In this document: positions 1-41,182 of the stretch, one piece after another
Numbering within the stretch: the first letter of the stretch is position 1
How the letters are laid out: every line of letters starts with the position of its first letter
Source of the DNA: Chloroflexota bacterium
GTDB taxonomy: Bacteria; Chloroflexota; Dehalococcoidia; DSGV01
Length of the DNA: 41,182 nucleotides
Assembly (NCBI GenBank): GCA_021787985.1
Contig: JAJYLG010000024.1
Coordinates: forward strand, 1-41,182
Reading direction: 5' to 3'
Position numbers and translations under genes: made by a program
The notes under the pieces: model-generated
Told to the model about the DNA's origin: nothing
The model's input: only the letters and a program-made list of their open reading frames with translations
Database searches by the model: none

Positions 1-311
1 GGCAGCCCGCCGGCGGTCTGGGCGATCCGCTCACGGGTCAGGCCGGCGGCCTCGGCGAGCGTCATGCCGGTCATCAGCTCGCTGGCGATGCTGCTGGTCG
101 CAATCGCCGCCGGGCAGCCGCTCGTCTGCCAGCGCACCTCGACGATGTGGCCGTCGCGGATGCGGAGCATCAGCCGCATCGTGTCGCCGCAGACCGGGTT
201 GCTCTGGACGCCGACCGCGTCGGGGTCGGGCATCGAACCGGCGTTGCGCGGGTTCTGGAAATGGTCGATGACGGCAGGACTATAGACGCCGGCGTCGAGC
301 GACTCGGCCAT
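1..311 (-). CDS. IscU/NifU-type iron-sulfur cluster scaffold protein (3' end outside window)
   Basis: The first 103 codons of a Fe-S assembly scaffold protein are present; the rest lies beyond the left edge. The N-terminus has the family pattern: VIDHFQNPRNAG at residues 15-25, the first ligand cysteine in NPVCGD (Cys41) and the second in SGCPAAIATSS (Cys66), which are the spacing and contexts of IscU/SufU/NifU-N. The third cysteine would lie outside the window. The protein holds a nascent Fe-S cluster in the cytoplasm and passes it to apo-proteins. The ATG at 309-311 is preceded by a purine-rich AAGGGGAAAG site. Its start overlaps the end of the upstream methyltransferase gene by 32 nt, so the two are probably translated from one mRNA. 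SufU versus IscU cannot be separated from this fragment. Confidence 0.88.
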   Translation of the reverse strand, partial: MAESLDAGVYSPAVIDHFQNPRNAGSMPDPDAVGVQSNPVCGDTMRLMLRIRDGHIVEVRWQTSGCPAAIATSSIASELMTGMTLAEAAGLTRERIAQTAGGL

Positions 312-1557
312 GGCGGCTTTCCCCTTCACTCCCACGTTCTATCGTACTCGGTCCCGCCCAGGAGTCCGCGTCTTCGGCCGTGAAAGCGGGCGGGATGGAC
401 GGGCCGCGGGCCGCCGCCAGCACGCGCACGCGGCCGAGGCCGGCGGCGTCGGTCAACGCGGCGATGGCCTCGCGCCGCGCCTGGAGCGCCTCGAACGAGA
501 GGCCGGCCGCCGCCTCCGGAGCGAGCGCCTGGCCGATGCCGAGCCGCCGCAGGAACTCCGCCTGTGACAGCGGGCCGTAGACCCGCAGACCGGACTCGCG
601 CAGCGCACGGCCGAGCGCGCCGAAGTCCACGTGGGCGGTGATGTCCTGCTCGCCAACGAAGCGGAACGGGTCGTCGTGCGCGGCGTGCCGCCGGAAGCAG
701 AGCAGCGTGCCTTCGCGGCGCCACGCCGCGTAGAGGCGTTCGGTGCGGTCGCCGTAGTCGAGGAGCAGGAGGAAGCCCTCCTCGAGCTCAGCGGCACGCG
801 CCCGCGCCCAGGCCGGTAGCCCCGGCCACAGCTCCACGGTGGCGCCCTCGGGTGGCTCCACGCCGAGCCACTCGAGGTAGGCGAGGATGCCAGGGTCGGT
901 GGCCGGCGCCGGCGACCAGGTGAAGCGGCCCTCGTTCAGGCCCACGCGGAGCTCCTCCAGGCGACCGTCGCGGCGTCGCACGCGATGAACCGGCATGGCG
1001 TCCAGCAGCTCGTTGGCGAGCAGCACACCGCGAAGCGGGCCGGAGGCGTCCCACCGCGCCCGGCCGCGCTGCGCCCAGGGCCGCAGCGCACGCTTCTGCC
1101 GGGCGCGCATGGCTGGAGCGCGCTCGACAAGCTCGACAGACAGCGCGCGCGCCAGCTCGGGGTGGCGCGCGGACCACGACAGCAGACCGGCCGCGAGTGT
1201 GCCGTTGCCCGGCCCCCACTCTCGCACGACGAAGCAGGCGGGCGCGCCGAGCGCGGACCAGGCAAGTCGGAGCCAGCGGCCGATCACGGCGGGAAACAGC
1301 GGATGGACTTCCGGCGAGGTGAGGTAGTCGCCTTCGGGGCCGATCACACGGCGGTCCCCGCTGCTGTAGTAGCCGAGCTCGGGGTGATAGAGGGCCGCGT
1401 CCATGAAGTCCGCGAAAGAAATCGGGCCGGAAGCCGCGATCCGGTCACGGAGGAGCGTGAACAGCGCGGGAATGCCGGGTTCGTCGATCGGAGGATCGGA
1501 GAAGGGAGTAAAATCTTTTGGGTCGAAGTTCGGGGAGATCTGAGTGGCATCTATCAT
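280..1557 (-). CDS. MidA/NDUFAF7-type SAM-dependent protein methyltransferase
   Basis: A 425-residue protein of the MidA (COG1565, mitochondrial NDUFAF7) family. The N-terminal part carries the family signature FADFMDAALYHPELGYYSS, then GDYLTSPEVHPLFPAVIGRW. The SAM-binding region has REWGPGNGTLA, the usual E.G.G.G loop, and LLANELLDAMPVHR follows, as in other family members. In mitochondria the homologue methylates an arginine of a complex I subunit; the bacterial substrate is not known, so the role is inferred only at family level. I chose the ATG at 1555-1557 because the longer frame (to 1608) would run through the divergent MarR gene start. The last 32 nt overlap the IscU-like gene downstream. 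The final 20 or so residues are arginine-rich and may be a read-through tail of little function. Confidence 0.85.
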   Translation of the reverse strand: MIDATQISPNFDPKDFTPFSDPPIDEPGIPALFTLLRDRIAASGPISFADFMDAALYHPELGYYSSGDRRVIGPEGDYLTSPEVHPLFPAVIGRWLRLAWSALGAPACFVVREWGPGNGTLAAGLLSWSARHPELARALSVELVERAPAMRARQKRALRPWAQRGRARWDASGPLRGVLLANELLDAMPVHRVRRRDGRLEELRVGLNEGRFTWSPAPATDPGILAYLEWLGVEPPEGATVELWPGLPAWARARAAELEEGFLLLLDYGDRTERLYAAWRREGTLLCFRRHAAHDDPFRFVGEQDITAHVDFGALGRALRESGLRVYGPLSQAEFLRRLGIGQALAPEAAAGLSFEALQARREAIAALTDAAGLGRVRVLAAARGPSIPPAFTAEDADSWAGPSTIERGSEGESRHGRVARRRRL

Positions 1558-1594
1558 GACTGATGTTAGTCTAGCTCGGAGGAGATCGGATATC
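1558..1594. promoter_or_regulatory. Divergent midA-like / marR control region
   Basis: This short AT-richer stretch lies between two divergent starts. It holds a small inverted repeat, GACT at 1558-1561 and AGTC at 1568-1571. Such repeats are the usual kind of MarR operator, but this one is short and its role is a guess. Confidence 0.3.
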
Positions 1595-2047
1595 GTGGTT
1601 AGGCGCACGGAGACGAACGGAGGAAAGAGAAAGGTGCTCGTTGACCTCTTCGGTCAGGCGGTGTTCACGGTTCAGCCTTACCTGCTGGAGACATGGTACC
1701 AGCGGGGGCTCTCACTGCCTCAACTGCGACTGCTGTACGTGCTGCGGGATGCCAGCCCGGTGACGGCCGGTGAGCTGGCGCAGCGGCTGGGGGTAACTCC
1801 CTCGACGCTGACCGGTTTGTTGGACCGTCTGGAGCGAGAAGGCTATGTGGAGCGGACCCGGCACGCGACGGACCGCCGGCAGATGATCCCGGCGCTCACG
1901 GACTCGGGCCGGCACGTGATCGCGGAGCTCGACCAGGCGGCGCAGGACTACTTCCAGCGCGTCGTCAAGGCGCTGGGCGAGCGACAGGCGAAGCCCGTCG
2001 AGGAGGCGTTCCAGGTCTGGCAGCAGGCGCTCGAGACGGCTCGCTGA
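1595..2047 (+). CDS. MarR-family transcriptional regulator
   Basis: About 150 residues with the classical MarR winged-helix core: LSLPQLRLLYVLRD, then ELAQRLGVTPSTLTGLLDRL (recognition helix) and the wing YVERTRHATDRRQM, in which D-R-R is the family hallmark. MarR proteins bind DNA as dimers and usually repress a divergent gene and themselves, released by small phenolic or oxidising ligands. It is divergent from the MidA-like methyltransferase gene, with starts only tens of bases apart, so that gene is the obvious target. GTG 1595 has GGAGGAG ten bases upstream. GTG 1634, with GGAGGA nine bases before it, is an equally good alternative and would give a 137-residue protein. The inducer cannot be read from the sequence. 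Confidence 0.88.
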   Translation: MVRRTETNGGKRKVLVDLFGQAVFTVQPYLLETWYQRGLSLPQLRLLYVLRDASPVTAGELAQRLGVTPSTLTGLLDRLEREGYVERTRHATDRRQMIPALTDSGRHVIAELDQAAQDYFQRVVKALGERQAKPVEEAFQVWQQALETAR

Positions 2048-2194
2048 GCCATCGGCGGCATCTCGCACTGCCGGCTGCTGGCCGAGGCGGACGGTGCGCA
2101 GGCGGTTGCGCGGCCCGCGAGAGAGTCGGCGGGGACGCCCCGGGTTTCGGCGTCGCGCCGCGGACGTGGCTGTGGTCGACGAGCCACCCGCTCG

Positions 2195-2216
2195 CCGCCT
2201 GCGCGGGGGCAGGCGG
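2195..2216 (-). repeat. Dispersed GC-rich palindrome, copy 1
   Basis: Perfect inverted repeat with 8-bp arms CCGCCTGC/GCAGGCGG and a six-base loop. Read on the minus strand it contains CCTGCCCCCGCGCAGGCGG, which is identical over 19 bases to the copy at 24231-24249. It sits in the 280-bp stretch between the marR stop and bS21, where I see no gene. Confidence 0.6.
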
Positions 2217-2290
2217 CGCGCCGCCGCGAGGCGTACGGGCCGCGCGGAGAGTCGAGACATAATCGCAGGGGCAGCGCCCGGAAACAACTC

Positions 2291-2311
2291 GGCCCGCCTG
2301 GTTGGCGGGCC
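2291..2311 (-). terminator. Rho-independent-like terminator of bS21
   Basis: GGCCCGCC (2291-2298), a five-base loop, then GGCGGGCC (2304-2311) form a perfect 8-bp stem 17 nt past the bS21 stop. On the minus strand it is followed by GAGTTGTTT, a modest T-rich tail. Confidence 0.65.
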
Positions 2312-2327
2312 TTGGTGTGCAGGCGGT

Positions 2328-2507
2328 CTAGCGCTTGCGACGCTTACGGGCTGCCTTCTTGCGAGCCGCGCGGGCTTTCTCACCGGGAGAGACGTAGTGG
2401 CGCCTCGCCTTCACCTCACGCAAGATGCCATCGCGCTGGACCATCTTCGTGAAGCGGGCCAGGAGCTGATCCCCCGTCTCGCCATCCCGCAGGTCGACCT
2501 GCAGCAA
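2328..2507 (-). CDS. rpsU: 30S ribosomal protein bS21
   Basis: A small, very basic protein (59 residues) ending in the Lys/Arg tail typical of bS21. The body matches the family: a short beta start, then LLARFTKMVQRDGILREVK and RRHYVSPGEKARAARKK. bS21 binds the 30S platform near the anti-Shine-Dalgarno end of 16S rRNA and helps initiation. I start it at TTG 2505-2507 because AGAAGGGGGGTGA lies immediately upstream at ideal spacing, differing by one base from the full complement of the 16S 3' end (AGAAAGGAGGTGA). An in-frame ATG at 2571-2573 with GGGAG before it would add 22 residues not expected in this family. The gene is monocistronic with a terminator hairpin just downstream. Confidence 0.85.
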   Translation of the reverse strand: MLQVDLRDGETGDQLLARFTKMVQRDGILREVKARRHYVSPGEKARAARKKAARKRRKR

Positions 2508-2630
2508 GCGCTCACCCCCCTTCTGGGCATACAGAACGCGGGGCTTGGCCCCGTGCTGCCTCCAGAGTAGCATGCGTTCTCCCAATGAGCGATCATCGGT
2601 GCACGGTTCGGCTGCGCCGGGTCTGTCGCC

Positions 2631-2655
2631 CGCCTCCGCGGGGCAGGCTCCGCGG
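2631..2655 (-). repeat. Dispersed GC-rich palindrome, copy 2
   Basis: Read on the minus strand it contains CGCGGAGCCTGCCCCGCGG, matching the copy at 14659-14677 apart from one C in the C-run. It lies between bS21 and the membrane protein gene at 2709. Confidence 0.5.
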
Positions 2656-2708
2656 GTGCGATGATGGGGCGGGGTGCGAGCGCTGCCCTCCGGGTGGAAT
2701 GAGTCCTC

Positions 2709-3395
2709 ATGCCTCAGGTGGAAAGTCGTGTCGTTCTGCCGCTGGTGGTGGTCCTCGGGACCTTCTTCATCGGCTGGTATCTCGTCGGCAACGAGATCAT
2801 GCGACGCCATGCGCGTCGGCTTGCCATCTGGAGCAAACGCACGCTCGACCCGCTGGGCGGCACGCAGGCAGTGCAGTGGCTGACGTTGCACGCCTTCCGG
2901 CTGGAGGTGGAGGGGGCCGCGGCGCCCTTCCAGCGCGGCTCGCTGACGGGCCTGACCGAGTCGTGGGACGTGCCCATGATCTGGCTGTGGAATCGCCTGC
3001 GCGGGCGGCGTGACATGGTCCTCGCGCAGATGACGCTGCACCAGCAGCCGCTCTGGGGGTTCGAGGTGTACCGGCCGGGGTCCTTGCTCAGCAAGGACTC
3101 GCGCCATCTCGCCCGGCTCGAGGGATGGGAGGAGCAGCCGCTCGGCGAGCTCATGGTCGCCGCGGCGGGCGACGCGCCACGCCAGCTCGCCGGCCGGCTG
3201 GTGGCGGAGCTGGGCGACTACCGCTCGCGACTGGTCCGTCTGGCGGTCCGCCGTGCCGGCCCGCACCTGACGCTGGCGCTTACCGTGCCGGAGCGTGGGC
3301 GCCCTGACCCGCTGGACTTCCAGCGCCTCCTGCAGCGGGTGGCGCGGGCGGCGCTGCGGCCCGAGGCGGATCTCCGTCCGCCTCCCGGCGCCTAG
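2709..3395 (+). CDS. Membrane-anchored protein of unknown function
   Basis: A 228-residue protein that I do not recognise. It has one N-terminal membrane segment at about residues 8-27 (VVLPLVVVLGTFFIGWYLVG), followed by a basic cytoplasmic-type stretch and a soluble domain rich in Arg and Leu. There is no signal-peptidase site and no motif of an enzyme family. Codon use matches its neighbours, which supports a real gene. It converges on the ArsA-like ATPase gene at 3392, and the two stop codons share the palindrome CTAG (3392-3395), so there is no room for a terminator between them. A functional link with the ATPase operon is possible but rests only on position. Confidence 0.6.
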   Translation: MPQVESRVVLPLVVVLGTFFIGWYLVGNEIMRRHARRLAIWSKRTLDPLGGTQAVQWLTLHAFRLEVEGAAAPFQRGSLTGLTESWDVPMIWLWNRLRGRRDMVLAQMTLHQQPLWGFEVYRPGSLLSKDSRHLARLEGWEEQPLGELMVAAAGDAPRQLAGRLVAELGDYRSRLVRLAVRRAGPHLTLALTVPERGRPDPLDFQRLLQRVARAALRPEADLRPPPGA

Positions 3396-4411
3396 CCGCT
3401 TGCTTGTGCGAAGACCGCCGTCGCCAGCCGGCCGAGCATCTCGACCCCGCGCACCTCGTTGTCGAACAGTGGCACGATGGCGCGCACCCGGCCGTCGAAC
3501 CGCTCCCAGATCGTCTGCATGTGCTCGTTCTGCATCGCCAGCCGGTTGCGGACGAACTCGGCGCTGTCCGCCCCGACGACGGATTCATCGATGCGCATGT
3601 TGACGATCACGCCGCCGACCGGGATGCCGAACTCGTGGAACCAGTCGATGAAGCGGCTGATGACGGCGATCGGCAGTGCTTCGGGCAGGGTGACGAAGAA
3701 GAAGGCCGTCTTCTGCTCGTCGGTCAGCAGCGCACGGGCGTGCTCCATCCGCTGCTGGAAGTCCATCAGGTAGTCCATCAACGGGTCCTGCTCCTTCTTC
3801 TTGGAGAAGGAGAGCATCTGGCGTAGGCTCTGGGCCTCTTCGCGGCTCTTGACCATCTTGTTGACCCAGAGCGAGTAGACCTTGCTCATGCCGAGCAGGC
3901 GGCGGGCGTTGGCGGTGGGCGCCGTGTCGAACACGTAGACGTCGTACTCGTCCTTGAACATGAGGTCGATCATGTTCTCGAACATCGCCGACTCCTCGAA
4001 AGCCGGGTTCATGGTCGCCGTCTCGACGAACTCGTCGGCCTTGGTGCTGATCTCGGCGAACTTGAGGAACCACTGGATCTTGTCACGGATCTCGCGCTTG
4101 GAGCGCTCGATGGTCTCGCGGGTGTCGATCTCGTACGCCCAGAGATTCGCAACGCCCGTCACCGGGGCGTGCTGGCCGAAGACGTTCTGGTCCAGCAGGC
4201 CGGAGAGGCTGTGGACCGGGTTGGTGGACGCGAGCAGCGTGCGCCGGCCGCTCCGGGCCGCCCAGAGCGCCGCGGCGCCGGCCATGACCGTCTTGCCCAC
4301 GCCACCCTTGCCGCCAAAGAAGACGTACTTGAGCTGCGGGTGCTGCTGAACGTACCCGGCCATGTCGAGCGTGACTCGTTGCTGGGCAGTGGACGCAGGG
4401 AGGCCGGTCAT
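3392..4411 (-). CDS. ArsA/Get3-family ATPase, subunit with Asn in place of catalytic Asp
   Basis: A 339-residue P-loop ATPase of the ArsA/Get3 (SIMIBI) class. The deviant Walker A motif GGKGGVGKT is at 33-41. Switch I reads STNPVHSLSG (62-71) where the family has STDPAHSLSD: the Asp equivalent to yeast Get3 Asp57, needed for ATP hydrolysis, is Asn64. The second motif is DTAPTAN (162-168) where the family has DTAPTGH. The CxxC zinc site of Get3 and the ArsA metal-binding cysteines are absent. The protein should bind ATP but may hydrolyse it poorly. Its ATG overlaps the stop of the paralogue upstream (ATGA), with GGAGGAG ten bases before it, so the two are probably made in equal amounts and form a heterodimer, replacing the A1-A2 tandem of ArsA. 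It is the last gene of the cstA cluster. What it energises or inserts is unknown. Confidence 0.9.
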   Translation of the reverse strand: MTGLPASTAQQRVTLDMAGYVQQHPQLKYVFFGGKGGVGKTVMAGAAALWAARSGRRTLLASTNPVHSLSGLLDQNVFGQHAPVTGVANLWAYEIDTRETIERSKREIRDKIQWFLKFAEISTKADEFVETATMNPAFEESAMFENMIDLMFKDEYDVYVFDTAPTANARRLLGMSKVYSLWVNKMVKSREEAQSLRQMLSFSKKKEQDPLMDYLMDFQQRMEHARALLTDEQKTAFFFVTLPEALPIAVISRFIDWFHEFGIPVGGVIVNMRIDESVVGADSAEFVRNRLAMQNEHMQTIWERFDGRVRAIVPLFDNEVRGVEMLGRLATAVFAQASG

Positions 4412-5418
4412 CGCTGGCTTGCTCCTCCGTACATGATGTCCGCCAGCCGCTCGATGGCCGGCAGCCCGGTGATGTCCCGCTCGAGCTCAGGGACGTAGGC
4501 CAGGACCTCATCGCCGAAGGTCTGGCGAATCTCGCCCAGGTAGCGCTGCTGCATGGCGATGCGGTTCTTGAGGTACTCGGGCACGTTCTGCTCTGCCAGC
4601 TCGGCCGGGACGACCCGGTTGACCACGTAGCCCGAGGTCGGCACGTCGAACCTGCTGAACAGCTCAGCGGCATTGCGCGTATCGACGATGATCATCTCCT
4701 CCGGCACGACGACGAAGAAGAAGGCCGTCTTCTCCTTATCGGTGAGAATGCGCGACGAGGCGTTGATGCGGGACTTGATGTCCAGCAGCTCGGCCAGGAT
4801 CTGGTCCTCCTCGGTGAGCTTCTGGCGCTTCATCACCTTGGACACCTGCTCGTACTCGCGCATCTCCTCCCGCAGCTTGGTGATCTTGTTGATCCACTCG
4901 TCGTAGACCTTGGCCATGGAGAGGTAGTAGAGCGCGTGGCCGAGCGGGACCAGGTCGTAGATGTAGTAGTCGTAATCACCCGCGACCACGATGTCGACGA
5001 CGGCGTCGAAGATGGCGCTCTCCTCCATGGCCGGCTCGGCGCTGGCGGCCTGGATATAGTGCTCGATCTCTTCGGGAACCTCGGAGAAGCCGTACATATC
5101 CAGGATCTTCTGGCGGATCTCGGCCTGGTACGCCTTGATGTGGCTGTCAGCGTCGATCTCTTGCGCCCAGAGGTTCTCCATGATCTTGACGGGGCCCTTG
5201 CCGAAGATGTCCTGCTGGAAGATGTCCGACAAGCTGGCCTGCGGGTCGACGGAGAACACGAGCACGCGATGGCCCTGGCGGGCAAGCCAGTACGCGGTCG
5301 CGGCCGAGAAGGTCGTCTTCCCGAGTCCTCCCTTACCGCCGAACATGATGTAGCGCCGCTCGGGGTGCTCGTTGAAGACTCGGGCGAGATCGGTCTGCTC
5401 GCGTGTCTGCGGGGCCAC
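4408..5418 (-). CDS. ArsA/Get3-family ATPase, probable catalytic subunit
   Basis: A 336-residue paralogue of the next gene. Walker A is GGKGGLGKTT at 27-36. Switch I is SVDPQASLSD (56-65), keeping the catalytic Asp (Asp58) but with Ala for the usual His. The second switch motif reads DLVPLGH (155-161), keeping the final Gly-His lost in the partner. Thus the two proteins have complementary changes, the pattern of a heterodimer in which each subunit keeps part of the active machinery. The VNRVVP motif near the C-terminus is also typical of ArsA. Start is GTG 5416-5418 with GAGGAG six bases upstream. It lies 43 nt after the second small membrane protein and overlaps the following ATPase by 4 nt. 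In ArsA and Get3 this class drives, respectively, an arsenite carrier and membrane-protein insertion; which mode applies here is not known. Confidence 0.92.
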   Translation of the reverse strand: MAPQTREQTDLARVFNEHPERRYIMFGGKGGLGKTTFSAATAYWLARQGHRVLVFSVDPQASLSDIFQQDIFGKGPVKIMENLWAQEIDADSHIKAYQAEIRQKILDMYGFSEVPEEIEHYIQAASAEPAMEESAIFDAVVDIVVAGDYDYYIYDLVPLGHALYYLSMAKVYDEWINKITKLREEMREYEQVSKVMKRQKLTEEDQILAELLDIKSRINASSRILTDKEKTAFFFVVVPEEMIIVDTRNAAELFSRFDVPTSGYVVNRVVPAELAEQNVPEYLKNRIAMQQRYLGEIRQTFGDEVLAYVPELERDITGLPAIERLADIMYGGASQR

Positions 5419-5461
5419 GGCAATCTCCTCGCGGTTGATGGGGGCGCCCGTCGCAGGGCCC

Positions 5462-5764
5462 TTAGCCGAGCGTGTCGGTGATGTCGCGCTCCCGCAGCAT
5501 GCGTCGCTTCCAGGTGCTCACCTGCGGGACGACGTACGGCAGCAGCCGCAGGCTGTAGTAGGGCGGGAGGATCGGCACTCCTAGCAGGTCGCCCATGGTG
5601 ATCAGGATGAACAGGTGCTCCATGCTGGCCCGCGTGCGAATCGCATAGCGGGACATGTCGTGGGAAGCCATGCCGTACATGACGTCCCTGGCGGCGCCGA
5701 ACGCGCCCAGGAATCGCTTCCGCTTCGGCTGAGGCTCGGGTGATTGCGCCTGTTCCGTTCCCAT
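5462..5764 (-). CDS. Small membrane protein, paralogue B of the cstA-ATPase cluster
   Basis: A 100-residue protein of no family I can name. A basic, Pro/Gln-rich N-terminus (1-20) leads to a helix-like stretch, then a hydrophobic core at about 50-81 with the motif MGDLLGVPILPPYY (57-70), and a basic tail WKRRMLRERD. The same motif and tail occur in the neighbouring 122-residue protein, so the two are paralogues. The core is long enough for one membrane span or a Pro-kinked hairpin. ATG 5762-5764 is preceded by ACGAGGTCACC. It sits between its paralogue (25 nt upstream) and the ATPase pair (43 nt downstream), all on one strand. I infer a membrane partner of the ATPases or of CstA. It does not obviously resemble YbdD/YjiX, the small partners of E. 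coli CstA and BtsT. Confidence 0.75.
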   Translation of the reverse strand: MGTEQAQSPEPQPKRKRFLGAFGAARDVMYGMASHDMSRYAIRTRASMEHLFILITMGDLLGVPILPPYYSLRLLPYVVPQVSTWKRRMLRERDITDTLG

Positions 5765-5788
5765 GGTGACCTCGTCGACTCCTCTGGC

Positions 5789-6157
5789 CTACAGGCCGTG
5801 CAGATCGAACTCCTCGCTTTCGAGCGGGTGGCGCTCGCGCAGCACGCGCCGGCGCCATGCCTCGACACTCCCGACGAAGTACGGGACGAGGCGCAGCGCG
5901 TAGTACGGCGGCAGAATCGGCACCCCGAGCGTGTCTCCCATGACCATGAAGATCAGCAGGTTCTCGAGGTCCGCACGGACATGAGCCGCGTGCCGTTCAA
6001 ACTCGAGACCGGTCGCGCCGTACAGCATCTGGCGCAGCGCCCGCGCGGCCGCCCGCGCCCGCCTGGAGACGGCTTGACGGGACTGGGGGGCGGCGCGCTG
6101 CATGTCCTGCGGCCGCTCGCCGCCCCCGTGCTCGACATGTCGCGGATGTGGGGACAA
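5789..6157 (-). CDS. Small membrane protein, paralogue A of the cstA-ATPase cluster
   Basis: A 122-residue protein with an Arg/Ala-rich N-terminal 45 residues, a hydrophobic core at about 66-95 with MGDTLGVPILPPYY (73-86), a basic WRRRVLRER segment and an acidic C-terminus. It shares the core motif and the W-R-R-x-L-R-E-R segment with the 100-residue paralogue downstream. The first codon is a TTG at 6155-6157, one base after the cstA stop. AGGAGGT lies inside the end of cstA (6171-6177), 13 bases upstream, a little far but strong. An in-frame ATG at 6101-6103 would give a 104-residue protein closer in size to the paralogue. Either way its translation follows directly from cstA. Function is unknown; membrane location is likely. 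Confidence 0.72.
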   Translation of the reverse strand: MSPHPRHVEHGGGERPQDMQRAAPQSRQAVSRRARAAARALRQMLYGATGLEFERHAAHVRADLENLLIFMVMGDTLGVPILPPYYALRLVPYFVGSVEAWRRRVLRERHPLESEEFDLHGL

Positions 6158-6158
6158 G

Positions 6159-7979
6159 CTACGCCGTCACACCTCCTGGAGCAGGCGCCGGCTCCACGGG
6201 CCGCTCGCGATAACGCTGGAACGCGCGGTAGCCGTCCCAGCCAATGAAGAGCGCGGCAACGAAGAGGATGAGCCCGATGATGATCGTCACGAGACTCCCG
6301 ATGACCGCGATCTCGTGTCCCGCGACGCCCCACTGCTTGACGAGCACGATCTTGTAAAGATTGTAGAGGATCACCAGGTCAGCGGCCATGGTGGTGACGT
6401 ACATGAACACGGCCGGAATGCCGGCGTAGAGCGGATTGCGCCGGGTCGAGGCAAGCCAGACCGTGACCACCAGCAGGCTTAGCGCGGCCATGAGCTGGTT
6501 GGCGGCACCGAAAAGCTGCCAGATGTAGATCCAGGTGCCGGAGATGACCAGCAGGAAGGTGGCCGCCATGCTGACCAGCGTTCCCACGTGGATGTTCTTG
6601 AAGATCGGGCTGCGGTCGCCCAGGCCCTCGGCCAACGTGACGCGCATCAGCCGGAACACGAGCTGCACGACCGTGATCACGATGACCACGAAGGCCGCGA
6701 AACCGAGCGCGGTGCCGTAGGTCAGCGGCACGCGGAAGATGTTGAGGAAGTCGCCTATGCCCTGCGCGAAGCTGGCCACTGGCGTTGCGCCGGGCTTGGC
6801 GGCCACCGCGATCGCCAGCAGCGAGAGCAGGCCAAGCGTGAACTCGCCGAACATCGCCCCGCCGCCCACGGGAAGCATGTCTTCCTCGTTCTCGATCTGG
6901 CGCGCGGTGCCGACGGACCCAATCAACGCGTGCCAGCCGGATATCGCTCCACAGGCGATGGTGACGAACAGCATCGGCCAGAGCGGTTGGATTTGCCCGG
7001 AAGCCCGGATGCTGGCCGGTCCACCGAAATGGGTGAACCCGGCGATATTGAAGGTGGATAGGTCGTGCTTGATGAAGAACGCGAGGAAGGCGCCCAGGCC
7101 GGCGAAGACGACCGTGAGCCCCGTGATCCAGAAGCCGATGTAGTTCACGGGCTGCGCATAGCGCCAGATCGGCAGGATCGCCCCGAGGTAGCAGAAGCCG
7201 AACAGGAAGAACAGCCAGAACACGAAGCTGATCGTGATCGGCACGCTCTGCTTGCCCGCCGGGTTCAGCGGGTTGAGCACCGTGACGATTCCGCCGGGCC
7301 TGAGGTCGTTCAGCCAGGTGTTGAAGTTCTTGAACGTCGTGGCGACCGGTCCGGTCGCGCTGGCGTTGAGGAAGATCGCCAGCAGGGTGCCGCCCACAAC
7401 GATCAACGTGACCGGGATCAGGTCCATCTTCATCCGGTAGAGCATGTGGCCGGCGGCGAGCCCGAGCACGGCCAGGGCCACGATCCCCAGCGGCACGCGC
7501 GGGTCGGTGAGCGTGCCCGCGACGATGTTGCCGAACGCCCCGGCGATGAGGAGCAGGTAGAAGAAGATGAACAGCAGCAGCAGCCGCCGCGTCCGCGGGT
7601 GGATCAGCCGGTGGGCGGTGGCCGACAGCGAGTTCCCCTCGTTGCGGACGGATACCACGATGGCGCTGTAGTCGCTGACCCAACCCATGAACATGACGCC
7701 CAGCACCAGCCAGATCAGGCTGGGCACCCAGCCCCACAGGGCCGCCGCCGTGATGGCCCCGACGATGGGGCCGGCGGCCGCGATCGACTTGAAGTGGTAG
7801 CCGAACAGCACGTTTCGGTTGGTGGGCATGAAGTCCACGCCGTCCATGTAGAGGCGCGCCGGCGTGGCGCGCTTCTTGTCCGCCTGGATCACCGTCCGGT
7901 CGATCCGGCGTGCGTAGAATCGGTAACCCAGGTAGATGGCGAGGACACCGATGATGATCGCTACCAGCGTGTTACCCAA
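6159..7979 (-). CDS. cstA: CstA-family peptide/pyruvate carrier
   Basis: A 606-residue polytopic membrane protein of the carbon-starvation CstA family, shorter than E. coli CstA (about 700). Family features are clear: GYRFYARRID near the N-terminus, the DGVDFMPTNRNVLFGYHFKS stretch at about 46-65, AAGPIVGAI, GWVSDYSA and GAISGWHALIGSVGTARQIE in the middle. E. coli CstA and BtsT import pyruvate or peptides with protons, and this protein probably acts as a similar secondary carrier. The start is TTG 7977-7979, with AAGGGGGG nine bases upstream; the first membrane span begins right after it. It is the first gene of a minus-strand cluster with two small membrane proteins and two ArsA-like ATPases, a context I do not know for characterised cstA genes. 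acs upstream suggests shared use in carbon scavenging. Confidence 0.93.
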   Translation of the reverse strand: MGNTLVAIIIGVLAIYLGYRFYARRIDRTVIQADKKRATPARLYMDGVDFMPTNRNVLFGYHFKSIAAAGPIVGAITAAALWGWVPSLIWLVLGVMFMGWVSDYSAIVVSVRNEGNSLSATAHRLIHPRTRRLLLLFIFFYLLLIAGAFGNIVAGTLTDPRVPLGIVALAVLGLAAGHMLYRMKMDLIPVTLIVVGGTLLAIFLNASATGPVATTFKNFNTWLNDLRPGGIVTVLNPLNPAGKQSVPITISFVFWLFFLFGFCYLGAILPIWRYAQPVNYIGFWITGLTVVFAGLGAFLAFFIKHDLSTFNIAGFTHFGGPASIRASGQIQPLWPMLFVTIACGAISGWHALIGSVGTARQIENEEDMLPVGGGAMFGEFTLGLLSLLAIAVAAKPGATPVASFAQGIGDFLNIFRVPLTYGTALGFAAFVVIVITVVQLVFRLMRVTLAEGLGDRSPIFKNIHVGTLVSMAATFLLVISGTWIYIWQLFGAANQLMAALSLLVVTVWLASTRRNPLYAGIPAVFMYVTTMAADLVILYNLYKIVLVKQWGVAGHEIAVIGSLVTIIIGLILFVAALFIGWDGYRAFQRYRERPVEPAPAPGGVTA

Positions 7980-8095
7980 TGCACTTTCCCCCCTTCGTCA
8001 GAAGAGACTCCTGGCGGCAGACCGATGAGGAACGCTCCCCCTCGCGCCGCCCTGGTCAGACCTCGGGCCGGTACTGCGGTGCTCGGGTGCTGATC

Positions 8096-8113
8096 GGTAA
8101 CCCTCCCGTTACC
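8096..8113. promoter_or_regulatory. Inverted repeat upstream of cstA
   Basis: GGTAAC (8096-8101), six bases, GTTACC (8108-8113): a perfect 6-bp dyad. It overlaps the stop of the thioredoxin-fold gene and lies about 115 bp before the cstA start. It has the shape of an operator for a dimeric repressor of the cstA cluster, but a weak terminator hairpin is also possible. Confidence 0.35.
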
Positions 8114-8567
8114 CTCCTTCCCCAGCCAGCCGCTGATCCGTGCGCACGCCGAGACGCTCGGCGACCGCGCGCTCTAGCCGCTCCTGGTCGAAGCCTGCGA
8201 TGCGCTGACGCCCATCGATGACGAAAGAAGGGAAGCGGCGCACGCGATGGCGGAGCGTCATGACGACACCCTGGATGGAGGCCGCGTCCACCACGCGCAC
8301 GCGCATGCGGTCGCCGTAGCGGCCGGCCGCGCCGCGGACCCAGTCGCCAATCCTGGCGTACTCGGCTGCGAGTTCCGGAGGCAGCAGCCCAGCGCGGCGC
8401 TGCTCGGCGTGCAGCCGACGGCCGATGCCAAGCTCGTTCCAAACGATCTCGCAGTGCTGACAGTGGAAAAACTCGGTGGGGGCGAAGGCGATCACCTCCA
8501 CCGTCACGACGGGCGCCGGTGCTACCGCCGTGGCCGTGCCGGCTATAGTTCGTATCACACGCATCAT
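8109..8567 (-). CDS. Thioredoxin-fold protein with CxxC motif
   Basis: A 152-residue protein with a thioredoxin-like active site FFHCQHCEIVW (Cys36, Cys39) after a beta strand VTVEVIAFAPTEF, and a second part FPSFVIDGRQRIAGFD, where Phe-Pro is the cis-proline loop next to the active site. The insertion between them (about 45 residues, Arg/Ala-rich) is longer than in plain thioredoxin. There is no clear signal peptide, so it is probably a cytoplasmic thiol oxidoreductase or electron carrier. Two ATG codons lie in tandem (8565-8567 and 8562-8564) behind AGGAG. A good sigma-70 promoter precedes it. It lies between acs and the cstA cluster on the same strand. The exact subfamily is not clear to me. 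Confidence 0.7.
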   Translation of the reverse strand: MMRVIRTIAGTATAVAPAPVVTVEVIAFAPTEFFHCQHCEIVWNELGIGRRLHAEQRRAGLLPPELAAEYARIGDWVRGAAGRYGDRMRVRVVDAASIQGVVMTLRHRVRRFPSFVIDGRQRIAGFDQERLERAVAERLGVRTDQRLAGEGG

Positions 8568-8612
8568 CGCCGGCTCCTACTCCCTCCGGGTAGGTAAACC
8601 ATCGATGGCTGC

Positions 8613-8641
8613 ACAATAGTGCGCACGGTCGCGGCTGTCAA
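8613..8641 (-). promoter_or_regulatory. Sigma-70-type promoter of the thioredoxin-fold gene
   Basis: On the minus strand TTGACA (8641-8636), a 17-base spacer and TATTGT (8618-8613) give a near-consensus housekeeping promoter. The predicted RNA start, near 8606, is about 40 nt before the ATG. The -10 lies within GCAC-AATA-GTGC, a small dyad that could bind a repressor. Confidence 0.7.
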
Positions 8642-8659
8642 TCTGCGCATGGCTCCCCG

Positions 8660-10576
8660 TCACTCCTCCAACGTCGATGTATCGCCCGTGTCGATGCCCA
8701 GCTCGATCGCCTTCAGCAGGCGGCGCATGATCTTGCCGCTTCGTGTCTTGGGCAGCTTATCGGCGAACGCGATCTCATCGGGGATGGCGATCGGCCCCAG
8801 CGTGTGGCGGACGTGGTCCTTCAGCACCTGCTCCAGCTCGGGTGAGCCGGTGTGACCGACGCGCAGGATGACGAACGCCTTGATGTTCTCGCCTTTCAGC
8901 GGATCCGGGCGTCCGATGGCGGCGGCCTCGGCCACGGCTGGATGGCTGACGAGCGCGCTCTCCACGTCGGCCGTACCGATGCGATGGCCGGCCACATTGA
9001 GCACATCGTCGGCGCGACCCACCACGGTGAAGTAGCCGTCGGCGTCGCGCACGCCCACGTCGCCGGTGGTGTATGCGTTGGGCACCTGGCCCCAGTCGCG
9101 CGCGTAGCGCTCGGGGTCGCCGAAGACCGTGCGGAAGAGGTGCGGGAATGGCTTGCGCAGGACCAGCAGCCCGCCCTTGTCCGGTGGCAGGGGTCTGCCC
9201 TGTCGGTCGACCACATCGGCCACGACGCCCGGCAGCGGCTTGCCCACCTTGGCCGGACGGGCGGCCTGCACCGGAAGCGTGCCCAGGCACGGCCCACCGG
9301 TCTCCGTCTGCCACCAGTTGTCGGCCACATAGCCCCACTCGCCCGAGCCGCACAGGACGCGGTAGGCCCACTCCCACGCCTCGGGGTTGAGCGGCTCACC
9401 GGCGCAGGTGAAGAGGCGAATGCTGCGCAGGTCGTGGCGCTCCGGCAGCTCGTCGCCGTGACGCATGAACATGCGCACCGCCGTCGGCGCCGTGAAGATG
9501 ACGGAGATGCGGTAACGCTCGACCACCTCCCAGGCCACGGCCGGATGGGGATAGTCGATCGCGCCCTCGCGGAAGACGGTGGTCGCACCCGCGAGCAGCG
9601 GGGCGTAGACGATGTAGGAGTGGCCCACGACCCAGCCGATGTCAGACGTGCAGAAGAAGACGTCGTCGTCCTTGATGTCCCAGAAGCGGGTCATGTGGTA
9701 GTAGGTGCCGACCATGTAGCCGCCGTGGACGTGGACCACGCCCTTTGGCTTGCCGGTCGTCCCGCTGGTGTAGAGGACGTAGAGTGGGTCCTCGGCCTCC
9801 ATCACCGCGGCCGGACAGTGCGCCGGCTGACGCCGCACCAGCTCCTCGAAGTCCTCCTCGCGCGGCGCGACCAGCTCGGTCTGGGGATGCGCGCGGCGGT
9901 GGACCACCACGTGCGCGACGAAGTCGAGGCCGTCGATCGCCTCGTCGACGATCGCTTTCAGCTCGACGGTCTTGCCGCGGCGGAAGCCGATGTCGGCCGT
10001 GACGATGACGCGCGCCTGGGCGTCGACGATGCGGCTGCGCAGCGCCTGCACGCTGAAACCCGCATACACGACGGAGTGGACGGCGCCGATTCGGGCGCAG
10101 GCGAGCATGGTGACGACGCCTTCGAGCGTGAGCGGCATGTAGACCACGACGCGGTCCCCGCGCTCCACGCCCAGCGCGCGGAGGGCGTTGGCGGTGCGGG
10201 CGACCATGTCCAGTAGCTGGCCGTAGGTCACCTGGCGCTCGGTGCCGTCCTCCCCCAGCCAGGTGTAGGCGACCTTGTTCTTCCTGCCGCGTTGCACGTT
10301 GCGGTCCAGGCAGTTGTAGGTGATGTTGCACTGCCCGCCGATGAACCAGCGGAAGGTGGGGTACGTCCACTCGAAGACGCGGTCCCAGGGCCGGAACCAC
10401 TCCAGCTCCTTCGCCACCTTCGCCCAGAAACCCTCCGGGTCCTCGATCGAGCGACGGTACTCCGTGTCGTAATCCTGCAGGCGGGCCGCCGAGGCCAGCG
10501 GCGCCGGCGGTGGGACCTCCCGGCCGGTCTGCAGGAGCTGGCTGATCTCGCCCGTGCTGATGCTGGAATCGGTCAC
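8660..10576 (-). CDS. acs: Acetyl-coenzyme A synthetase
   Basis: A 638-residue AMP-forming acetate:CoA ligase that activates acetate via acetyl-AMP. The order of motifs is standard: N-terminal FWAKVAKELEWFRPWDRVFE and QCNITYNCLDRNV, the P-loop-like YTSGTTGKPKGVVHVHGG, the WWQTETGG region of the acetate/AMP site, GRADDVLNVAGHRI (hinge), and PKTRSGKIMRR near the C-terminus with the catalytic lysine that is the usual target of acetylation. Start is GTG 10574-10576, three bases after GGGGGGGAGA; a longer frame upstream lacks family similarity. It is divergent from the ModE-like gene with a 15-bp palindrome between. Downstream on the same strand are the thioredoxin-fold gene and the cstA cluster, so acetate and pyruvate/peptide uptake may be used together. 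Confidence 0.96.
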   Translation of the reverse strand: MTDSSISTGEISQLLQTGREVPPPAPLASAARLQDYDTEYRRSIEDPEGFWAKVAKELEWFRPWDRVFEWTYPTFRWFIGGQCNITYNCLDRNVQRGRKNKVAYTWLGEDGTERQVTYGQLLDMVARTANALRALGVERGDRVVVYMPLTLEGVVTMLACARIGAVHSVVYAGFSVQALRSRIVDAQARVIVTADIGFRRGKTVELKAIVDEAIDGLDFVAHVVVHRRAHPQTELVAPREEDFEELVRRQPAHCPAAVMEAEDPLYVLYTSGTTGKPKGVVHVHGGYMVGTYYHMTRFWDIKDDDVFFCTSDIGWVVGHSYIVYAPLLAGATTVFREGAIDYPHPAVAWEVVERYRISVIFTAPTAVRMFMRHGDELPERHDLRSIRLFTCAGEPLNPEAWEWAYRVLCGSGEWGYVADNWWQTETGGPCLGTLPVQAARPAKVGKPLPGVVADVVDRQGRPLPPDKGGLLVLRKPFPHLFRTVFGDPERYARDWGQVPNAYTTGDVGVRDADGYFTVVGRADDVLNVAGHRIGTADVESALVSHPAVAEAAAIGRPDPLKGENIKAFVILRVGHTGSPELEQVLKDHVRHTLGPIAIPDEIAFADKLPKTRSGKIMRRLLKAIELGIDTGDTSTLEE

Positions 10577-10602
10577 GCTCTCCCCCCCATGCGTATTGCC
10601 GT

Positions 10603-10617
10603 ATCGTGCCCCACGAT
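10603..10617. promoter_or_regulatory. Palindrome between acs and the ModE-like gene
   Basis: ATCGTG-CCC-CACGAT is a perfect 6-bp dyad, 26 bp before the acs GTG. Its place in a divergent intergenic region suggests an operator; the factor is unknown. Confidence 0.35.
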
Positions 10618-10677
10618 GTCCGCAGGAGGGAGGCGTGTCAATGGCCGCGACGTCGGCACGGGCGGCGGCCATGGCGC

Positions 10678-10683
10678 GATAAT
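10678..10683 (+). promoter_or_regulatory. -10 element of a probable leaderless transcript
   Basis: GATAAT ends six bases before the GTG at 10690, so RNA would begin at or next to the start codon. No good -35 hexamer is visible and there is no clear Shine-Dalgarno site, which fits leaderless translation. Confidence 0.4.
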
Positions 10684-10689
10684 CAGGCC

Positions 10690-11070
10690 GTGGAACCGCG
10701 CGTCAAGATCTGGCTCGAGTCCGAGGGACGCATCGCCTTCAGCACCTATCGGTTGCGGCTGCTGGACCTGATCGCCGAGCATGGCTCGCTGTCCGAGGCC
10801 GCGGAGGCGATGGGGCTGAGCTACCGGCGGGCCTGGGGCAAGGTGCGCGAGCTCGAGGCCAACCTGGGCGACCGGCTGGTGGAGAGCGACGTCGGCGGCG
10901 CCGGTGGAGGCCACAGCTGCCTTACCCCGGCCGGGCGAGCCCTGGTCGAGCGCTACCGGGCATTCCTCGCGGCGGCGGAGCAGTGCGTGGTGGCGGCGTT
11001 CCTATGGGAGTTCCCGGGAGAGCGCGCGCCCGCCGGTCCGGTGGTGGTGGGCCCGACCGACTCCCGCTAG
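10690..11070 (+). CDS. ModE-type (LysR-like) HTH regulator
   Basis: A 126-residue protein consisting of the N-terminal DNA-binding domain of ModE: LLDLIAEHGSLSEAAEAMGL, then SYRRAWGKVRELEANLGDRL and the wing GGGHSCLTPAGRALVERY. The two Mop-type molybdate-binding domains of E. coli ModE are missing, so it is the short HTH-only form often found next to molybdate or tungstate genes. It probably controls the tupABC operon that begins 185 bp downstream on the same strand, and perhaps acs. GTG 10690 is chosen because the frame upstream is not conserved-looking and a -10 element ends six bases before it. How it senses the oxyanion without a binding domain is not clear. Confidence 0.85.
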   Translation: MEPRVKIWLESEGRIAFSTYRLRLLDLIAEHGSLSEAAEAMGLSYRRAWGKVRELEANLGDRLVESDVGGAGGGHSCLTPAGRALVERYRAFLAAAEQCVVAAFLWEFPGERAPAGPVVVGPTDSR

Positions 11071-11252
11071 CCGGATATCGGGGATCGCGGTCAGACATCC
11101 TTGAGACGTCAGCGTGGCAGGTCCGAGGCGTTCCTGTGTCTCGGACCTGGCGCGCTTGGGGGGCGAAGGGCTGCCGCGGTGGGCGGGTGTCGGTGGCCAG
11201 CAGGGGCCGTACGGCCGCTTGACCGAAGGCCGCGCGAATGGTACGGGTTGCA

Positions 11253-11272
11253 ATATGCTGTTACGGACATAT
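11253..11272. promoter_or_regulatory. ModE-like inverted repeat across the tupA start
   Basis: ATATG (11253-11257), ten bases, CATAT (11268-11272). E. coli ModE sites are also TATA-rich dyads separated by a few bases. This one covers the tupA initiation codon, so a bound protein would block transcription or initiation. It stands out as AT-rich in a GC-rich region. Assignment to the ModE-like protein is inference. Confidence 0.35.
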
Positions 11273-12172
11273 CGCCTTTGCCCCCCGCTGCTCGCCGCCC
11301 TGCTCCTCGCCCTGCTCCTCGCCGCCTGCGGCGGCTCGCGCGGCACGCAGCCCGCCGGATCGACCGCTACCTCCGCTACCCCGCTGGCGAAGCCGGCGAA
11401 CCCGGCGTTCATCCTGGCAACGACCACCAGCACCCAGGACTCGGGCCTGCTCGACGTGCTCATCCCGCTCTTCGAGAAGCAGACCGGCTACCAGGTGAAG
11501 ACGCTCGCCGTCGGGAGCGGCGAGGCGCTGAAGAAGGGCGAGCTGGGCGAGGCCGACGTGCTGCTCGTGCACTCCCCGGACGCCGAGAAGAAGTACATGG
11601 CGGCCGGCTACGGCAGCGCGCGCACGCTGGTCATGCACAACGACTTCGTCATCCTCGGGCCGGCGGCCGACCCGGCGGGGATCCGCGGCGACCGGTCGGC
11701 GCTCGACGCCATGAAGCGGATCGCCGCCGGGCGCGTGACGTTCATCAGCCGCGGCGACGACTCCGGCACGAACGCGCTCGAGCTGAAGCTCTGGCGGCAA
11801 GCCGGCATCGTCCCCCAGGGCCAGGGGTGGTACGTCGAGTCGGGCGCGGGGATGGGCGTGACGCTGAACCTGGCGAGCCAGCGCCAGGCGTACACGATCT
11901 CGGATCGCGCTACGTTCCTGGCGAACCGGGACCATCTGCAGCTCGGGATCCTCGTCGAGAAGGACGGCATCCTGCTGAACATCTACCATGTCATCCCGGT
12001 GAGCCCTTCGCGGTCGTCGAAGATCAACGCGGCGGGCGCGCAAGCGTTCGCGCGCTTCCTGACCGACCCTGCGACGCAACAGGTGATCGGCTCGTTCGGC
12101 AAGGAGCGGTTCGGGCAGGCGCTGTTCTTCGCCGACGCTGGGAAGGACGAATCGCAGCTCGGCGGGCCGTGA
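11255..12172 (+). CDS. tupA: Tungstate ABC transporter, substrate-binding lipoprotein
   Basis: A 305-residue exported lipoprotein. The signal peptide ends in a lipobox LLAAC (Cys about residue 24), followed by a Thr/Ala-rich linker. The mature protein opens with ATTTSTQDSGLLDVLIP, the TupA hallmark that forms part of the oxyanion site, and continues with GSGEALKKGELGEADVLLVH and FISRGDDSGTNALE, both typical of TupA and distinct from ModA. It should bind tungstate (perhaps molybdate) outside the membrane and deliver it to TupB. The ATG at 11255 lies in an AT-rich dyad and has only a weak ribosome site. It is followed at 16 nt by the permease gene. Confidence 0.93.
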   Translation: MLLRTYRLCPPLLAALLLALLLAACGGSRGTQPAGSTATSATPLAKPANPAFILATTTSTQDSGLLDVLIPLFEKQTGYQVKTLAVGSGEALKKGELGEADVLLVHSPDAEKKYMAAGYGSARTLVMHNDFVILGPAADPAGIRGDRSALDAMKRIAAGRVTFISRGDDSGTNALELKLWRQAGIVPQGQGWYVESGAGMGVTLNLASQRQAYTISDRATFLANRDHLQLGILVEKDGILLNIYHVIPVSPSRSSKINAAGAQAFARFLTDPATQQVIGSFGKERFGQALFFADAGKDESQLGGP

Positions 12173-12188
12173 CGCCCGGGGAGGGCGC

Positions 12189-12893
12189 GTGGGATTCATC
12201 TGGGACGGCTTCCGCAACGCCATCGTCCTGCTGGTGCACGGCGACCGGGAGGTATGGTCAGTCACGGCGCGGTCGCTGGTGGTCAGCGGTTGGGCTACCG
12301 CCGTAGCCGTCCTGCTGGGCGTGGCGCTGGGTATGGCGGCGGTGCGTGGACGGTTCCGCGGCCGCGGGCTGCTGCTGGCGCTGATCAACACGGGCATGGG
12401 CCTGCCGCCCGTCGTCGTCGGCCTGTTCCTGGTGATCTTGCTGGCGCGCAACGGTCCGCTGGGCGGCCTCGACATCCTGTACACGACCCGGGCGATGATC
12501 CTGGCGCAGGGCGTCATCGCGCTGCCGGTGGCCGCTGGGTTCACAGTGACGGCCTTGCAGACCCTGGACCCACTCACGGAAGTGCAGCTTCGCGCGCTGG
12601 GCGCGGCACGGTGGCAGGTCTGGCTGCTGCTGCTGCGCGAGGCGCGGCTGGGTCTCCTGGCGGGCGTGATGGGAGCGTTCGGGGCCGCCGTCTCCGAGGT
12701 CGGCGCCTCGCTGCAAGTGGGCGCGAACATCCCCGGCCAGACGCGCGTGCTCACCACGGCAACGGTGCTGGAGACGGGGATGGGCCGCTACGATGTGGCG
12801 ATCGCGCTCTCGCTGATCCTCCTCGCGCTCATCTTCGTCGTGAACCTCGTGCTGACTATCGCACAGCAGCGCGGCGCTGCCCCGTGGCCATGA
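12189..12893 (+). CDS. tupB: Tungstate ABC transporter, permease
   Basis: A 234-residue permease with about five or six membrane spans. The binding-protein-dependent transport (EAA) loop is RALGAARWQVWLLLLREAR at about 137-155, which docks on the ATPase, followed by GAFGAAVSEVGASLQVGANI as in TupB/ModB-type permeases. LINTGMGLPPVVVGLFLVIL is a strongly conserved TupB stretch. The GTG at 12189 has GGGGAGG a few bases upstream and lies 16 nt after tupA. Its stop overlaps the tupC start by the ATGA arrangement, so the two are translationally coupled. Confidence 0.93.
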   Translation: MGFIWDGFRNAIVLLVHGDREVWSVTARSLVVSGWATAVAVLLGVALGMAAVRGRFRGRGLLLALINTGMGLPPVVVGLFLVILLARNGPLGGLDILYTTRAMILAQGVIALPVAAGFTVTALQTLDPLTEVQLRALGAARWQVWLLLLREARLGLLAGVMGAFGAAVSEVGASLQVGANIPGQTRVLTTATVLETGMGRYDVAIALSLILLALIFVVNLVLTIAQQRGAAPWP

Positions 12894-14002
12894 CCCTCGC
12901 GCTGGAGGGGATCCGCGTGCGCCGGGACGGCCGCTCGATCCTCGAGGTGGAGCACCTGGAGCTGGTCCGCGGGGAGGTGCTTGCGCTCCTCGGCCCGAAC
13001 GGCGCGGGCAAGAGCACGCTGCTGCGTGTCGCCGCCCTGCTCGATCGGCCGGACGAGGGCGCCGTGCGGCTCGACGGCCGAGCCGCCCGCCCCGGCGACC
13101 GGGCGGCTCAGCGGCGCTTCGGCGTCGTGTTGCAACGGCCCTTGCTCTTGCGGGGAAGTGTGCGCTACAACGTCGAGCTGCCGCTACGGCTGCGCGGAGC
13201 GCAGCGGAGCGAGCGGCGTGGCCGAGTCGAGGCCGCGCTCGAGCTGCTCGGCATCGCACACCTGGCGGGGCGACGCGGCGACCGGCTCTCGGGGGGCGAG
13301 GCACAGCGAGTGAGCATCGCCCGCGCGCTGGTCACCGCCCCGGACGTGCTCTTCCTCGACGAGCCGACGGCCGGCCTGGACCCGCCCGCACGAGCAGCCC
13401 TGCTGCGCGACGTGCTGACCGCCGTGCGCGAGCGAGACGTGGCGCTGCTCCTGGTGACGCACGACCGGCTGGAGGCGCAGACGGCGGGGCGCGTGGCGGT
13501 GCTGCTCGCGGGCCGCCTGCGGCAGGTGGGCAGCGCCGGCGAGGTGTTCGGCAGGCCCGCGGACCAGGAGGTTGCCCAGTTCCTCGGGCTCGAGAACCTC
13601 TGGGAGGGCACGGTGACGGCCGCGCGGGATGGGCTGCTGACCGTCGCCTGCGGCGGGTTGAAGGTATACGCCGTGGGCGAGCTGCCGCCGGGCGTGCCGG
13701 TGCGCTACTGCGTGCGGGCCGATGAGGTCACGGTCGGGCTGCTCGCGGCGTCCGTCCCCAGCTCCGCGCGCAACCACGTCGCCGGGACGGTGCGGTCGAT
13801 CGCGCAACGCGGCATGCTGCGGGTGGTGGAGCTTGACGCCGGCGGAGTGACGATCGCGGCGGCGGTGACGCGGCCGGCGGTGGAGGACCTGGCCATCGCG
13901 CCGGGAGTGACGCTGGCGGCCACCTGGAAGGCGACCGCCGCCCATCTCATCCCGGTAGAGCGGGCTCCGGCAGGCCGAGCGCGACCGAGCGCAGCAGGCT
14001 GA
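12890..14002 (+). CDS. tupC: Tungstate ABC transporter, ATP-binding protein with TOBE domain
   Basis: A 370-residue ABC ATPase. Walker A is GPNGAGKST near residue 40, the signature is LSGGEAQRVSIARAL, Walker B is DVLFLDEPTAGLDP and the H-loop is LLLVTHDR. After the ATPase core (to about 240) comes an extra C-terminal part with SSARNHVAGTVRSIAQRG, a molybdate-type TOBE/Mop domain that binds the oxyanion and may adjust transport to its supply. TupC proteins often lack such a domain, so the importer may be self-regulated. The ATG 12890 overlaps the tupB stop. The last 56 nt overlap the end of the convergent phosphodiesterase gene. Confidence 0.92.
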   Translation: MTLALEGIRVRRDGRSILEVEHLELVRGEVLALLGPNGAGKSTLLRVAALLDRPDEGAVRLDGRAARPGDRAAQRRFGVVLQRPLLLRGSVRYNVELPLRLRGAQRSERRGRVEAALELLGIAHLAGRRGDRLSGGEAQRVSIARALVTAPDVLFLDEPTAGLDPPARAALLRDVLTAVRERDVALLLVTHDRLEAQTAGRVAVLLAGRLRQVGSAGEVFGRPADQEVAQFLGLENLWEGTVTAARDGLLTVACGGLKVYAVGELPPGVPVRYCVRADEVTVGLLAASVPSSARNHVAGTVRSIAQRGMLRVVELDAGGVTIAAAVTRPAVEDLAIAPGVTLAATWKATAAHLIPVERAPAGRARPSAAG

Positions 14003-14630
14003 CATCGTCGCCGGTCATGGCGTCGACGCCCAGGTCGCGCGCGCGCTCGGCGTTCGCGCGGCCGTTGAGCGTCCAGGCGACCACCGGAAGGCCCGCATCA
14101 TGCAAGCGGTCGACCAGCTCGGTGGTCAGCAGACGGTGCCAGGCCGAGACGCCGTGGCCGGCGATGCCAGCGCGGAGGCGCTCGAAGAACGTCGTCACGT
14201 GTTCCGGCCGGCCGAGCGAGTGGAACATGCGGACGCCCGGGACCTGCTCGTGCACGGCATCCACCAGGTCCCACTCCTGGCCGCAAACGAGGGAGCGTTC
14301 CGCGATTCCGAGCTCGCGGATCCTGCGCGCGAGGGTGCGCGGCAAGCGCCGGGCGGGGCCCTTCAGGTCGAGCAGGAGGACGTGGTCCGCGCTGGTCTCA
14401 ACGACGTCGGCCAGCTCGAACTCGTGTGGGAGCCAGTGCAGCCGCTTGCGCGAATAGGTGAGCGGCAGTGGCCCGAGGCGCGGATCGTGACGGCAGACGA
14501 CGCGGCGCCCGCTGGCCCAGACGTCCACCTCCAGCCAGTCGGTGCCGCCGGCGATCGCGCGTTCGAGGTGTCCCGCGCTGTTGCCGCCGCAATGGGCCAC
14601 GACGAGTGGGGGTCCGGCATTCTTGCTCAC
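13947..14630 (-). CDS. Short glycerophosphodiester phosphodiesterase-like protein
   Basis: A 227-residue TIM-barrel protein of the GDPD family. It has VVAHCGGN (catalytic His near residue 13), then TDWLEVDVWASGRRVVCRHD, carrying the metal-binding Glu and Asp and the second catalytic His. Further on LLLDLKG supplies another conserved Asp, and PVVAWTLN near the C-terminus is the family end motif. The classical HRG is HCG here and the PEN-T segment is replaced, so the first loop is unusual; activity toward glycerophosphodiesters is likely but not certain. The GTG at 14628-14630 lacks a clear ribosome site. It is short by 10-20 residues against most relatives. Its 3' end overlaps tupC convergently by 56 nt. 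Confidence 0.8.
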   Translation of the reverse strand: MSKNAGPPLVVAHCGGNSAGHLERAIAGGTDWLEVDVWASGRRVVCRHDPRLGPLPLTYSRKRLHWLPHEFELADVVETSADHVLLLDLKGPARRLPRTLARRIRELGIAERSLVCGQEWDLVDAVHEQVPGVRMFHSLGRPEHVTTFFERLRAGIAGHGVSAWHRLLTTELVDRLHDAGLPVVAWTLNGRANAERARDLGVDAMTGDDVSLLRSVALGLPEPALPG

Positions 14631-14662
14631 ATTGATAGCGTAGCGGATGATCAGTCCTCGCG

Positions 14663-14690
14663 GAGCCTGCCCCCGCGGAGCGGCGGGGGG
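14663..14690 (+). repeat. Dispersed GC-rich palindrome, copy 3
   Basis: GCCCCCGC (14669-14676), six bases, then GCGGGGG (14683-14689), preceded by CGCGGAGCCT. It is closely related to the copies at 2631-2655 and 24231-24253. It lies in the divergent region between the phosphodiesterase and GltD-like genes; no clear promoter hexamers were seen there. Confidence 0.55.
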
Positions 14691-14847
14691 CGGGGGTTGG
14701 CGCACCGTGCCGCCGCTGTGACAGGGGTCGCCGCGCGCGTTGCCGCCCCTGCATGGGCGGCGTACGATCGAGGCAGTGGCAATGCCGCTACGCCGCAAAC
14801 ATACTTTCCGCAGCGTGTAACCTGCGCGCGGATGATAGGAGCCTGGA

Positions 14848-16317
14848 ATGTCGGAGGAAGGCGGCACCACCGCTCCCCCGGCGATCGACCGCAAAGTGCG
14901 GTTGAAAGTCCCCGCGCAACACGTCCCGAAACAACCCCCGGAGGTCCGCGTCCACAACTGGGAAGAGACCTACCAGGGGTTCGACCTTGAGACGGCCCGT
15001 ATCGAGGCCTACCGGTGCATCCAATGCCCGGCGGCGCCGTGCCAGAAGGCATGCCCGGTGCACAATGACATCCCGGGCGCGTTCAACCTGCTCGAGCAGG
15101 GCGATGCCGTCGGGGCAGCGAACGTGTTCCGGCAGACGAGCAACCTGCCGGAGGTCTGCGGGCGCATCTGCCCGCAAGAGAAGCTGTGCGAAGGGGACTG
15201 CGTCGTCGGCAAGCACAACATCCCCGTTCAGATCGGCAAGCTTGAGGCGTTCTGCAGCGACTACCAGCGACGCACCGAGGGGCTGCCGGTGCCGGTCGTC
15301 GCGGAGCGGACCGGCCGACGCGTCGCGGTGGTCGGCGCCGGGCCAGCGGGCCTCGCGGTGGCTGAGCTCACCGCCGCGCAGGGTCACGACGTCACCGTGT
15401 TCGATGCCTGGCCCTACCCCGGCGGGCTGCTCACGTACGGCATCCCGAACTTCAAGCTGAGCAAGCGGATCGTGCGCGAGAAGATGGCTCAGCTCGAGGC
15501 GCTCGACATCCGGTTCGTGACGAACACGGTTGTGGGGCGCGATGTGAGGGTCCGCCAGCTCCTGGACGACCAGGGCTTCGATGTCGTCTTCGTGGGCGTT
15601 GGCGCGACGAAGGGCGGCCGCATGCGGATCCCGGGCGAGGATCTTCCCAAGGTTCACCAGGCGACGGACTTCCTCGTGCGGGCGAACGCCCCGCAGGACC
15701 TGCTGCCGCCCGGATACCATGAGCGGCCGTGGGTGGGTGACCGCTGCATCGTCATCGGCGGGGGCGACACGGCGATGGACTGCGTGCGCAGCGCCCGGCG
15801 GCTGGGCGCGGGGCAGGTGGCGTGCGTTTATCGGCGCACGGAGGCCGAGATGCGTTGCCGCGAGGAGGAGCGCCGCCACGCCGTGGAAGAGGGCGTGCAG
15901 TTTCGCTACCTGGTGCAACCGCTCGAGTTCCTCGCCGACGCGTCGGGCAAGCTCGTCGGCGTGCGCTGCCAGGAGATGCGGCTCACCGAGGCGGACGAAT
16001 CCGGCCGCCGGCGGCCGGAGCCGATTCCCGGCCACGTTTTCGACCTGGCGTGCGACTCGGCGGTCGTGGCTGTCGGCTACTCACCGGACGACGAGTGGCA
16101 GCGGGACTCCGACCAGATCGAGACGGACCGCAGCGGCCTCGTGGTCATCGACCGCAGGACGGGCCGGACGAGCGACCCACGGGTGTTCGCGGGCGGCGAC
16201 ATCGTGAACGGCGCCGATCTGGTGGTGACGGCGATGGCCGATGGCCGCCGAGCGGCGGCAGCGATCAACGAGTACCTCTCGCAGCTCGGCTGCAAGGGAG
16301 CTCGCCCGGGTTCATAA
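14848..16317 (+). CDS. GltD-like NADPH-dependent flavoprotein oxidoreductase
   Basis: A 489-residue protein with the layout of the glutamate synthase small subunit. The N-terminal Fe-S domain has CIQCPAAPCQKACPVHNDIP (about 57-76) and VCGRICPQEKLCEGDCV, the two cysteine clusters that bind 4Fe-4S. The FAD-binding Rossmann motif is VAVVGAGPAGLAVAELTAAQ, and the NAD(P)H motif is CIVIGGGDTAMDCVRSARRL. The C-terminal FAD contact is VFAGGDIVNGADLVVTAM. It moves electrons from NADPH to a partner. No large glutamate synthase subunit is nearby, so the partner is unknown; related proteins serve as NfnB-like or dihydropyrimidine dehydrogenase modules. ATG 14848 has AGGAG seven bases upstream. Transcribed alone. 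Confidence 0.9.
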   Translation: MSEEGGTTAPPAIDRKVRLKVPAQHVPKQPPEVRVHNWEETYQGFDLETARIEAYRCIQCPAAPCQKACPVHNDIPGAFNLLEQGDAVGAANVFRQTSNLPEVCGRICPQEKLCEGDCVVGKHNIPVQIGKLEAFCSDYQRRTEGLPVPVVAERTGRRVAVVGAGPAGLAVAELTAAQGHDVTVFDAWPYPGGLLTYGIPNFKLSKRIVREKMAQLEALDIRFVTNTVVGRDVRVRQLLDDQGFDVVFVGVGATKGGRMRIPGEDLPKVHQATDFLVRANAPQDLLPPGYHERPWVGDRCIVIGGGDTAMDCVRSARRLGAGQVACVYRRTEAEMRCREEERRHAVEEGVQFRYLVQPLEFLADASGKLVGVRCQEMRLTEADESGRRRPEPIPGHVFDLACDSAVVAVGYSPDDEWQRDSDQIETDRSGLVVIDRRTGRTSDPRVFAGGDIVNGADLVVTAMADGRRAAAAINEYLSQLGCKGARPGS

Positions 16318-16715
16318 GAGAGGGCCTCGCGCTTGCTCTGGGAGCCAGGCTGGCTGTCGCTGTCGGCTCCGGCTGGGGTCCGGGTAGCGCCGCAGGCGCG
16401 CTCAACGCCGCCGTTCTGAACGGGTTCATCGGGGCGTTGCGGATCGTCGGCTTGACCAACAGCCAGATCGGCATCTCCTCGGTCAGATGGATCTGGCAAC
16501 CCATCATGGGCAGCCACCAGCACGATTGGCCGTACCAGCCTCTGTGGAACCCGAAAGACAGCCCGGTGGACCTCGACGGTGCGTGGTGCCCGCCCTTCAT
16601 CGTTGATCAGTACGGAGACTCGCTCAGACTGCTGGCCGATGACGGGACCGGCCGTTTGCTCGGCGAGCCGGACGCGTACACGGGATGGTCGAGTCCCGCA
16701 AGCCCGTGCCAGTAG
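16318..16715 (+). other. Gene-poor stretch with an orphan coding-like frame (possible remnant)
   Basis: Between the GltD-like stop and the lipoprotein gene (16318-16791) there is no gene with a convincing start. One frame stays open to a TAG at 16713-16715 and reads like protein: a hydrophobic first part, then IWQPIMGSHQHDWPYQPLW and DGAWCPPFIVDQYGDSLRLL. Third-position GC is raised, but less than in neighbours. The frame has no ATG or GTG at a sensible place and no ribosome site, so it may be the tail of a broken gene or begin at a rare codon. I do not recognise it. Confidence 0.3.
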
Positions 16716-16791
16716 ACGCGGGCCGACCGCGTGGCTGGCTTCCGTCCTTCCCGAGAAGGACCGCCAGGCCCTGGGGGAAAGGGAGCGAGTG

Positions 16792-17607
16792 ATGCCTCGA
16801 CTGACAGCGCAGACCCGAGGCGTCGCGTGCGGCGCCGTGCTCGTCGCCGCGAGCGCCCTCGCCGCCGCCTGCGCGGGCGCGAACCAGCGGGCCCAGCGCG
16901 CGGCGGCTTCGCCGAGCCCGGGGACCACGGCGACGGCCAGCCCGGTGGCAGGGGCCTGGCGCCAGCGCAACGGCTGCTCCGTCCCGACAGAGTTCGTGCC
17001 GCCGGGCACGCACGTCACGTCGTGCGTGCGGCTGCGAGGCAGCAGCGGGTTCGCGTTCGGCACCTCTCCGGCGGCCGGCAACCCCGCGGGGCTCGTGGCA
17101 GTGGTCGTAGGCAGTCAGATAGCGGTGCTCTGCCCCGCGCCGCCGGACACCGGGGCGAGAACCCAGGAGTGGGGGAGCTTCGAATGTGACTGGGCACGCA
17201 CGCGGGACGTCGGCGCAATCCGGCGCGACCCGGGTGTGCGGTTCCGATTCCCGCTCGGGGGCGACGTGTGGGTCGCCGCGGCCACGAGGACTCGGGTCGT
17301 CTTCACCGTGGACGGCGGCCGCCTGCTGAGTTGGGCGTGGCAGGCCCCGACGGGCTGGTATTTCACCGGCTTCGCGTCCCCGGGGGAGTGGGCGGGCTAT
17401 CAGACGGCGAGCTGGCAGTCGGCGGACTATCTCCCGACCGGCAAGGCCTGCGCCTTCCTGCAGCGGGTGGGTCCCTTCGCAGGCCCGCACCCTGCACCCC
17501 GCTCGGGGGAAGACGAGGCGACGAAGCTCTTCCTGCAATGGCCCACGTCCTGGGGGTTCTGCCTCGGAATGAACGGGATTCGTACCAGGGACTGCCCGGA
17601 TCGCTGA
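16792..17607 (+). CDS. Secreted lipoprotein of unknown function
   Basis: A 271-residue exported protein. The N-terminus MPRLTAQTRGVACG begins a signal peptide ending in ALAAAC, a plausible though non-ideal lipobox (Ala instead of Leu at -3). A low-complexity Ala/Ser/Pro/Thr linker follows (about 28-60), then a domain rich in Trp, Gly and Cys with at least seven cysteines, suggesting disulfides outside the membrane. No enzyme motif is visible and I do not recognise the family. ATG 16792 (GTG 16789 just before it is possible) follows GGGAGCGAG. It is alone, with a strong RNA hairpin just downstream. Confidence 0.6.
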   Translation: MPRLTAQTRGVACGAVLVAASALAAACAGANQRAQRAAASPSPGTTATASPVAGAWRQRNGCSVPTEFVPPGTHVTSCVRLRGSSGFAFGTSPAAGNPAGLVAVVVGSQIAVLCPAPPDTGARTQEWGSFECDWARTRDVGAIRRDPGVRFRFPLGGDVWVAAATRTRVVFTVDGGRLLSWAWQAPTGWYFTGFASPGEWAGYQTASWQSADYLPTGKACAFLQRVGPFAGPHPAPRSGEDEATKLFLQWPTSWGFCLGMNGIRTRDCPDR

Positions 17608-17622
17608 GCCGCGAGCACGGAG

Positions 17623-17658
17623 CCCACGGGCCCGTCCGCGAGGACGGCAGGCCGTGGG
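17623..17658 (+). terminator. Two-part RNA hairpin with GCGA tetraloop
   Basis: CCCACGG (17623-17629) pairs with CCGTGGG (17652-17658), and inside it CCGTCC (17632-17637) pairs with GGACGG (17642-17647) around a GCGA loop of GNRA type. It starts 16 nt after the lipoprotein stop. There is no T-run, so a Rho-independent role is plausible but not proven. Confidence 0.45.
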
Positions 17659-17897
17659 CGCGCGACAAGCGATATGAGGGCGCCTGACGCTCGCTGCCAG
17701 CAGAGACACGGACGCGGGCGACCATCTGGCCGCCGTACCGCGACCGCGGCGACGCCGCCGGCTGGCTAGCCGCGGCGCGCTGTATCCATTGCACGTGTGG
17801 CTCCCTCGCCCGGCGCGAGCCGCTGCGCCGATAGAATGGTGGAGGCGTGCCCGGCGGCTTGGGGCGCATCACCAGGAGAGGGAGCAGGACGCGTTCG

Positions 17898-18362
17898 ATG
17901 GCAGAGATCATCCAGGTGGGGCAGGAAGCCCCTGACTTCACGCTGCGCGACGAGCAGAATCAGGAGGTCACGCTCAGCAAGCTGCGCGGTCAGCCCGTGG
18001 TGCTGGTCTTCTACCCGCTCGACTTCTCGCCCGTCTGCGAGAGCGAAATGTGCACGATCCGGGACGATTGGAGCGAGTTCGTGGCGGCGGGCGCGCGGGT
18101 GCTGGCCATCTCGCGGGATAGCGTGTGGACGCACAAGGCGTGGAAGGAGCAGAGGGGCCTCAAGCACACGCTGCTGGCCGACATGAAGGGCGACGTCGCG
18201 CGGGCGTACGGAGCGTGGAACGAGCAGCTCGGGCTGGCGGAACGGCTGGCGGTGGTGATCGATGGCGGAGGGAGGGCGCGGTACCTGGTGCGGAGCGAGC
18301 TCCGCACCCCGCGCGACTTCAACGCGGTGCTGGAGGCCGTCAGGGCCGCGGCGCAGGCGTGA
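17898..18362 (+). CDS. Peroxiredoxin (AhpE/BCP type)
   Basis: A 154-residue thiol peroxidase reducing hydrogen peroxide and organic hydroperoxides. It begins with GQEAPDFTLRDEQNQEVTLS, and the peroxidatic site is FYPLDFSPVCESEMC with Cys47 as the attacking residue; Cys52, five residues on, is a candidate resolving cysteine as in some BCP-type proteins. The conserved Arg sits in RSELRTPRDF near the C-terminus. It lacks a signal peptide and is cytoplasmic. I chose ATG 17898, where similarity begins and a GGAG-rich stretch precedes it. A TAGAAT element at 17832-17837 could be its -10, but no -35 is visible. Confidence 0.92.
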   Translation: MAEIIQVGQEAPDFTLRDEQNQEVTLSKLRGQPVVLVFYPLDFSPVCESEMCTIRDDWSEFVAAGARVLAISRDSVWTHKAWKEQRGLKHTLLADMKGDVARAYGAWNEQLGLAERLAVVIDGGGRARYLVRSELRTPRDFNAVLEAVRAAAQA

Positions 18363-18518
18363 CCGAACGCACGCCTCCGCCGATTTGTCGAGTCGGGTTC
18401 AGTCCTTTGGGCCGAGACGCGGGGCACGGAACGTGCGATGATTATGACGCAGGCCCGTCCGTACGGTAACAGGCTGGCGAGGGAGCCGGGGGGGTTGCGG
18501 ACGGAGGAAGGGGCAGGG

Positions 18519-18752
18519 ATGTTTGCGGTGAGTGATAAGGTGCTGATCACGGCGCGAGCCGGGGACCGGCTCGGCGGCCTGACGGCGACAGTGGTAGAGA
18601 TCGTTCAGACGGAGTCGGGCGTGGAGTTGTACGAGGTGCGGCTGGAGGACCAGACCCGCGGCACGCAGTACGTGATGCGTGACGCCGAGTTGCTCCGCCT
18701 CGAAGACCTGGCGGAGCGCGCGGTCGGGTCCGAGGAGCCGGTGCCGGCCTGA
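18519..18752 (+). CDS. Small protein with beta-barrel-like sequence, unknown function
   Basis: A 77-residue acidic protein starting at ATG 18519, with GGAGGAAGGGG upstream. Alternating hydrophobic and polar residues (KVLITARAGD, LTATVVEIVQ, ELYEVRLED) suggest a small beta barrel of the SH3 or KOW kind, followed by a short acidic helix. There are no cysteines or catalytic motifs. I do not recognise a family. It is not in an operon: the peroxiredoxin stop is about 155 bp upstream and a convergent gene with a terminator lies downstream. The good ribosome site and codon bias support a real gene. Confidence 0.6.
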   Translation: MFAVSDKVLITARAGDRLGGLTATVVEIVQTESGVELYEVRLEDQTRGTQYVMRDAELLRLEDLAERAVGSEEPVPA

Positions 18753-18777
18753 CTTTGTGGGCGGCAGTGAGAGCGAC

Positions 18778-18800
18778 GAGGCGGGCCCAGTGCCCGCCTC
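18778..18800. terminator. Bidirectional terminator-like hairpin
   Basis: GAGGCGGGC (18778-18786), loop CCAGT, GCCCGCCTC (18792-18800): a perfect 9-bp stem between the convergent stops at 18752 and 18826. Placement suggests it ends both transcripts. Confidence 0.6.
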
Positions 18801-18825
18801 TCTCGTTGCCGCCGCCTCGTGCCGC

Positions 18826-20373
18826 TCAGGCCCGGGTGATCGCGGTGCAGGGCACACCGCGCACGGCGATCTCCGGCGCGTGGGTGATCTCGTCCGCCGC
18901 CCAGACCAGCACCGGTCGTGGGTTCGGCCCGATCCCCAGCACGGACTGCAGGACACGCAGCAGGTTGTCGTTCACGCGGAGCGCGTTGGCTTGCAGCGGC
19001 TCGGCCAGGCGGCCGCCGCGGATCACGAACGAGTCGCCCACCACCGTGCAGGTGAAGTCGGCCGCGCGCAGGCCGTTGACCGGGTAGGTGTACCAGATGC
19101 GGCCGATGTACAGCCCATCGCCCACGCGCCGCAGCAGCTCGTCGCGCGGGACGGGCCGCGAGCTGCTGACGATGAAGTTCGTCGCCGCGACGCCCGCCTG
19201 GCGGTCGTGACGCCGCCCTCCGCCCGTGCCGAAGCGGAACCCGTTCCGCGGCAGCAGGGCCAGCGGGTGCTTCGCCAGGTCGGGGCCGAGCCGCTCGGCG
19301 GCGTCCGGCGCGTGGCGCAGCCGCTCCGCCTCATACCAGTTGCAGAGGAACGCGCAGACGCGTCCGTCCTTGATGAGCTCGGTGCGGCCGGTTGGCAAGC
19401 CCTCGCAGGTGATGCCCTTGGAGCCGGGGTAGCCGGGCATGGCGCCGTCGTCGACAACCTGCAGCTCGCTCACGCCCACTTGCTGCCCGAGCTTGCCGTT
19501 GAAGGGCGAGCTGCGGGCGTACACGGTGCCGGCGCTGAGGCTGGGCGCCAGCAGGTAGGTGCAGAGGTCGGCCACGGCCTGCGGCCCGAACACCACGTCG
19601 TGCTCGCCCGACGGCACGCGCACACCGCCCATCGCGTCCACGGAGGCGGCCGCCGCATCACGGCCGGCCGTGCCGTGAAACTCGGCCAGCCGCGTCGTCG
19701 CGCTCCAGCCGCTGCCCTTCGCCTCGTCGCGCTCCACCATGGCCGTGGCGAACGCCATCAGCACGGCTGACTCGTCGGCCTGAGGCTCGGGCATCGCCGT
19801 GCTGGCAACGGCCATTCGCTCCTGAAGCACGGTCACGTCTCCGCCGGTGATGAGGCGCAACGCGGCGGCGCGGGCCGGGTCGTCGCCGATGCCGAGACGC
19901 TCGTCCTGGCGGAAGGCGCGCAGTGCCGCCTCGAGGACCTGCCAGCCGGCGCCGACCAGGTCCTCGTTGCCGAGCTCCATCAGCGCTGGATCGTGGTAGT
20001 GGCGCAGGGTGCGTTCGCCGGCCGTGGGCCGCGGGAGCGAGCGGAAGTCGGGGTCGGCCACGGCGGCGCGCCGGGCGCGATCGATCGCCACCCGGATGCC
20101 GTCGTCGGACAGGTCGGCGGTCTCGCTGCCGAACCCGACGCGCGGTGGTCCGCCGGCGGGGTCGCGGAGCACGAGGGTGATGCCGATTCCGTGGCCGGAG
20201 GAGCTCTTGGGCTCCTCGACCCCGTTGCAGGGGATGGCACTGGTGAAGTTGAGCCGCGCGTTGAGCAGGTTGTTCCAGCTCGCGAACGTCTCGGCCTCGA
20301 CAATGTCGGACTCGGCAGAGGCGGCGATGAGGGCGCGGCGGACAGCGGCGGCGAGATCGTCGACGGTCGGCAT
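18826..20373 (-). CDS. TldE/PmbA-like metallopeptidase-family protein
   Basis: A 515-residue protein of the TldD/TldE (modulator of DNA gyrase, PmbA) family. TldD and TldE form a heterodimeric protease that matures ribosomally made peptides and degrades unfolded peptides; only TldD carries HExxxH. Here that motif is absent, so this is the TldE-like half. Family stretches include VVFGPQAVADLCTYLLAPSL and NGKLGQQVGVSELQVVDDG, then VVGDSFVIRGGRLAEPL. The C-terminal region also has NFIVSSSRPVPRDELLRRVG. ATG 20371-20373 has GGGAGGGG upstream. The TldD-like partner lies 1.6 kb away on the same strand (22017-23585), interrupted by other genes, so they are not in one simple operon. Confidence 0.88.
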   Translation of the reverse strand: MPTVDDLAAAVRRALIAASAESDIVEAETFASWNNLLNARLNFTSAIPCNGVEEPKSSSGHGIGITLVLRDPAGGPPRVGFGSETADLSDDGIRVAIDRARRAAVADPDFRSLPRPTAGERTLRHYHDPALMELGNEDLVGAGWQVLEAALRAFRQDERLGIGDDPARAAALRLITGGDVTVLQERMAVASTAMPEPQADESAVLMAFATAMVERDEAKGSGWSATTRLAEFHGTAGRDAAAASVDAMGGVRVPSGEHDVVFGPQAVADLCTYLLAPSLSAGTVYARSSPFNGKLGQQVGVSELQVVDDGAMPGYPGSKGITCEGLPTGRTELIKDGRVCAFLCNWYEAERLRHAPDAAERLGPDLAKHPLALLPRNGFRFGTGGGRRHDRQAGVAATNFIVSSSRPVPRDELLRRVGDGLYIGRIWYTYPVNGLRAADFTCTVVGDSFVIRGGRLAEPLQANALRVNDNLLRVLQSVLGIGPNPRPVLVWAADEITHAPEIAVRGVPCTAITRA

Positions 20374-20472
20374 GACCCCTCCCGTAGGCGCAACCCATGA
20401 TACCGGCAGCGCGGACGGGTTGTCCGCCGCGAACCCGCGGCCGTACGCTGCGGTCGGGAAGGAGGCCAGCGC

Positions 20473-20922
20473 GTGGAAGATGAGGAGTCTGTGGTTACCG
20501 AGGAGGTCCGTGCCCGGGTCGGCAAGGAGACGGAGCCGCGCGAGTTCGTGCTCGGCTCCGAGTCAGTGATGCAGATCGTTGCGGCCGCGGGTGAGGACCC
20601 GGCGCCATTCGCGGCCGAGGGCGCCGAGGTGCCGCTCTACGCCGCGCTGGCGCTGGACCGCGGTCAGCCGTCCCTCGAGCTGCCGATCCTGATGCCCGCG
20701 TCGCTCCTGAATAGCAACGAGTGGGAGTTCTTCCGCCCGCCGCGCGTCGGCGAGCGGCTCGTCGTGCGAGGGAAGATCGGTGAGGTCCGCGAGCGGTTCG
20801 GCGGTCAGTTCGGGCACTCCGTGATCGTCCGCTTCGAGTACGACTTCCGGACGCCAGACGGGGAGCTGGTGGCGCGATCGGCGCGGGCGCTGACCGAGTA
20901 CGACCCGAAGGGGGGACGCTGA
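20473..20922 (+). CDS. MaoC-like hotdog dehydratase subunit A
   Basis: A 149-residue hotdog-fold protein of the type found in two-part acyl dehydratases (HadA/FAS1-dehydratase-like N-terminal domain). It opens with a helix containing REFVLGSESVMQIVAAAGED, followed by EWEFFRPPRVGERLVVRGK and HSVIVRFEYDFRTPDGELVA, the beta-sheet core. Such subunits form a heterodimer with a catalytic partner and hydrate or dehydrate acyl-CoA or acyl-ACP. Start GTG 20473 has AAGGAGG eight bases upstream. Its TGA overlaps the ATG of subunit B by one base, so the two are coupled. The substrate is unknown; it may lie in beta-oxidation or degradation of an unusual acid. Confidence 0.78.
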   Translation: MEDEESVVTEEVRARVGKETEPREFVLGSESVMQIVAAAGEDPAPFAAEGAEVPLYAALALDRGQPSLELPILMPASLLNSNEWEFFRPPRVGERLVVRGKIGEVRERFGGQFGHSVIVRFEYDFRTPDGELVARSARALTEYDPKGGR

Positions 20923-21344
20923 TGCCGCGCTGGGAGGACCTTCGCGAGGGGATGGAGCTTCCACCGTTGGAGAAGACACCGACGTCTGACACGGCGCGGG
21001 CCTACTTCGGCTCCTGGCGCGTCGGCATGCCCGCCTTCTTCGACCGCGAGGCGGCGCGCCGACAGGGGCTTCCCGACACCATTGTCCCTGGCCCGCTGAA
21101 GCTGTCGTTCATGGCGCAGATGGTCCAGCGCTGGGCCGGACCGGGCGCGTTCGTGCGTTCGGGCCGCGCCGCGCACCGCCGCCCGGACTTCGCCGGCCGG
21201 ACGATGCGGGTGCGCGGCACCGTGGCGCGCGTCTATCAGCAGGACGATCGCCATCTCGCCGACGTGGAGCTCTGGATCGAGAACGCGGAGGGCGAGCGGA
21301 CTTCCACCGGCGCGGTCACCGTGGAGCTCCGGGAGCAGGCGTAG
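20922..21344 (+). CDS. MaoC-like hotdog dehydratase subunit B
   Basis: A 140-residue hotdog protein, the C-terminal-type partner of the preceding gene. DTIVPGPLKLSFMAQMVQRW is the loop and helix that in MaoC-type hydratases follow the catalytic residues, and PDFAGRTMRVRGTVARVY is the core strand pair. The usual Asp and His of R-specific hydratases (D-x4-H) are not clear in the expected place, so catalysis is uncertain. It overlaps subunit A by one base. The last 29 nt overlap the convergent acyltransferase gene. Confidence 0.75.
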   Translation: MPRWEDLREGMELPPLEKTPTSDTARAYFGSWRVGMPAFFDREAARRQGLPDTIVPGPLKLSFMAQMVQRWAGPGAFVRSGRAAHRRPDFAGRTMRVRGTVARVYQQDDRHLADVELWIENAEGERTSTGAVTVELREQA

Positions 21345-22020
21345 CGCCCCGCGGCCCGCGGTAGGCGCCTCGGTAGCGCTCAGGCAGGAGCGCGGCGATC
21401 GCGCACATGATCCGGTCCGTCTCCTCCTCGAACCGCTGGCTTCGCTCAGAGCGCGGCGGCAGCGCCAGGCGCAACGGCGGACCGAACCGCACCACCACCC
21501 GCGGCCGGCGGCCCTGGAAGAAGCGGCGCGGATGGTCGAGCGCCTCGATGCCCCAGGTGGCACAGGGCACGACCGGCGCGCCGCTCAGCGCCGCGAGGTA
21601 GGCGACGCCGGCTCGAGCGCGGTGCAGCGCGTATCCCTCGGAGAGGTCCCCCTCCGGATAGATGCCGATCGTTTCGCCGGAGCGCAGGACGCGCAGCGCC
21701 GCCATCAGCCCTGGCAGGTCGGTGCCGTCACGGCGGACCGGGATGACGCCGCAGCGACGCACAACGCTCGACCAGCCGCGCTTGCGCAGGTGGTCGGCCG
21801 CGACAACGAAGTGGACGCGGCGCGGCACCGCCACGACGATCGGCCACGGGTCCATGCGGTGAATGTGGTTGGAGGCGATGATCACGGGACCGGACCGCGG
21901 CACGTGCTCGTCCCCCTCGATCCGGACACGGAAGAAGGGGTGCAACCCCTGGCGCCACATACGCCGCATACCGGCGTAGAAGCGCGGGTTCATGGGCAGG
22001 GAAGTCGGCCGGGCGGTCAC
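21316..22020 (-). CDS. PlsC-type 1-acyl-glycerol-3-phosphate acyltransferase
   Basis: A 234-residue acyltransferase. The catalytic HX4D box is in SNHIHRMDPW (about 51-60), and the substrate-binding IYPEGDLSEG matches the second block (the usual EGTR is EGDL here). FFRVRIEGDEHVPRSGPVII precedes the first block as in PlsC. It should acylate lysophosphatidic acid in phospholipid synthesis, at the membrane face. Its GTG start (22018-22020) overlaps the TldD stop as GTGA, so it is coupled to tldD, an odd pairing. It overlaps the convergent MaoC-like subunit B at its 3' end by 29 nt. Confidence 0.88.
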   Translation of the reverse strand: MTARPTSLPMNPRFYAGMRRMWRQGLHPFFRVRIEGDEHVPRSGPVIIASNHIHRMDPWPIVVAVPRRVHFVVAADHLRKRGWSSVVRRCGVIPVRRDGTDLPGLMAALRVLRSGETIGIYPEGDLSEGYALHRARAGVAYLAALSGAPVVPCATWGIEALDHPRRFFQGRRPRVVVRFGPPLRLALPPRSERSQRFEEETDRIMCAIAALLPERYRGAYRGPRGATPAPGAPR

Positions 22021-23585
22021 GGACCCGTGAGGAACGCCTGGCCGCGCATGGTGGGTCCGCCGTTGCCGAGCCGCTTCGTCTGCATCGGCTGGCCCTTGCC
22101 GCAGTTCGGGATGGGCAGCAGCCGCAGGTCGCTGCCTACCGCATCGATCGAGCGGAAGAAATCATGCGTGCTCGAGGCGATGCCGCCGTCGCGGTAGAGC
22201 TGGCCGACCTCGCCGTTCCGCACCTCATACACCTTCATCGCGGTGATGCGGAAGTTCTCGCGCGACTCGGCGATGGAGGGGATGCGGTGGCCGACGACGT
22301 AGTAGCCGTGGCTCACCTCCTTCAGGATCTCGGCCGGGTCGCGGTCGCCCGCCGAGAAGAAGACGTTGCTCATGCGGATGAGCGGGACCATGGCGGCGTC
22401 GTTGGCGCGGGCCGAGCCGTTGGGCTCGGCGCCGAGCAGTGCCGCGGTCTGGCGCGAGTTCATGAAGCCGCGCAGCACTCCGCGGTCGATGAGCGTCACG
22501 CGCGTTGCCGGGGTGCCCTCGTGGTCGTAGACGTAGTGGCCGTAGCCGGGGGCGCGTGGGTCGGCGTAGGCGGTCACGAAGGGCGAGGCGACCTCGCGCC
22601 CGAGCATCGTATCGTTGGCGGAGCGCAGGAGCCAGGAGCGGCCGGCGTAGGCGGTCTCCATCTTGAGGGCGCGGTCGAGCTCGGTCGGATGACCGACGAC
22701 CTCGTGGGCGACGAGCGCGTTGAAGTGCGGGTCGGTTACCACCGTGACCGGGCGGTCCGTGGTCGGCGCGGGCGGCGCCACGCACAGCTCGGCGGCGTCG
22801 CGGGCAAGCGCCTCGGCGAACGTGCGCAGCGGCGGCTGGCGCATCAGCGGCTCGTCCACGCCGGCGACGGCGACCTCCCAGCCACGCTGGTGGCCGTGGG
22901 TGTCGTACAGCTCGACGGCGGCGTCGCCGACACCGACGACGTAAACGAAGCTCTCCGTGAACGCGAACCACTGGTCGAGCGCGGCGCCCTCCGAGCTGCA
23001 GAAACACTCGCGTTCCATCCAGGTGCCGGTCGCGACCATCGAGTAGCCGATGCGGGGGACGGCCGCGATGGCCGAGGCGACCTCGCGCACGAGTCCGGCC
23101 ACGGCCTCCAGCGGGACCGTCCGCGGGTCGACGCGGCAGTCTGGCTCCACGCGGGCCTGGTGCACCGCAACGGACGCCAGCGGCAGCTCGCGCAATGCGT
23201 CGGCCACCGCGCCGAGGTCACGTCGTGCGGCGGCACGGCGAGCGGCGTTGTGGCAGGCGCGCTCGTATGCCGCGGCCGTGAGCTCCGCGAGCAGGTCCGG
23301 GACGCGTCTGCGGTCGGCAGGTCCGAGCACGCGCGCGGCGAACCCCGGTGCCGCCTCGCTCTGGCCGGCGATCACCCGCACGCCGACGCTCCAACCGCTG
23401 TCCTCGGACGAAGAGCGCAGGCTGCCGTCCTCGCCCATGGCGCTGCGCGTCTCGCTCACGCTGAAGCGGGCGTCGCAGTAGCGCAGCAGGGGCCAGCGTC
23501 CGCCGGGAGCAGAGGCGTCGCCGCAGAACGCGGTGCCGGTGGGGACAACAGGGTCGAGGTCGGTGCACGCGATCCGCTCGCTCAT
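22017..23585 (-). CDS. TldD-like zinc metallopeptidase
   Basis: A 522-residue protein of the TldD family. The zinc motif HEVVGH (HExxxH) is at about residues 294-299 in FNALVAHEVVGHPTE. Downstream, GYGHYVYDHEGTPATRVTLI and RGVLRGFMNSRQTAALLG are typical TldD stretches, and VYEVRNGEVGQLYRDGGI lies near the C-terminus. With a TldE partner it forms a narrow-pore peptidase acting on extended peptides. The likely partner is the PmbA-like gene at 18826-20373. ATG 23583-23585 is chosen; a GTG 15 nt upstream is also possible. It lies 27 nt after a DUF2269 membrane protein gene and overlaps the acyltransferase gene by 4 nt. Confidence 0.9.
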   Translation of the reverse strand: MSERIACTDLDPVVPTGTAFCGDASAPGGRWPLLRYCDARFSVSETRSAMGEDGSLRSSSEDSGWSVGVRVIAGQSEAAPGFAARVLGPADRRRVPDLLAELTAAAYERACHNAARRAAARRDLGAVADALRELPLASVAVHQARVEPDCRVDPRTVPLEAVAGLVREVASAIAAVPRIGYSMVATGTWMERECFCSSEGAALDQWFAFTESFVYVVGVGDAAVELYDTHGHQRGWEVAVAGVDEPLMRQPPLRTFAEALARDAAELCVAPPAPTTDRPVTVVTDPHFNALVAHEVVGHPTELDRALKMETAYAGRSWLLRSANDTMLGREVASPFVTAYADPRAPGYGHYVYDHEGTPATRVTLIDRGVLRGFMNSRQTAALLGAEPNGSARANDAAMVPLIRMSNVFFSAGDRDPAEILKEVSHGYYVVGHRIPSIAESRENFRITAMKVYEVRNGEVGQLYRDGGIASSTHDFFRSIDAVGSDLRLLPIPNCGKGQPMQTKRLGNGGPTMRGQAFLTGP

Positions 23586-23612
23586 CCGTTTCTCTCTCAC
23601 ACGATGTAGCGC

Positions 23613-24080
23613 TCAGGCATGGACCGCGCCGAGCACGACCGCGGCGATCAGGCCGATACCGACGACCGACGCGACGACGGCGTAGAGCGGCTGCAGGGCG
23701 CGGAAGCCGGGGTTGACGACGCCGTTCTGCGCATTCCACATCGCGAGCTGTCGCAGCCGCAGCAGCCAACGGTCGGCCAGCGCGACCGAGATGGCGAAGG
23801 CGGCCAGTCCGATGACCTGCATGACGAAAAGCTCACCCGAGGCGGGGTCGAGCAGCCGCTGGTGGGTCTCGTACAGCAGGAACAGCCCGCTGATCACGGT
23901 CAGCAGGTAGCCGGGTACGACGAGCAAGAGGTTCGTCGTGTAGGCGGCGCGGTACGCGAAGGCGATCGTATCGAGCTTCTCTGACCGGCGGCCGAGCCCG
24001 GTGACCACGGCGATCGCCAGCAAGGGGCCCAGCCAGAGGGCGGCTCCGAGCAGGTGGAGCGCAAGCAGCGCCTCGCGCAC
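23613..24080 (-). CDS. DUF2269-type integral membrane protein
   Basis: A 155-residue protein with four membrane spans (about 5-25, 45-68, 85-103, 130-152). It starts with EALLALHLLGAALWLGP, whose His in the first span is typical of DUF2269 and of CopD-like membrane proteins, suggesting a heme or metal ligand, though this is not proven. Start is GTG 24078-24080 behind GGAGGTG at good spacing. It is the first gene of a minus-strand run with tldD and the acyltransferase. No function is known for the family. Confidence 0.75.
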   Translation of the reverse strand: MREALLALHLLGAALWLGPLLAIAVVTGLGRRSEKLDTIAFAYRAAYTTNLLLVVPGYLLTVISGLFLLYETHQRLLDPASGELFVMQVIGLAAFAISVALADRWLLRLRQLAMWNAQNGVVNPGFRALQPLYAVVASVVGIGLIAAVVLGAVHA

Positions 24081-24160
24081 GCGACACCTCCAGCCGATTG
24101 CTGGCGACAGTGTACAGGCAGGCCGGGCGGCGAATCAGCGCCGGCCGGTTTGGCATGGAC

Positions 24161-24194
24161 TGACCCCCGCCCCGGGCTACGCGGGCGGGGGTCA
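24161..24194. terminator. Strong 12-bp hairpin
   Basis: TGACCCCCGCCC (24161-24172), ten bases, GGGCGGGGGTCA (24183-24194): a perfect 12-bp stem downstream of the ferric-reductase-like gene and upstream of DUF2269. It lacks a T-run. It may end the upstream minus-strand transcript. Confidence 0.5.
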
Positions 24195-24230
24195 CACCAG
24201 GGGGAACACCAATGCGCCGAGTATCGCGAG

Positions 24231-24253
24231 CCTGCCCCCGCGCAGGCGGGGGC
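24231..24253 (+). repeat. Dispersed GC-rich palindrome, copy 4
   Basis: GCCCCCGC (24234-24241), loop GCAG, GCGGGGGC (24246-24253). It shares 19 identical bases with the minus-strand copy at 2195-2216. It begins 8 nt past the stop of the ferric-reductase-like gene. Confidence 0.6.
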
Positions 24254-24260
24254 GGCGCCG

Positions 24261-25217
24261 TCAGTCGTCGTGCGTCTCCTGTCCGTCGCGGTCGCGATCC
24301 GACTCACGCTCGTGCTCGGAGCCGCGGTCGTCGTAATAGCCGGGCGGCTGGCTCTGGAAGGGGCTTTGCTGCACGCTGGGGAGTCCGCTGGAAGGTACGG
24401 ACGCGACGGCAGCGCTCGCCGGCGATGTACCCGGCCCGCTGCGCCGCAGCGCCGCCGCGCTGATGGCCCCGCCCCCGAGCACCAGCGCAACGAGCGTCGC
24501 GGCGACCATCAGCCGCTTCGCGCCGCTGTCGGTCGCCAGCGTGAGCGCCTCGCGCACGCGCCGCGCCCCGCCCCGGCCGCGCGCGCCCAGGACGCGCAGG
24601 ACCGTGAGCGCCGTGACCGCCGCGGCCGCGGCCCAGTACACGAGCGCCAGCGGGCGTGTGGCGCTATCCGTTCCGGTGAATACCCCGTGCAGCGTCGCGA
24701 GCACGAACACCGCGAAGGTGAGGTAGTGAAGCTGGCGCCAGCGCTGGTAGCCGATGCGCGGGCGCCAGCGGAACGAGAGCTCGGTGAGGATGATGCCGTA
24801 GGCCGCCACGATTCCGAGCGCCGTCCACGCGGTCCGGTAGGAGGAAAGCCCCGGCAGCAGCACGTCGCGAAGCGAGAAGTGGACGAACTGGTCGGTGAGC
24901 AGGAAGGCCACGTGCAGCCCGACGAAGCCCAACGCGATCAGGGAGAGCAGCCGATGCGCCTCGGTCTGGACAGGGCGCGACATCAGGCGGTCCAGCGCGC
25001 GTGTGGCCACGCTGACGCCGAGCGCCGCGGCGACCGCAAGCGCCAGGTAGGCGACCACGCCGCTCGCACGAGCGCCGTACCAGGCGACGCGCGTGTTCGC
25101 GCCGAATGCGGCGGGGATACCGAACACGACGGCCGTGCCCACGGCCGTCACGGCGAGGGCGACGACAAGCGAGCGGACGACGGAGCGGCGGAACCCGGTG
25201 CGGTTCGAGTGGCTCAT
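24261..25217 (-). CDS. Ferric-reductase-like (YedZ/MsrQ type) heme membrane protein
   Basis: A 318-residue protein with about seven membrane spans and a polar tail. Histidine pairs sit in EAHRLLSLIALGFVGLHVAF and in RWRQLHYLTFAVFVLATLHG, spaced as in ferric reductase-like transmembrane domains that bind two hemes across the membrane (YedZ/MsrQ, FRE, NOX). No FAD or NAD(P)H domain is present, so it takes electrons from a partner. After the last span a long Ser/Pro/Gln-rich part ends in an Asp/Arg/His-rich tail (about 290-318), an unusual addition. ATG 25215-25217 is chosen; a GTG at 25238 would overlap the gene upstream. It follows a small exported protein gene by 10 nt. No msrP is next to it. 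Confidence 0.82.
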   Translation of the reverse strand: MSHSNRTGFRRSVVRSLVVALAVTAVGTAVVFGIPAAFGANTRVAWYGARASGVVAYLALAVAAALGVSVATRALDRLMSRPVQTEAHRLLSLIALGFVGLHVAFLLTDQFVHFSLRDVLLPGLSSYRTAWTALGIVAAYGIILTELSFRWRPRIGYQRWRQLHYLTFAVFVLATLHGVFTGTDSATRPLALVYWAAAAAVTALTVLRVLGARGRGGARRVREALTLATDSGAKRLMVAATLVALVLGGGAISAAALRRSGPGTSPASAAVASVPSSGLPSVQQSPFQSQPPGYYDDRGSEHERESDRDRDGQETHDD

Positions 25218-25227
25218 GCTCGCCGGC

Positions 25228-25527
25228 TCACGATGCACGGGACACGGTGTGCGACGGCATCAGCGGCACCGTGGGCGGAACGATGGTAGTCCCGGAGCCG
25301 AAGGGTGCCTGCTGGAGCTGACCCTGGCCGGGCAGGAGCTGGGAGCCCTGCGGAAGCAGGGCCGAGCCGCCGCCGGCGGACTGGGTATCGGGCGCCGCGA
25401 CGGTGGCGGAAGCTGTGGCTCCCGGCAGCGGGTGGGCGGAGATGAGCGCGTACGAGCCGGCGAAGGTCGCGGCGGCAAGGGCTGCCAGGGTGGCGGCGAC
25501 GGCGGTTTTCCGCTCGGAAGCAGTCAT
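25228..25527 (-). CDS. Small exported or membrane-anchored protein
   Basis: A 99-residue protein with a membrane segment at about 8-28 (TAVAATLAALAAATFAGSYA) and then a Ser/Pro/Gln/Gly-rich region without cysteines or motifs. The PQ-rich style resembles the tail of the ferric-reductase-like protein encoded next. ATG 25525-25527 has GAGGTG six bases upstream. It is probably the first gene of the two-gene operon. A role as an anchored periplasmic-side partner is only a guess. A small AAACG/CGTTT dyad lies upstream at 25602-25619. Confidence 0.6.
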   Translation of the reverse strand: MTASERKTAVAATLAALAAATFAGSYALISAHPLPGATASATVAAPDTQSAGGGSALLPQGSQLLPGQGQLQQAPFGSGTTIVPPTVPLMPSHTVSRAS

Positions 25528-25829
25528 GATTTTCACCTCGGCCGCTGGGGCTCGATCTCATGTTCGGGCCGGGTGGCCGCCGCAGGTGTGAAGCGGCCCC
25601 TAAACGTCTCCCAGCGTTTCGCGAGTGAGGTCCGCGGCGGATGGCTCGCACGGCAGCCAGCGGAGGCCGGCCTGGCGGGCACGCTGAGGCGCACGCGCTC
25701 TCCCGCTGTTGGCCGCTCCACGTCGGGCGGGAGGCGCAGACGCAGCGGACGCGGTCCGGACAGCCGGCCGGTTGGCGGCGAGGACGCGGGACGCGGGGTA
25801 TCCTGCTGTTACGGGAGGGGTGGGGACTG

Positions 25830-27073
25830 ATGGCGCTGCCGCTGGAAGGAATCCGCGTTCTCGACATGACCATCTGGCAGCAGGGCACGTATGGTGCGGC
25901 CATGCTGGCGGACATGGGCGCCGACGTGATCAAGGTCGAAGGCCCCGACTCGCCGGATCCAGGCCGGGGGCTGCAACACGCCGAGGGCCTGCCGCCGGGC
26001 GTGAGCCCGTACTTCGAGGCGCACAACCGCAACAAGCGCGGCATCGTGGTAGACGCGAAGCACGCGCAGGGGCGCCAGGTCCTGCTGCGTCTGGCGAGCA
26101 CCACGGACGTGTTCGTCCAGAACATGCGCAAAGGCGTGGCCGAGCGGCTGGGCCTCGGCTACGACGACCTGCGCGCGGTCAACCCGCGGATCATCTACGC
26201 TTCGGCGAGCGGCTACGGCGACCTGGGGCCGGAACGTGAGCTGCCATCGATGGACATCATGGCGCAGGCGCGGGGCGGGCTGATGAGCGTGGTCGGCGGC
26301 CCGGACGACCCGCCGTTCTCCGCGCCGGTGGGGTTGGCGGACCAGGTGGGGGCGATGTGGCTCGCCTACGGCATCATGGTCGCCCTCTTCCACCGCGAAC
26401 GGACGGGGGAGGCCCAGGCGGTCGACTGCTCGCTGCTGGGCGGCCAGGTGGCGCTGCAGAGCTTCAACATCGGCGTGTACCTGGCGAGCGGGCAACCGCC
26501 GCAGCGACGCCCACGCACGGAGGCCCAGCCACTCTGGAACATGTACCGTTGCGCCGATGGCCGCTGGCTGGTGATCGGTCTGCCTCAGGGCGACCGCTGG
26601 TGGGCCGGCCTGTGCGCGGCGCTCGAGCTCGATCACCTGGCCGACGACCCGCGGTTCTGCTCTCTCCTGGCGCGCTCGCAGAACAACCGCGAGCTCATCG
26701 CGGTTCTTGACGAACGCTTCGCCGGGTTGCCCGCGACGAGTGGGTGCGGCGGCTGAGCGACCGCGGGCTGATGTGCGCCCCGGTGAACGACTACGCCGAG
26801 GTGGCCGAGGACATCCAGGTGCGGGCCAACGAGTACGTGGTCGAGGTCGACCATCCCGTGCTGGGACGCACGCGCGTGGTAAACACGCCGGTCCGTCTCT
26901 CGAAGACACCGGGCGGGATCCGCCGCTGCGCGCCCGAGTTCGACCAGCACACGGAGCAGGTGCTGCTGGAGGCCGGCTTCGGCTGGGACGAGGTGGCGCG
27001 GCTGCGGGCGGCGGGCGCCATCGGCTCGCGGGCGGCCGGTGATAGACTGGTGCCCGAGGGGATGGGGCAGTGA
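25830..27073 (+). pseudogene. Class III (CaiB/BaiF) CoA-transferase with one-base frameshift
   Basis: Read through the frameshift this is a protein of about 413 residues, normal for formyl-CoA transferase relatives. It starts with LEGIRVLDMTIWQQGTYGAA and GADVIKVEGPDSPDPGR. The catalytic Asp is in SMDIMAQARGGLMSVVGG, equivalent to Asp169 of FRC. At 26730-26733 the frame breaks: the first frame ends soon after in a TGA at 26754-26756, while the next frame continues RDEWVRRLSDRGLMCAPVND, the expected sequence. One extra C in the CCC run would restore it. This may be a real mutation or a sequencing error. ATG 25830 follows GGGAGGGGTGGGG. The glutaredoxin gene overlaps its stop by 4 nt. Confidence 0.88.
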
Positions 27074-27282
27074 GCGGCCTGGTGATCTATACGCTCGGCA
27101 ACTGTCCCACCTGCGCCCGGGCGAAGGCCGACCTCGACGCCGCCGGCGTTCCCTACGAGGAGCGCCGGGTCGATCAGTCGGTCGAGTACTGGGAACAAGC
27201 GACCGAGCTCGCCATCACCGTTCCGATCCTCGTGCGCGAGGATGGCCGGCTGGAGGTCGGATGGAAGGGCGAGACCGGCTGA
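27070..27282 (+). CDS. Glutaredoxin-like protein
   Basis: A 70-residue protein with a glutaredoxin fold: VIYTLGNCPTCARAKADLD has a CPTC active site at Cys12 and Cys15, and ITVPILVREDGRLEVGW has the Val-Pro cis-proline and the strand that follows. It is cytoplasmic and shorter than E. coli Grx3 (about 82). It may reduce protein disulfides using glutathione or another thiol; many bacteria of this type lack glutathione, so the donor is uncertain. The start GTG overlaps the stop of the CoA-transferase gene (GTGA), so it is translated with it. Confidence 0.85.
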   Translation: MSGLVIYTLGNCPTCARAKADLDAAGVPYEERRVDQSVEYWEQATELAITVPILVREDGRLEVGWKGETG

Positions 27283-27394
27283 GACATCGCTTAGCGGGCC
27301 GTGGGCTCGCCTCGCAGGCTGCACGGGCGCAGGCGCCTCCCAGGCCGCGCCGGGTCGCGCGGCGCTCCCATGGCATGCACGCTCGATGCGCAAT

Positions 27395-27426
27395 CGGCGG
27401 CCCGTCGCAAGCTCGGCGGGCCGCCG
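27395..27426. promoter_or_regulatory. 10-bp stem-loop in the cysS leader
   Basis: CGGCGGCCCG (27395-27404), twelve bases, CGGGCCGCCG (27417-27426): a perfect stem about 38 nt before the CysRS start. It could end the upstream transcript or act in the leader. No T-box sequence (AGGGTGG) was found. Confidence 0.45.
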
Positions 27427-27463
27427 CGCATCGTGTGGCGGTTGCGCCCCGCGACAGGCGACG

Positions 27464-29638
27464 ATGACGGTGAGACTCCACAACACGCTGACGCGCACGC
27501 GCGAGGTGTTCGCGCCGGCACGGCCCGGCGCCGTGCACATGTACTCGTGCGGTCCGACGGTGTACCGGTACGTCCACCTCGGCAACCTGCGCACGTATCT
27601 GATGTCGGACTGGGTCAAGCGGGTACTGCTCGCCAGTGACTACCGGGTACGTCACGTGATCAACATCACGGACGTCGGTCACATGCGCCAGGACGTGGTC
27701 GATCGCGGCGAGGACAAGGTGATCGCGCAAGCGCTGCGCGAAGGCAGGACGCCGCAGGAGATCACCGCGTTCTACACGCAGGCGTTTCTCGATGATCTCG
27801 CCGCCCTCGACATCCTGCCCGCCGACCACTACCCGCGCGCCACCGAGTACGTGCCGCAGATGATCGCGGTCGTGGAGCGTCTGCTGCGGCGCGGGCTGGC
27901 GTACGACGTGAACGGGACGATCTACTTCGACGTGGGCCGCTTTCCGGAGTACGGGCGGCTGTCCGGCACCTACGGCCGGCGGCTTCTGGAAGGCGTGCGC
28001 GGCGAGCTCGACCCGGGCAAGCACGACACGCGGGACTTCGCCCTGTGGAAGCGCGCCGAGCCAGGCCGGGTGATGAAATGGGCCAGCCCGTGGGGCGAAG
28101 GCTTCCCCGGCTGGCACATCGAGTGCACGGCGATGAGCACCAGCATCCTCGGCTACCCGGTCGACATCCACTCCGGCGGCGTGGACAACATCTTCCCCCA
28201 TCACGAGGACGAGCTGGCGCAGAGCGAGGGCGCGTTCGGGCCGGGCTTCGTCAACTACTGGCTGCACGGGCAGCACCTGTTGGTGGACGGCCTCAAGATG
28301 GCGAAGTCCACCGGCAACACGTACACGCTGGCCGACCTGCGCGCACGTGGCTACGACCCGCTCGCCTTCCGCTATCTCTGCATGACGGTCCGCTATCGGG
28401 CGCGGCTCAACTTCACCTTCCGGGCGCTACGCGGGGCGCAGCGGGCGCTGGATCGGCTGCGGCGCGCTGTCGCGGTGGGAATGGCGCCGGGCCCGCTTCC
28501 GACCGAGCTCAGCCCGGCCGCGGTCGCCGCCCGTAACGCGGTGTGGGAAGCGGCCGGCGACGACCTCAACCTGCCGCGCGCGCTTTCCGCGGCGTGGTCG
28601 TTGGCGATGGGCGGCGCGCTCGACCCGCGCGAGACCGCGGCGATCTTGCTCGACGCCGACCGACTGTTCGGGCTGCGGTTGCTGGAGGCTGCCGCCGGCG
28701 CGTTGGCGCTCCCGACCGAGGTCGCTCGGCTGGCGGCCGGTCGCGAGGCGGCGCGCGCCGCGGGCGACCACGCGACGTCGGACCGCGCGCGCGCCGATCT
28801 CGTGGAACGGGGCTACGAGGTCGAGGACCTGCGGCCGCGCACCGTCGTGCTGCGACGCTTCCCCGGCCCGCCGCGCGAGGAGCGCTTCGTCACTCGCAGC
28901 GCCGACGTGGCGGACCTGCGCGGCGAGCCGTCCTCTTGCGACGTCACGGTGGCCGTCGTGGGGCGCGATGTGCGCGACGAGGTGCTGCGGGCCGTGCGCT
29001 CCGCGCTGCGGCACCCGCCCGCGGGACGAAGCCTCGAGCTGATCGTCGTCGACGCTGGCTCGACCGACGGCACGGCGGAGGCGGTCCGCGCCCTCGCTGA
29101 CCGGCGGGTGCGAGTCTTCGAGGCGGACCACGACCTGGGGGCCGCGGCGGCGCGCAACGTGGCGCTTCGACAGGCGCGCGGCGCGCATGTCGTCATCTTC
29201 GAGCCGTGGATCGAGCTGACCGGCGACGCGCTCTCGCCGCTGATGCGGGCGCTGGAAGACCCGGGCGTGGGCATCGCCGGCCCGTTTGGCCTGCGCACGG
29301 CGGACATGCACCACTTCGAGCCGGCCCCCGCAGGTGAGGTGGACGCCGTCGAGCTGTACTTGATGGCGTTGCGACGAGATACGTTGCGTCGCGCCGGCCT
29401 GATGGACGAGCACTATCGCTTCTACCGCAACCTCGACATCGACTACTCGTTCGCGGTGCGCGCACGGGGATTGCGGGCGGTCGCGATCGGCGGCCTGCCG
29501 TTGGTTCGCCACCCGCACCGCGCCTGGGAGTCGCTGAGCGAGGAGGAGCGCGCCGAGCGCTCGAAGCGCAACTTCGACCGCTTGCTCAGGCGCTGGCGGC
29601 ATCGCCCCGCCGGGGGCGGATTGCGCGCGGTCCCCTAA
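27464..29638 (+). CDS. cysS: Cysteinyl-tRNA synthetase fused to a GT2-like glycosyltransferase domain
   Basis: A 724-residue fusion. Residues 1-480 form a CysRS that charges tRNA-Cys: zinc ligands Cys29 (YSCGPTVY), Cys221 (WHIECTAM) and His246/His247 (FPHHEDE), the HIGH-class HLGN at 38-41 and KMSKS as KMAKS at 278-282. A linker of about 10 residues follows. From Cys492 to the end is a family 2 glycosyltransferase-like domain with [18 protein letters not shown], then [15 protein letters not shown]. Where GT2 enzymes have the metal-binding D-x-D, this has FEPWIEL, so sugar transfer may be lost. The reading frame is continuous, without stop or restart signals. Start ATG 27464 is where CysRS similarity begins; its ribosome site is weak. 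I do not know of a characterised CysRS with such a tail. Confidence 0.93.
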
Positions 29639-29860
29639 GCCGGCGTTCCAGGGGAAGGCTGTCGTCGGCGTTGCACCTCGTCGACGAGGATGCGCGTGAG
29701 CAAGGCGGCCCTGGGAGAGGCGAAGCCGGAGCCGAGCGAAGCGCCGGGCGCGCCATTCGGTTGCTCGCCGTGGCCGATGCCCTGGAGACGGATGCGCTGG
29801 AGTGCGGCCCCGGAGGTATCGCCTCCAGCGTCGTGAGGGAGAACGCACGTCGGGGAGTCT

Positions 29861-29874
29861 TCTGATGATAGAAT
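29861..29874 (+). promoter_or_regulatory. Extended -10 promoter of the toxin-antitoxin pair
   Basis: TGATAGAAT (29866-29874) has the TGn extension before TAGAAT, and lies about 40 nt before the antitoxin start. No clear -35 is seen. In the 276-bp gap before it there is a small GGAGG-TATCG-CCTCC dyad at 29814-29828 but no gene. Confidence 0.45.
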
Positions 29875-29914
29875 AGGTCATGATGGTCAAGTCGTCCAAC
29901 AGCGAGGCAGCGCA

Positions 29915-30217
29915 GTGGCCAAAAGGATAAGCGCCGCTCAGGCGAAGGCACATCTCTCGGACCTCATGGCGCAGGTGGGCTATGGAGGCGAGCACTACGT
30001 CATCGAGCGCCGAGGCAAGCCCCTGGCCGCGCTGGTCAGCATCGCAGACCTGGAGTGGCTGCAACAGGGGCGCGCGAGCGCGGCGCGACCACAAGGCGCC
30101 CTCGCCATCGTCGGCGCGTGGCGAGATGTCGATGACCGGGACCTGGACGCCCTGACCGCCGAGATCTACTCGGAGCGCGCCCGGGATACGGGCCGGCCGG
30201 TGCCCTTCGTGGCCTGA
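29915..30217 (+). CDS. Phd/YefM-type antitoxin
   Basis: A 100-residue antitoxin. The N-terminal DNA-binding part has RISAAQAKAHLSDLMAQVGY, and VIERRGKPLAALVSIADLEW is the Phd/YefM strand-turn motif (T-R-R-G-K-P-x-A-x-L-V). The C-terminal third is acidic (AWRDVDDRDLDALTAEIYSE) and should wrap the toxin. It probably represses its own promoter and neutralises the PIN toxin. Start GTG 29915 has a GAGG site six bases upstream. Its TGA overlaps the toxin ATG by one base, a usual arrangement. Confidence 0.88.
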   Translation: MAKRISAAQAKAHLSDLMAQVGYGGEHYVIERRGKPLAALVSIADLEWLQQGRASAARPQGALAIVGAWRDVDDRDLDALTAEIYSERARDTGRPVPFVA

Positions 30218-30624
30218 TGTACCTGCTGGACACGGACATCCTGAGCAACCTCCTGCGGCGGGCTCCGTCGACAGCCTTGATTGCCAAGCTCGCCTCGGTG
30301 CCGCCGGAGCAGCAGTTCACCTCCAGCATCACCCTGGGAGAGCTCGTCTACGGCGCGCATCGCTTGACGGAACGCACCGCCGCTCTGCTCCAGTGCCTCG
30401 ACGAGACGTTGCTGCCCAACCTGCCCGTACTCCCCTTCGACGCTTCCGCCGCGCGTCGCTACGGCGAGACCAGGGCCGAGCTGGAGCGACGGGGAACGCC
30501 GATCGGCGACGCCAACCTGCGCATCGCGGCGATAGCTCTGGACCATGACCTTACCGTCGTCACGGGGAATGTCCGCCATTTCGAGAAGGTCCCCGGTCTG
30601 CCGGTCGAGAACTGGCTGGACTGA
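30217..30624 (+). CDS. VapC-type PIN-domain ribonuclease toxin
   Basis: A 135-residue PIN-domain toxin. The acidic active-site residues are visible: MYLLDTDILSNLL (Asp5 and Asp7), GELVYGAHR (Glu), and GDANLRIAAIALDHDLTVVT, with the Asp of the third motif and the HDLTVVTGN..HF end motif. VapC toxins cut tRNA or rRNA and slow growth when the antitoxin is lost. It is coupled to the antitoxin gene by a one-base overlap. Nothing suggests truncation. The 160-bp stretch after it holds no gene that I can support. Confidence 0.9.
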   Translation: MYLLDTDILSNLLRRAPSTALIAKLASVPPEQQFTSSITLGELVYGAHRLTERTAALLQCLDETLLPNLPVLPFDASAARRYGETRAELERRGTPIGDANLRIAAIALDHDLTVVTGNVRHFEKVPGLPVENWLD

Positions 30625-30783
30625 CGGCCTGCCCGCGGCACCTGTCTACCGCCGGCTCGAGGCGGGCGGCGCCGCATCCTCCCGGCGCGGCCACGAAGTC
30701 GTGCCAGCCGTTTTCCACCGCCAACCGCCCTCCTTGAACGTGCGATCGCCCGTGGTACCGCTTGCCTTGGGTGGAAGTGGGGC

Positions 30784-31803
30784 CTAAGGCAGACTATCGT
30801 GCCGGATCGGCACCGGCGCGGCCGCGCTGCCCTTCGGCACGCGCCGCCGGGCCGCGGGCTCCCGGGGGGCCGCCTCCGCGCTCGGGGCGAACGTCCGCTC
30901 GACGATGCGCTCCGCCACCGGCGTGGCGCGCTCTACCAGCGAGCGCGCGTCGGACGCTCCGGCGAGCTCACGCCAGTCGCCGGGCTCGGGATGGAGCAAG
31001 TGTACGGTGGCGACGCGGCGTACGTGCCGTAGCGCAAGCTCGCTGCGGTGATTGAGCATCACCTCCACCGAGCGACCGATGACGTCGAGGAAGCGGCGCG
31101 GCCGGCCGGTGTCGGGCGGCTGGCTCACGTCGATGGCGTAGATCTCGCGCGCCCCCTCGGCCACGGCCGTCTCGAGGTCAAGGTTGGCAAGCAGGCCGCC
31201 GTCGACGTGCAGGTGGCCATCGATCTCGACCGGTGGGAATACACCCGGGATGGCGGACGAGGCAAGCACGGCCCGGCGAGCCGAGCCCTCCCGGAAGACC
31301 CGCTTCTCGCCGGCGGTGATGTCGGAGGCGACCAGGCGTAGCGGCACGGCGGCTGCCTCAATCGCGTCAGGGTGGATGTGCGTGTCGACGAGATGCCGAA
31401 GCTGGTCGACGCCCAGCACGCTTTCGCGGCGGCGTGTGAACGCCAGGGCGACACGGAGCGCGCTCTGGGCAAAGATCCGCTCGAAGCGGAGCCCGCGCCA
31501 GATCTCGACCAGCTCCTCCGGCGCGCCGTCATCGGGGTGGAAGGCGAGATAGGCGGCGTTGAATGCGCCCGCGCTCGTCCCCACCAGCAGGTCGGGCCGG
31601 ACGCCGCGGTCGTACAGGGCGCGCAGGATGGTGGCTTGGAGCGCGCCCAGCCGCGCCCCGCCGCTCAGGACGAAGGCAGTGCGCGGGCCGGACGGTTCCT
31701 CGGTGGGCGCGGCTTGACTGCGGCGGGCGAGCCGATGCGCGACGGAGCGGAGGCCTGCCCCCGCGGACTGGCGGAGGCCGGGTGGCAATCGGATACGGGC
31801 CAT
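30784..31803 (-). CDS. Patatin-like phospholipase
   Basis: A 339-residue serine lipase of the patatin/RssA family. The oxyanion-hole motif is FVLSGGARLGALQATIL, the nucleophile Ser77 is in LLVGTSAGAFNAAYL (GxSxG), and the catalytic Asp is in LHVDGGLLANLDLETAV (DGG). The N-terminal 40 residues are basic and probably not part of the domain; the C-terminal 35 are Arg/Ala/Pro-rich. It hydrolyses acyl esters of phospholipids at the inner membrane face or in the cytoplasm. ATG 31801-31803 has AGGGAG six bases upstream. It is transcribed alone, away from a decayed region. A copy-like match to the GC-rich palindrome (31753-31775) falls in its first codons. Confidence 0.9.
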   Translation of the reverse strand: MARIRLPPGLRQSAGAGLRSVAHRLARRSQAAPTEEPSGPRTAFVLSGGARLGALQATILRALYDRGVRPDLLVGTSAGAFNAAYLAFHPDDGAPEELVEIWRGLRFERIFAQSALRVALAFTRRRESVLGVDQLRHLVDTHIHPDAIEAAAVPLRLVASDITAGEKRVFREGSARRAVLASSAIPGVFPPVEIDGHLHVDGGLLANLDLETAVAEGAREIYAIDVSQPPDTGRPRRFLDVIGRSVEVMLNHRSELALRHVRRVATVHLLHPEPGDWRELAGASDARSLVERATPVAERIVERTFAPSAEAAPREPAARRRVPKGSAAAPVPIRHDSLP

Positions 31804-32553
31804 TGCTGCTCCCTGGACAGTCCCCGGTTCAATTGTCGGCGGTGAAACGAGGGCGCGACGTAACGTGGGGTCGAGCGTTCGCCGCTCATCGTTATCGTCA
31901 AGGCGGCCGGCGCGAAACGTCAAGGACTCGCTCCGCCGAGGTCGCAGCGGTGTGGCATCGCCCCGGCCGCGCGACGGCCGGCAGCACACCTGGGAGGGTG
32001 CCGTCCGCGACCAACAAGGGTCGGCGGGACGGGGCGTGCAACCGCTATGGGTTCCTGACAACGTGCGGCGGGGGTAACAGGCAGGGGATGAGGAGGACGT
32101 ATGGCGTCGCAAGGAAAAGCAGTGCGAGCACGCGCATCGCCGGGCGCATACGCGGCCCGAAGCGCCTCGGGATCTCCGCCGAGACCGTGAAGCGGCACGT
32201 TGGCGATCTGCTGATTCGGCTGGACGCCGAATCGCGGGCGGCGGTCGCGTTGTGGTCTTGGCTACTCCGCGGCCGCCGGGGAACCCGCGCGCGAGGCGCT
32301 GTCCGTGGGCCTGCTCGCCAGCCGCCTCGCTGGGGTCGTGCTTGCCGCGCTTGCCGTCGCCGCGCTGGCGCTGCTCGCGTCAACCGGGGCGTGATGGTCC
32401 GTCCGCGGTGGTGCGGCTGAGCAAGCCTGAACCCTGCACTGCGTGCGGAGCGCAGCGCCGTGCAGGCGCCTGGACGGTCGGTTCGCGGGAGGCGGGGTCG
32501 ATGCGCGGCCCGCCCTGCTGGCGCGTGGGCCGAGGTCCTGCCAGGCTTGAGGC
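31804..32553. other. 750-bp region without an intact gene
   Basis: Several frames stay open because of the high GC content, but none has a good start and family match. A LuxR-type HTH relic lies at 32160-32255. A different frame after it, up to a TGA at 32392-32394, reads like one membrane helix (VVLAALAVAALALLAS). On the minus strand a 34-codon frame near 32045-32149 encodes a hydrophobic peptide beginning MRPAMRVLALLFLA. I take the region as decayed genes. Confidence 0.45.
32160..32255 (+). pseudogene. Relic of a LuxR-type HTH domain
   Basis: One frame reads LGISAETVKRHVGDLLIRLD and then ESRAAVALW, the recognition helix and following helix of NarL/LuxR response regulators. Nothing upstream resembles a receiver or sensor domain and no start is in place, so only the HTH is left. 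Confidence 0.5.
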
Positions 32554-33201
32554 GTGACGTCACCGCTCCGCCCGCCGGCCCGCGGCCCGGTGCTCTATCT
32601 GGACGAGGCGTTTGGCGAAGGCCTGGCCGTCGTCGCCGGTATCGTGCTCGACGTGGCCGAGGTGATCGAGTTCCGCCGCGCGTGGCGGACGGCCTGGCGC
32701 CGGCTGCACCACGCGGCTCCTCCCGACGAGCCGCATTTCTCCGCCCTCGACGAGGCGGCGCGGCGCGCCCTGCTCGGCGCGCTGCCGCCCGCACGCTGGG
32801 CCGGTGGTGTGGTCTGCTTCGGCGATCTGGCCCGGGCGCTGCGCACGCCGGAAACGACGGCCGCGGCGGTTGCCGACTGCGCGATGCTCGCCCTTGGGGA
32901 GGACGGGCGGCCTGCCTGGCGGGCAGACAGGCCGGCGCGGGCGGGGCGGATCGCCGCGGTGGTGATGGACTCGCGCTTTCGCGGGGGCACGGGGCGGCGG
33001 TTCGAGGAGGCGGTTCGCGCGCAGTTGGTGGCCGAGCCACGGCTGGCCGGACTGTCGTTTGCGCAGCGTGCCGGCGTCGGCGAGCCAGGCGTGCAGTGCG
33101 CCGACGCGGTGGCCGGGCTTTTGCGCAGGTTGGCAGAGGGGCGGGCGGTGGGGCTGGCGGCGGCGTTCGGCACGGCGCTGGCCGTGCAGCTTCGGGAATG
33201 A
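32554..33201 (+). CDS. DUF3800-like protein
   Basis: A 215-residue protein resembling the DUF3800 family, which has an RNase H-like fold. The N-terminal acidic pair is in VLYLDEAFGEG (Asp17-Glu18), a middle Asp is in AAVVMDSRFRGGTG, and the C-terminal CADAVAGLLRRLAEG corresponds to the family Q-x-A-D-x-x-x-G motif. These acidic residues may form a metal site. DUF3800 proteins are found with mobile elements and defence genes; no such partner is here. Start GTG 32554 has GAGG very close to it. It lies next to a decayed region. A palindrome-like block at 32909-32935 encodes an Arg/Pro/Ala-rich insertion. Confidence 0.55.
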   Translation: MTSPLRPPARGPVLYLDEAFGEGLAVVAGIVLDVAEVIEFRRAWRTAWRRLHHAAPPDEPHFSALDEAARRALLGALPPARWAGGVVCFGDLARALRTPETTAAAVADCAMLALGEDGRPAWRADRPARAGRIAAVVMDSRFRGGTGRRFEEAVRAQLVAEPRLAGLSFAQRAGVGEPGVQCADAVAGLLRRLAEGRAVGLAAAFGTALAVQLRE

Positions 33202-33252
33202 GGAAGCAGCCGGCTGCCAGGGGGGGACATGACCACCGTTCGTGACGGAATG

Positions 33253-33272
33253 GGGCCGCCGGGAGGCGGCCC
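33253..33272. terminator. Hairpin between convergent genes
   Basis: GGGCCGCC (33253-33260), loop GGGA, GGCGGCCC (33265-33272). It lies between the DUF3800-like stop and the aminotransferase stop at 33325 and can serve both strands. Confidence 0.6.
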
Positions 33273-33324
33273 TCCACACCCTGGTCTTACGCTCCGGCCG
33301 CTTGCAGGCAGTATAGCATGCCGC

Positions 33325-34671
33325 TCAGGAGAGCGTGCCCTCGGCGCGCAGGGCGGTCAGCGCGCGCCCGAGCGCTTGGACCGCGTCGCCGACATCGCGC
33401 TCGGTGTGCACGGCTGAGACGATGGCGCCGGTGTGCATCAGATCCACGCCCTCGTTGAGCATGGCGCGGCGCAGGGCCATCTCCAGCACGGCCGAAGCAC
33501 GCGGTGGGTACGCCTGCGCGCCGTTCTGGGGCGGGAAGCGGATCGTCCCCGGCAGGGGACGGACGAGCGGGCCGCAGCCGACGGCCAGGTGCAGCAGGCT
33601 CGCCTCGCCGTAGCAGCAGCCGGCGGTTCCGGTCTCCTCGAATACGCGATTCCAGCCGTCGCACAGCCGTTGCGCCGTGCGGGCGGCGCGCGTGACGGCG
33701 TCGGTGTCGCGGACCAGTGTCAGGGCGGTGACGCCGGCGGCCGCCGAGAGCGGGTTGGCGTTGAAGGTGCCGGGGTGCGGCACGCGGGCCAGCCCGTGTT
33801 CCTCGCGGGCGGTCTCGAGGCAGGCGAGCACGTCGGTCCGCCCGGCCACCGCGCCGCCGGGCAACCCGCCGGCGAGCACCTTGGCGAGCGTGGTGAGGTC
33901 GGGCCGGACGCCGTACGCTTCCTGAGCGCCCCCGCGGGCCAGCCGGAAGCCGGTGACGACCTCGTCGAAGATCAGCAGCGCGCCTGCCTCGGCGGTCAGC
34001 TCGCGGCAGGCGCCCACCCATGCCGGGTCGGACGGCACGGTGCCCCAGGATGCGCCGGACGGCTCGAGGATCAGGGCGGCGATGTCGCGCCCTTCCTCGC
34101 GGAAGACGGAGGCGAGGGCATCGACATCGTCCTGGGGCAAGATGATGCGGTCCTCGAAGGCGGCCGGAGTCAGGCCGGGCGCAGCCTCGGGCCGGCCGAA
34201 GACCGTGTCGCTCCAGCCGTGGAAATGGCCGGCGAACTGCACGAGCTTGCGGCGACCGGTGGACGCGCGCGCCAGCCGTACGGCCATCTGCGCGGCCTCG
34301 GTGCCGCTGGAGACGAAGCGCACCCGCTCGGCACACGGGACGAGCTGGCGCACCAGCTCCCCCCACTCGATCTCCTTCAGGTGGCCGGCGCCGTAGTGCG
34401 TACCGTGGATCGCCTGGCGCAGCACCTCGGCCGTGATGTCCGGGTGGACGTGGCCGAAGAGCAAGGCGCCATGGCCCATGACGAAGTCGACGACCTCGTG
34501 GCCGTCCACGTCCCACTTGCGGCCGCCGCTGGCGCGCTCCACGTAGAGTGGGAAGGGCGCCATGCGCCGGATATCGTGTGTGACGCCGTCCGGGAAGGTA
34601 TCGAGCGCCCGGCGGTGGAGCTCCGCGCTGCGCGGGTGCTCACGGAGGTAACGTTCCGCGGTGGTTGCCAC
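33325..34671 (-). CDS. Glutamate-1-semialdehyde aminomutase-like class III aminotransferase
   Basis: A 448-residue PLP enzyme. Cofactor contacts are visible: SSGTEAAQMAVRLARAST (phosphate loop, about 121-138), ILEPSGASWG, FDEVVTGFR with Asp236, and the Schiff-base lysine K264 in TTLAKVLAGGLPGGAVAGR. HFHGWSD is also typical of GSA aminomutase. HemL makes 5-aminolevulinate from glutamate-1-semialdehyde for heme, but many class III paralogues act on other amino acids, and no other early heme gene is adjacent, so I do not give a symbol. GTG 34669-34671 lacks a Shine-Dalgarno site. Divergent from an alpha/beta hydrolase gene. Confidence 0.85.
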   Translation of the reverse strand: MATTAERYLREHPRSAELHRRALDTFPDGVTHDIRRMAPFPLYVERASGGRKWDVDGHEVVDFVMGHGALLFGHVHPDITAEVLRQAIHGTHYGAGHLKEIEWGELVRQLVPCAERVRFVSSGTEAAQMAVRLARASTGRRKLVQFAGHFHGWSDTVFGRPEAAPGLTPAAFEDRIILPQDDVDALASVFREEGRDIAALILEPSGASWGTVPSDPAWVGACRELTAEAGALLIFDEVVTGFRLARGGAQEAYGVRPDLTTLAKVLAGGLPGGAVAGRTDVLACLETAREEHGLARVPHPGTFNANPLSAAAGVTALTLVRDTDAVTRAARTAQRLCDGWNRVFEETGTAGCCYGEASLLHLAVGCGPLVRPLPGTIRFPPQNGAQAYPPRASAVLEMALRRAMLNEGVDLMHTGAIVSAVHTERDVGDAVQALGRALTALRAEGTLS

Positions 34672-34755
34672 GGCTTAAGGATAGCTGACCGCGGCACCGC
34701 GGTTGCGCGCGCCGCGCTGCCCGCCGAAGCTGTTCTCCAGGGCAGGAGGGATCAG

Positions 34756-35610
34756 ATGGAACCGGAGTCGCGAACCTTCACATCGCAGCGGCTGCGCATC
34801 CGCTACGTCGTTTGGGGGGATGAGGCGAACGAGCCGCTGGTCCTGGTGCACGGCGGCCGCGATCATGCACGGAGCTGGGACTTCGTCGTGGAACGGCTCG
34901 TCGACCGCTACTGCTGCTACTGCATTGACCTGCGTGGCCATGGCGACAGCGATTGGTCGGTCGGCAGCCAGTACTCGCTGCCGGAGTTCGTCGCGGACGT
35001 CACGGCGCTGCTCGACCACCTCGGGCGCGATCCGCTCAGCCTGGTGGGCCACTCGCTCGGCGGCGCGGTCGTGCTGCAGGTCGCGGGGGTCCTCCCGGAT
35101 CGGGTGAAGAAGGTGTGCGCGATCGAAGGCTGGGGGCCGAAGATCATCGAGCGCACGCCGGCACATCTGCGCATGCGACGCTGGCTGGAGCAGCTCGAGG
35201 AGTTCGCCGACCGGCAGCCGCGTCGCTACGCCAGCCTGGAGGAGGCGGCGCGACGGATGCGCGAGGAGAACTCGTTTCTCAGCCCCGGGCTGGCGATGCA
35301 CCTGACGGTCCACGGCGCGCGGCGGAACGAGGACGGCTCGTACTCCTGGAAGTTCGACAACTATGTGCGGATGCACTCGCCCTACGAGTTCAACATCGAC
35401 GACGCGCGCGTGATCTGGAACCAGTTCCGCTGCCCGACGCTGCTGGTCCGCGGCGACAAGTCATGGGCGGCCGACCCGGAGGAGGACGGCAAGGCGAGCG
35501 CTTTCCATAACTACCGGTCGGTCCTCGTCCGGGACGCCGGGCACTGGGTGCACCACGACCAGCTCGACGAGTTCACCCGCCTGCTGCGCGCCTTCCTGGA
35601 CGAGGAGTAG
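34756..35610 (+). CDS. Alpha/beta-hydrolase
   Basis: A 284-residue alpha/beta-hydrolase. The strand-turn PLVLVHGGRDHARSWDFV has the oxyanion His-Gly, CIDLRGHGDSDWS follows, the nucleophile is Ser in LVGHSLGGAVVLQ, the acid is Asp in LLVRGDKSW and the base is His in VRDAGHWVHHDQ. These form a full catalytic triad. A helical cap (about 135-200) sits between. The substrate is not clear; epoxide hydrolases and lactonases are both similar. ATG 34756 follows AGGAGG at seven bases. Its 3' end converges on hemQ with a long hairpin between. Confidence 0.9.
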   Translation: MEPESRTFTSQRLRIRYVVWGDEANEPLVLVHGGRDHARSWDFVVERLVDRYCCYCIDLRGHGDSDWSVGSQYSLPEFVADVTALLDHLGRDPLSLVGHSLGGAVVLQVAGVLPDRVKKVCAIEGWGPKIIERTPAHLRMRRWLEQLEEFADRQPRRYASLEEAARRMREENSFLSPGLAMHLTVHGARRNEDGSYSWKFDNYVRMHSPYEFNIDDARVIWNQFRCPTLLVRGDKSWAADPEEDGKASAFHNYRSVLVRDAGHWVHHDQLDEFTRLLRAFLDEE

Positions 35611-35623
35611 GGGCGGCGCACCG

Positions 35624-35675
35624 CAGATGAGCCCGGACGGGCAGCGAGGGACGCCGTGCCTGCTCGTCCCATCTG
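35624..35675. terminator. Long imperfect hairpin between convergent genes
   Basis: CAGATG (35624-35629) pairs with CATCTG (35670-35675), and GGACGGGCAG (35635-35644) pairs with CTGCTCGTCC (35660-35669) with one mismatch. It fills the 77 bp between two convergent stops. Confidence 0.5.
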
Positions 35676-35687
35676 TGTGTAACCGCG

Positions 35688-36461
35688 TCAACCCGCCGGT
35701 AGCGGGGCGGTGGCGCGGGCGCCACCCAGCGAGTCGAGCACTTCGCGCAGACCCATGTTGATGCAGGTGAAGATGGGCGTGTCGCGCAGGGTGTAGGCGC
35801 TGGCCTCGCTGTGGCGCAGCTCCATCACCAGGTCGACGAAGTCCTGCGGATAGTCGGTCTCGAAGGCCAGCATGAACTCCTGGTCGTCGAGCCCGTAGGA
35901 GTAGGTGGTGTTCAGCTTCACCCGCGGGTACTTGTGACCGATGGCGATGTGCTCATCCATCATGCCCTGGCGGGCCGCCTGGGTCAGCCTGTACCAGGGC
36001 CGCGTCTTCACGAACGGGTAGACGAAGAGGTACTTGCGGTTCGTCGGCTGGATGCGCAGCCGCTGGCCGTCCTGCCCTTCGTGTACGTGCCTCGAGACGT
36101 AGACCGAGCGCCGCGTGATGGCCAGGTAGGAGTAGGCCGGTCGCAAGTACCCGCCCAGCCGCGTGCTGCAGAGCGCCGTTCCCAGCTCGTTGAACCGGTC
36201 GACCGAGTCGGCGAAGCTCCAGAGCAGGAGATCGCAGTCCGCCCGAATTCCGACGAGCGAGTAGGAGCGGATGTCGATCCGGTCGGTGAAGCGTTCGAGC
36301 GTCTCGACGAGCTCGCGCTTGTGTGCCTCCTGCTCCTGCGTGGGCAGGAGACGCCAGGCCGGGTCGAGCTTGTGGAAGACATACTGGGCGAAGTGGCCTC
36401 CGCTGACCTCTTGCATGTCATCGTGTCCGGGGCGTTCCTCGCGCGGTGCGCCGTTGCGCAT
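35688..36461 (-). CDS. hemQ: Coproheme decarboxylase HemQ (chlorite-dismutase family)
   Basis: A 257-residue protein of the chlorite dismutase fold. YLFVYPFVKTRPWYRLTQ holds the catalytic Tyr (about 148), and MMDEHIAIGHKYPRVK the proximal heme His (about 171). The distal Arg of true chlorite dismutases is not evident, so it is a HemQ: it removes two propionate groups of coproheme to make heme b in the coproporphyrin-dependent route of Gram-positive and related bacteria. ATG 36459-36461 has GAGGA seven bases upstream; an ATG 6 nt before it is too close to that site. It lies 9 nt after the aldo/keto reductase gene in the same direction, so the two share a transcript. Confidence 0.93.
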   Translation of the reverse strand: MRNGAPREERPGHDDMQEVSGGHFAQYVFHKLDPAWRLLPTQEQEAHKRELVETLERFTDRIDIRSYSLVGIRADCDLLLWSFADSVDRFNELGTALCSTRLGGYLRPAYSYLAITRRSVYVSRHVHEGQDGQRLRIQPTNRKYLFVYPFVKTRPWYRLTQAARQGMMDEHIAIGHKYPRVKLNTTYSYGLDDQEFMLAFETDYPQDFVDLVMELRHSEASAYTLRDTPIFTCINMGLREVLDSLGGARATAPLPAG

Positions 36462-36470
36462 GACCATTCC

Positions 36471-37478
36471 TCAGCTCGCCGGCGGGAGCGCGTTCTCGAC
36501 CTCGCGCTCCAAGCCGAAGTTGGCGTCGTACAGCCCGTCGGCACGCGCGATCTCCGTGGCTGTCAGGTCGGGGACGTCTGACGCGGCGGCGAACTCCTCG
36601 ATCTGCGCGCTGTCATAGAGGTTCGGCAAGACCGACGAGACGGTCGGCTGGGCGTAGATGTACTTCAGCGCGACCTGGCCGATGGTCGCGTCGCGGCCCT
36701 CCAGGAGGAACCGGAGCTGCTGCAGCTTCTTCAGGCCGTTGACCAGCCATCCGCGGGGGCGATGGCGGCGGTGGTCGTTTTCGGGGAACACCGTGTCCTC
36801 GGTGAAGTGTCCCTCGAGCAGCCCGCTGCTATGCGGCACGCGCACCAGCAACCCGACGCCCCGCTCCGCCGCGACCGGGAAGAGTTCCCGCCCCGGGTCC
36901 TGCTCGAGCATGTTGTAGATGATCTGGAGCGACGCGATTCGCCGTTCCGTCATCGAGGCGATCCCCTCGTCAAGCCAGCCGATGGCCGGACCGAGCGCCA
37001 CCCCGACGTGGCGGACCTTGCCCTCCCGCACCACGTCCTCCAGCATGCGCCAGAGCGCCTCATCCTGGACGGTGGACATGCGCGCGTTGTGGATCTGCCA
37101 CAGGTCCAGGTAGTCGGTGCGCAGGCGGCGCAGGCTCTGTTCGAGCGCGAAGCGCACGAACACCGGGTCAAAGTTCTGGGGCAACTCGCTGTGGCCGTCG
37201 CGCGTGTGGCCGGCGTAGAAGTCGTAGCCGAACTTGCTGGCGATGACCACGCGATCGCGGCGCCCTTCGAAAACCTCGCCGATGAGACGTTCGGAGCGGC
37301 CCTCCCCGTACTGGTCGGCGGTGTCGTAGAAGGTGACCCCCAGGTCGAAGGCGCGGTCGAGCATCCCGCGAGCCTCGTCGTCGGGGATGTGGCCCCACCA
37401 ATCACTGCCGATGGTCCAGGCTCCGAAGCCCAGCTCGGAGACGGTGAGCCCGGAATTGCCGAGCTGACGATAACGCAT
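36471..37478 (-). CDS. Aldo/keto reductase
   Basis: A 335-residue NADPH-dependent oxidoreductase. The tetrad is visible: Asp and Tyr in FYDTADQYGEGRSE, Lys in VIASKFGYD, and His in DLWQIHNARM. MRYRQLGNSGLTVSELGFG is the standard N-terminus, and the C-terminal part includes VALKYIYAQPTVSSVLPNLY. The substrate cannot be told. Start ATG 37476-37478 has GGAG and GAGAG upstream. It is the first gene of a pair with hemQ. The 245 bp before it, up to the DUF1800 gene, are divergent control DNA without clear promoter hexamers or a gene. Confidence 0.92.
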   Translation of the reverse strand: MRYRQLGNSGLTVSELGFGAWTIGSDWWGHIPDDEARGMLDRAFDLGVTFYDTADQYGEGRSERLIGEVFEGRRDRVVIASKFGYDFYAGHTRDGHSELPQNFDPVFVRFALEQSLRRLRTDYLDLWQIHNARMSTVQDEALWRMLEDVVREGKVRHVGVALGPAIGWLDEGIASMTERRIASLQIIYNMLEQDPGRELFPVAAERGVGLLVRVPHSSGLLEGHFTEDTVFPENDHRRHRPRGWLVNGLKKLQQLRFLLEGRDATIGQVALKYIYAQPTVSSVLPNLYDSAQIEEFAAASDVPDLTATEIARADGLYDANFGLEREVENALPPAS

Positions 37479-37723
37479 GCTGCTCTCTGCTCCGTGATTG
37501 AAACTCGTCGTCAGTGTAGCGGGGTGGGCCGCCTGGCCCTCGGAGGAGAGGCGCGCAGAGCTGGGAGAATCTTCAGGAAGCTTAGCGTATTCTCGCAATG
37601 CGCTGCCGAAATCGAAGTTACTGCGATTTTACCTCGCGGTGACACGCGGCGGACACCGCGCGCCGCATGATCGTCCCATGCCGGTCGGTCGTCTGCCACA
37701 CGCGCCGGCCGAGGAGGGCGGAG

Positions 37724-39274
37724 ATGACCACCCTGACCGCGGAACCCCGGGTTCGCCGGCAGCAGCGCACCAGCCGCCGCGGTCTCTTCCGGCTCGCGGG
37801 CGCCGCGGCAGTCGCGGCCGCGACCGCGGCCGCCTGCGGCGGGGGCGGCAGCAGTCATGCCGGTCCGGCCGGAGGCACGGCCCCCCGCCAATCCGCGGGG
37901 GCGGGGACCGCGACGGCGACGGCCGCGCAGCCGTTCCCGGATGACCGCCGGGTGCGCGTGCAGCACCTGCTGCGGCGGGCCGGCTTCGCCCCAAGCGATA
38001 GCGAGGTCCGCCAGGCGCTGCAGCTCGGGGATGACGAGCTGGTGGACGGGCTGCTCAATCCGGAGCGGGCGCCCGACCCGGGGCCGCAGCCACCCGGCGC
38101 CAGCGCCTCGTTGAAACCGTACGAGCTCGTCGCGTGGTGGCTGGGGCGCATGGCCGCCACGGCCCGGCCGTCGCTCGAGAAGACCACGCTGTTCTGGCAC
38201 GGCTGGCACACCAGCGGCTTCGACAAGCTGGGAGCGCGCGGCACGCCGCTGCTGTACGGGCAGAACGCGTACCAGCGGGAGAACGCCTACGGCAGGTTCG
38301 GCGACATCCTCAAAGGGATCTCGCGCCAGCCGGCGATGATGATCTACCTCGACACGGTCACGAACGTGAAGGCCCACGCCAACGAGAACTTCGCCCGGGA
38401 GCTGATGGAGCTGTTCTCGATGGGGGTGGGGAACTACACGGAGGAGGACGTGCGCCAGGGCGCCCGGGCGTTCACCGGCTACAGCCTGGTTCGCCAGACG
38501 GGCCGGTTTGTGTTCCGGGCGGGGCTGCACGATCACGGGACGAAGACGTACCTGGGGCAGGTCGGCGACTTCTCGGGCGACGACATCATCGACATAATCC
38601 TCAAGCAGCCGGCCACGGCGCACTTCGCCGCGCGCAAGGCCTGGAGCTTCTTCGCCCACCCGAACCCGGACGACGCCACGCTCGCTCCGGTGGTCAAGGC
38701 CTTCACGGACACGGGTGGCGACATGCGGGAGGTGTTGCGGGCCGTATTCGCCCACCCGGCGTTCTACAGCGGCCCGGCGTATCGGGCGCTCGTCAAGAGC
38801 CCGGTGGAGTACGGGATCGGCGCGGTCCGCCAGCTCGGGCTGAAACCGCAGGGCGTGGCGCTCGCTCGCTGGGCGCAAGCGATGGGGCAGGTGCCGTTCT
38901 ACCCGCCGAATGTCGCCGGCTGGCCCGGCGGCGGCGCGTGGACGGGCAGCGGGGCGTTCCTCGGCCGGCTGAACGGCGTGGAGGCGATGGTGTTCGGCCT
39001 GCGGGGTGGCGGGTCCGGCACGACGAACGTGGATCTGGAGCCGTTCCTCGAGGCGAACCAGGTCAGCACGGCGGGCCAGTTGGTCGATCGGCTGGCCTCG
39101 TTGCTGGTGGATGGGCAGCTCGCGGCGGGAGAGCGGAGCGCCATCGTCGACTACGTGTCCGGCGGTCAGGGAGACGCGACGCGCTTGGACAGCGTGGACC
39201 GCGCGACACGGGCCGCCCGGGTCGGTGGCACGGTCTACCTGCTGATGGCCAGCCCGGAGTATCACCTGGCCTGA
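37724..39274 (+). CDS. Exported DUF1800 protein with twin-arginine lipoprotein signal
   Basis: A 516-residue exported protein. The signal RTSRRGLFRLAGAAAVAAA has a twin-arginine motif and ends in AAAC, so it is probably a Tat-exported lipoprotein. The mature part is the DUF1800 domain: VQHLLRRAGFAPSDSEVRQA at the start, LFWHGWHTSG, ENFARELMELFSMGVGNYTE (the best-conserved block) and NVAGWPGGGAW. DUF1800 and DUF1501 genes nearly always occur in pairs; the biochemical role is not established. ATG 37724 has GAGGAGGG upstream. DUF1501 follows after 18 nt. Confidence 0.92.
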   Translation: MTTLTAEPRVRRQQRTSRRGLFRLAGAAAVAAATAAACGGGGSSHAGPAGGTAPRQSAGAGTATATAAQPFPDDRRVRVQHLLRRAGFAPSDSEVRQALQLGDDELVDGLLNPERAPDPGPQPPGASASLKPYELVAWWLGRMAATARPSLEKTTLFWHGWHTSGFDKLGARGTPLLYGQNAYQRENAYGRFGDILKGISRQPAMMIYLDTVTNVKAHANENFARELMELFSMGVGNYTEEDVRQGARAFTGYSLVRQTGRFVFRAGLHDHGTKTYLGQVGDFSGDDIIDIILKQPATAHFAARKAWSFFAHPNPDDATLAPVVKAFTDTGGDMREVLRAVFAHPAFYSGPAYRALVKSPVEYGIGAVRQLGLKPQGVALARWAQAMGQVPFYPPNVAGWPGGGAWTGSGAFLGRLNGVEAMVFGLRGGGSGTTNVDLEPFLEANQVSTAGQLVDRLASLLVDGQLAAGERSAIVDYVSGGQGDATRLDSVDRATRAARVGGTVYLLMASPEYHLA

Positions 39275-39292
39275 CGGTCAAGGAGGACGACG

Positions 39293-40522
39293 ATGCTCAC
39301 GCGACGTGACTTCATCACCAACGGCACCGCGCTCGTCACGCTCGGCGCCGCCGTACCGGGAGTGTTCCGGCGCGCGGTCACCGCGGGCGTGCTGGACGGG
39401 GTTACCTCGGCTGTCTCCCCGGGCAAGACGCTGATCGTCGTGCAGCTCGCCGGTGGAAACGACGGGCTGAACACCGTCATCCCGTACGCGGACGGCGCGT
39501 ACCGCGCCGCCCGGAAGACGATCGGCGTTCCCGAAGAGCAGATCGTGCGACTGGACGACCGAATTGGCCTTCACCCGAAGCTGGCGGCGCTCAAGCAGCT
39601 CTGGGACGCCAAGCAGCTCGCGATCGTGGAAGGGGTCGGCTATCCGGATCCGAACCTGTCGCACTTCACGTCGATGCACATCTGGCAGACGGCCAGTCCC
39701 GACGGGAAGCTGCTCGGCGGCTGGGTCGGGAAGTACCTGGACGGTCTCGAGCGGCACCAGCACGACCCGTTCCACGGGTTCAACGTCGGTGCGGCGGTCG
39801 CCCCGGAGATGACGACGGGCGCGACGCCGATGCCGGCGGTGGCGAACGTGCAGGAGTATCAGCCGCGCTTCGGAGCCGGCGCGGACGGCCAGCAAAAGGA
39901 GCAGGCGCTGCTCAAGCTCTACGAAGCCTATCCAAAGGCTGCCCCGTACGCCGCGCTGCTCGAGACGACGCTCGACGACGTGATGACCACCTCGAAGCAG
40001 GTGCAATCGGCCGCCTCGACGTACAAGCCGGCGGTGCCGTACTCGAAGGACCCGTTCGGCTCGGGGCTGCAACTGCTGGCCGAGGTCGTCGCCTCCGAGC
40101 CGAGCTTGCGCGTTGGCCACATCACGCTGGGCGGCTTCGACACCCACGCCGACCAGGGGCCGACCCAGGAGCGGCTGCTCGACATGCTCGCCAACGGCCT
40201 GGTGGCGTTCATGAAGGACCTCGAGGCCCATGGCAAGGCCGAGGACGTGGTGGTGATGACCTGGAGCGAGTTCGGCCGGCGCGTGCAGGAGAACGCGTCG
40301 GAGGGCACCGACCACGGCACCGCGGCGCCGCTGTTCGTGCTGGGGAAGGCGGTCCGCGGCGGCACGTACGGCGAGCCGCCTTCGCTGACGAACCTGGACT
40401 TCGGCAACCTGCGCTTCACCACGGACTTCCGCGGCGTGTACGCGACGCTGATGGAGAAGTGGCTGCAGGCGCCTTCGGGCACCATCCTGGGCGGTCAGTT
40501 CCCGACGCTTGGCTTCCTATGA
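39293..40522 (+). CDS. Exported DUF1501 protein with twin-arginine signal
   Basis: A 409-residue protein of the DUF1501 family, a relative of alkaline phosphatase/sulfatase folds. The N-terminus LTRRDFITNGTALVTLG is a twin-arginine leader. Family blocks include LIVVQLAGGNDGLNTVIPY, LSHFTSMHIWQTA, GGFDTHADQGPTQERL and MTWSEFGRRVQENASEGTDH, whose Asp, His and Glu residues may bind a metal. ATG 39293 has AAGGAGG upstream at good spacing and follows the DUF1800 gene by 18 nt, so they form an operon. The last 107 nt overlap a frame of the opposite strand that seems to be a broken gene. Confidence 0.93.
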   Translation: MLTRRDFITNGTALVTLGAAVPGVFRRAVTAGVLDGVTSAVSPGKTLIVVQLAGGNDGLNTVIPYADGAYRAARKTIGVPEEQIVRLDDRIGLHPKLAALKQLWDAKQLAIVEGVGYPDPNLSHFTSMHIWQTASPDGKLLGGWVGKYLDGLERHQHDPFHGFNVGAAVAPEMTTGATPMPAVANVQEYQPRFGAGADGQQKEQALLKLYEAYPKAAPYAALLETTLDDVMTTSKQVQSAASTYKPAVPYSKDPFGSGLQLLAEVVASEPSLRVGHITLGGFDTHADQGPTQERLLDMLANGLVAFMKDLEAHGKAEDVVVMTWSEFGRRVQENASEGTDHGTAAPLFVLGKAVRGGTYGEPPSLTNLDFGNLRFTTDFRGVYATLMEKWLQAPSGTILGGQFPTLGFL

Positions 40523-40796
40523 CCGCGCCGGCCGTGGGCGCGGCCCGGCGATCGGCGGCCGCGTAGATGCCGAACGCGCCGCCGCCGTCCTTTGCCACGT
40601 CGATGGCGTACTCGTGCCGTTTCTCTCCCGCACAATGAGGGCACTCCTGCCAGTGCGTGGTGATCGTGAGCCACGTGTTCCACGCCCACGGATAGCGGAA
40701 GTAATCGTGCGCATTGGAGGCACCAGCGGTCGGGGGTTGAAGCTGGGCCGCGAACAGGGCGAGGAGGAGAGCGCTCAAGATGAGGAGGCGCTTCAT
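40416..40796 (-). pseudogene. Probable truncated M23-like exported protein
   Basis: A signal peptide (KRLLILSALLLALFAAQL) is followed by WLTITTHWQECPHC and HEYAIDVAKDGGGAFGIYAA, which resembles the start of M23 (LytM-type) peptidase domains. After this the frame loses similarity, runs into the end of the convergent DUF1501 gene and ends at 40416, without the later His-x-His metal motif. It therefore looks truncated, with its tail lost. ATG 40794-40796 overlaps the stop of the gene upstream by 4 nt. The M23 link is from short similarity only. Confidence 0.45.
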
Positions 40797-41182
40797 GGCA
40801 GCGTGTCCCCCGTCAGCCGCAGGCTCTGGATGACGGCCCAGGCCGCAGCGACATCGGTTGCATCGGCCGGCGTCGCCCGGGAGAGGACGTGGATGTCCAG
40901 CGCCCTCCCGTCCGGGAGCATCACCCTGTAGTCGAAGCCGTACAGATCCTTCAGGTAACCCGAGAGCCCGTCCGCGAGCCGCCCCAGCAGAGTGGTGTGT
41001 AGGGGCGCCATTCTCGCTGCCTGGGCCGGATGCACCAAGAGGTGATCCGCCGGACCCATGCTGAGTTCGACCTTGACGGAGCCTGTCGGCATGCTGTCGC
41101 TGAGTGGCGGGCCCGCGTTATAGGCCGGGTTGGACACCCTGGCCGTGACCACTTCGCTGCTCACGCCGGGCCGCACTATGGC
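40793..41182 (-). CDS. Unknown protein (5' end outside window)
   Basis: The frame is open to the right edge; 129 codons are visible. A GTG at 41174-41176 could be a start but has too little sequence in front to judge. The sequence has SVKVELSMGPADHLLVHPAQ and YGFDYRVMLPDGRALDIHVL, suggesting a mixed alpha/beta domain, without cysteines. I do not recognise a family. It overlaps the next gene by 4 nt (ATGA). Confidence 0.5.
   Translation of the reverse strand, partial: AIVRPGVSSEVVTARVSNPAYNAGPPLSDSMPTGSVKVELSMGPADHLLVHPAQAARMAPLHTTLLGRLADGLSGYLKDLYGFDYRVMLPDGRALDIHVLSRATPADATDVAAAWAVIQSLRLTGDTLP

Follow-up and report, generated by a model that had tools for sequence, protein, structure and literature searches.

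A 41,182-nucleotide stretch of Chloroflexota DNA (the window) encodes a CstA carrier beside two small related proteins and two related ATPases of the ArsA/Get3 type, raising the question of whether soluble ATPases could act on a secondary carrier and, if so, by what route. Our reading, to which we assign a probability of about one half, is that the genes form a paired-type CstA–CstX–ArsA module in which a T1–T2 heterodimer would act via CstX on CstA.

Layout, carrier and distribution of the operon

The five genes, cstA, x1, x2, T1 and T2, all lie on the minus strand at 3392–7979 (Table 1). By the ORF coordinates, 1, 24 and 43 nt separate successive genes from cstA to T1, and T1 overlaps T2 by 4 nt, in agreement with the first-pass annotation. 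The start of x1 is uncertain, and an alternative ATG at 6103 would yield a protein of 104 aa and a gap of 55 nt. No terminator-like site was found between the five genes, the sole ones detected being stems within the coding sequence of cstA. In a consensus scan, a single promoter-like match was seen on the minus strand, at 8641–8613, upstream of the entire unit. Neither a separate cstA terminator nor an internal promoter was found.

Table 1. Features of the cstA locus and its flanks, in window positions
Gene	Position	Strand	Start	Length (aa)	Description	Family or profile
cstA	6159–7979	-	TTG	606	Predicted APC/LeuT-fold secondary carrier	PF02554
x1 (CstX1)	5789–6157	-	TTG	122	Small adaptor-like protein	NF041419, x1 profile
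x2 (CstX2)	5462–5764	-	ATG	100	Small adaptor-like protein	NF041419
T1	4408–5418	-	GTG	336	ArsA/Get3-type ATPase, predicted hydrolysing subunit	PF02374, TIGR00345
T2	3392–4411	-	ATG	339	ArsA/Get3-type ATPase, predicted ATP-binding, non-hydrolysing subunit	PF02374, TIGR00345
R	8109–8567	-		152	Weakly thioredoxin-like; upstream of cstA, same strand	
Y	2709–3395	+		228	Hydrophobic N-terminus (one likely TM) and polar part of ~190 aa	

CstA matched PF02554 with E=3.4e-101 and is the only CstA in the genome. When its AlphaFold2 model (pLDDT 86.6, pTM 0.87) was compared with the PDB using Foldseek, the top matches listed were LeuT, SLC6, SLC7, SLC12 and KimA carriers, with E-values down to 1.7e-5 and modest TM-scores of 0.3–0.5, and the protein is predicted from this model to be a secondary carrier of the APC/LeuT fold. 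By analogy with E. coli CstA, pyruvate or peptides are candidate substrates. No conserved substrate-specific neighbour of cstA operons was found, acs (8660–10672) not being a frequent one, and the scanned neighbours of cstA-x1-x2-T1-T2 included neither an ars carrier nor an ars regulator.

The same order was found as plain hits in 37 of 80 related loci; nine more carried a third x, in another four the sole difference was that one gene had been read as two pieces, and contig ends truncated most of the remainder (gene orders were taken from profile envelopes, not stop-to-stop ORF coordinates). The arrangement is far beyond chance, and the paired-type module occurs in many uncultured bacteria over several bacterial phyla. 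Furthermore, cstA was present in 28/28 CstX-bearing Chloroflexota genomes, each with at least two CstX (Fisher p=2e-36 for co-occurrence, 300 genomes), and the two co-occurred even though unlinked in three genomes (G566, G578 and G623). Thus CstX was not found without cstA in these Chloroflexota genomes, and the earlier suggestion of a single functional unit was strengthened by this co-occurrence and by the conserved order. YbdD/YjiX (PF04328) was absent from 151 sampled Chloroflexota genomes, from 25 CstX-bearing genomes and from the window's own genome. Co-transcription alone would give such an arrangement, with no terminator between the genes, and they might be mere co-regulated neighbours that are not physically coupled; however, the strict order across phyla, the 28/28 co-occurrence including the three unlinked cases and the absence of YbdD as an alternative partner make this highly improbable.

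Split operons revealed how the parts stay together. In the four cases that were not artefacts (L038, L048/L138, L049/L139 and L076/L137), an x remains by cstA and x2 by T1–T2; three other candidates (L029/L141, L031/L142 and L058/L140) were set aside, as in each an intact operon seems to have been broken by the assembly. In every locus with both genes on the contig x2 adjoins T1, also where no cstA is nearby. One observation counts against a coupling of the ATPases to CstA, namely a 7.0-Mb MAG chromosome (L052) that has x2-T1-T2 and no CstA; its ATPase part may serve another role, or the MAG may have lost, or may miss, cstA.

Complementary switch residues in the two ATPases

The two ATPases matched PF02374 (E=1.5e-75 for T1 and 3.1e-66 for T2) and are 36% identical, confirming that a CstA carrier is accompanied by two related ATPases of the ArsA/Get3 type. 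Both retain the P-loop KGGxGKT. Switch positions were placed by alignment to archaeal Get3 (3zq6 and 3ug6), and we found that switch I of T1 (SVDPQASLSD) keeps the catalytic aspartate, D57 in Get3, in 74/75 sequences, and that switch I of T2 (STNPVHSLSG) has asparagine at this position in all 69 readable sequences of 70. Switch II is virtually invariant within each protein, DLVPLGHALYY in T1 and DTAPTANARRL in T2. By a strict pattern the D/N pairing was found in 66 of 69 loci; of the three exceptions, at least two have a fragmented gene. Phylogenetic analysis placed T1 in one clade and T2 in another (100/100), with the two as sisters (100/98), indicating that a single ancient duplication gave rise to both lineages, whose switch changes complement each other. 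The strictness with which the D/N residues and the switch-II sequences are divided between T1 and T2, each complementing the other, supports the idea that the genes were duplicated to form a hetero-oligomer.

Hydrolysis by Get3 requires D57, and the D57N form binds ATP without hydrolysing it (PMC12506534). By its switch residues, T2 would be a natural counterpart of this hydrolysis-dead form and is predicted to bind ATP but not to hydrolyse it, and T1 is the predicted hydrolysing subunit. The single-ATPase operons of Actinobacteria have the canonical motifs STDPAHS and DTAPTGHTLR, with aspartate in 15/15, and one CstX each, so the copy number of CstX increases with that of the ATPase.

CstX proteins and the flanking genes R and Y

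The two small proteins share 48% identity, and NCBIfam NF041419 ('cory-CC-star') matched x1 with 39.1 bits (E=5.5e-10) and x2 with 35.5 bits (E=7.4e-9), both below the curated cut-off of 80 bits; a profile comparison of paired-type CstX with NF041419 gave a probability of 87.5% (E=3.6e-6). A C-terminal CC was found in 0/157 paired-type CstX versus 14/14 actinobacterial ones. The first-pass annotation had called x1 and x2 related membrane proteins. Their relatedness stands, but their membrane status is uncertain, since the peak 19-residue hydropathy is borderline (1.55–1.59) and lower still in actinobacterial relatives (0.9–1.4). The AlphaFold2 model of x2 suggests two long helices (pLDDT 66), but neither this CstX model nor a Foldseek search with it yielded anything usable. 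The two-adaptor arrangement is not obligatory, because several lineages are without x1 (L053, L065, L070, L084, L030 and L036). No paired-type CstX was found in the plasmid collection. A kinship of CstX with YbdD/YjiX, suggested by an N-terminal likeness seen by eye and by the CC shared by actinobacterial CstX C-termini, was rejected as homology: hhalign against PF04328 gave probabilities of 1.3% and 0.2%, and column-shuffled controls scored equally high.

The closest solved relatives of T1 and T2 are archaeal Get3 (3zq6 and 3ug6), CstX is short and partly hydrophobic, and L052 pairs ATPases and CstX without CstA, all of which would suit a biogenesis module in which a Get3-like T1–T2 chaperone pair delivers or inserts CstX, or helps CstA to assemble, and has no part in transport. 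However, the helical subdomain equivalent to the client groove is less hydrophobic than in the two archaeal Get3 sequences compared (best 15-residue hydropathy 0.14 in T1, −0.04 in T2 and −0.26 in single ATPases versus 0.59) and poorer in methionine in all three groups, and the CxxC of both Get3 proteins is absent from the window's T1 and T2 and from the single ATPases. With CstX hydropathy borderline and non-TM-like in Actinobacteria, and a general chaperone having no reason to accompany cstA in 28/28 genomes, we consider this explanation rather unlikely.

Two conserved partner genes, R and Y, flank the operon on either side and had been overlooked by the first-pass annotation. Homologues of R were found in 42/81 loci and beside 10/15 further cstA regions, mostly directly before cstA. 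Its invariant residues C36, C39, E40 and P113 form a CxxCE motif and a cis-Pro-like motif (RRYPAFI); a profile search of the PDB returned thioredoxins at E=0.003, and relatives of R match DUF1525/Thioredoxin_3. That a protein with an invariant CxxC travels with cstA agrees with a regulatory switch, in which the ATPase pair would act as a sensor of the ATP/ADP ratio that, together with CstX and R, opens or closes CstA without powering it. The single hydrolysing site predicted from the switch residues would suit a slow switch, and a gate responsive to the energy state would be of use to carbon-starvation carriers, but roughly half of the loci lack R, and we regard this explanation as unlikely.

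Y is convergent with T2, overlapping it by 4 nt. Homologues were found in 37/81 loci, almost all of them on the opposite strand, lying between cstA and x1 in 22 loci and just after T2 in nine, the window included. Y matched no Pfam family. A relationship to CCDC47 was rejected: PF07946 matched two members only (E=0.013 and 0.13), a genome-level search found such a Y in 1/22 genomes, and the Y profile scored no better against CCDC47 than shuffled sequence did (rank 106/154). An archaeal CstY, with one TM and ~210 aa, has been reported (PMC2963123).

A candidate mechanism and its relation to known systems

In the module that we favour, T1 and T2 would be obligate partners in a Get3/ArsA-like heterodimer that binds ATP at both sites and hydrolyses it at T1 alone. 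Of the CstX adaptors, x2 would dock on the ATPase pair and x1 on CstA. ATP binding would close the T1–T2 dimer, hydrolysis at the single T1 site would reset it, and this cycle, relayed by CstX, would gate or drive CstA. A fuller version, in which the asymmetric single-site heterodimer gates or drives the LeuT/APC-fold carrier via paired CstX and a thioredoxin-like CxxC partner, is held tentatively. If the coupling is true, a soluble ATPase pair would place a LeuT-fold secondary carrier directly under the control of ATP. To our knowledge, soluble-ATPase control of a carrier has otherwise been claimed mainly for arsenite pumps.

The view that no system of this composition had been described did not hold. 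Castillo & Saier described CstA–CstX–ArsA operons in 2010, some of them with paired CstX (Par and Tko) or paired ArsA (cluster 15, Par and Sth); in their proposal, CstX is the link by which ArsA energises CstA (PMC2963123). An action of the ATPases on CstA, by energising or gating it, is hence a plausible idea that they had already put forward, and the literature searched appears to contain no test of it. Their operons are alike in CstA (PF02554), CstX, single-domain ArsA homologues of ~330 aa and the lack of arsR/arsB. They stated that the Asp of the SXD motif 'can be substituted only by N' (PMC2963123), but the D/N division within a pair, the switch-II split, the copy-number covariation, the split-operon pattern, R and Y were not noted there; the built-in pair of one putatively active and one putatively silent ATPase and the partner genes R and Y seem to be undescribed. 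The D57N change made by nature, retained in every readable T2, offers a sharp handle on the 2010 proposal, and single N-to-D changes in T2 and D-to-N changes in T1 are predicted to have opposite outcomes.

ArsA of the ArsAB arsenite pump resembles the pair in PF02374, in two non-identical ATPase units and in a proposed carrier-energising role. It is, however, a two-domain chain of ~590 aa, unlike the separate single-domain T1 and T2, which score 99 and 106 bits against TIGR04291 (cut-off 650). Both halves of ArsA carry SxDPA and DTAPTGHT along with metalloid-binding cysteines, whereas T1 and T2 of the window contain no Cys at all and thus no metalloid site. Get3/TRC40 shares the fold family and provides the best-scoring solved relatives, but has the canonical SxDPAH and DTAPTGHTLR in place of SVDPQA/DLVPLGHALY (T1) and STNPVH/DTAPTANARR (T2), and forms symmetric homodimers whose client groove is hydrophobic, in contrast to divergent subunits with a seemingly more polar helical subdomain and no CxxC. 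Mycobacterium tuberculosis Rv3679–Rv3680 (BagA/BagB, PDB 6bs3) likewise has two different ArsA/Get3-like chains in one solved entry, although the sequences are only weakly similar (E about 2e-7 and 4e-5).

E. coli CstA also requires a small partner, YbdD, which has no detectable homology to CstX, and differs in having no ATPase (PMC5847655). Its working with YbdD alone counts against a need for energising, which is therefore not needed in principle for this carrier type. The actinobacterial NF041419 type shares a homologous small protein beside cstA and an ArsA-type ATPase, but it has one small protein ending in CC and one canonical ATPase, whereas the window type has two of each and no CC.

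The five-gene unit and its neighbours

The first-pass annotation had described five genes in one operon, and these proved to be real: downstream of cstA (PF02554) and in its orientation lie two small paralogues, CstX1 and CstX2 (48% identical), and two PF02374 ATPases of the ArsA/Get3 type, T1 and T2 (36% identical). Positions, gaps and overlap matched the ORF coordinates, the start of CstX1 being uncertain. A consensus scan revealed a single promoter-like site on the operon strand, 5' of the entire unit, and no terminator-like site between the five genes. That the genes are merely co-regulated is a rival reading. The window's genome encoded one CstA, and YbdD/YjiX was not found in it.

Features of the cstA region
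Feature	Position	Strand	Description
bS21 ORF	2328-3266	-	ribosomal protein bS21 (PF01165, E=7.5e-16) in the C-terminal 55 aa
Y	2709-3395	+	228 aa; hydrophobic N-terminus, polar domain; 4-nt convergent overlap with T2
Five-gene unit	3392-7979	-	cstA, CstX1, CstX2, T1, T2
R	8109-8567	-	invariant CxxCE and cis-Pro-like motif; weakly thioredoxin-like
acs	8660-10672	-	acetyl-CoA synthetase, upstream of R

R and Y had been overlooked in the first pass. Homologues of R occurred in 42 of 81 loci, mostly immediately upstream of cstA, and went along with cstA where the operon was split. Y homologues (37/81 loci) lay between cstA and CstX1 or behind T2 and were almost always encoded on the opposite strand; the polar domain matched no known family, and Y may be a relative of the archaeal CstY reported by Castillo & Saier. 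The 5' part of the bS21 ORF, overlapping Y on the opposite strand, is probably not coding. Elsewhere acs was not conserved as a neighbour and gave no firm substrate hint.

CstA was predicted with good confidence, and its top structural matches were all LeuT/APC-fold carriers, with modest TM-scores. CstX was predicted as two long helices with poor confidence. Its description as a small membrane protein is not established, because hydropathy was borderline for a membrane helix in the paired type and lower in Actinobacteria; CstX may be peripheral rather than membrane-embedded. Actinobacterial CstX (L099-L112, L120-L136) and E. coli YbdD (ybdD, L088) and YjiX each end in two cysteines. A profile test of actinobacterial CstX against YbdD/YjiX, both small CstA partners, detected no relation.

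Conservation and co-occurrence

When the CstX alignment was scanned against 84,980 species genomes, 397 relatives were found. Among the best 80 of these, compared as loci, cstA-CstX1-CstX2-T1-T2 was the usual order, at times with a third CstX behind T2, and was carried by MAGs labelled Chloroflexi, Rokubacteria, Deltaproteobacteria, Actinobacteria, Bacillota, Spirochaetes and Bacteroidetes, labels that may err. The third CstX lay immediately 3' of T2 in L027, L032, L033, L041, L043, L047, L054, L059 and L064, mostly Anaerolineales-like MAGs. CstX1 has since been lost in several lineages.

In 300 genomes at least 90% complete, taken to be Chloroflexota from the nearest named loci (Chloroflexi), CstX was found in 28 and CstA in 31. 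All 28 CstX genomes had CstA and at least two CstX, and the genes lay together in 25 of them by listed coordinates. CstA occurred without CstX in G081 and G227, where PF02554 scored above all others in the sample, and in G241, where it lay near a contig end. Among 25 CstX-bearing genomes checked, 22 had CstA and none YbdD/YjiX. The clear exception was L052 (CP070746.1, the 7.0-Mb chromosome of a Desulfobacterales MAG), which encodes CstX2-T1-T2 and lacks CstA; in this genome the ATPases may serve a different client.

In truly split sets (L038, L048/L138, L049/L139, L076/L137), one CstX was next to cstA and CstX2 next to T1. These four cases suggest that CstX1 faces CstA and CstX2 the ATPases; the cstA-side protein is called CstX1 by position, since in three of four it scored slightly higher with the CstX2 profile.

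Asymmetry of the ATPase pair

Comparison of 75 T1 and 70 T2 sequences revealed that the two differ in a fixed, complementary manner. The Get3 D57 position, the catalytic Asp of switch I, was D in 74/75 T1 and N in all 69 readable T2. Switch II read DLVPLGHALYY in T1 and DTAPTANARRL in T2, both unlike the DTAPTGHTLR of Get3, ArsA and single-copy ATPases. The P-loop KGGxGKT and A-loop Asn were retained in both, and column equivalence was verified against the archaeal Get3 structures 3zq6 and 3ug6. In yeast Get3, hydrolysis requires D57, and D57N locks the closed ATP-bound state (PMC12506534).

Each ATPase formed one fully supported clade, the two being sisters, in a tree for which the program warned of long branches. 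One ATPase with the Asp (15/15) and one CstX were found in actinobacterial operons and in a second operon of a Desulfobacterales genome; copy numbers of both therefore rise jointly from 1:1 to 2:2, apart from the later loss of CstX1 noted above. This second cstA operon (L146, G295:C1:937000-946000; same genome as L030) encodes a CstX-like protein and an ATPase with SMDPAHNQRD and DMAPTALTLRF, with a 165-aa membrane-like protein encoded between the two.

Because the P-loop signature Lys of this ATPase class acts across the dimer, a heterodimer of T1 and T2 could hydrolyse one of two bound ATP molecules. Such a one-site heterodimer would act on CstA via CstX as an ATP switch, the best-supported reading, in which we infer the coupling to CstA. 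Sensor and chaperone roles for the pair are rivals. The chaperone role is weakened by loss of the CxxC in the ATPases and by a helical subdomain more polar than in the two Get3 sequences compared.

Relation to described CstA systems

E. coli CstA-YbdD imports pyruvate (PMC5847655). The first pass knew of no described system of this composition; composition and energising hypothesis are not new, since Castillo & Saier (2010; PMC2963123) reported 26 CstA-ArsA associations, named CstX (in 24/26), already saw neighbouring ArsA pairs as well as CstX in pairs, and suggested CstX as the link through which ArsA energises CstA, and since 'cory-CC-star' (NCBIfam NF041419) is CstX in its actinobacterial form. 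No later experimental paper on CstA-CstX-ArsA was found in the literature searched, which mostly excluded subscription journals. The locus is real, rightly observed and for the most part anticipated in 2010. The strict catalytic asymmetry of the ATPase pair and the extra partner genes appear undescribed, and this paired variant makes the 2010 proposal directly testable.

Follow-up and report, generated by a model that had tools for sequence, protein, structure and literature searches.

The window analysed here, a stretch of 41,182 nucleotides of contig JAJYLG010000024.1 from a Chloroflexota bacterium (class Dehalococcoidia, assembly GCA_021787985.1), carries on its minus strand a gene cluster encoding, in this order, a CstA family transporter, two small related proteins of the CstX/cory-CC-star type and two ArsA/Get3-like subunits, here termed D and N (Table 1). 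There is a 4-nt overlap between the D and N reading frames, the two small proteins are paralogues sharing 42% identity, and the operon reaches approximately position 7979, beyond the interval 3392-5418 which was first flagged and which covers both ATPase genes only. Convergent to the ATPase pair, a plus-strand gene (2709-3395) encodes a 228-aa protein for which no Pfam or NCBIfam match was found and whose relatives lie beside the pair in several other Chloroflexota loci (L082, L004, and L007 among them).

Table 1. Features of the CstA-ArsA locus in the window.
Feature	Position	Strand	Basis
ArsA/Get3-like subunit N	3392..4411	-	339 aa ORF; PF02374 3e-66; TIGR00345 match
Subunit N codon Asn64 (Get3 Asp57 position)	4220..4222	-	ORF, position mapping and conservation
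ArsA/Get3-like subunit D	4408..5418	-	336 aa ORF; PF02374 1.5e-75
Subunit D codon Asp58 (Get3 Asp57 position)	5245..5247	-	ORF and residue table
CstX/cory-CC-star-like small protein 1, 100 aa, motif GDLLGVPILPPYYSLRLLPY	5462..5764	-	NF041419 7e-9, below curated cut-off; alignment; model
CstX/cory-CC-star-like small protein 2, 122 aa	5789..6157	-	NF041419 5e-10, below curated cut-off
CstA family transporter, 606 aa, upstream gene	6159..7979	-	PF02554 3e-101; conserved neighbour
Thioredoxin-like small protein with HCxHCE motif, beside CstA	8109..8567	-	FHCQHCE in window

Both subunits were assigned to the ArsA/Get3/TRC40 family by whole-length matches to PF02374 (224 bits for N and 255 bits for D, against a cut-off of 24.3) and by matches to TIGR00345 (219 and 240 bits, respectively, cut-off 135). 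An AlphaFold2 model of N (39 orthologues; pLDDT 85, pTM 0.83) was found to resemble Get3, also in the helical region of the client domain, and a Foldseek search with this model returned the TRC40 protein of M. thermautotrophicus as the best match (E 3e-26) together with M. jannaschii Get3, followed by tail-anchor-bound yeast Get3. By sequence, the closest solved structures are likewise archaeal Get3/TRC40 proteins (M. thermautotrophicus 3zq6 and M. jannaschii 3ug7; E about 1e-53 for N and 1e-61 for D), which share with N and D a full-length alignment, the P-loop, and the predicted fold, but which are encoded by one gene, form symmetric homodimers and carry the switch I Asp, a DTAPTGH motif and a CxxC motif; to our knowledge, they have no linkage to CstA. 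Neither N nor D contains a single cysteine, and the CDFC site of archaeal Get3 is replaced by AEFV in N and by PEYL in D. The thiol sites of ArsA are thus absent, as is the CxxC zinc site which Get3 tail-anchor targeting factors have at the dimer interface. An assignment as arsenite-pump ArsA (TIGR04291) was rejected: N and D, both single-domain and without cysteine, scored 106 and 99 bits against a cut-off of 650. No arsenic-resistance gene was found among the neighbours examined, CstA adjoining the pair instead.

The two subunits differ in their switch motifs. Switch I reads STNPVHSLSG in N, with Asn64, and SVDPQASLSD in D, with Asp58, and switch II reads DTAPTAN in N and DLVPLGH in D, as given in the preliminary description of this DNA. 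The same description had placed the asparagine at the position of Get3 Asp57, and this is borne out by two alignments: in the yeast Get3 chains engineered to D57N (4xtr and 9ns5), which read STNPAHN, the Asn is residue 57 of the 4xtr chain, and N itself aligns to the archaeal Get3 motif STDPAHS. The switch I Asp positions the attacking water (PMC10248533), and the D57N form of Get3 binds ATP without hydrolysing it, thereby trapping Get3 with ATP (PMC12506534), in agreement with the earlier statement that the change blocks hydrolysis.

The conservation of this difference was assessed in one shared alignment, with Get3 numbering used for all switch positions. Position 57 is Asn in 54 of 54 non-redundant N proteins and Asp in 54 of 54 non-redundant D proteins, as well as in all 66 other ArsA/Get3 domains of the alignment (26/26 CstA- or cory-linked single ArsA proteins and 40/40 other ArsA domains). 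Each orthologue group thus keeps its own residue, a check which had been proposed at the outset, and no orthologue of the Asn subunit was found to carry Asp; the orthologue motifs are S[TLF]NPVHSL for N and S[VT]DPQASL for D. The named orthologues were fetched by scanning a single genome of each species with the patterns GGKGGVGK and FEESAMF[ED]; these do not include the switch I position, so that the Asn/Asp conservation was not selected for. The bacterial members recovered in the scan include Chloroflexota, records named Deltaproteobacteria (Syntrophaceae, Desulfobacterales, and others), Acidobacteria, Gemmatimonadetes, Acetobacteraceae, and Symbiobacterium, and the archaeal members include Bathyarchaeota, Thermoproteota including Pyrobaculum, and Methanoperedens. 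N-like proteins were found in 37 of the 301 Chloroflexota genomes searched, the window's own counted. With the catalytic switch I Asp replaced by Asn throughout, N stays in the ArsA/Get3/TRC40 fold family but would fall outside its active ATPases.

Since the window stems from a draft metagenome bin, and its closest N orthologues lie in other classes of Chloroflexota, the pair being present in none of the sampled genomes of its own class, one could suspect a sequencing error, a pseudogene or, within a single genome, lineage-specific drift. The same Asn recurs, however, in open and highly conserved frames across 54 non-redundant proteins of several lineages of bacteria and archaea, which rules out chance, pseudogene or sequencing error as the origin of Asn64 and makes this explanation as a whole exceedingly improbable. 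The GC content of positions 4001-8000 is 65%, compared with approximately 70-72% for most of the window; the locus may have been acquired horizontally, or the contig misbinned. Many members of the N/D set are also derived from metagenome bins; the residue conservation is unaffected by either circumstance.

Asn64 is accompanied by further changes in N. Across the 54 N proteins, T32 is replaced by Val, Ala or Ile and D64 by Gly, Ser or Asn, G171 is replaced by Ala in 53/53 readable sequences, and H172 is replaced by Asn in 51 of 53, His being present in the other two; these four positions are otherwise kept or nearly so across the alignment. N retains the signature Lys, the Walker Lys, Thr31, and the adenine Asn272 in 54/54 proteins and the Walker-B Asp166 in 53/53 readable ones. 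The signature and Walker lysines of the GKGGxGK motif, which correspond to K35 and K40 in N and to K29 and K34 in D, are invariant in both groups (54/54 each). In D, residues D57, D64, G171, and H172 are kept in 54/54 proteins, T167 is changed to Leu or Met, and H60 of switch I, present in 54/54 N proteins, is changed to Ala. By these alignments, N and D have lost largely complementary parts of the switches, both keeping the residues which nucleotide binding is expected to need. Taken together with the properties of Get3 D57N (PMC12506534) and the role of the switch I Asp (PMC10248533), the residue losses suggest that N is hydrolysis-deficient. It is very unlikely that N is instead an active ATPase which orients the water by another group, with the Asn irrelevant to catalysis: N is conserved as strongly as D and has the His60 which D has lost, but it also lacks G171, His172, and D64, which active relatives keep, and the D57N change leaves Get3 inactive (PMC12506534). 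Hydrolysis is likely to be carried out by D, which is itself non-canonical (T167 to Leu or Met, H60 to Ala) and could be slow or need CstX or CstA to fire. The division of labour put forward in the preliminary description, with one subunit binding and the other hydrolysing ATP, thus fits the pattern in N, in which switch residues are lost and nucleotide-binding residues kept, and is likely but less straightforward for D.

The history of the pair was examined in a maximum-likelihood tree of 117 domains obtained with a careful search. High support (ultrafast bootstrap/SH-aLRT) was found for N (100/99), for D (100/99), for N and D together (100/100), and for the single CstA-linked ArsA proteins (100/98); a clade joining the latter directly to N and D was not recovered in this tree. 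Since N and D are sister clades, one old duplication is indicated, with the Asp and Asn residues fixed since, and a single duplication with a single Asp/Asn split, maintained ever since, would account for the data. A split into archaeal-type and bacterial-type sequences recurs within both N and D, and the distance matrices of the two subunits are correlated (r = 0.96, 46 loci), a correlation which is also expected from shared descent and is no proof of contact.

The gene neighbourhood is equally constant. D lies directly upstream of N in 28 of the 29 N loci from named genomes, the exception being cut by a contig end; one or two cory/CstX genes accompany the pair in 28 of these 29 loci, and CstA was found within the fetched stretch in 24. 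Of the 301 Chloroflexota genomes, 35 carry both N and cory, 2 carry N only and 2 cory only, one of the last two having a D gene at a contig end. These observations bear on the possibility that each subunit forms a homodimer of its own with a distinct role, that of the Asn subunit being nucleotide-locked and regulatory. The two subunits are only about 35% identical to each other, and each could in principle self-pair like the single CstA-linked ArsA. Yet their strict 1:1 adjacency, the fixed D-then-N order, the overlap of the genes in the window, and the parallel trees suggest a stoichiometric complex, and the losses in N and D hit opposite sets of switch residues, so that separate homodimers are considered quite unlikely.

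The single ArsA proteins of Bacilli, Halobacteria, Gammaproteobacteria, and others are encoded with one cory protein and usually with CstA, and carry the switch I Asp. The cory/CstX proteins of such operons in Bacilli (L113, L118, L127, and L136) end in Cys-Cys right before the stop codon; the small proteins of the window can be aligned to them but, like those of the paired operons in general, lack the terminal CC, which may be confined to the symmetric, single-ArsA form. Against the cory-CC-star model NF041419, the window proteins scored 35-39 bits, below the curated cut-off of 80, and CstX and cory-CC-star are taken here as one protein by size and context. The predicted CstX structure, of modest confidence (pLDDT 75, pTM 0.44), consists of helices around a Gly-Val-Pro-Ile-Leu-Pro-Pro-Tyr-Tyr motif and gave no meaningful structural match in the PDB. 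Additional cory/CstX-like genes were observed downstream of N in some loci (L089:7184-7519, L018:1228-1497, and L096:5998-6288), the family being often duplicated around the pair. The HCxHCE thioredoxin-like protein found beside CstA in the window, which matched no Pfam or NCBIfam family, is likewise encoded beside CstA in six further loci (L078, L082, L088, L101, L053, and L034); it may be another component of the system, handling redox or metals, but its membership is uncertain.

An asymmetric heterodimer could also serve as a membrane-protein chaperone or insertion factor which takes up the hydrophobic segment of CstX (or of CstA) and delivers it to the membrane, as Get3 does with tail-anchored proteins, rather than energising transport. 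This would fit the Get3-like model of N, with its client domain region and its tail-anchor-bound Get3 matches, as well as the one hydrophobic stretch of CstX, which ends 31-40 residues from the C-terminus. However, this stretch is short, a conserved Gly-Asp and prolines break it up, and its hydropathy is about 1.5, making it a poor tail anchor; the zinc-binding CxxC of Get3 is absent from the cysteine-free N and D, and a dedicated chaperone for a single, locally encoded client would be unusual. Delivery of such a segment is therefore regarded as unlikely.

Related cases of asymmetry and of the Asp-to-Asn change are found in several known systems. The D57N form of yeast Get3 (4xtr and 9ns5) and an Asn form of Giardia Get3 (7spy) carry the same change at the same position as the natural N subunit; D57N is a laboratory change, introduced by structural biologists to trap the ATP-bound state and present in both subunits of a homodimer, whereas in the N/D pair the Asn occurs in one subunit only and other switch residues are changed too. 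The Giardia protein was considered as a second natural case, but 7spy reads STNP and two further entries of the same protein (7spz and 7sq0) read STDP, and the Asn was taken as engineered. In Actinomycetota, BagA and BagB (Rv3679/Rv3680; 6bs3-6bs5, the two proteins having been crystallised together as chains A and B in 6bs3) are encoded by adjacent ArsA-fold genes and have non-equivalent ATP sites. They differ from N and D in that BagA has a Glu in switch I (EVEGRQ) and BagB keeps the Asp but is without the signature lysine (G[ASP]GGVGKT), in having no CstA or CstX, and in being distant in sequence (E about 1e-7). N and D scored 41-57 bits against NF053622 and NF053621 (cut-offs 400 and 521) and are not BagA/BagB by curated score; with the asymmetry at other residues, a simple equivalence of the two pairs was ruled out. 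In Actinomycetota loci (L162-L165), BagA-like proteins have the switch I Glu, and the BagB-like proteins adjacent to them are without the signature lysine. BagA/BagB shows that ArsA-fold heterodimers with unequal sites exist elsewhere, and from the residues concerned its asymmetry looks like a solution parallel to that of N/D. E. coli ArsA (1f48) resembles the arrangement proposed for N and D in that two non-identical ArsA domains form a pseudo-dimer, which is believed to power a membrane transporter, but both of its halves keep the Asp (STDPAS and TSDPAA), and it is one fused chain with arsenite thiol sites. Heterodimeric ABC exporters with a degenerate site combine one catalytic and one binding-only site to drive a transporter; as their fold and machinery are unrelated, they provide an analogy only.

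Operons of the CstA-ArsA-CstX(-CstY) type were already described in 2010, in clusters 14-18 of an ArsA tree, and comprise the same gene set as the window, with single-domain ArsA homologues, CstA, and CstX (Castillo and Saier, PMC2963123). The window locus shares the features of these CstA-linked ArsA proteins, its subunits being single-domain and, at 336 and 339 aa, close to the approximately 330 aa typical of these clusters, and adjacent to CstA and to two CstX/cory genes. In the available text of that study, Cluster 15 includes two adjacent ArsA pairs in CstA-CstX operons, designated 'Par' (31% identity) and 'Sth' (25% identity), the switch I Asp of single-domain proteins is said to be one that 'can be substituted only by N', and ArsA is suggested to energise CstA through CstX (PMC2963123). 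The codes Par and Sth are read here as a Pyrobaculum species and Symbiobacterium thermophilum, and the N/D pair was found in both genera (L106 and L100). The operon type and the adjacent ArsA pairs are therefore prior art; in the available text, the Asn is not tied to one member of the pair, the division of residues is undescribed and the word 'heterodimer' does not occur (PMC2963123). The fixed Asn in one partner, the extra switch losses, and the tree seem to be new with respect to the papers available.

The probable arrangement, as judged from sequence and gene order, is an asymmetric heterodimer in which N binds and D hydrolyses ATP, acting together with CstX and CstA. N and D would pair as an obligate heterodimer of the Get3/ArsA type, with N as a nucleotide-binding, 'degenerate' subunit which holds ATP, helps dimer closure, and lends its signature lysine to the site of its partner. 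The competent site would thus combine the P-loop and Asp58 of D with the signature lysine of N, one ATP being split per closing and opening cycle, and the movement of the dimer would be relayed, probably via CstX, to CstA. Within this asymmetric arrangement, energisation of CstA by the N-D cycle is held to be about as probable as the alternatives of membrane targeting or regulation taken together. A point against such coupling is that E. coli CstA works without any ArsA, so that ATP is no general requirement of CstA-type transporters. It is tentatively suggested that the operon encodes a primary-active CstA transporter, driven by an asymmetric ArsA-type heterodimer of which one ATP site never hydrolyses. 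A degenerate-site heterodimer would then have been built independently of ABC exporters in the SIMIBI/Get3 fold, having become fixed a single time and been retained in both bacteria and archaea.

In symmetric Get3/ArsA homodimers, it is hard to test why ATP sites come in pairs and whether hydrolysis is required at both. The N/D pair represents a natural and long-kept version of the laboratory D57N change, present in exactly one subunit, and the single-ArsA operon of Bacilli, Halobacteria, and Gammaproteobacteria provides a matched control which would be naturally symmetric if N and D do form a heterodimer. The pair also strengthens the proposal, made in 2010, that the widespread CstA transporter acts together with an ArsA-type ATPase (PMC2963123).

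Follow-up and report, generated by a model that had tools for sequence, protein, structure and literature searches.

Aminoacyl-tRNA synthetases (aaRSs) with an added domain are known. Papers on aaRS paralogs name MshC and CysRS* as relatives of cysteinyl-tRNA synthetase (CysRS) and, in the sections accessible to us, mention no fusion with a glycosyltransferase (GT) (PMC9437257, PMC2922099, PMC11580382). The accessible part of one of them describes CysRS* as having no anticodon domain, and GluQRS as a paralog of an aaRS catalytic domain that attaches an amino acid (PMC9437257). In E. coli CysRS, R427, D436 and W432 are reported, in the excerpt consulted, to contact G34 of tRNA-Cys, with R423 doing so through water (PMC12684709). 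As far as the available portion of a further paper describes them, QTGAL and QTMAN are the animal queuosine-tRNA glycosyltransferases, which act on Q34 of tRNA-Tyr and tRNA-Asp (PMC12518689). Our search of the open-access literature, outside which most subscription papers lie, yielded no paper that we recognised as treating a CysRS-glycosyltransferase fusion, a glycosyltransferase of family 2 (GT2) joined to the CysRS anticodon-binding module CysS_C, or an S51 peptidase joined to CysS_C. The activity of a CysRS-GT2 fusion such as the one described here is possibly new.

Results

The window, by which we mean the whole stretch of 41,182 nucleotides that was analysed (Chloroflexota bacterium, contig JAJYLG010000024.1), contains at 27464..29638 a single unbroken frame of 724 amino acids plus stop, in which a complete CysRS is followed by a GT2 domain of the GT-A type (plus strand, as are all parts of the gene given below). 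A second in-frame ATG lies upstream at 27242, and the start at 27464 is favoured by the family alignment. The first-pass annotation of this DNA had called the fusion unusual, had proposed to look for it in relatives and to check for a missed stop, and had named, as the case that would overturn it, a sequencing error that merged what in relatives are two separate genes. We confirm that the fusion is real and conserved. Of the 80 top-ranking loci in the genome collection, 32 were fused; 31 of these are intact, and L049 is frameshifted. Adding the window's own genome and three relatives gave 35 intact fused proteins, namely that of the window and 34 relatives (identity 41-54%), and a later set comprised 57 distinct loci in which the fused gene is kept. 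A missed stop does not account for 35 intact fused proteins in one alignment and 57 in all, and a neighbouring unfused pair was seen at one locus (L225). That the fusion is an artefact of assembly or sequencing, or that the GT-like tail arose by chance, might be thought from an assembly in 189 contigs; with 57 fused loci, among them one from a named strain (L037) and one in a chromosome-level record of 3.4 Mb (L023), the probability of this is negligible.

The catalytic part of the CysRS (residues 1-335; 27464..28468) is matched by PF01406 over residues 17-325 (2e-93), and the protein scores 379 bits with the CysRS model TIGR00435, whose cut-off is 340. The HIGH signature reads HLGN (residues 38-41; 27575..27586) and the KMSKS signature KMAKS (residues 278-282; 28295..28309); H38, G40, N41, K278, M279 and K281 are present in all 57 fused proteins and S282 in 56. 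The zinc ligands, spanning 27548..28213, are C29 (56 of 57), C221, H246 and E250 (57 each), which we take to be the counterparts of C28, C209, H234 and E238 of E. coli CysRS. The CysS_C-like anticodon-binding part (residues 418-457; 28715..28834), placed by alignment to E. coli CysRS, scores 20.3 bits with PF23493, slightly under the cut-off of 23, and holds R427, R431, H436, D440, R443 and D455. In that alignment, R427, D436, W432 and R423 of the E. coli enzyme fall on R431, D440, H436 and R427 of the window protein, so that the residues expected of a tRNA-Cys anticodon domain, R427, R431 and D440, are all present. Across the family, the equivalents of E. coli R423, R427 and D436 are kept in 54, 56 and 57 of 57 proteins, and the stacking aromatic is Y, F or W in 56; the window protein has H436 there. 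Within the CysRS half, conservation is lowest in the anticodon and DALR/helical parts, where mean pairwise identity is 0.33, compared with 0.65 for the catalytic part, both taken within the fused family, and the linker that follows (residues 466-490; 28859..28933) has 0.31. AlphaFold2, run on the 35-row alignment, modelled the whole protein with a pLDDT of 88.9, and the CysRS part superimposes on E. coli CysRS bound to tRNA-Cys (1u0b) with Z 47.4 and rmsd 3.1 over 445 aligned residues. With catalytic, zinc and anticodon-contact residues kept, the CysRS half looks competent.

The GT2/GT-A domain (residues 492-712; 28937..29599) starts where the first-pass annotation had placed it, the first GT strand being predicted at 492-500, and PF00535 matches residues 504-607 with 56.7 bits against a cut-off of 23.3. 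Structure prediction of this C-terminal part, which had also been proposed, returned a GT-A fold. Modelled alone (34 rows) it reached a pLDDT of 93.9, and it matched GalNAc-T2 (Z 20.9, rmsd 3.0, 225 aligned), a Pyrobaculum mannosyltransferase (Z 20.2, rmsd 3.6, 217 aligned), chondroitin polymerase (Z 20.1, rmsd 2.5, 208 aligned) and SpsA (Z 18.4, rmsd 3.5, 204 aligned). The replacement of the metal-binding DxD by FEPWIEL, noticed earlier in the window protein, proved to be its version of a family trait. In the alignment of the 57, with the register set by HMMER, FEPWIE (29198..29215) stands where relatives mostly have LDTSVE; the first D is present in 56, the window protein being the sole one with E (E580), and the second D in none, so a DxD metal site is absent. 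D658 (29435..29437), Y654, R655, G559 and G573 occur in 57 of 57 long forms, N565 and E525 in 56, E584 in 54, G587 in 52, D530 in 51 and D588 in 50. D658 is presumed to be the catalytic base, that of the GT2 family's ED motif, in an inferred register: the HMMER alignment to 6p61 sets that motif two residues from D658. The C-terminal half of the GT is also better conserved than the anticodon part (0.51 vs 0.33). The window protein itself deviates from the family in E580, in H436 and in its long branch (0.68). Judged by these residues, the long-form GT half is odd, without signs of degeneration. Three ktedonobacterial fusions (L035, L036, L037) have long histidine-rich C-terminal tails, perhaps metal-binding.

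The same GT domain is also found without a synthetase. A scan of 400 genomes of the phylum with the GT profile matched 117, many of them in frames that, at roughly 290-400 residues, could not accommodate both a CysRS and a GT, and 20 short or similarly non-fused matches were chosen to span several families and the longer contigs. The N-terminus of the short forms is the CysS_C module. PF23493 scores L217 above its cut-off of 23 bits (32.0), L214 and L224 slightly under it (20.5 and 22.2) and L230 more weakly (17.1), and was found neither in L219 as first framed nor in L228. An anticodon pattern (R, R, aromatic, D, R/K, G, D at CysRS spacing) is present in 18 of the 20 frames, or 19 when the upstream in-frame extension of L219, which holds it, is counted; it occurred in 0 of 4000 shuffles, and among 977 other frames the CysRS of L225 was the single one to show it. 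At that locus an unfused CysRS of the fused type adjoins a short CysS_C-GT2 gene in convergent orientation. In L228, the N-terminus is reduced and CysRS-like; neither a complete CysRS nor the anticodon pattern was found there. The GT tree requires four steps between long and short form (3-4 across bootstrap trees, 0% with one), and a tree with the short forms held together is not rejected (AU p 0.178). From these trees we tentatively favour several losses of the synthetase, each leaving the docking module in place. In the GT site of the short forms, the second D of DxD is again absent (0/20), and N565 is kept in 19, D658 and D588 in 18 each, D530 in 10 and D555 in three. With D530 lost in half of them and D555 kept in so few, some short forms may therefore be inactive.

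Around the short gene, five genomes of one family, f115 (L214, L215, L216, L231, L233), have oligopeptidase F and a ManC-like gene nearby, typed by Pfam in L214 alone, and gamma-glutamyltranspeptidase is also near in L214 and L215. ManC-like genes, of the GDP-mannose pyrophosphorylase type, are a weak hint that the donor could be a GDP-sugar. In L219, L220, L222 and L223, the short gene adjoins ETF-type genes and a carboxyltransferase (typed in L219 only).

Near the long form, S51 peptidases make up seven of the 125 neighbour proteins of the 57 loci, and each adjoins the fused gene, downstream on the same strand in L035, L036, L038 and L074, upstream on the same strand in L003, and upstream and divergent in L039 and L044. 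A weak S51 match lies immediately downstream of the GT match in G527, G534 and G625, and L230 carries S51, CysS_C and GT2 in a single chain (TIGR02069, 3e-4). The S51 domain of L230 aligns with the seven neighbour S51 proteins in hhalign (98.4%, 1e-14), and a scan with it matched 104 of 400 genomes of the phylum. Of the 15 S51 loci inspected, one is L230's own (L234). In eight others (L235-L238, L240, L241, L243, L244) the S51 domain precedes a CysS_C module that shows the complete pattern; L239 ends before CysS_C could be judged, and no such module was found behind S51 in L242 and L245-L248. PF23493 scores over its cut-off directly behind S51 in at least 30 of the 38 S51 genomes shared with the PF23493 sample. 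Hydrolases of S51-CysS_C type, without a synthetase, are thus widespread in the phylum; the window genome gave no S51 match at 1e-8.

No universal partner gene was found around the 57 fused loci. The commonest other neighbours, MatE (10), pyruvate kinase, ACP synthase III and Na/Ca exchanger (seven each of the 125 proteins), look like lineage synteny. A defence system was considered and rejected, with no PADLOC match for three proteins. In the window, a CaiB/BaiF-type CoA-transferase lies immediately upstream of the fused gene in two overlapping frames (25641-27070, plus strand; PF02515 1-293 and 299-366), which is either a frameshift or a pseudogene. The next annotated pair downstream is a Phd/YefM antitoxin followed by a PIN-domain toxin (29915-30624, plus strand), and two non-adjacent TldD/PmbA-type proteins are encoded on the same, minus, strand at 18829-20373 and 22020-23600.

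Records with the fusion are labelled mostly Chloroflexi, Dehalococcoidia, Ktedonobacteria, Dormibacterota and SAR202, with L025 labelled Desulfarculaceae, and the cultured strain Thermogemmatispora carboxidivorans PM5 (L037) is among the carriers. The distribution is patchy: a sample of 393 genomes from the window's class contained 41 with the fusion, 37 near full length and four partial (G257, G110, G304, G266). A second CysRS-type match is present in 36 of these 41, and the remaining five (G121, G143, G195, G275, G304) have a completeness of 72-91%. In a set of 36 fused genomes that overlaps this sample in part, the second CysRS is full or nearly so in 32, a fragment in three (G047, G049, G058) and not found in one (G046); that of the window genome, on contig C120, is 41% identical. 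In the CysRS tree, the 57 distinct fused CysRS domains form a single clade (SH-aLRT 97) with one Thermogemmatispora CysRS, a degenerate paralog (L006) and L053 as neighbours, and the usual Chloroflexota CysRS falls in a separate clade. The wider clade around the fusion consists of ordinary CysRS, the sole CysRS found in 20 of 20 genomes tested out of 48 such unfused loci. L006 (113-2871) has an ordinary CysRS followed by the degenerate paralog, which bears WHIED for WHIEC, has lost KMSKS and is without a GT domain; no GT-domain match was found within the 13-kb locus of L053, a Chloroflexi CysRS (5749-7404).

Discussion

At the level of sequence, our alignments establish two things: a CysRS that retains every catalytic, zinc and anticodon-contact residue is joined to a predicted GT-A domain with a conserved DTSVE for DxD, and the same predicted GT domain elsewhere bears only the CysRS anticodon-binding module. 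CysS_C is apparently kept on the GT after loss of the synthetase and is also placed on a hydrolase, and the shared partner is therefore most likely tRNA-Cys. From the conserved residues, CysS_C would dock the protein on tRNA-Cys, at its anticodon arm, a step that by itself we regard as somewhat probable. Since the GT domain directly adjoins the anticodon module, it would reach the anticodon arm and not the far amino-acid end. These two considerations together suggest a tRNA-Cys-directed glycosyltransferase, in which a nucleotide sugar would serve as donor and the GT2 domain would attach its sugar to the tRNA-Cys anticodon arm. Transfer would proceed without a DxD-bound metal, and the conserved R638 and R655 could take over its charge, for which metal-independent GT-A enzymes offer an analogy. 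The long form could also charge the same tRNA with cysteine, and the S51-type hydrolase with the same CysS_C may belong to the same tRNA-Cys-centred process, possibly acting on the same modification. The whole chain of reasoning, a bifunctional Chloroflexota enzyme with tRNA-Cys-directed glycosyltransferase activity, is our preferred reading and is put forward tentatively. With slightly more reserve still, we suggest that Chloroflexota may glycosylate the anticodon arm of tRNA-Cys, that the CysRS anticodon domain may serve as a portable tRNA-Cys address tag on a GT (with or without CysRS) and on an S51-type hydrolase, and that these may be writer and possibly eraser or trimmer of a tRNA-Cys mark.

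Several observations count against glycosylation of tRNA-Cys. The second D of DxD is absent from all 57 long and all 20 short forms, D530 is lost in half of the short forms and D555 kept in three, and the window protein has the deviations E580 and H436 and a branch of 0.68. Conservation of the anticodon part is low (0.33 vs 0.65), an AU p of 0.178 leaves room for the short forms to have arisen once, the window genome has no S51 at 1e-8, the distribution is patchy, and L228 is without a complete CysRS or the anticodon motif.

In the main rival reading, the GT2 domain has given up glycosyl transfer; it would still bind a nucleotide sugar, or RNA, and act as a sensor or tRNA-gripping module by which a second, conditional CysRS is tuned. 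The absence of the second D of DxD in both forms fits this, as do the short forms without D530 (10 of 20) or D658 (two of 20). Against it stand D658, G559, G573, Y654 and R655, invariant in the long forms, a GT C-terminal half conserved above the anticodon part (0.51 and 0.33), and the persistence of the domain where there is no CysRS to tune; we judge it a serious alternative, if rather unlikely. The 'non-enzymatic tail' of the first-pass annotation is a version of this live rival: the loss of DxD from all 57 speaks for it, and the presumed catalytic D658, kept in all 57, against it. A lower probability is given to a tRNA-Cys-dependent pathway for a small molecule or peptide, in which the CysRS would make Cys-tRNA-Cys, the GT2 domain glycosylate a cysteine-derived intermediate and S51 trim the product. 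The adjacency and fusion of S51 are in keeping with such a pathway, and so are oligopeptidase F and the ManC-like gene near the short form in the five f115 genomes, with gamma-glutamyltranspeptidase in two. The genes shared around the 57 long loci, however, resemble only lineage synteny, and the anticodon end of a tRNA is far from its amino acid.

The two remaining readings turn on known CysRS relatives. MshC is not known to have an anticodon-binding part. The first-pass annotation had suggested a tie with mycothiol, and the fusion would then be a cysteine-sugar ligase for a mycothiol-like low-molecular-weight thiol. The kinship of CysRS and MshC (3c8z against the CysRS fold: Z 45.0, rmsd 2.0, 368 aligned) and the combination of a GT with a cysteine ligase in one chain speak for this. 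However, the MshC model TIGR03447 gives the window protein 215.9 bits against a cut-off of 485.1, seven fused genomes have separate MshC-like genes whose products form a clade of their own (one of these genomes, G070, holds the unfused relative L053), and the fused family retains an anticodon domain with its tRNA-contact residues. On score, clade and anticodon domain we reject an MshC role, and the broader idea of a thiol ligase is improbable. Less probable still, and indeed scarcely credible, is a second CysRS for an orthogonal tRNA, in the manner of CysRS* with selC*, even though 36 of the 41 fused genomes of the class have a second CysRS-type match. The window genome has a single tRNA-Cys (GCA) among 41 typed of 47 tRNA matches, and the six untyped ones (C22, two on C157, C70, C60:2444, C182) are all over 80 bases, the length of Leu-, Ser- and Tyr-type tRNAs. 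With one tRNA-Cys found, both CysRSs of this genome therefore meet the same tRNA. No tRNA gene was found in the window, in keeping with no coupling to a selC*, and the 32 loci scanned near the fusion gave one tRNA-Ala and no tRNA-Cys. The fused protein also has the anticodon domain that CysRS* is described, in the part of the source consulted, as lacking (PMC9437257).

If tRNA is glycosylated as we propose, the family would provide a bacterial tRNA-glycosylating enzyme whose target is betrayed by its own docking domain. Even otherwise, one anticodon-binding module is common to a synthetase, a glycosyltransferase and a hydrolase, which makes for a widespread use of a CysRS part for which we met no earlier description, and a CysRS C-terminus in a protein does not always mean a synthetase. 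Analysing what tRNA-Cys carries would test the function directly.

Compared with known systems, the fused protein shares with CysRS (TIGR00435; E. coli 1u0b/1li5) all signatures, zinc ligands and anticodon contacts as well as the fold (Z 47.4), and differs in its added GT2 domain and in being usually a second genomic copy. With MshC (TIGR03447; 3c8z) it has the CysRS-derived catalytic fold in common; unlike MshC, it has the anticodon part, belongs to another clade and lies far under the MshC cut-off. Its GT domain resembles GT2 enzymes of GT-A type (GalNAc-T2, K4CP, WrtF, SpsA) in fold (Z 18-21), in VDNGS, N565 and the presumed base D658, whereas DTSVE stands for DxD and the domain is joined to CysRS or CysS_C. 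Cyanophycinase and other S51 peptidases (TIGR02069, PF03575) are represented here by a partner domain that adjoins or is fused to the CysS_C-GT2 family, with the difference that at least 30 bear a CysS_C module. To our knowledge, queuosine is absent from tRNA-Cys. QTGAL and QTMAN would be alike in placing a sugar on a tRNA anticodon loop, if the predicted activity is true, a likeness of function; the animal enzymes, as the available portion of the paper has it, act on Q34 of tRNA-Tyr and tRNA-Asp (PMC12518689). GluQRS and other tRNA-modifying aaRS paralogs likewise reuse aaRS parts for tRNA modification; in GluQRS, according to the accessible text, the paralogous part is the catalytic domain (PMC9437257), whereas in the CysS_C-GT2 family it would be the anticodon domain that is reused.
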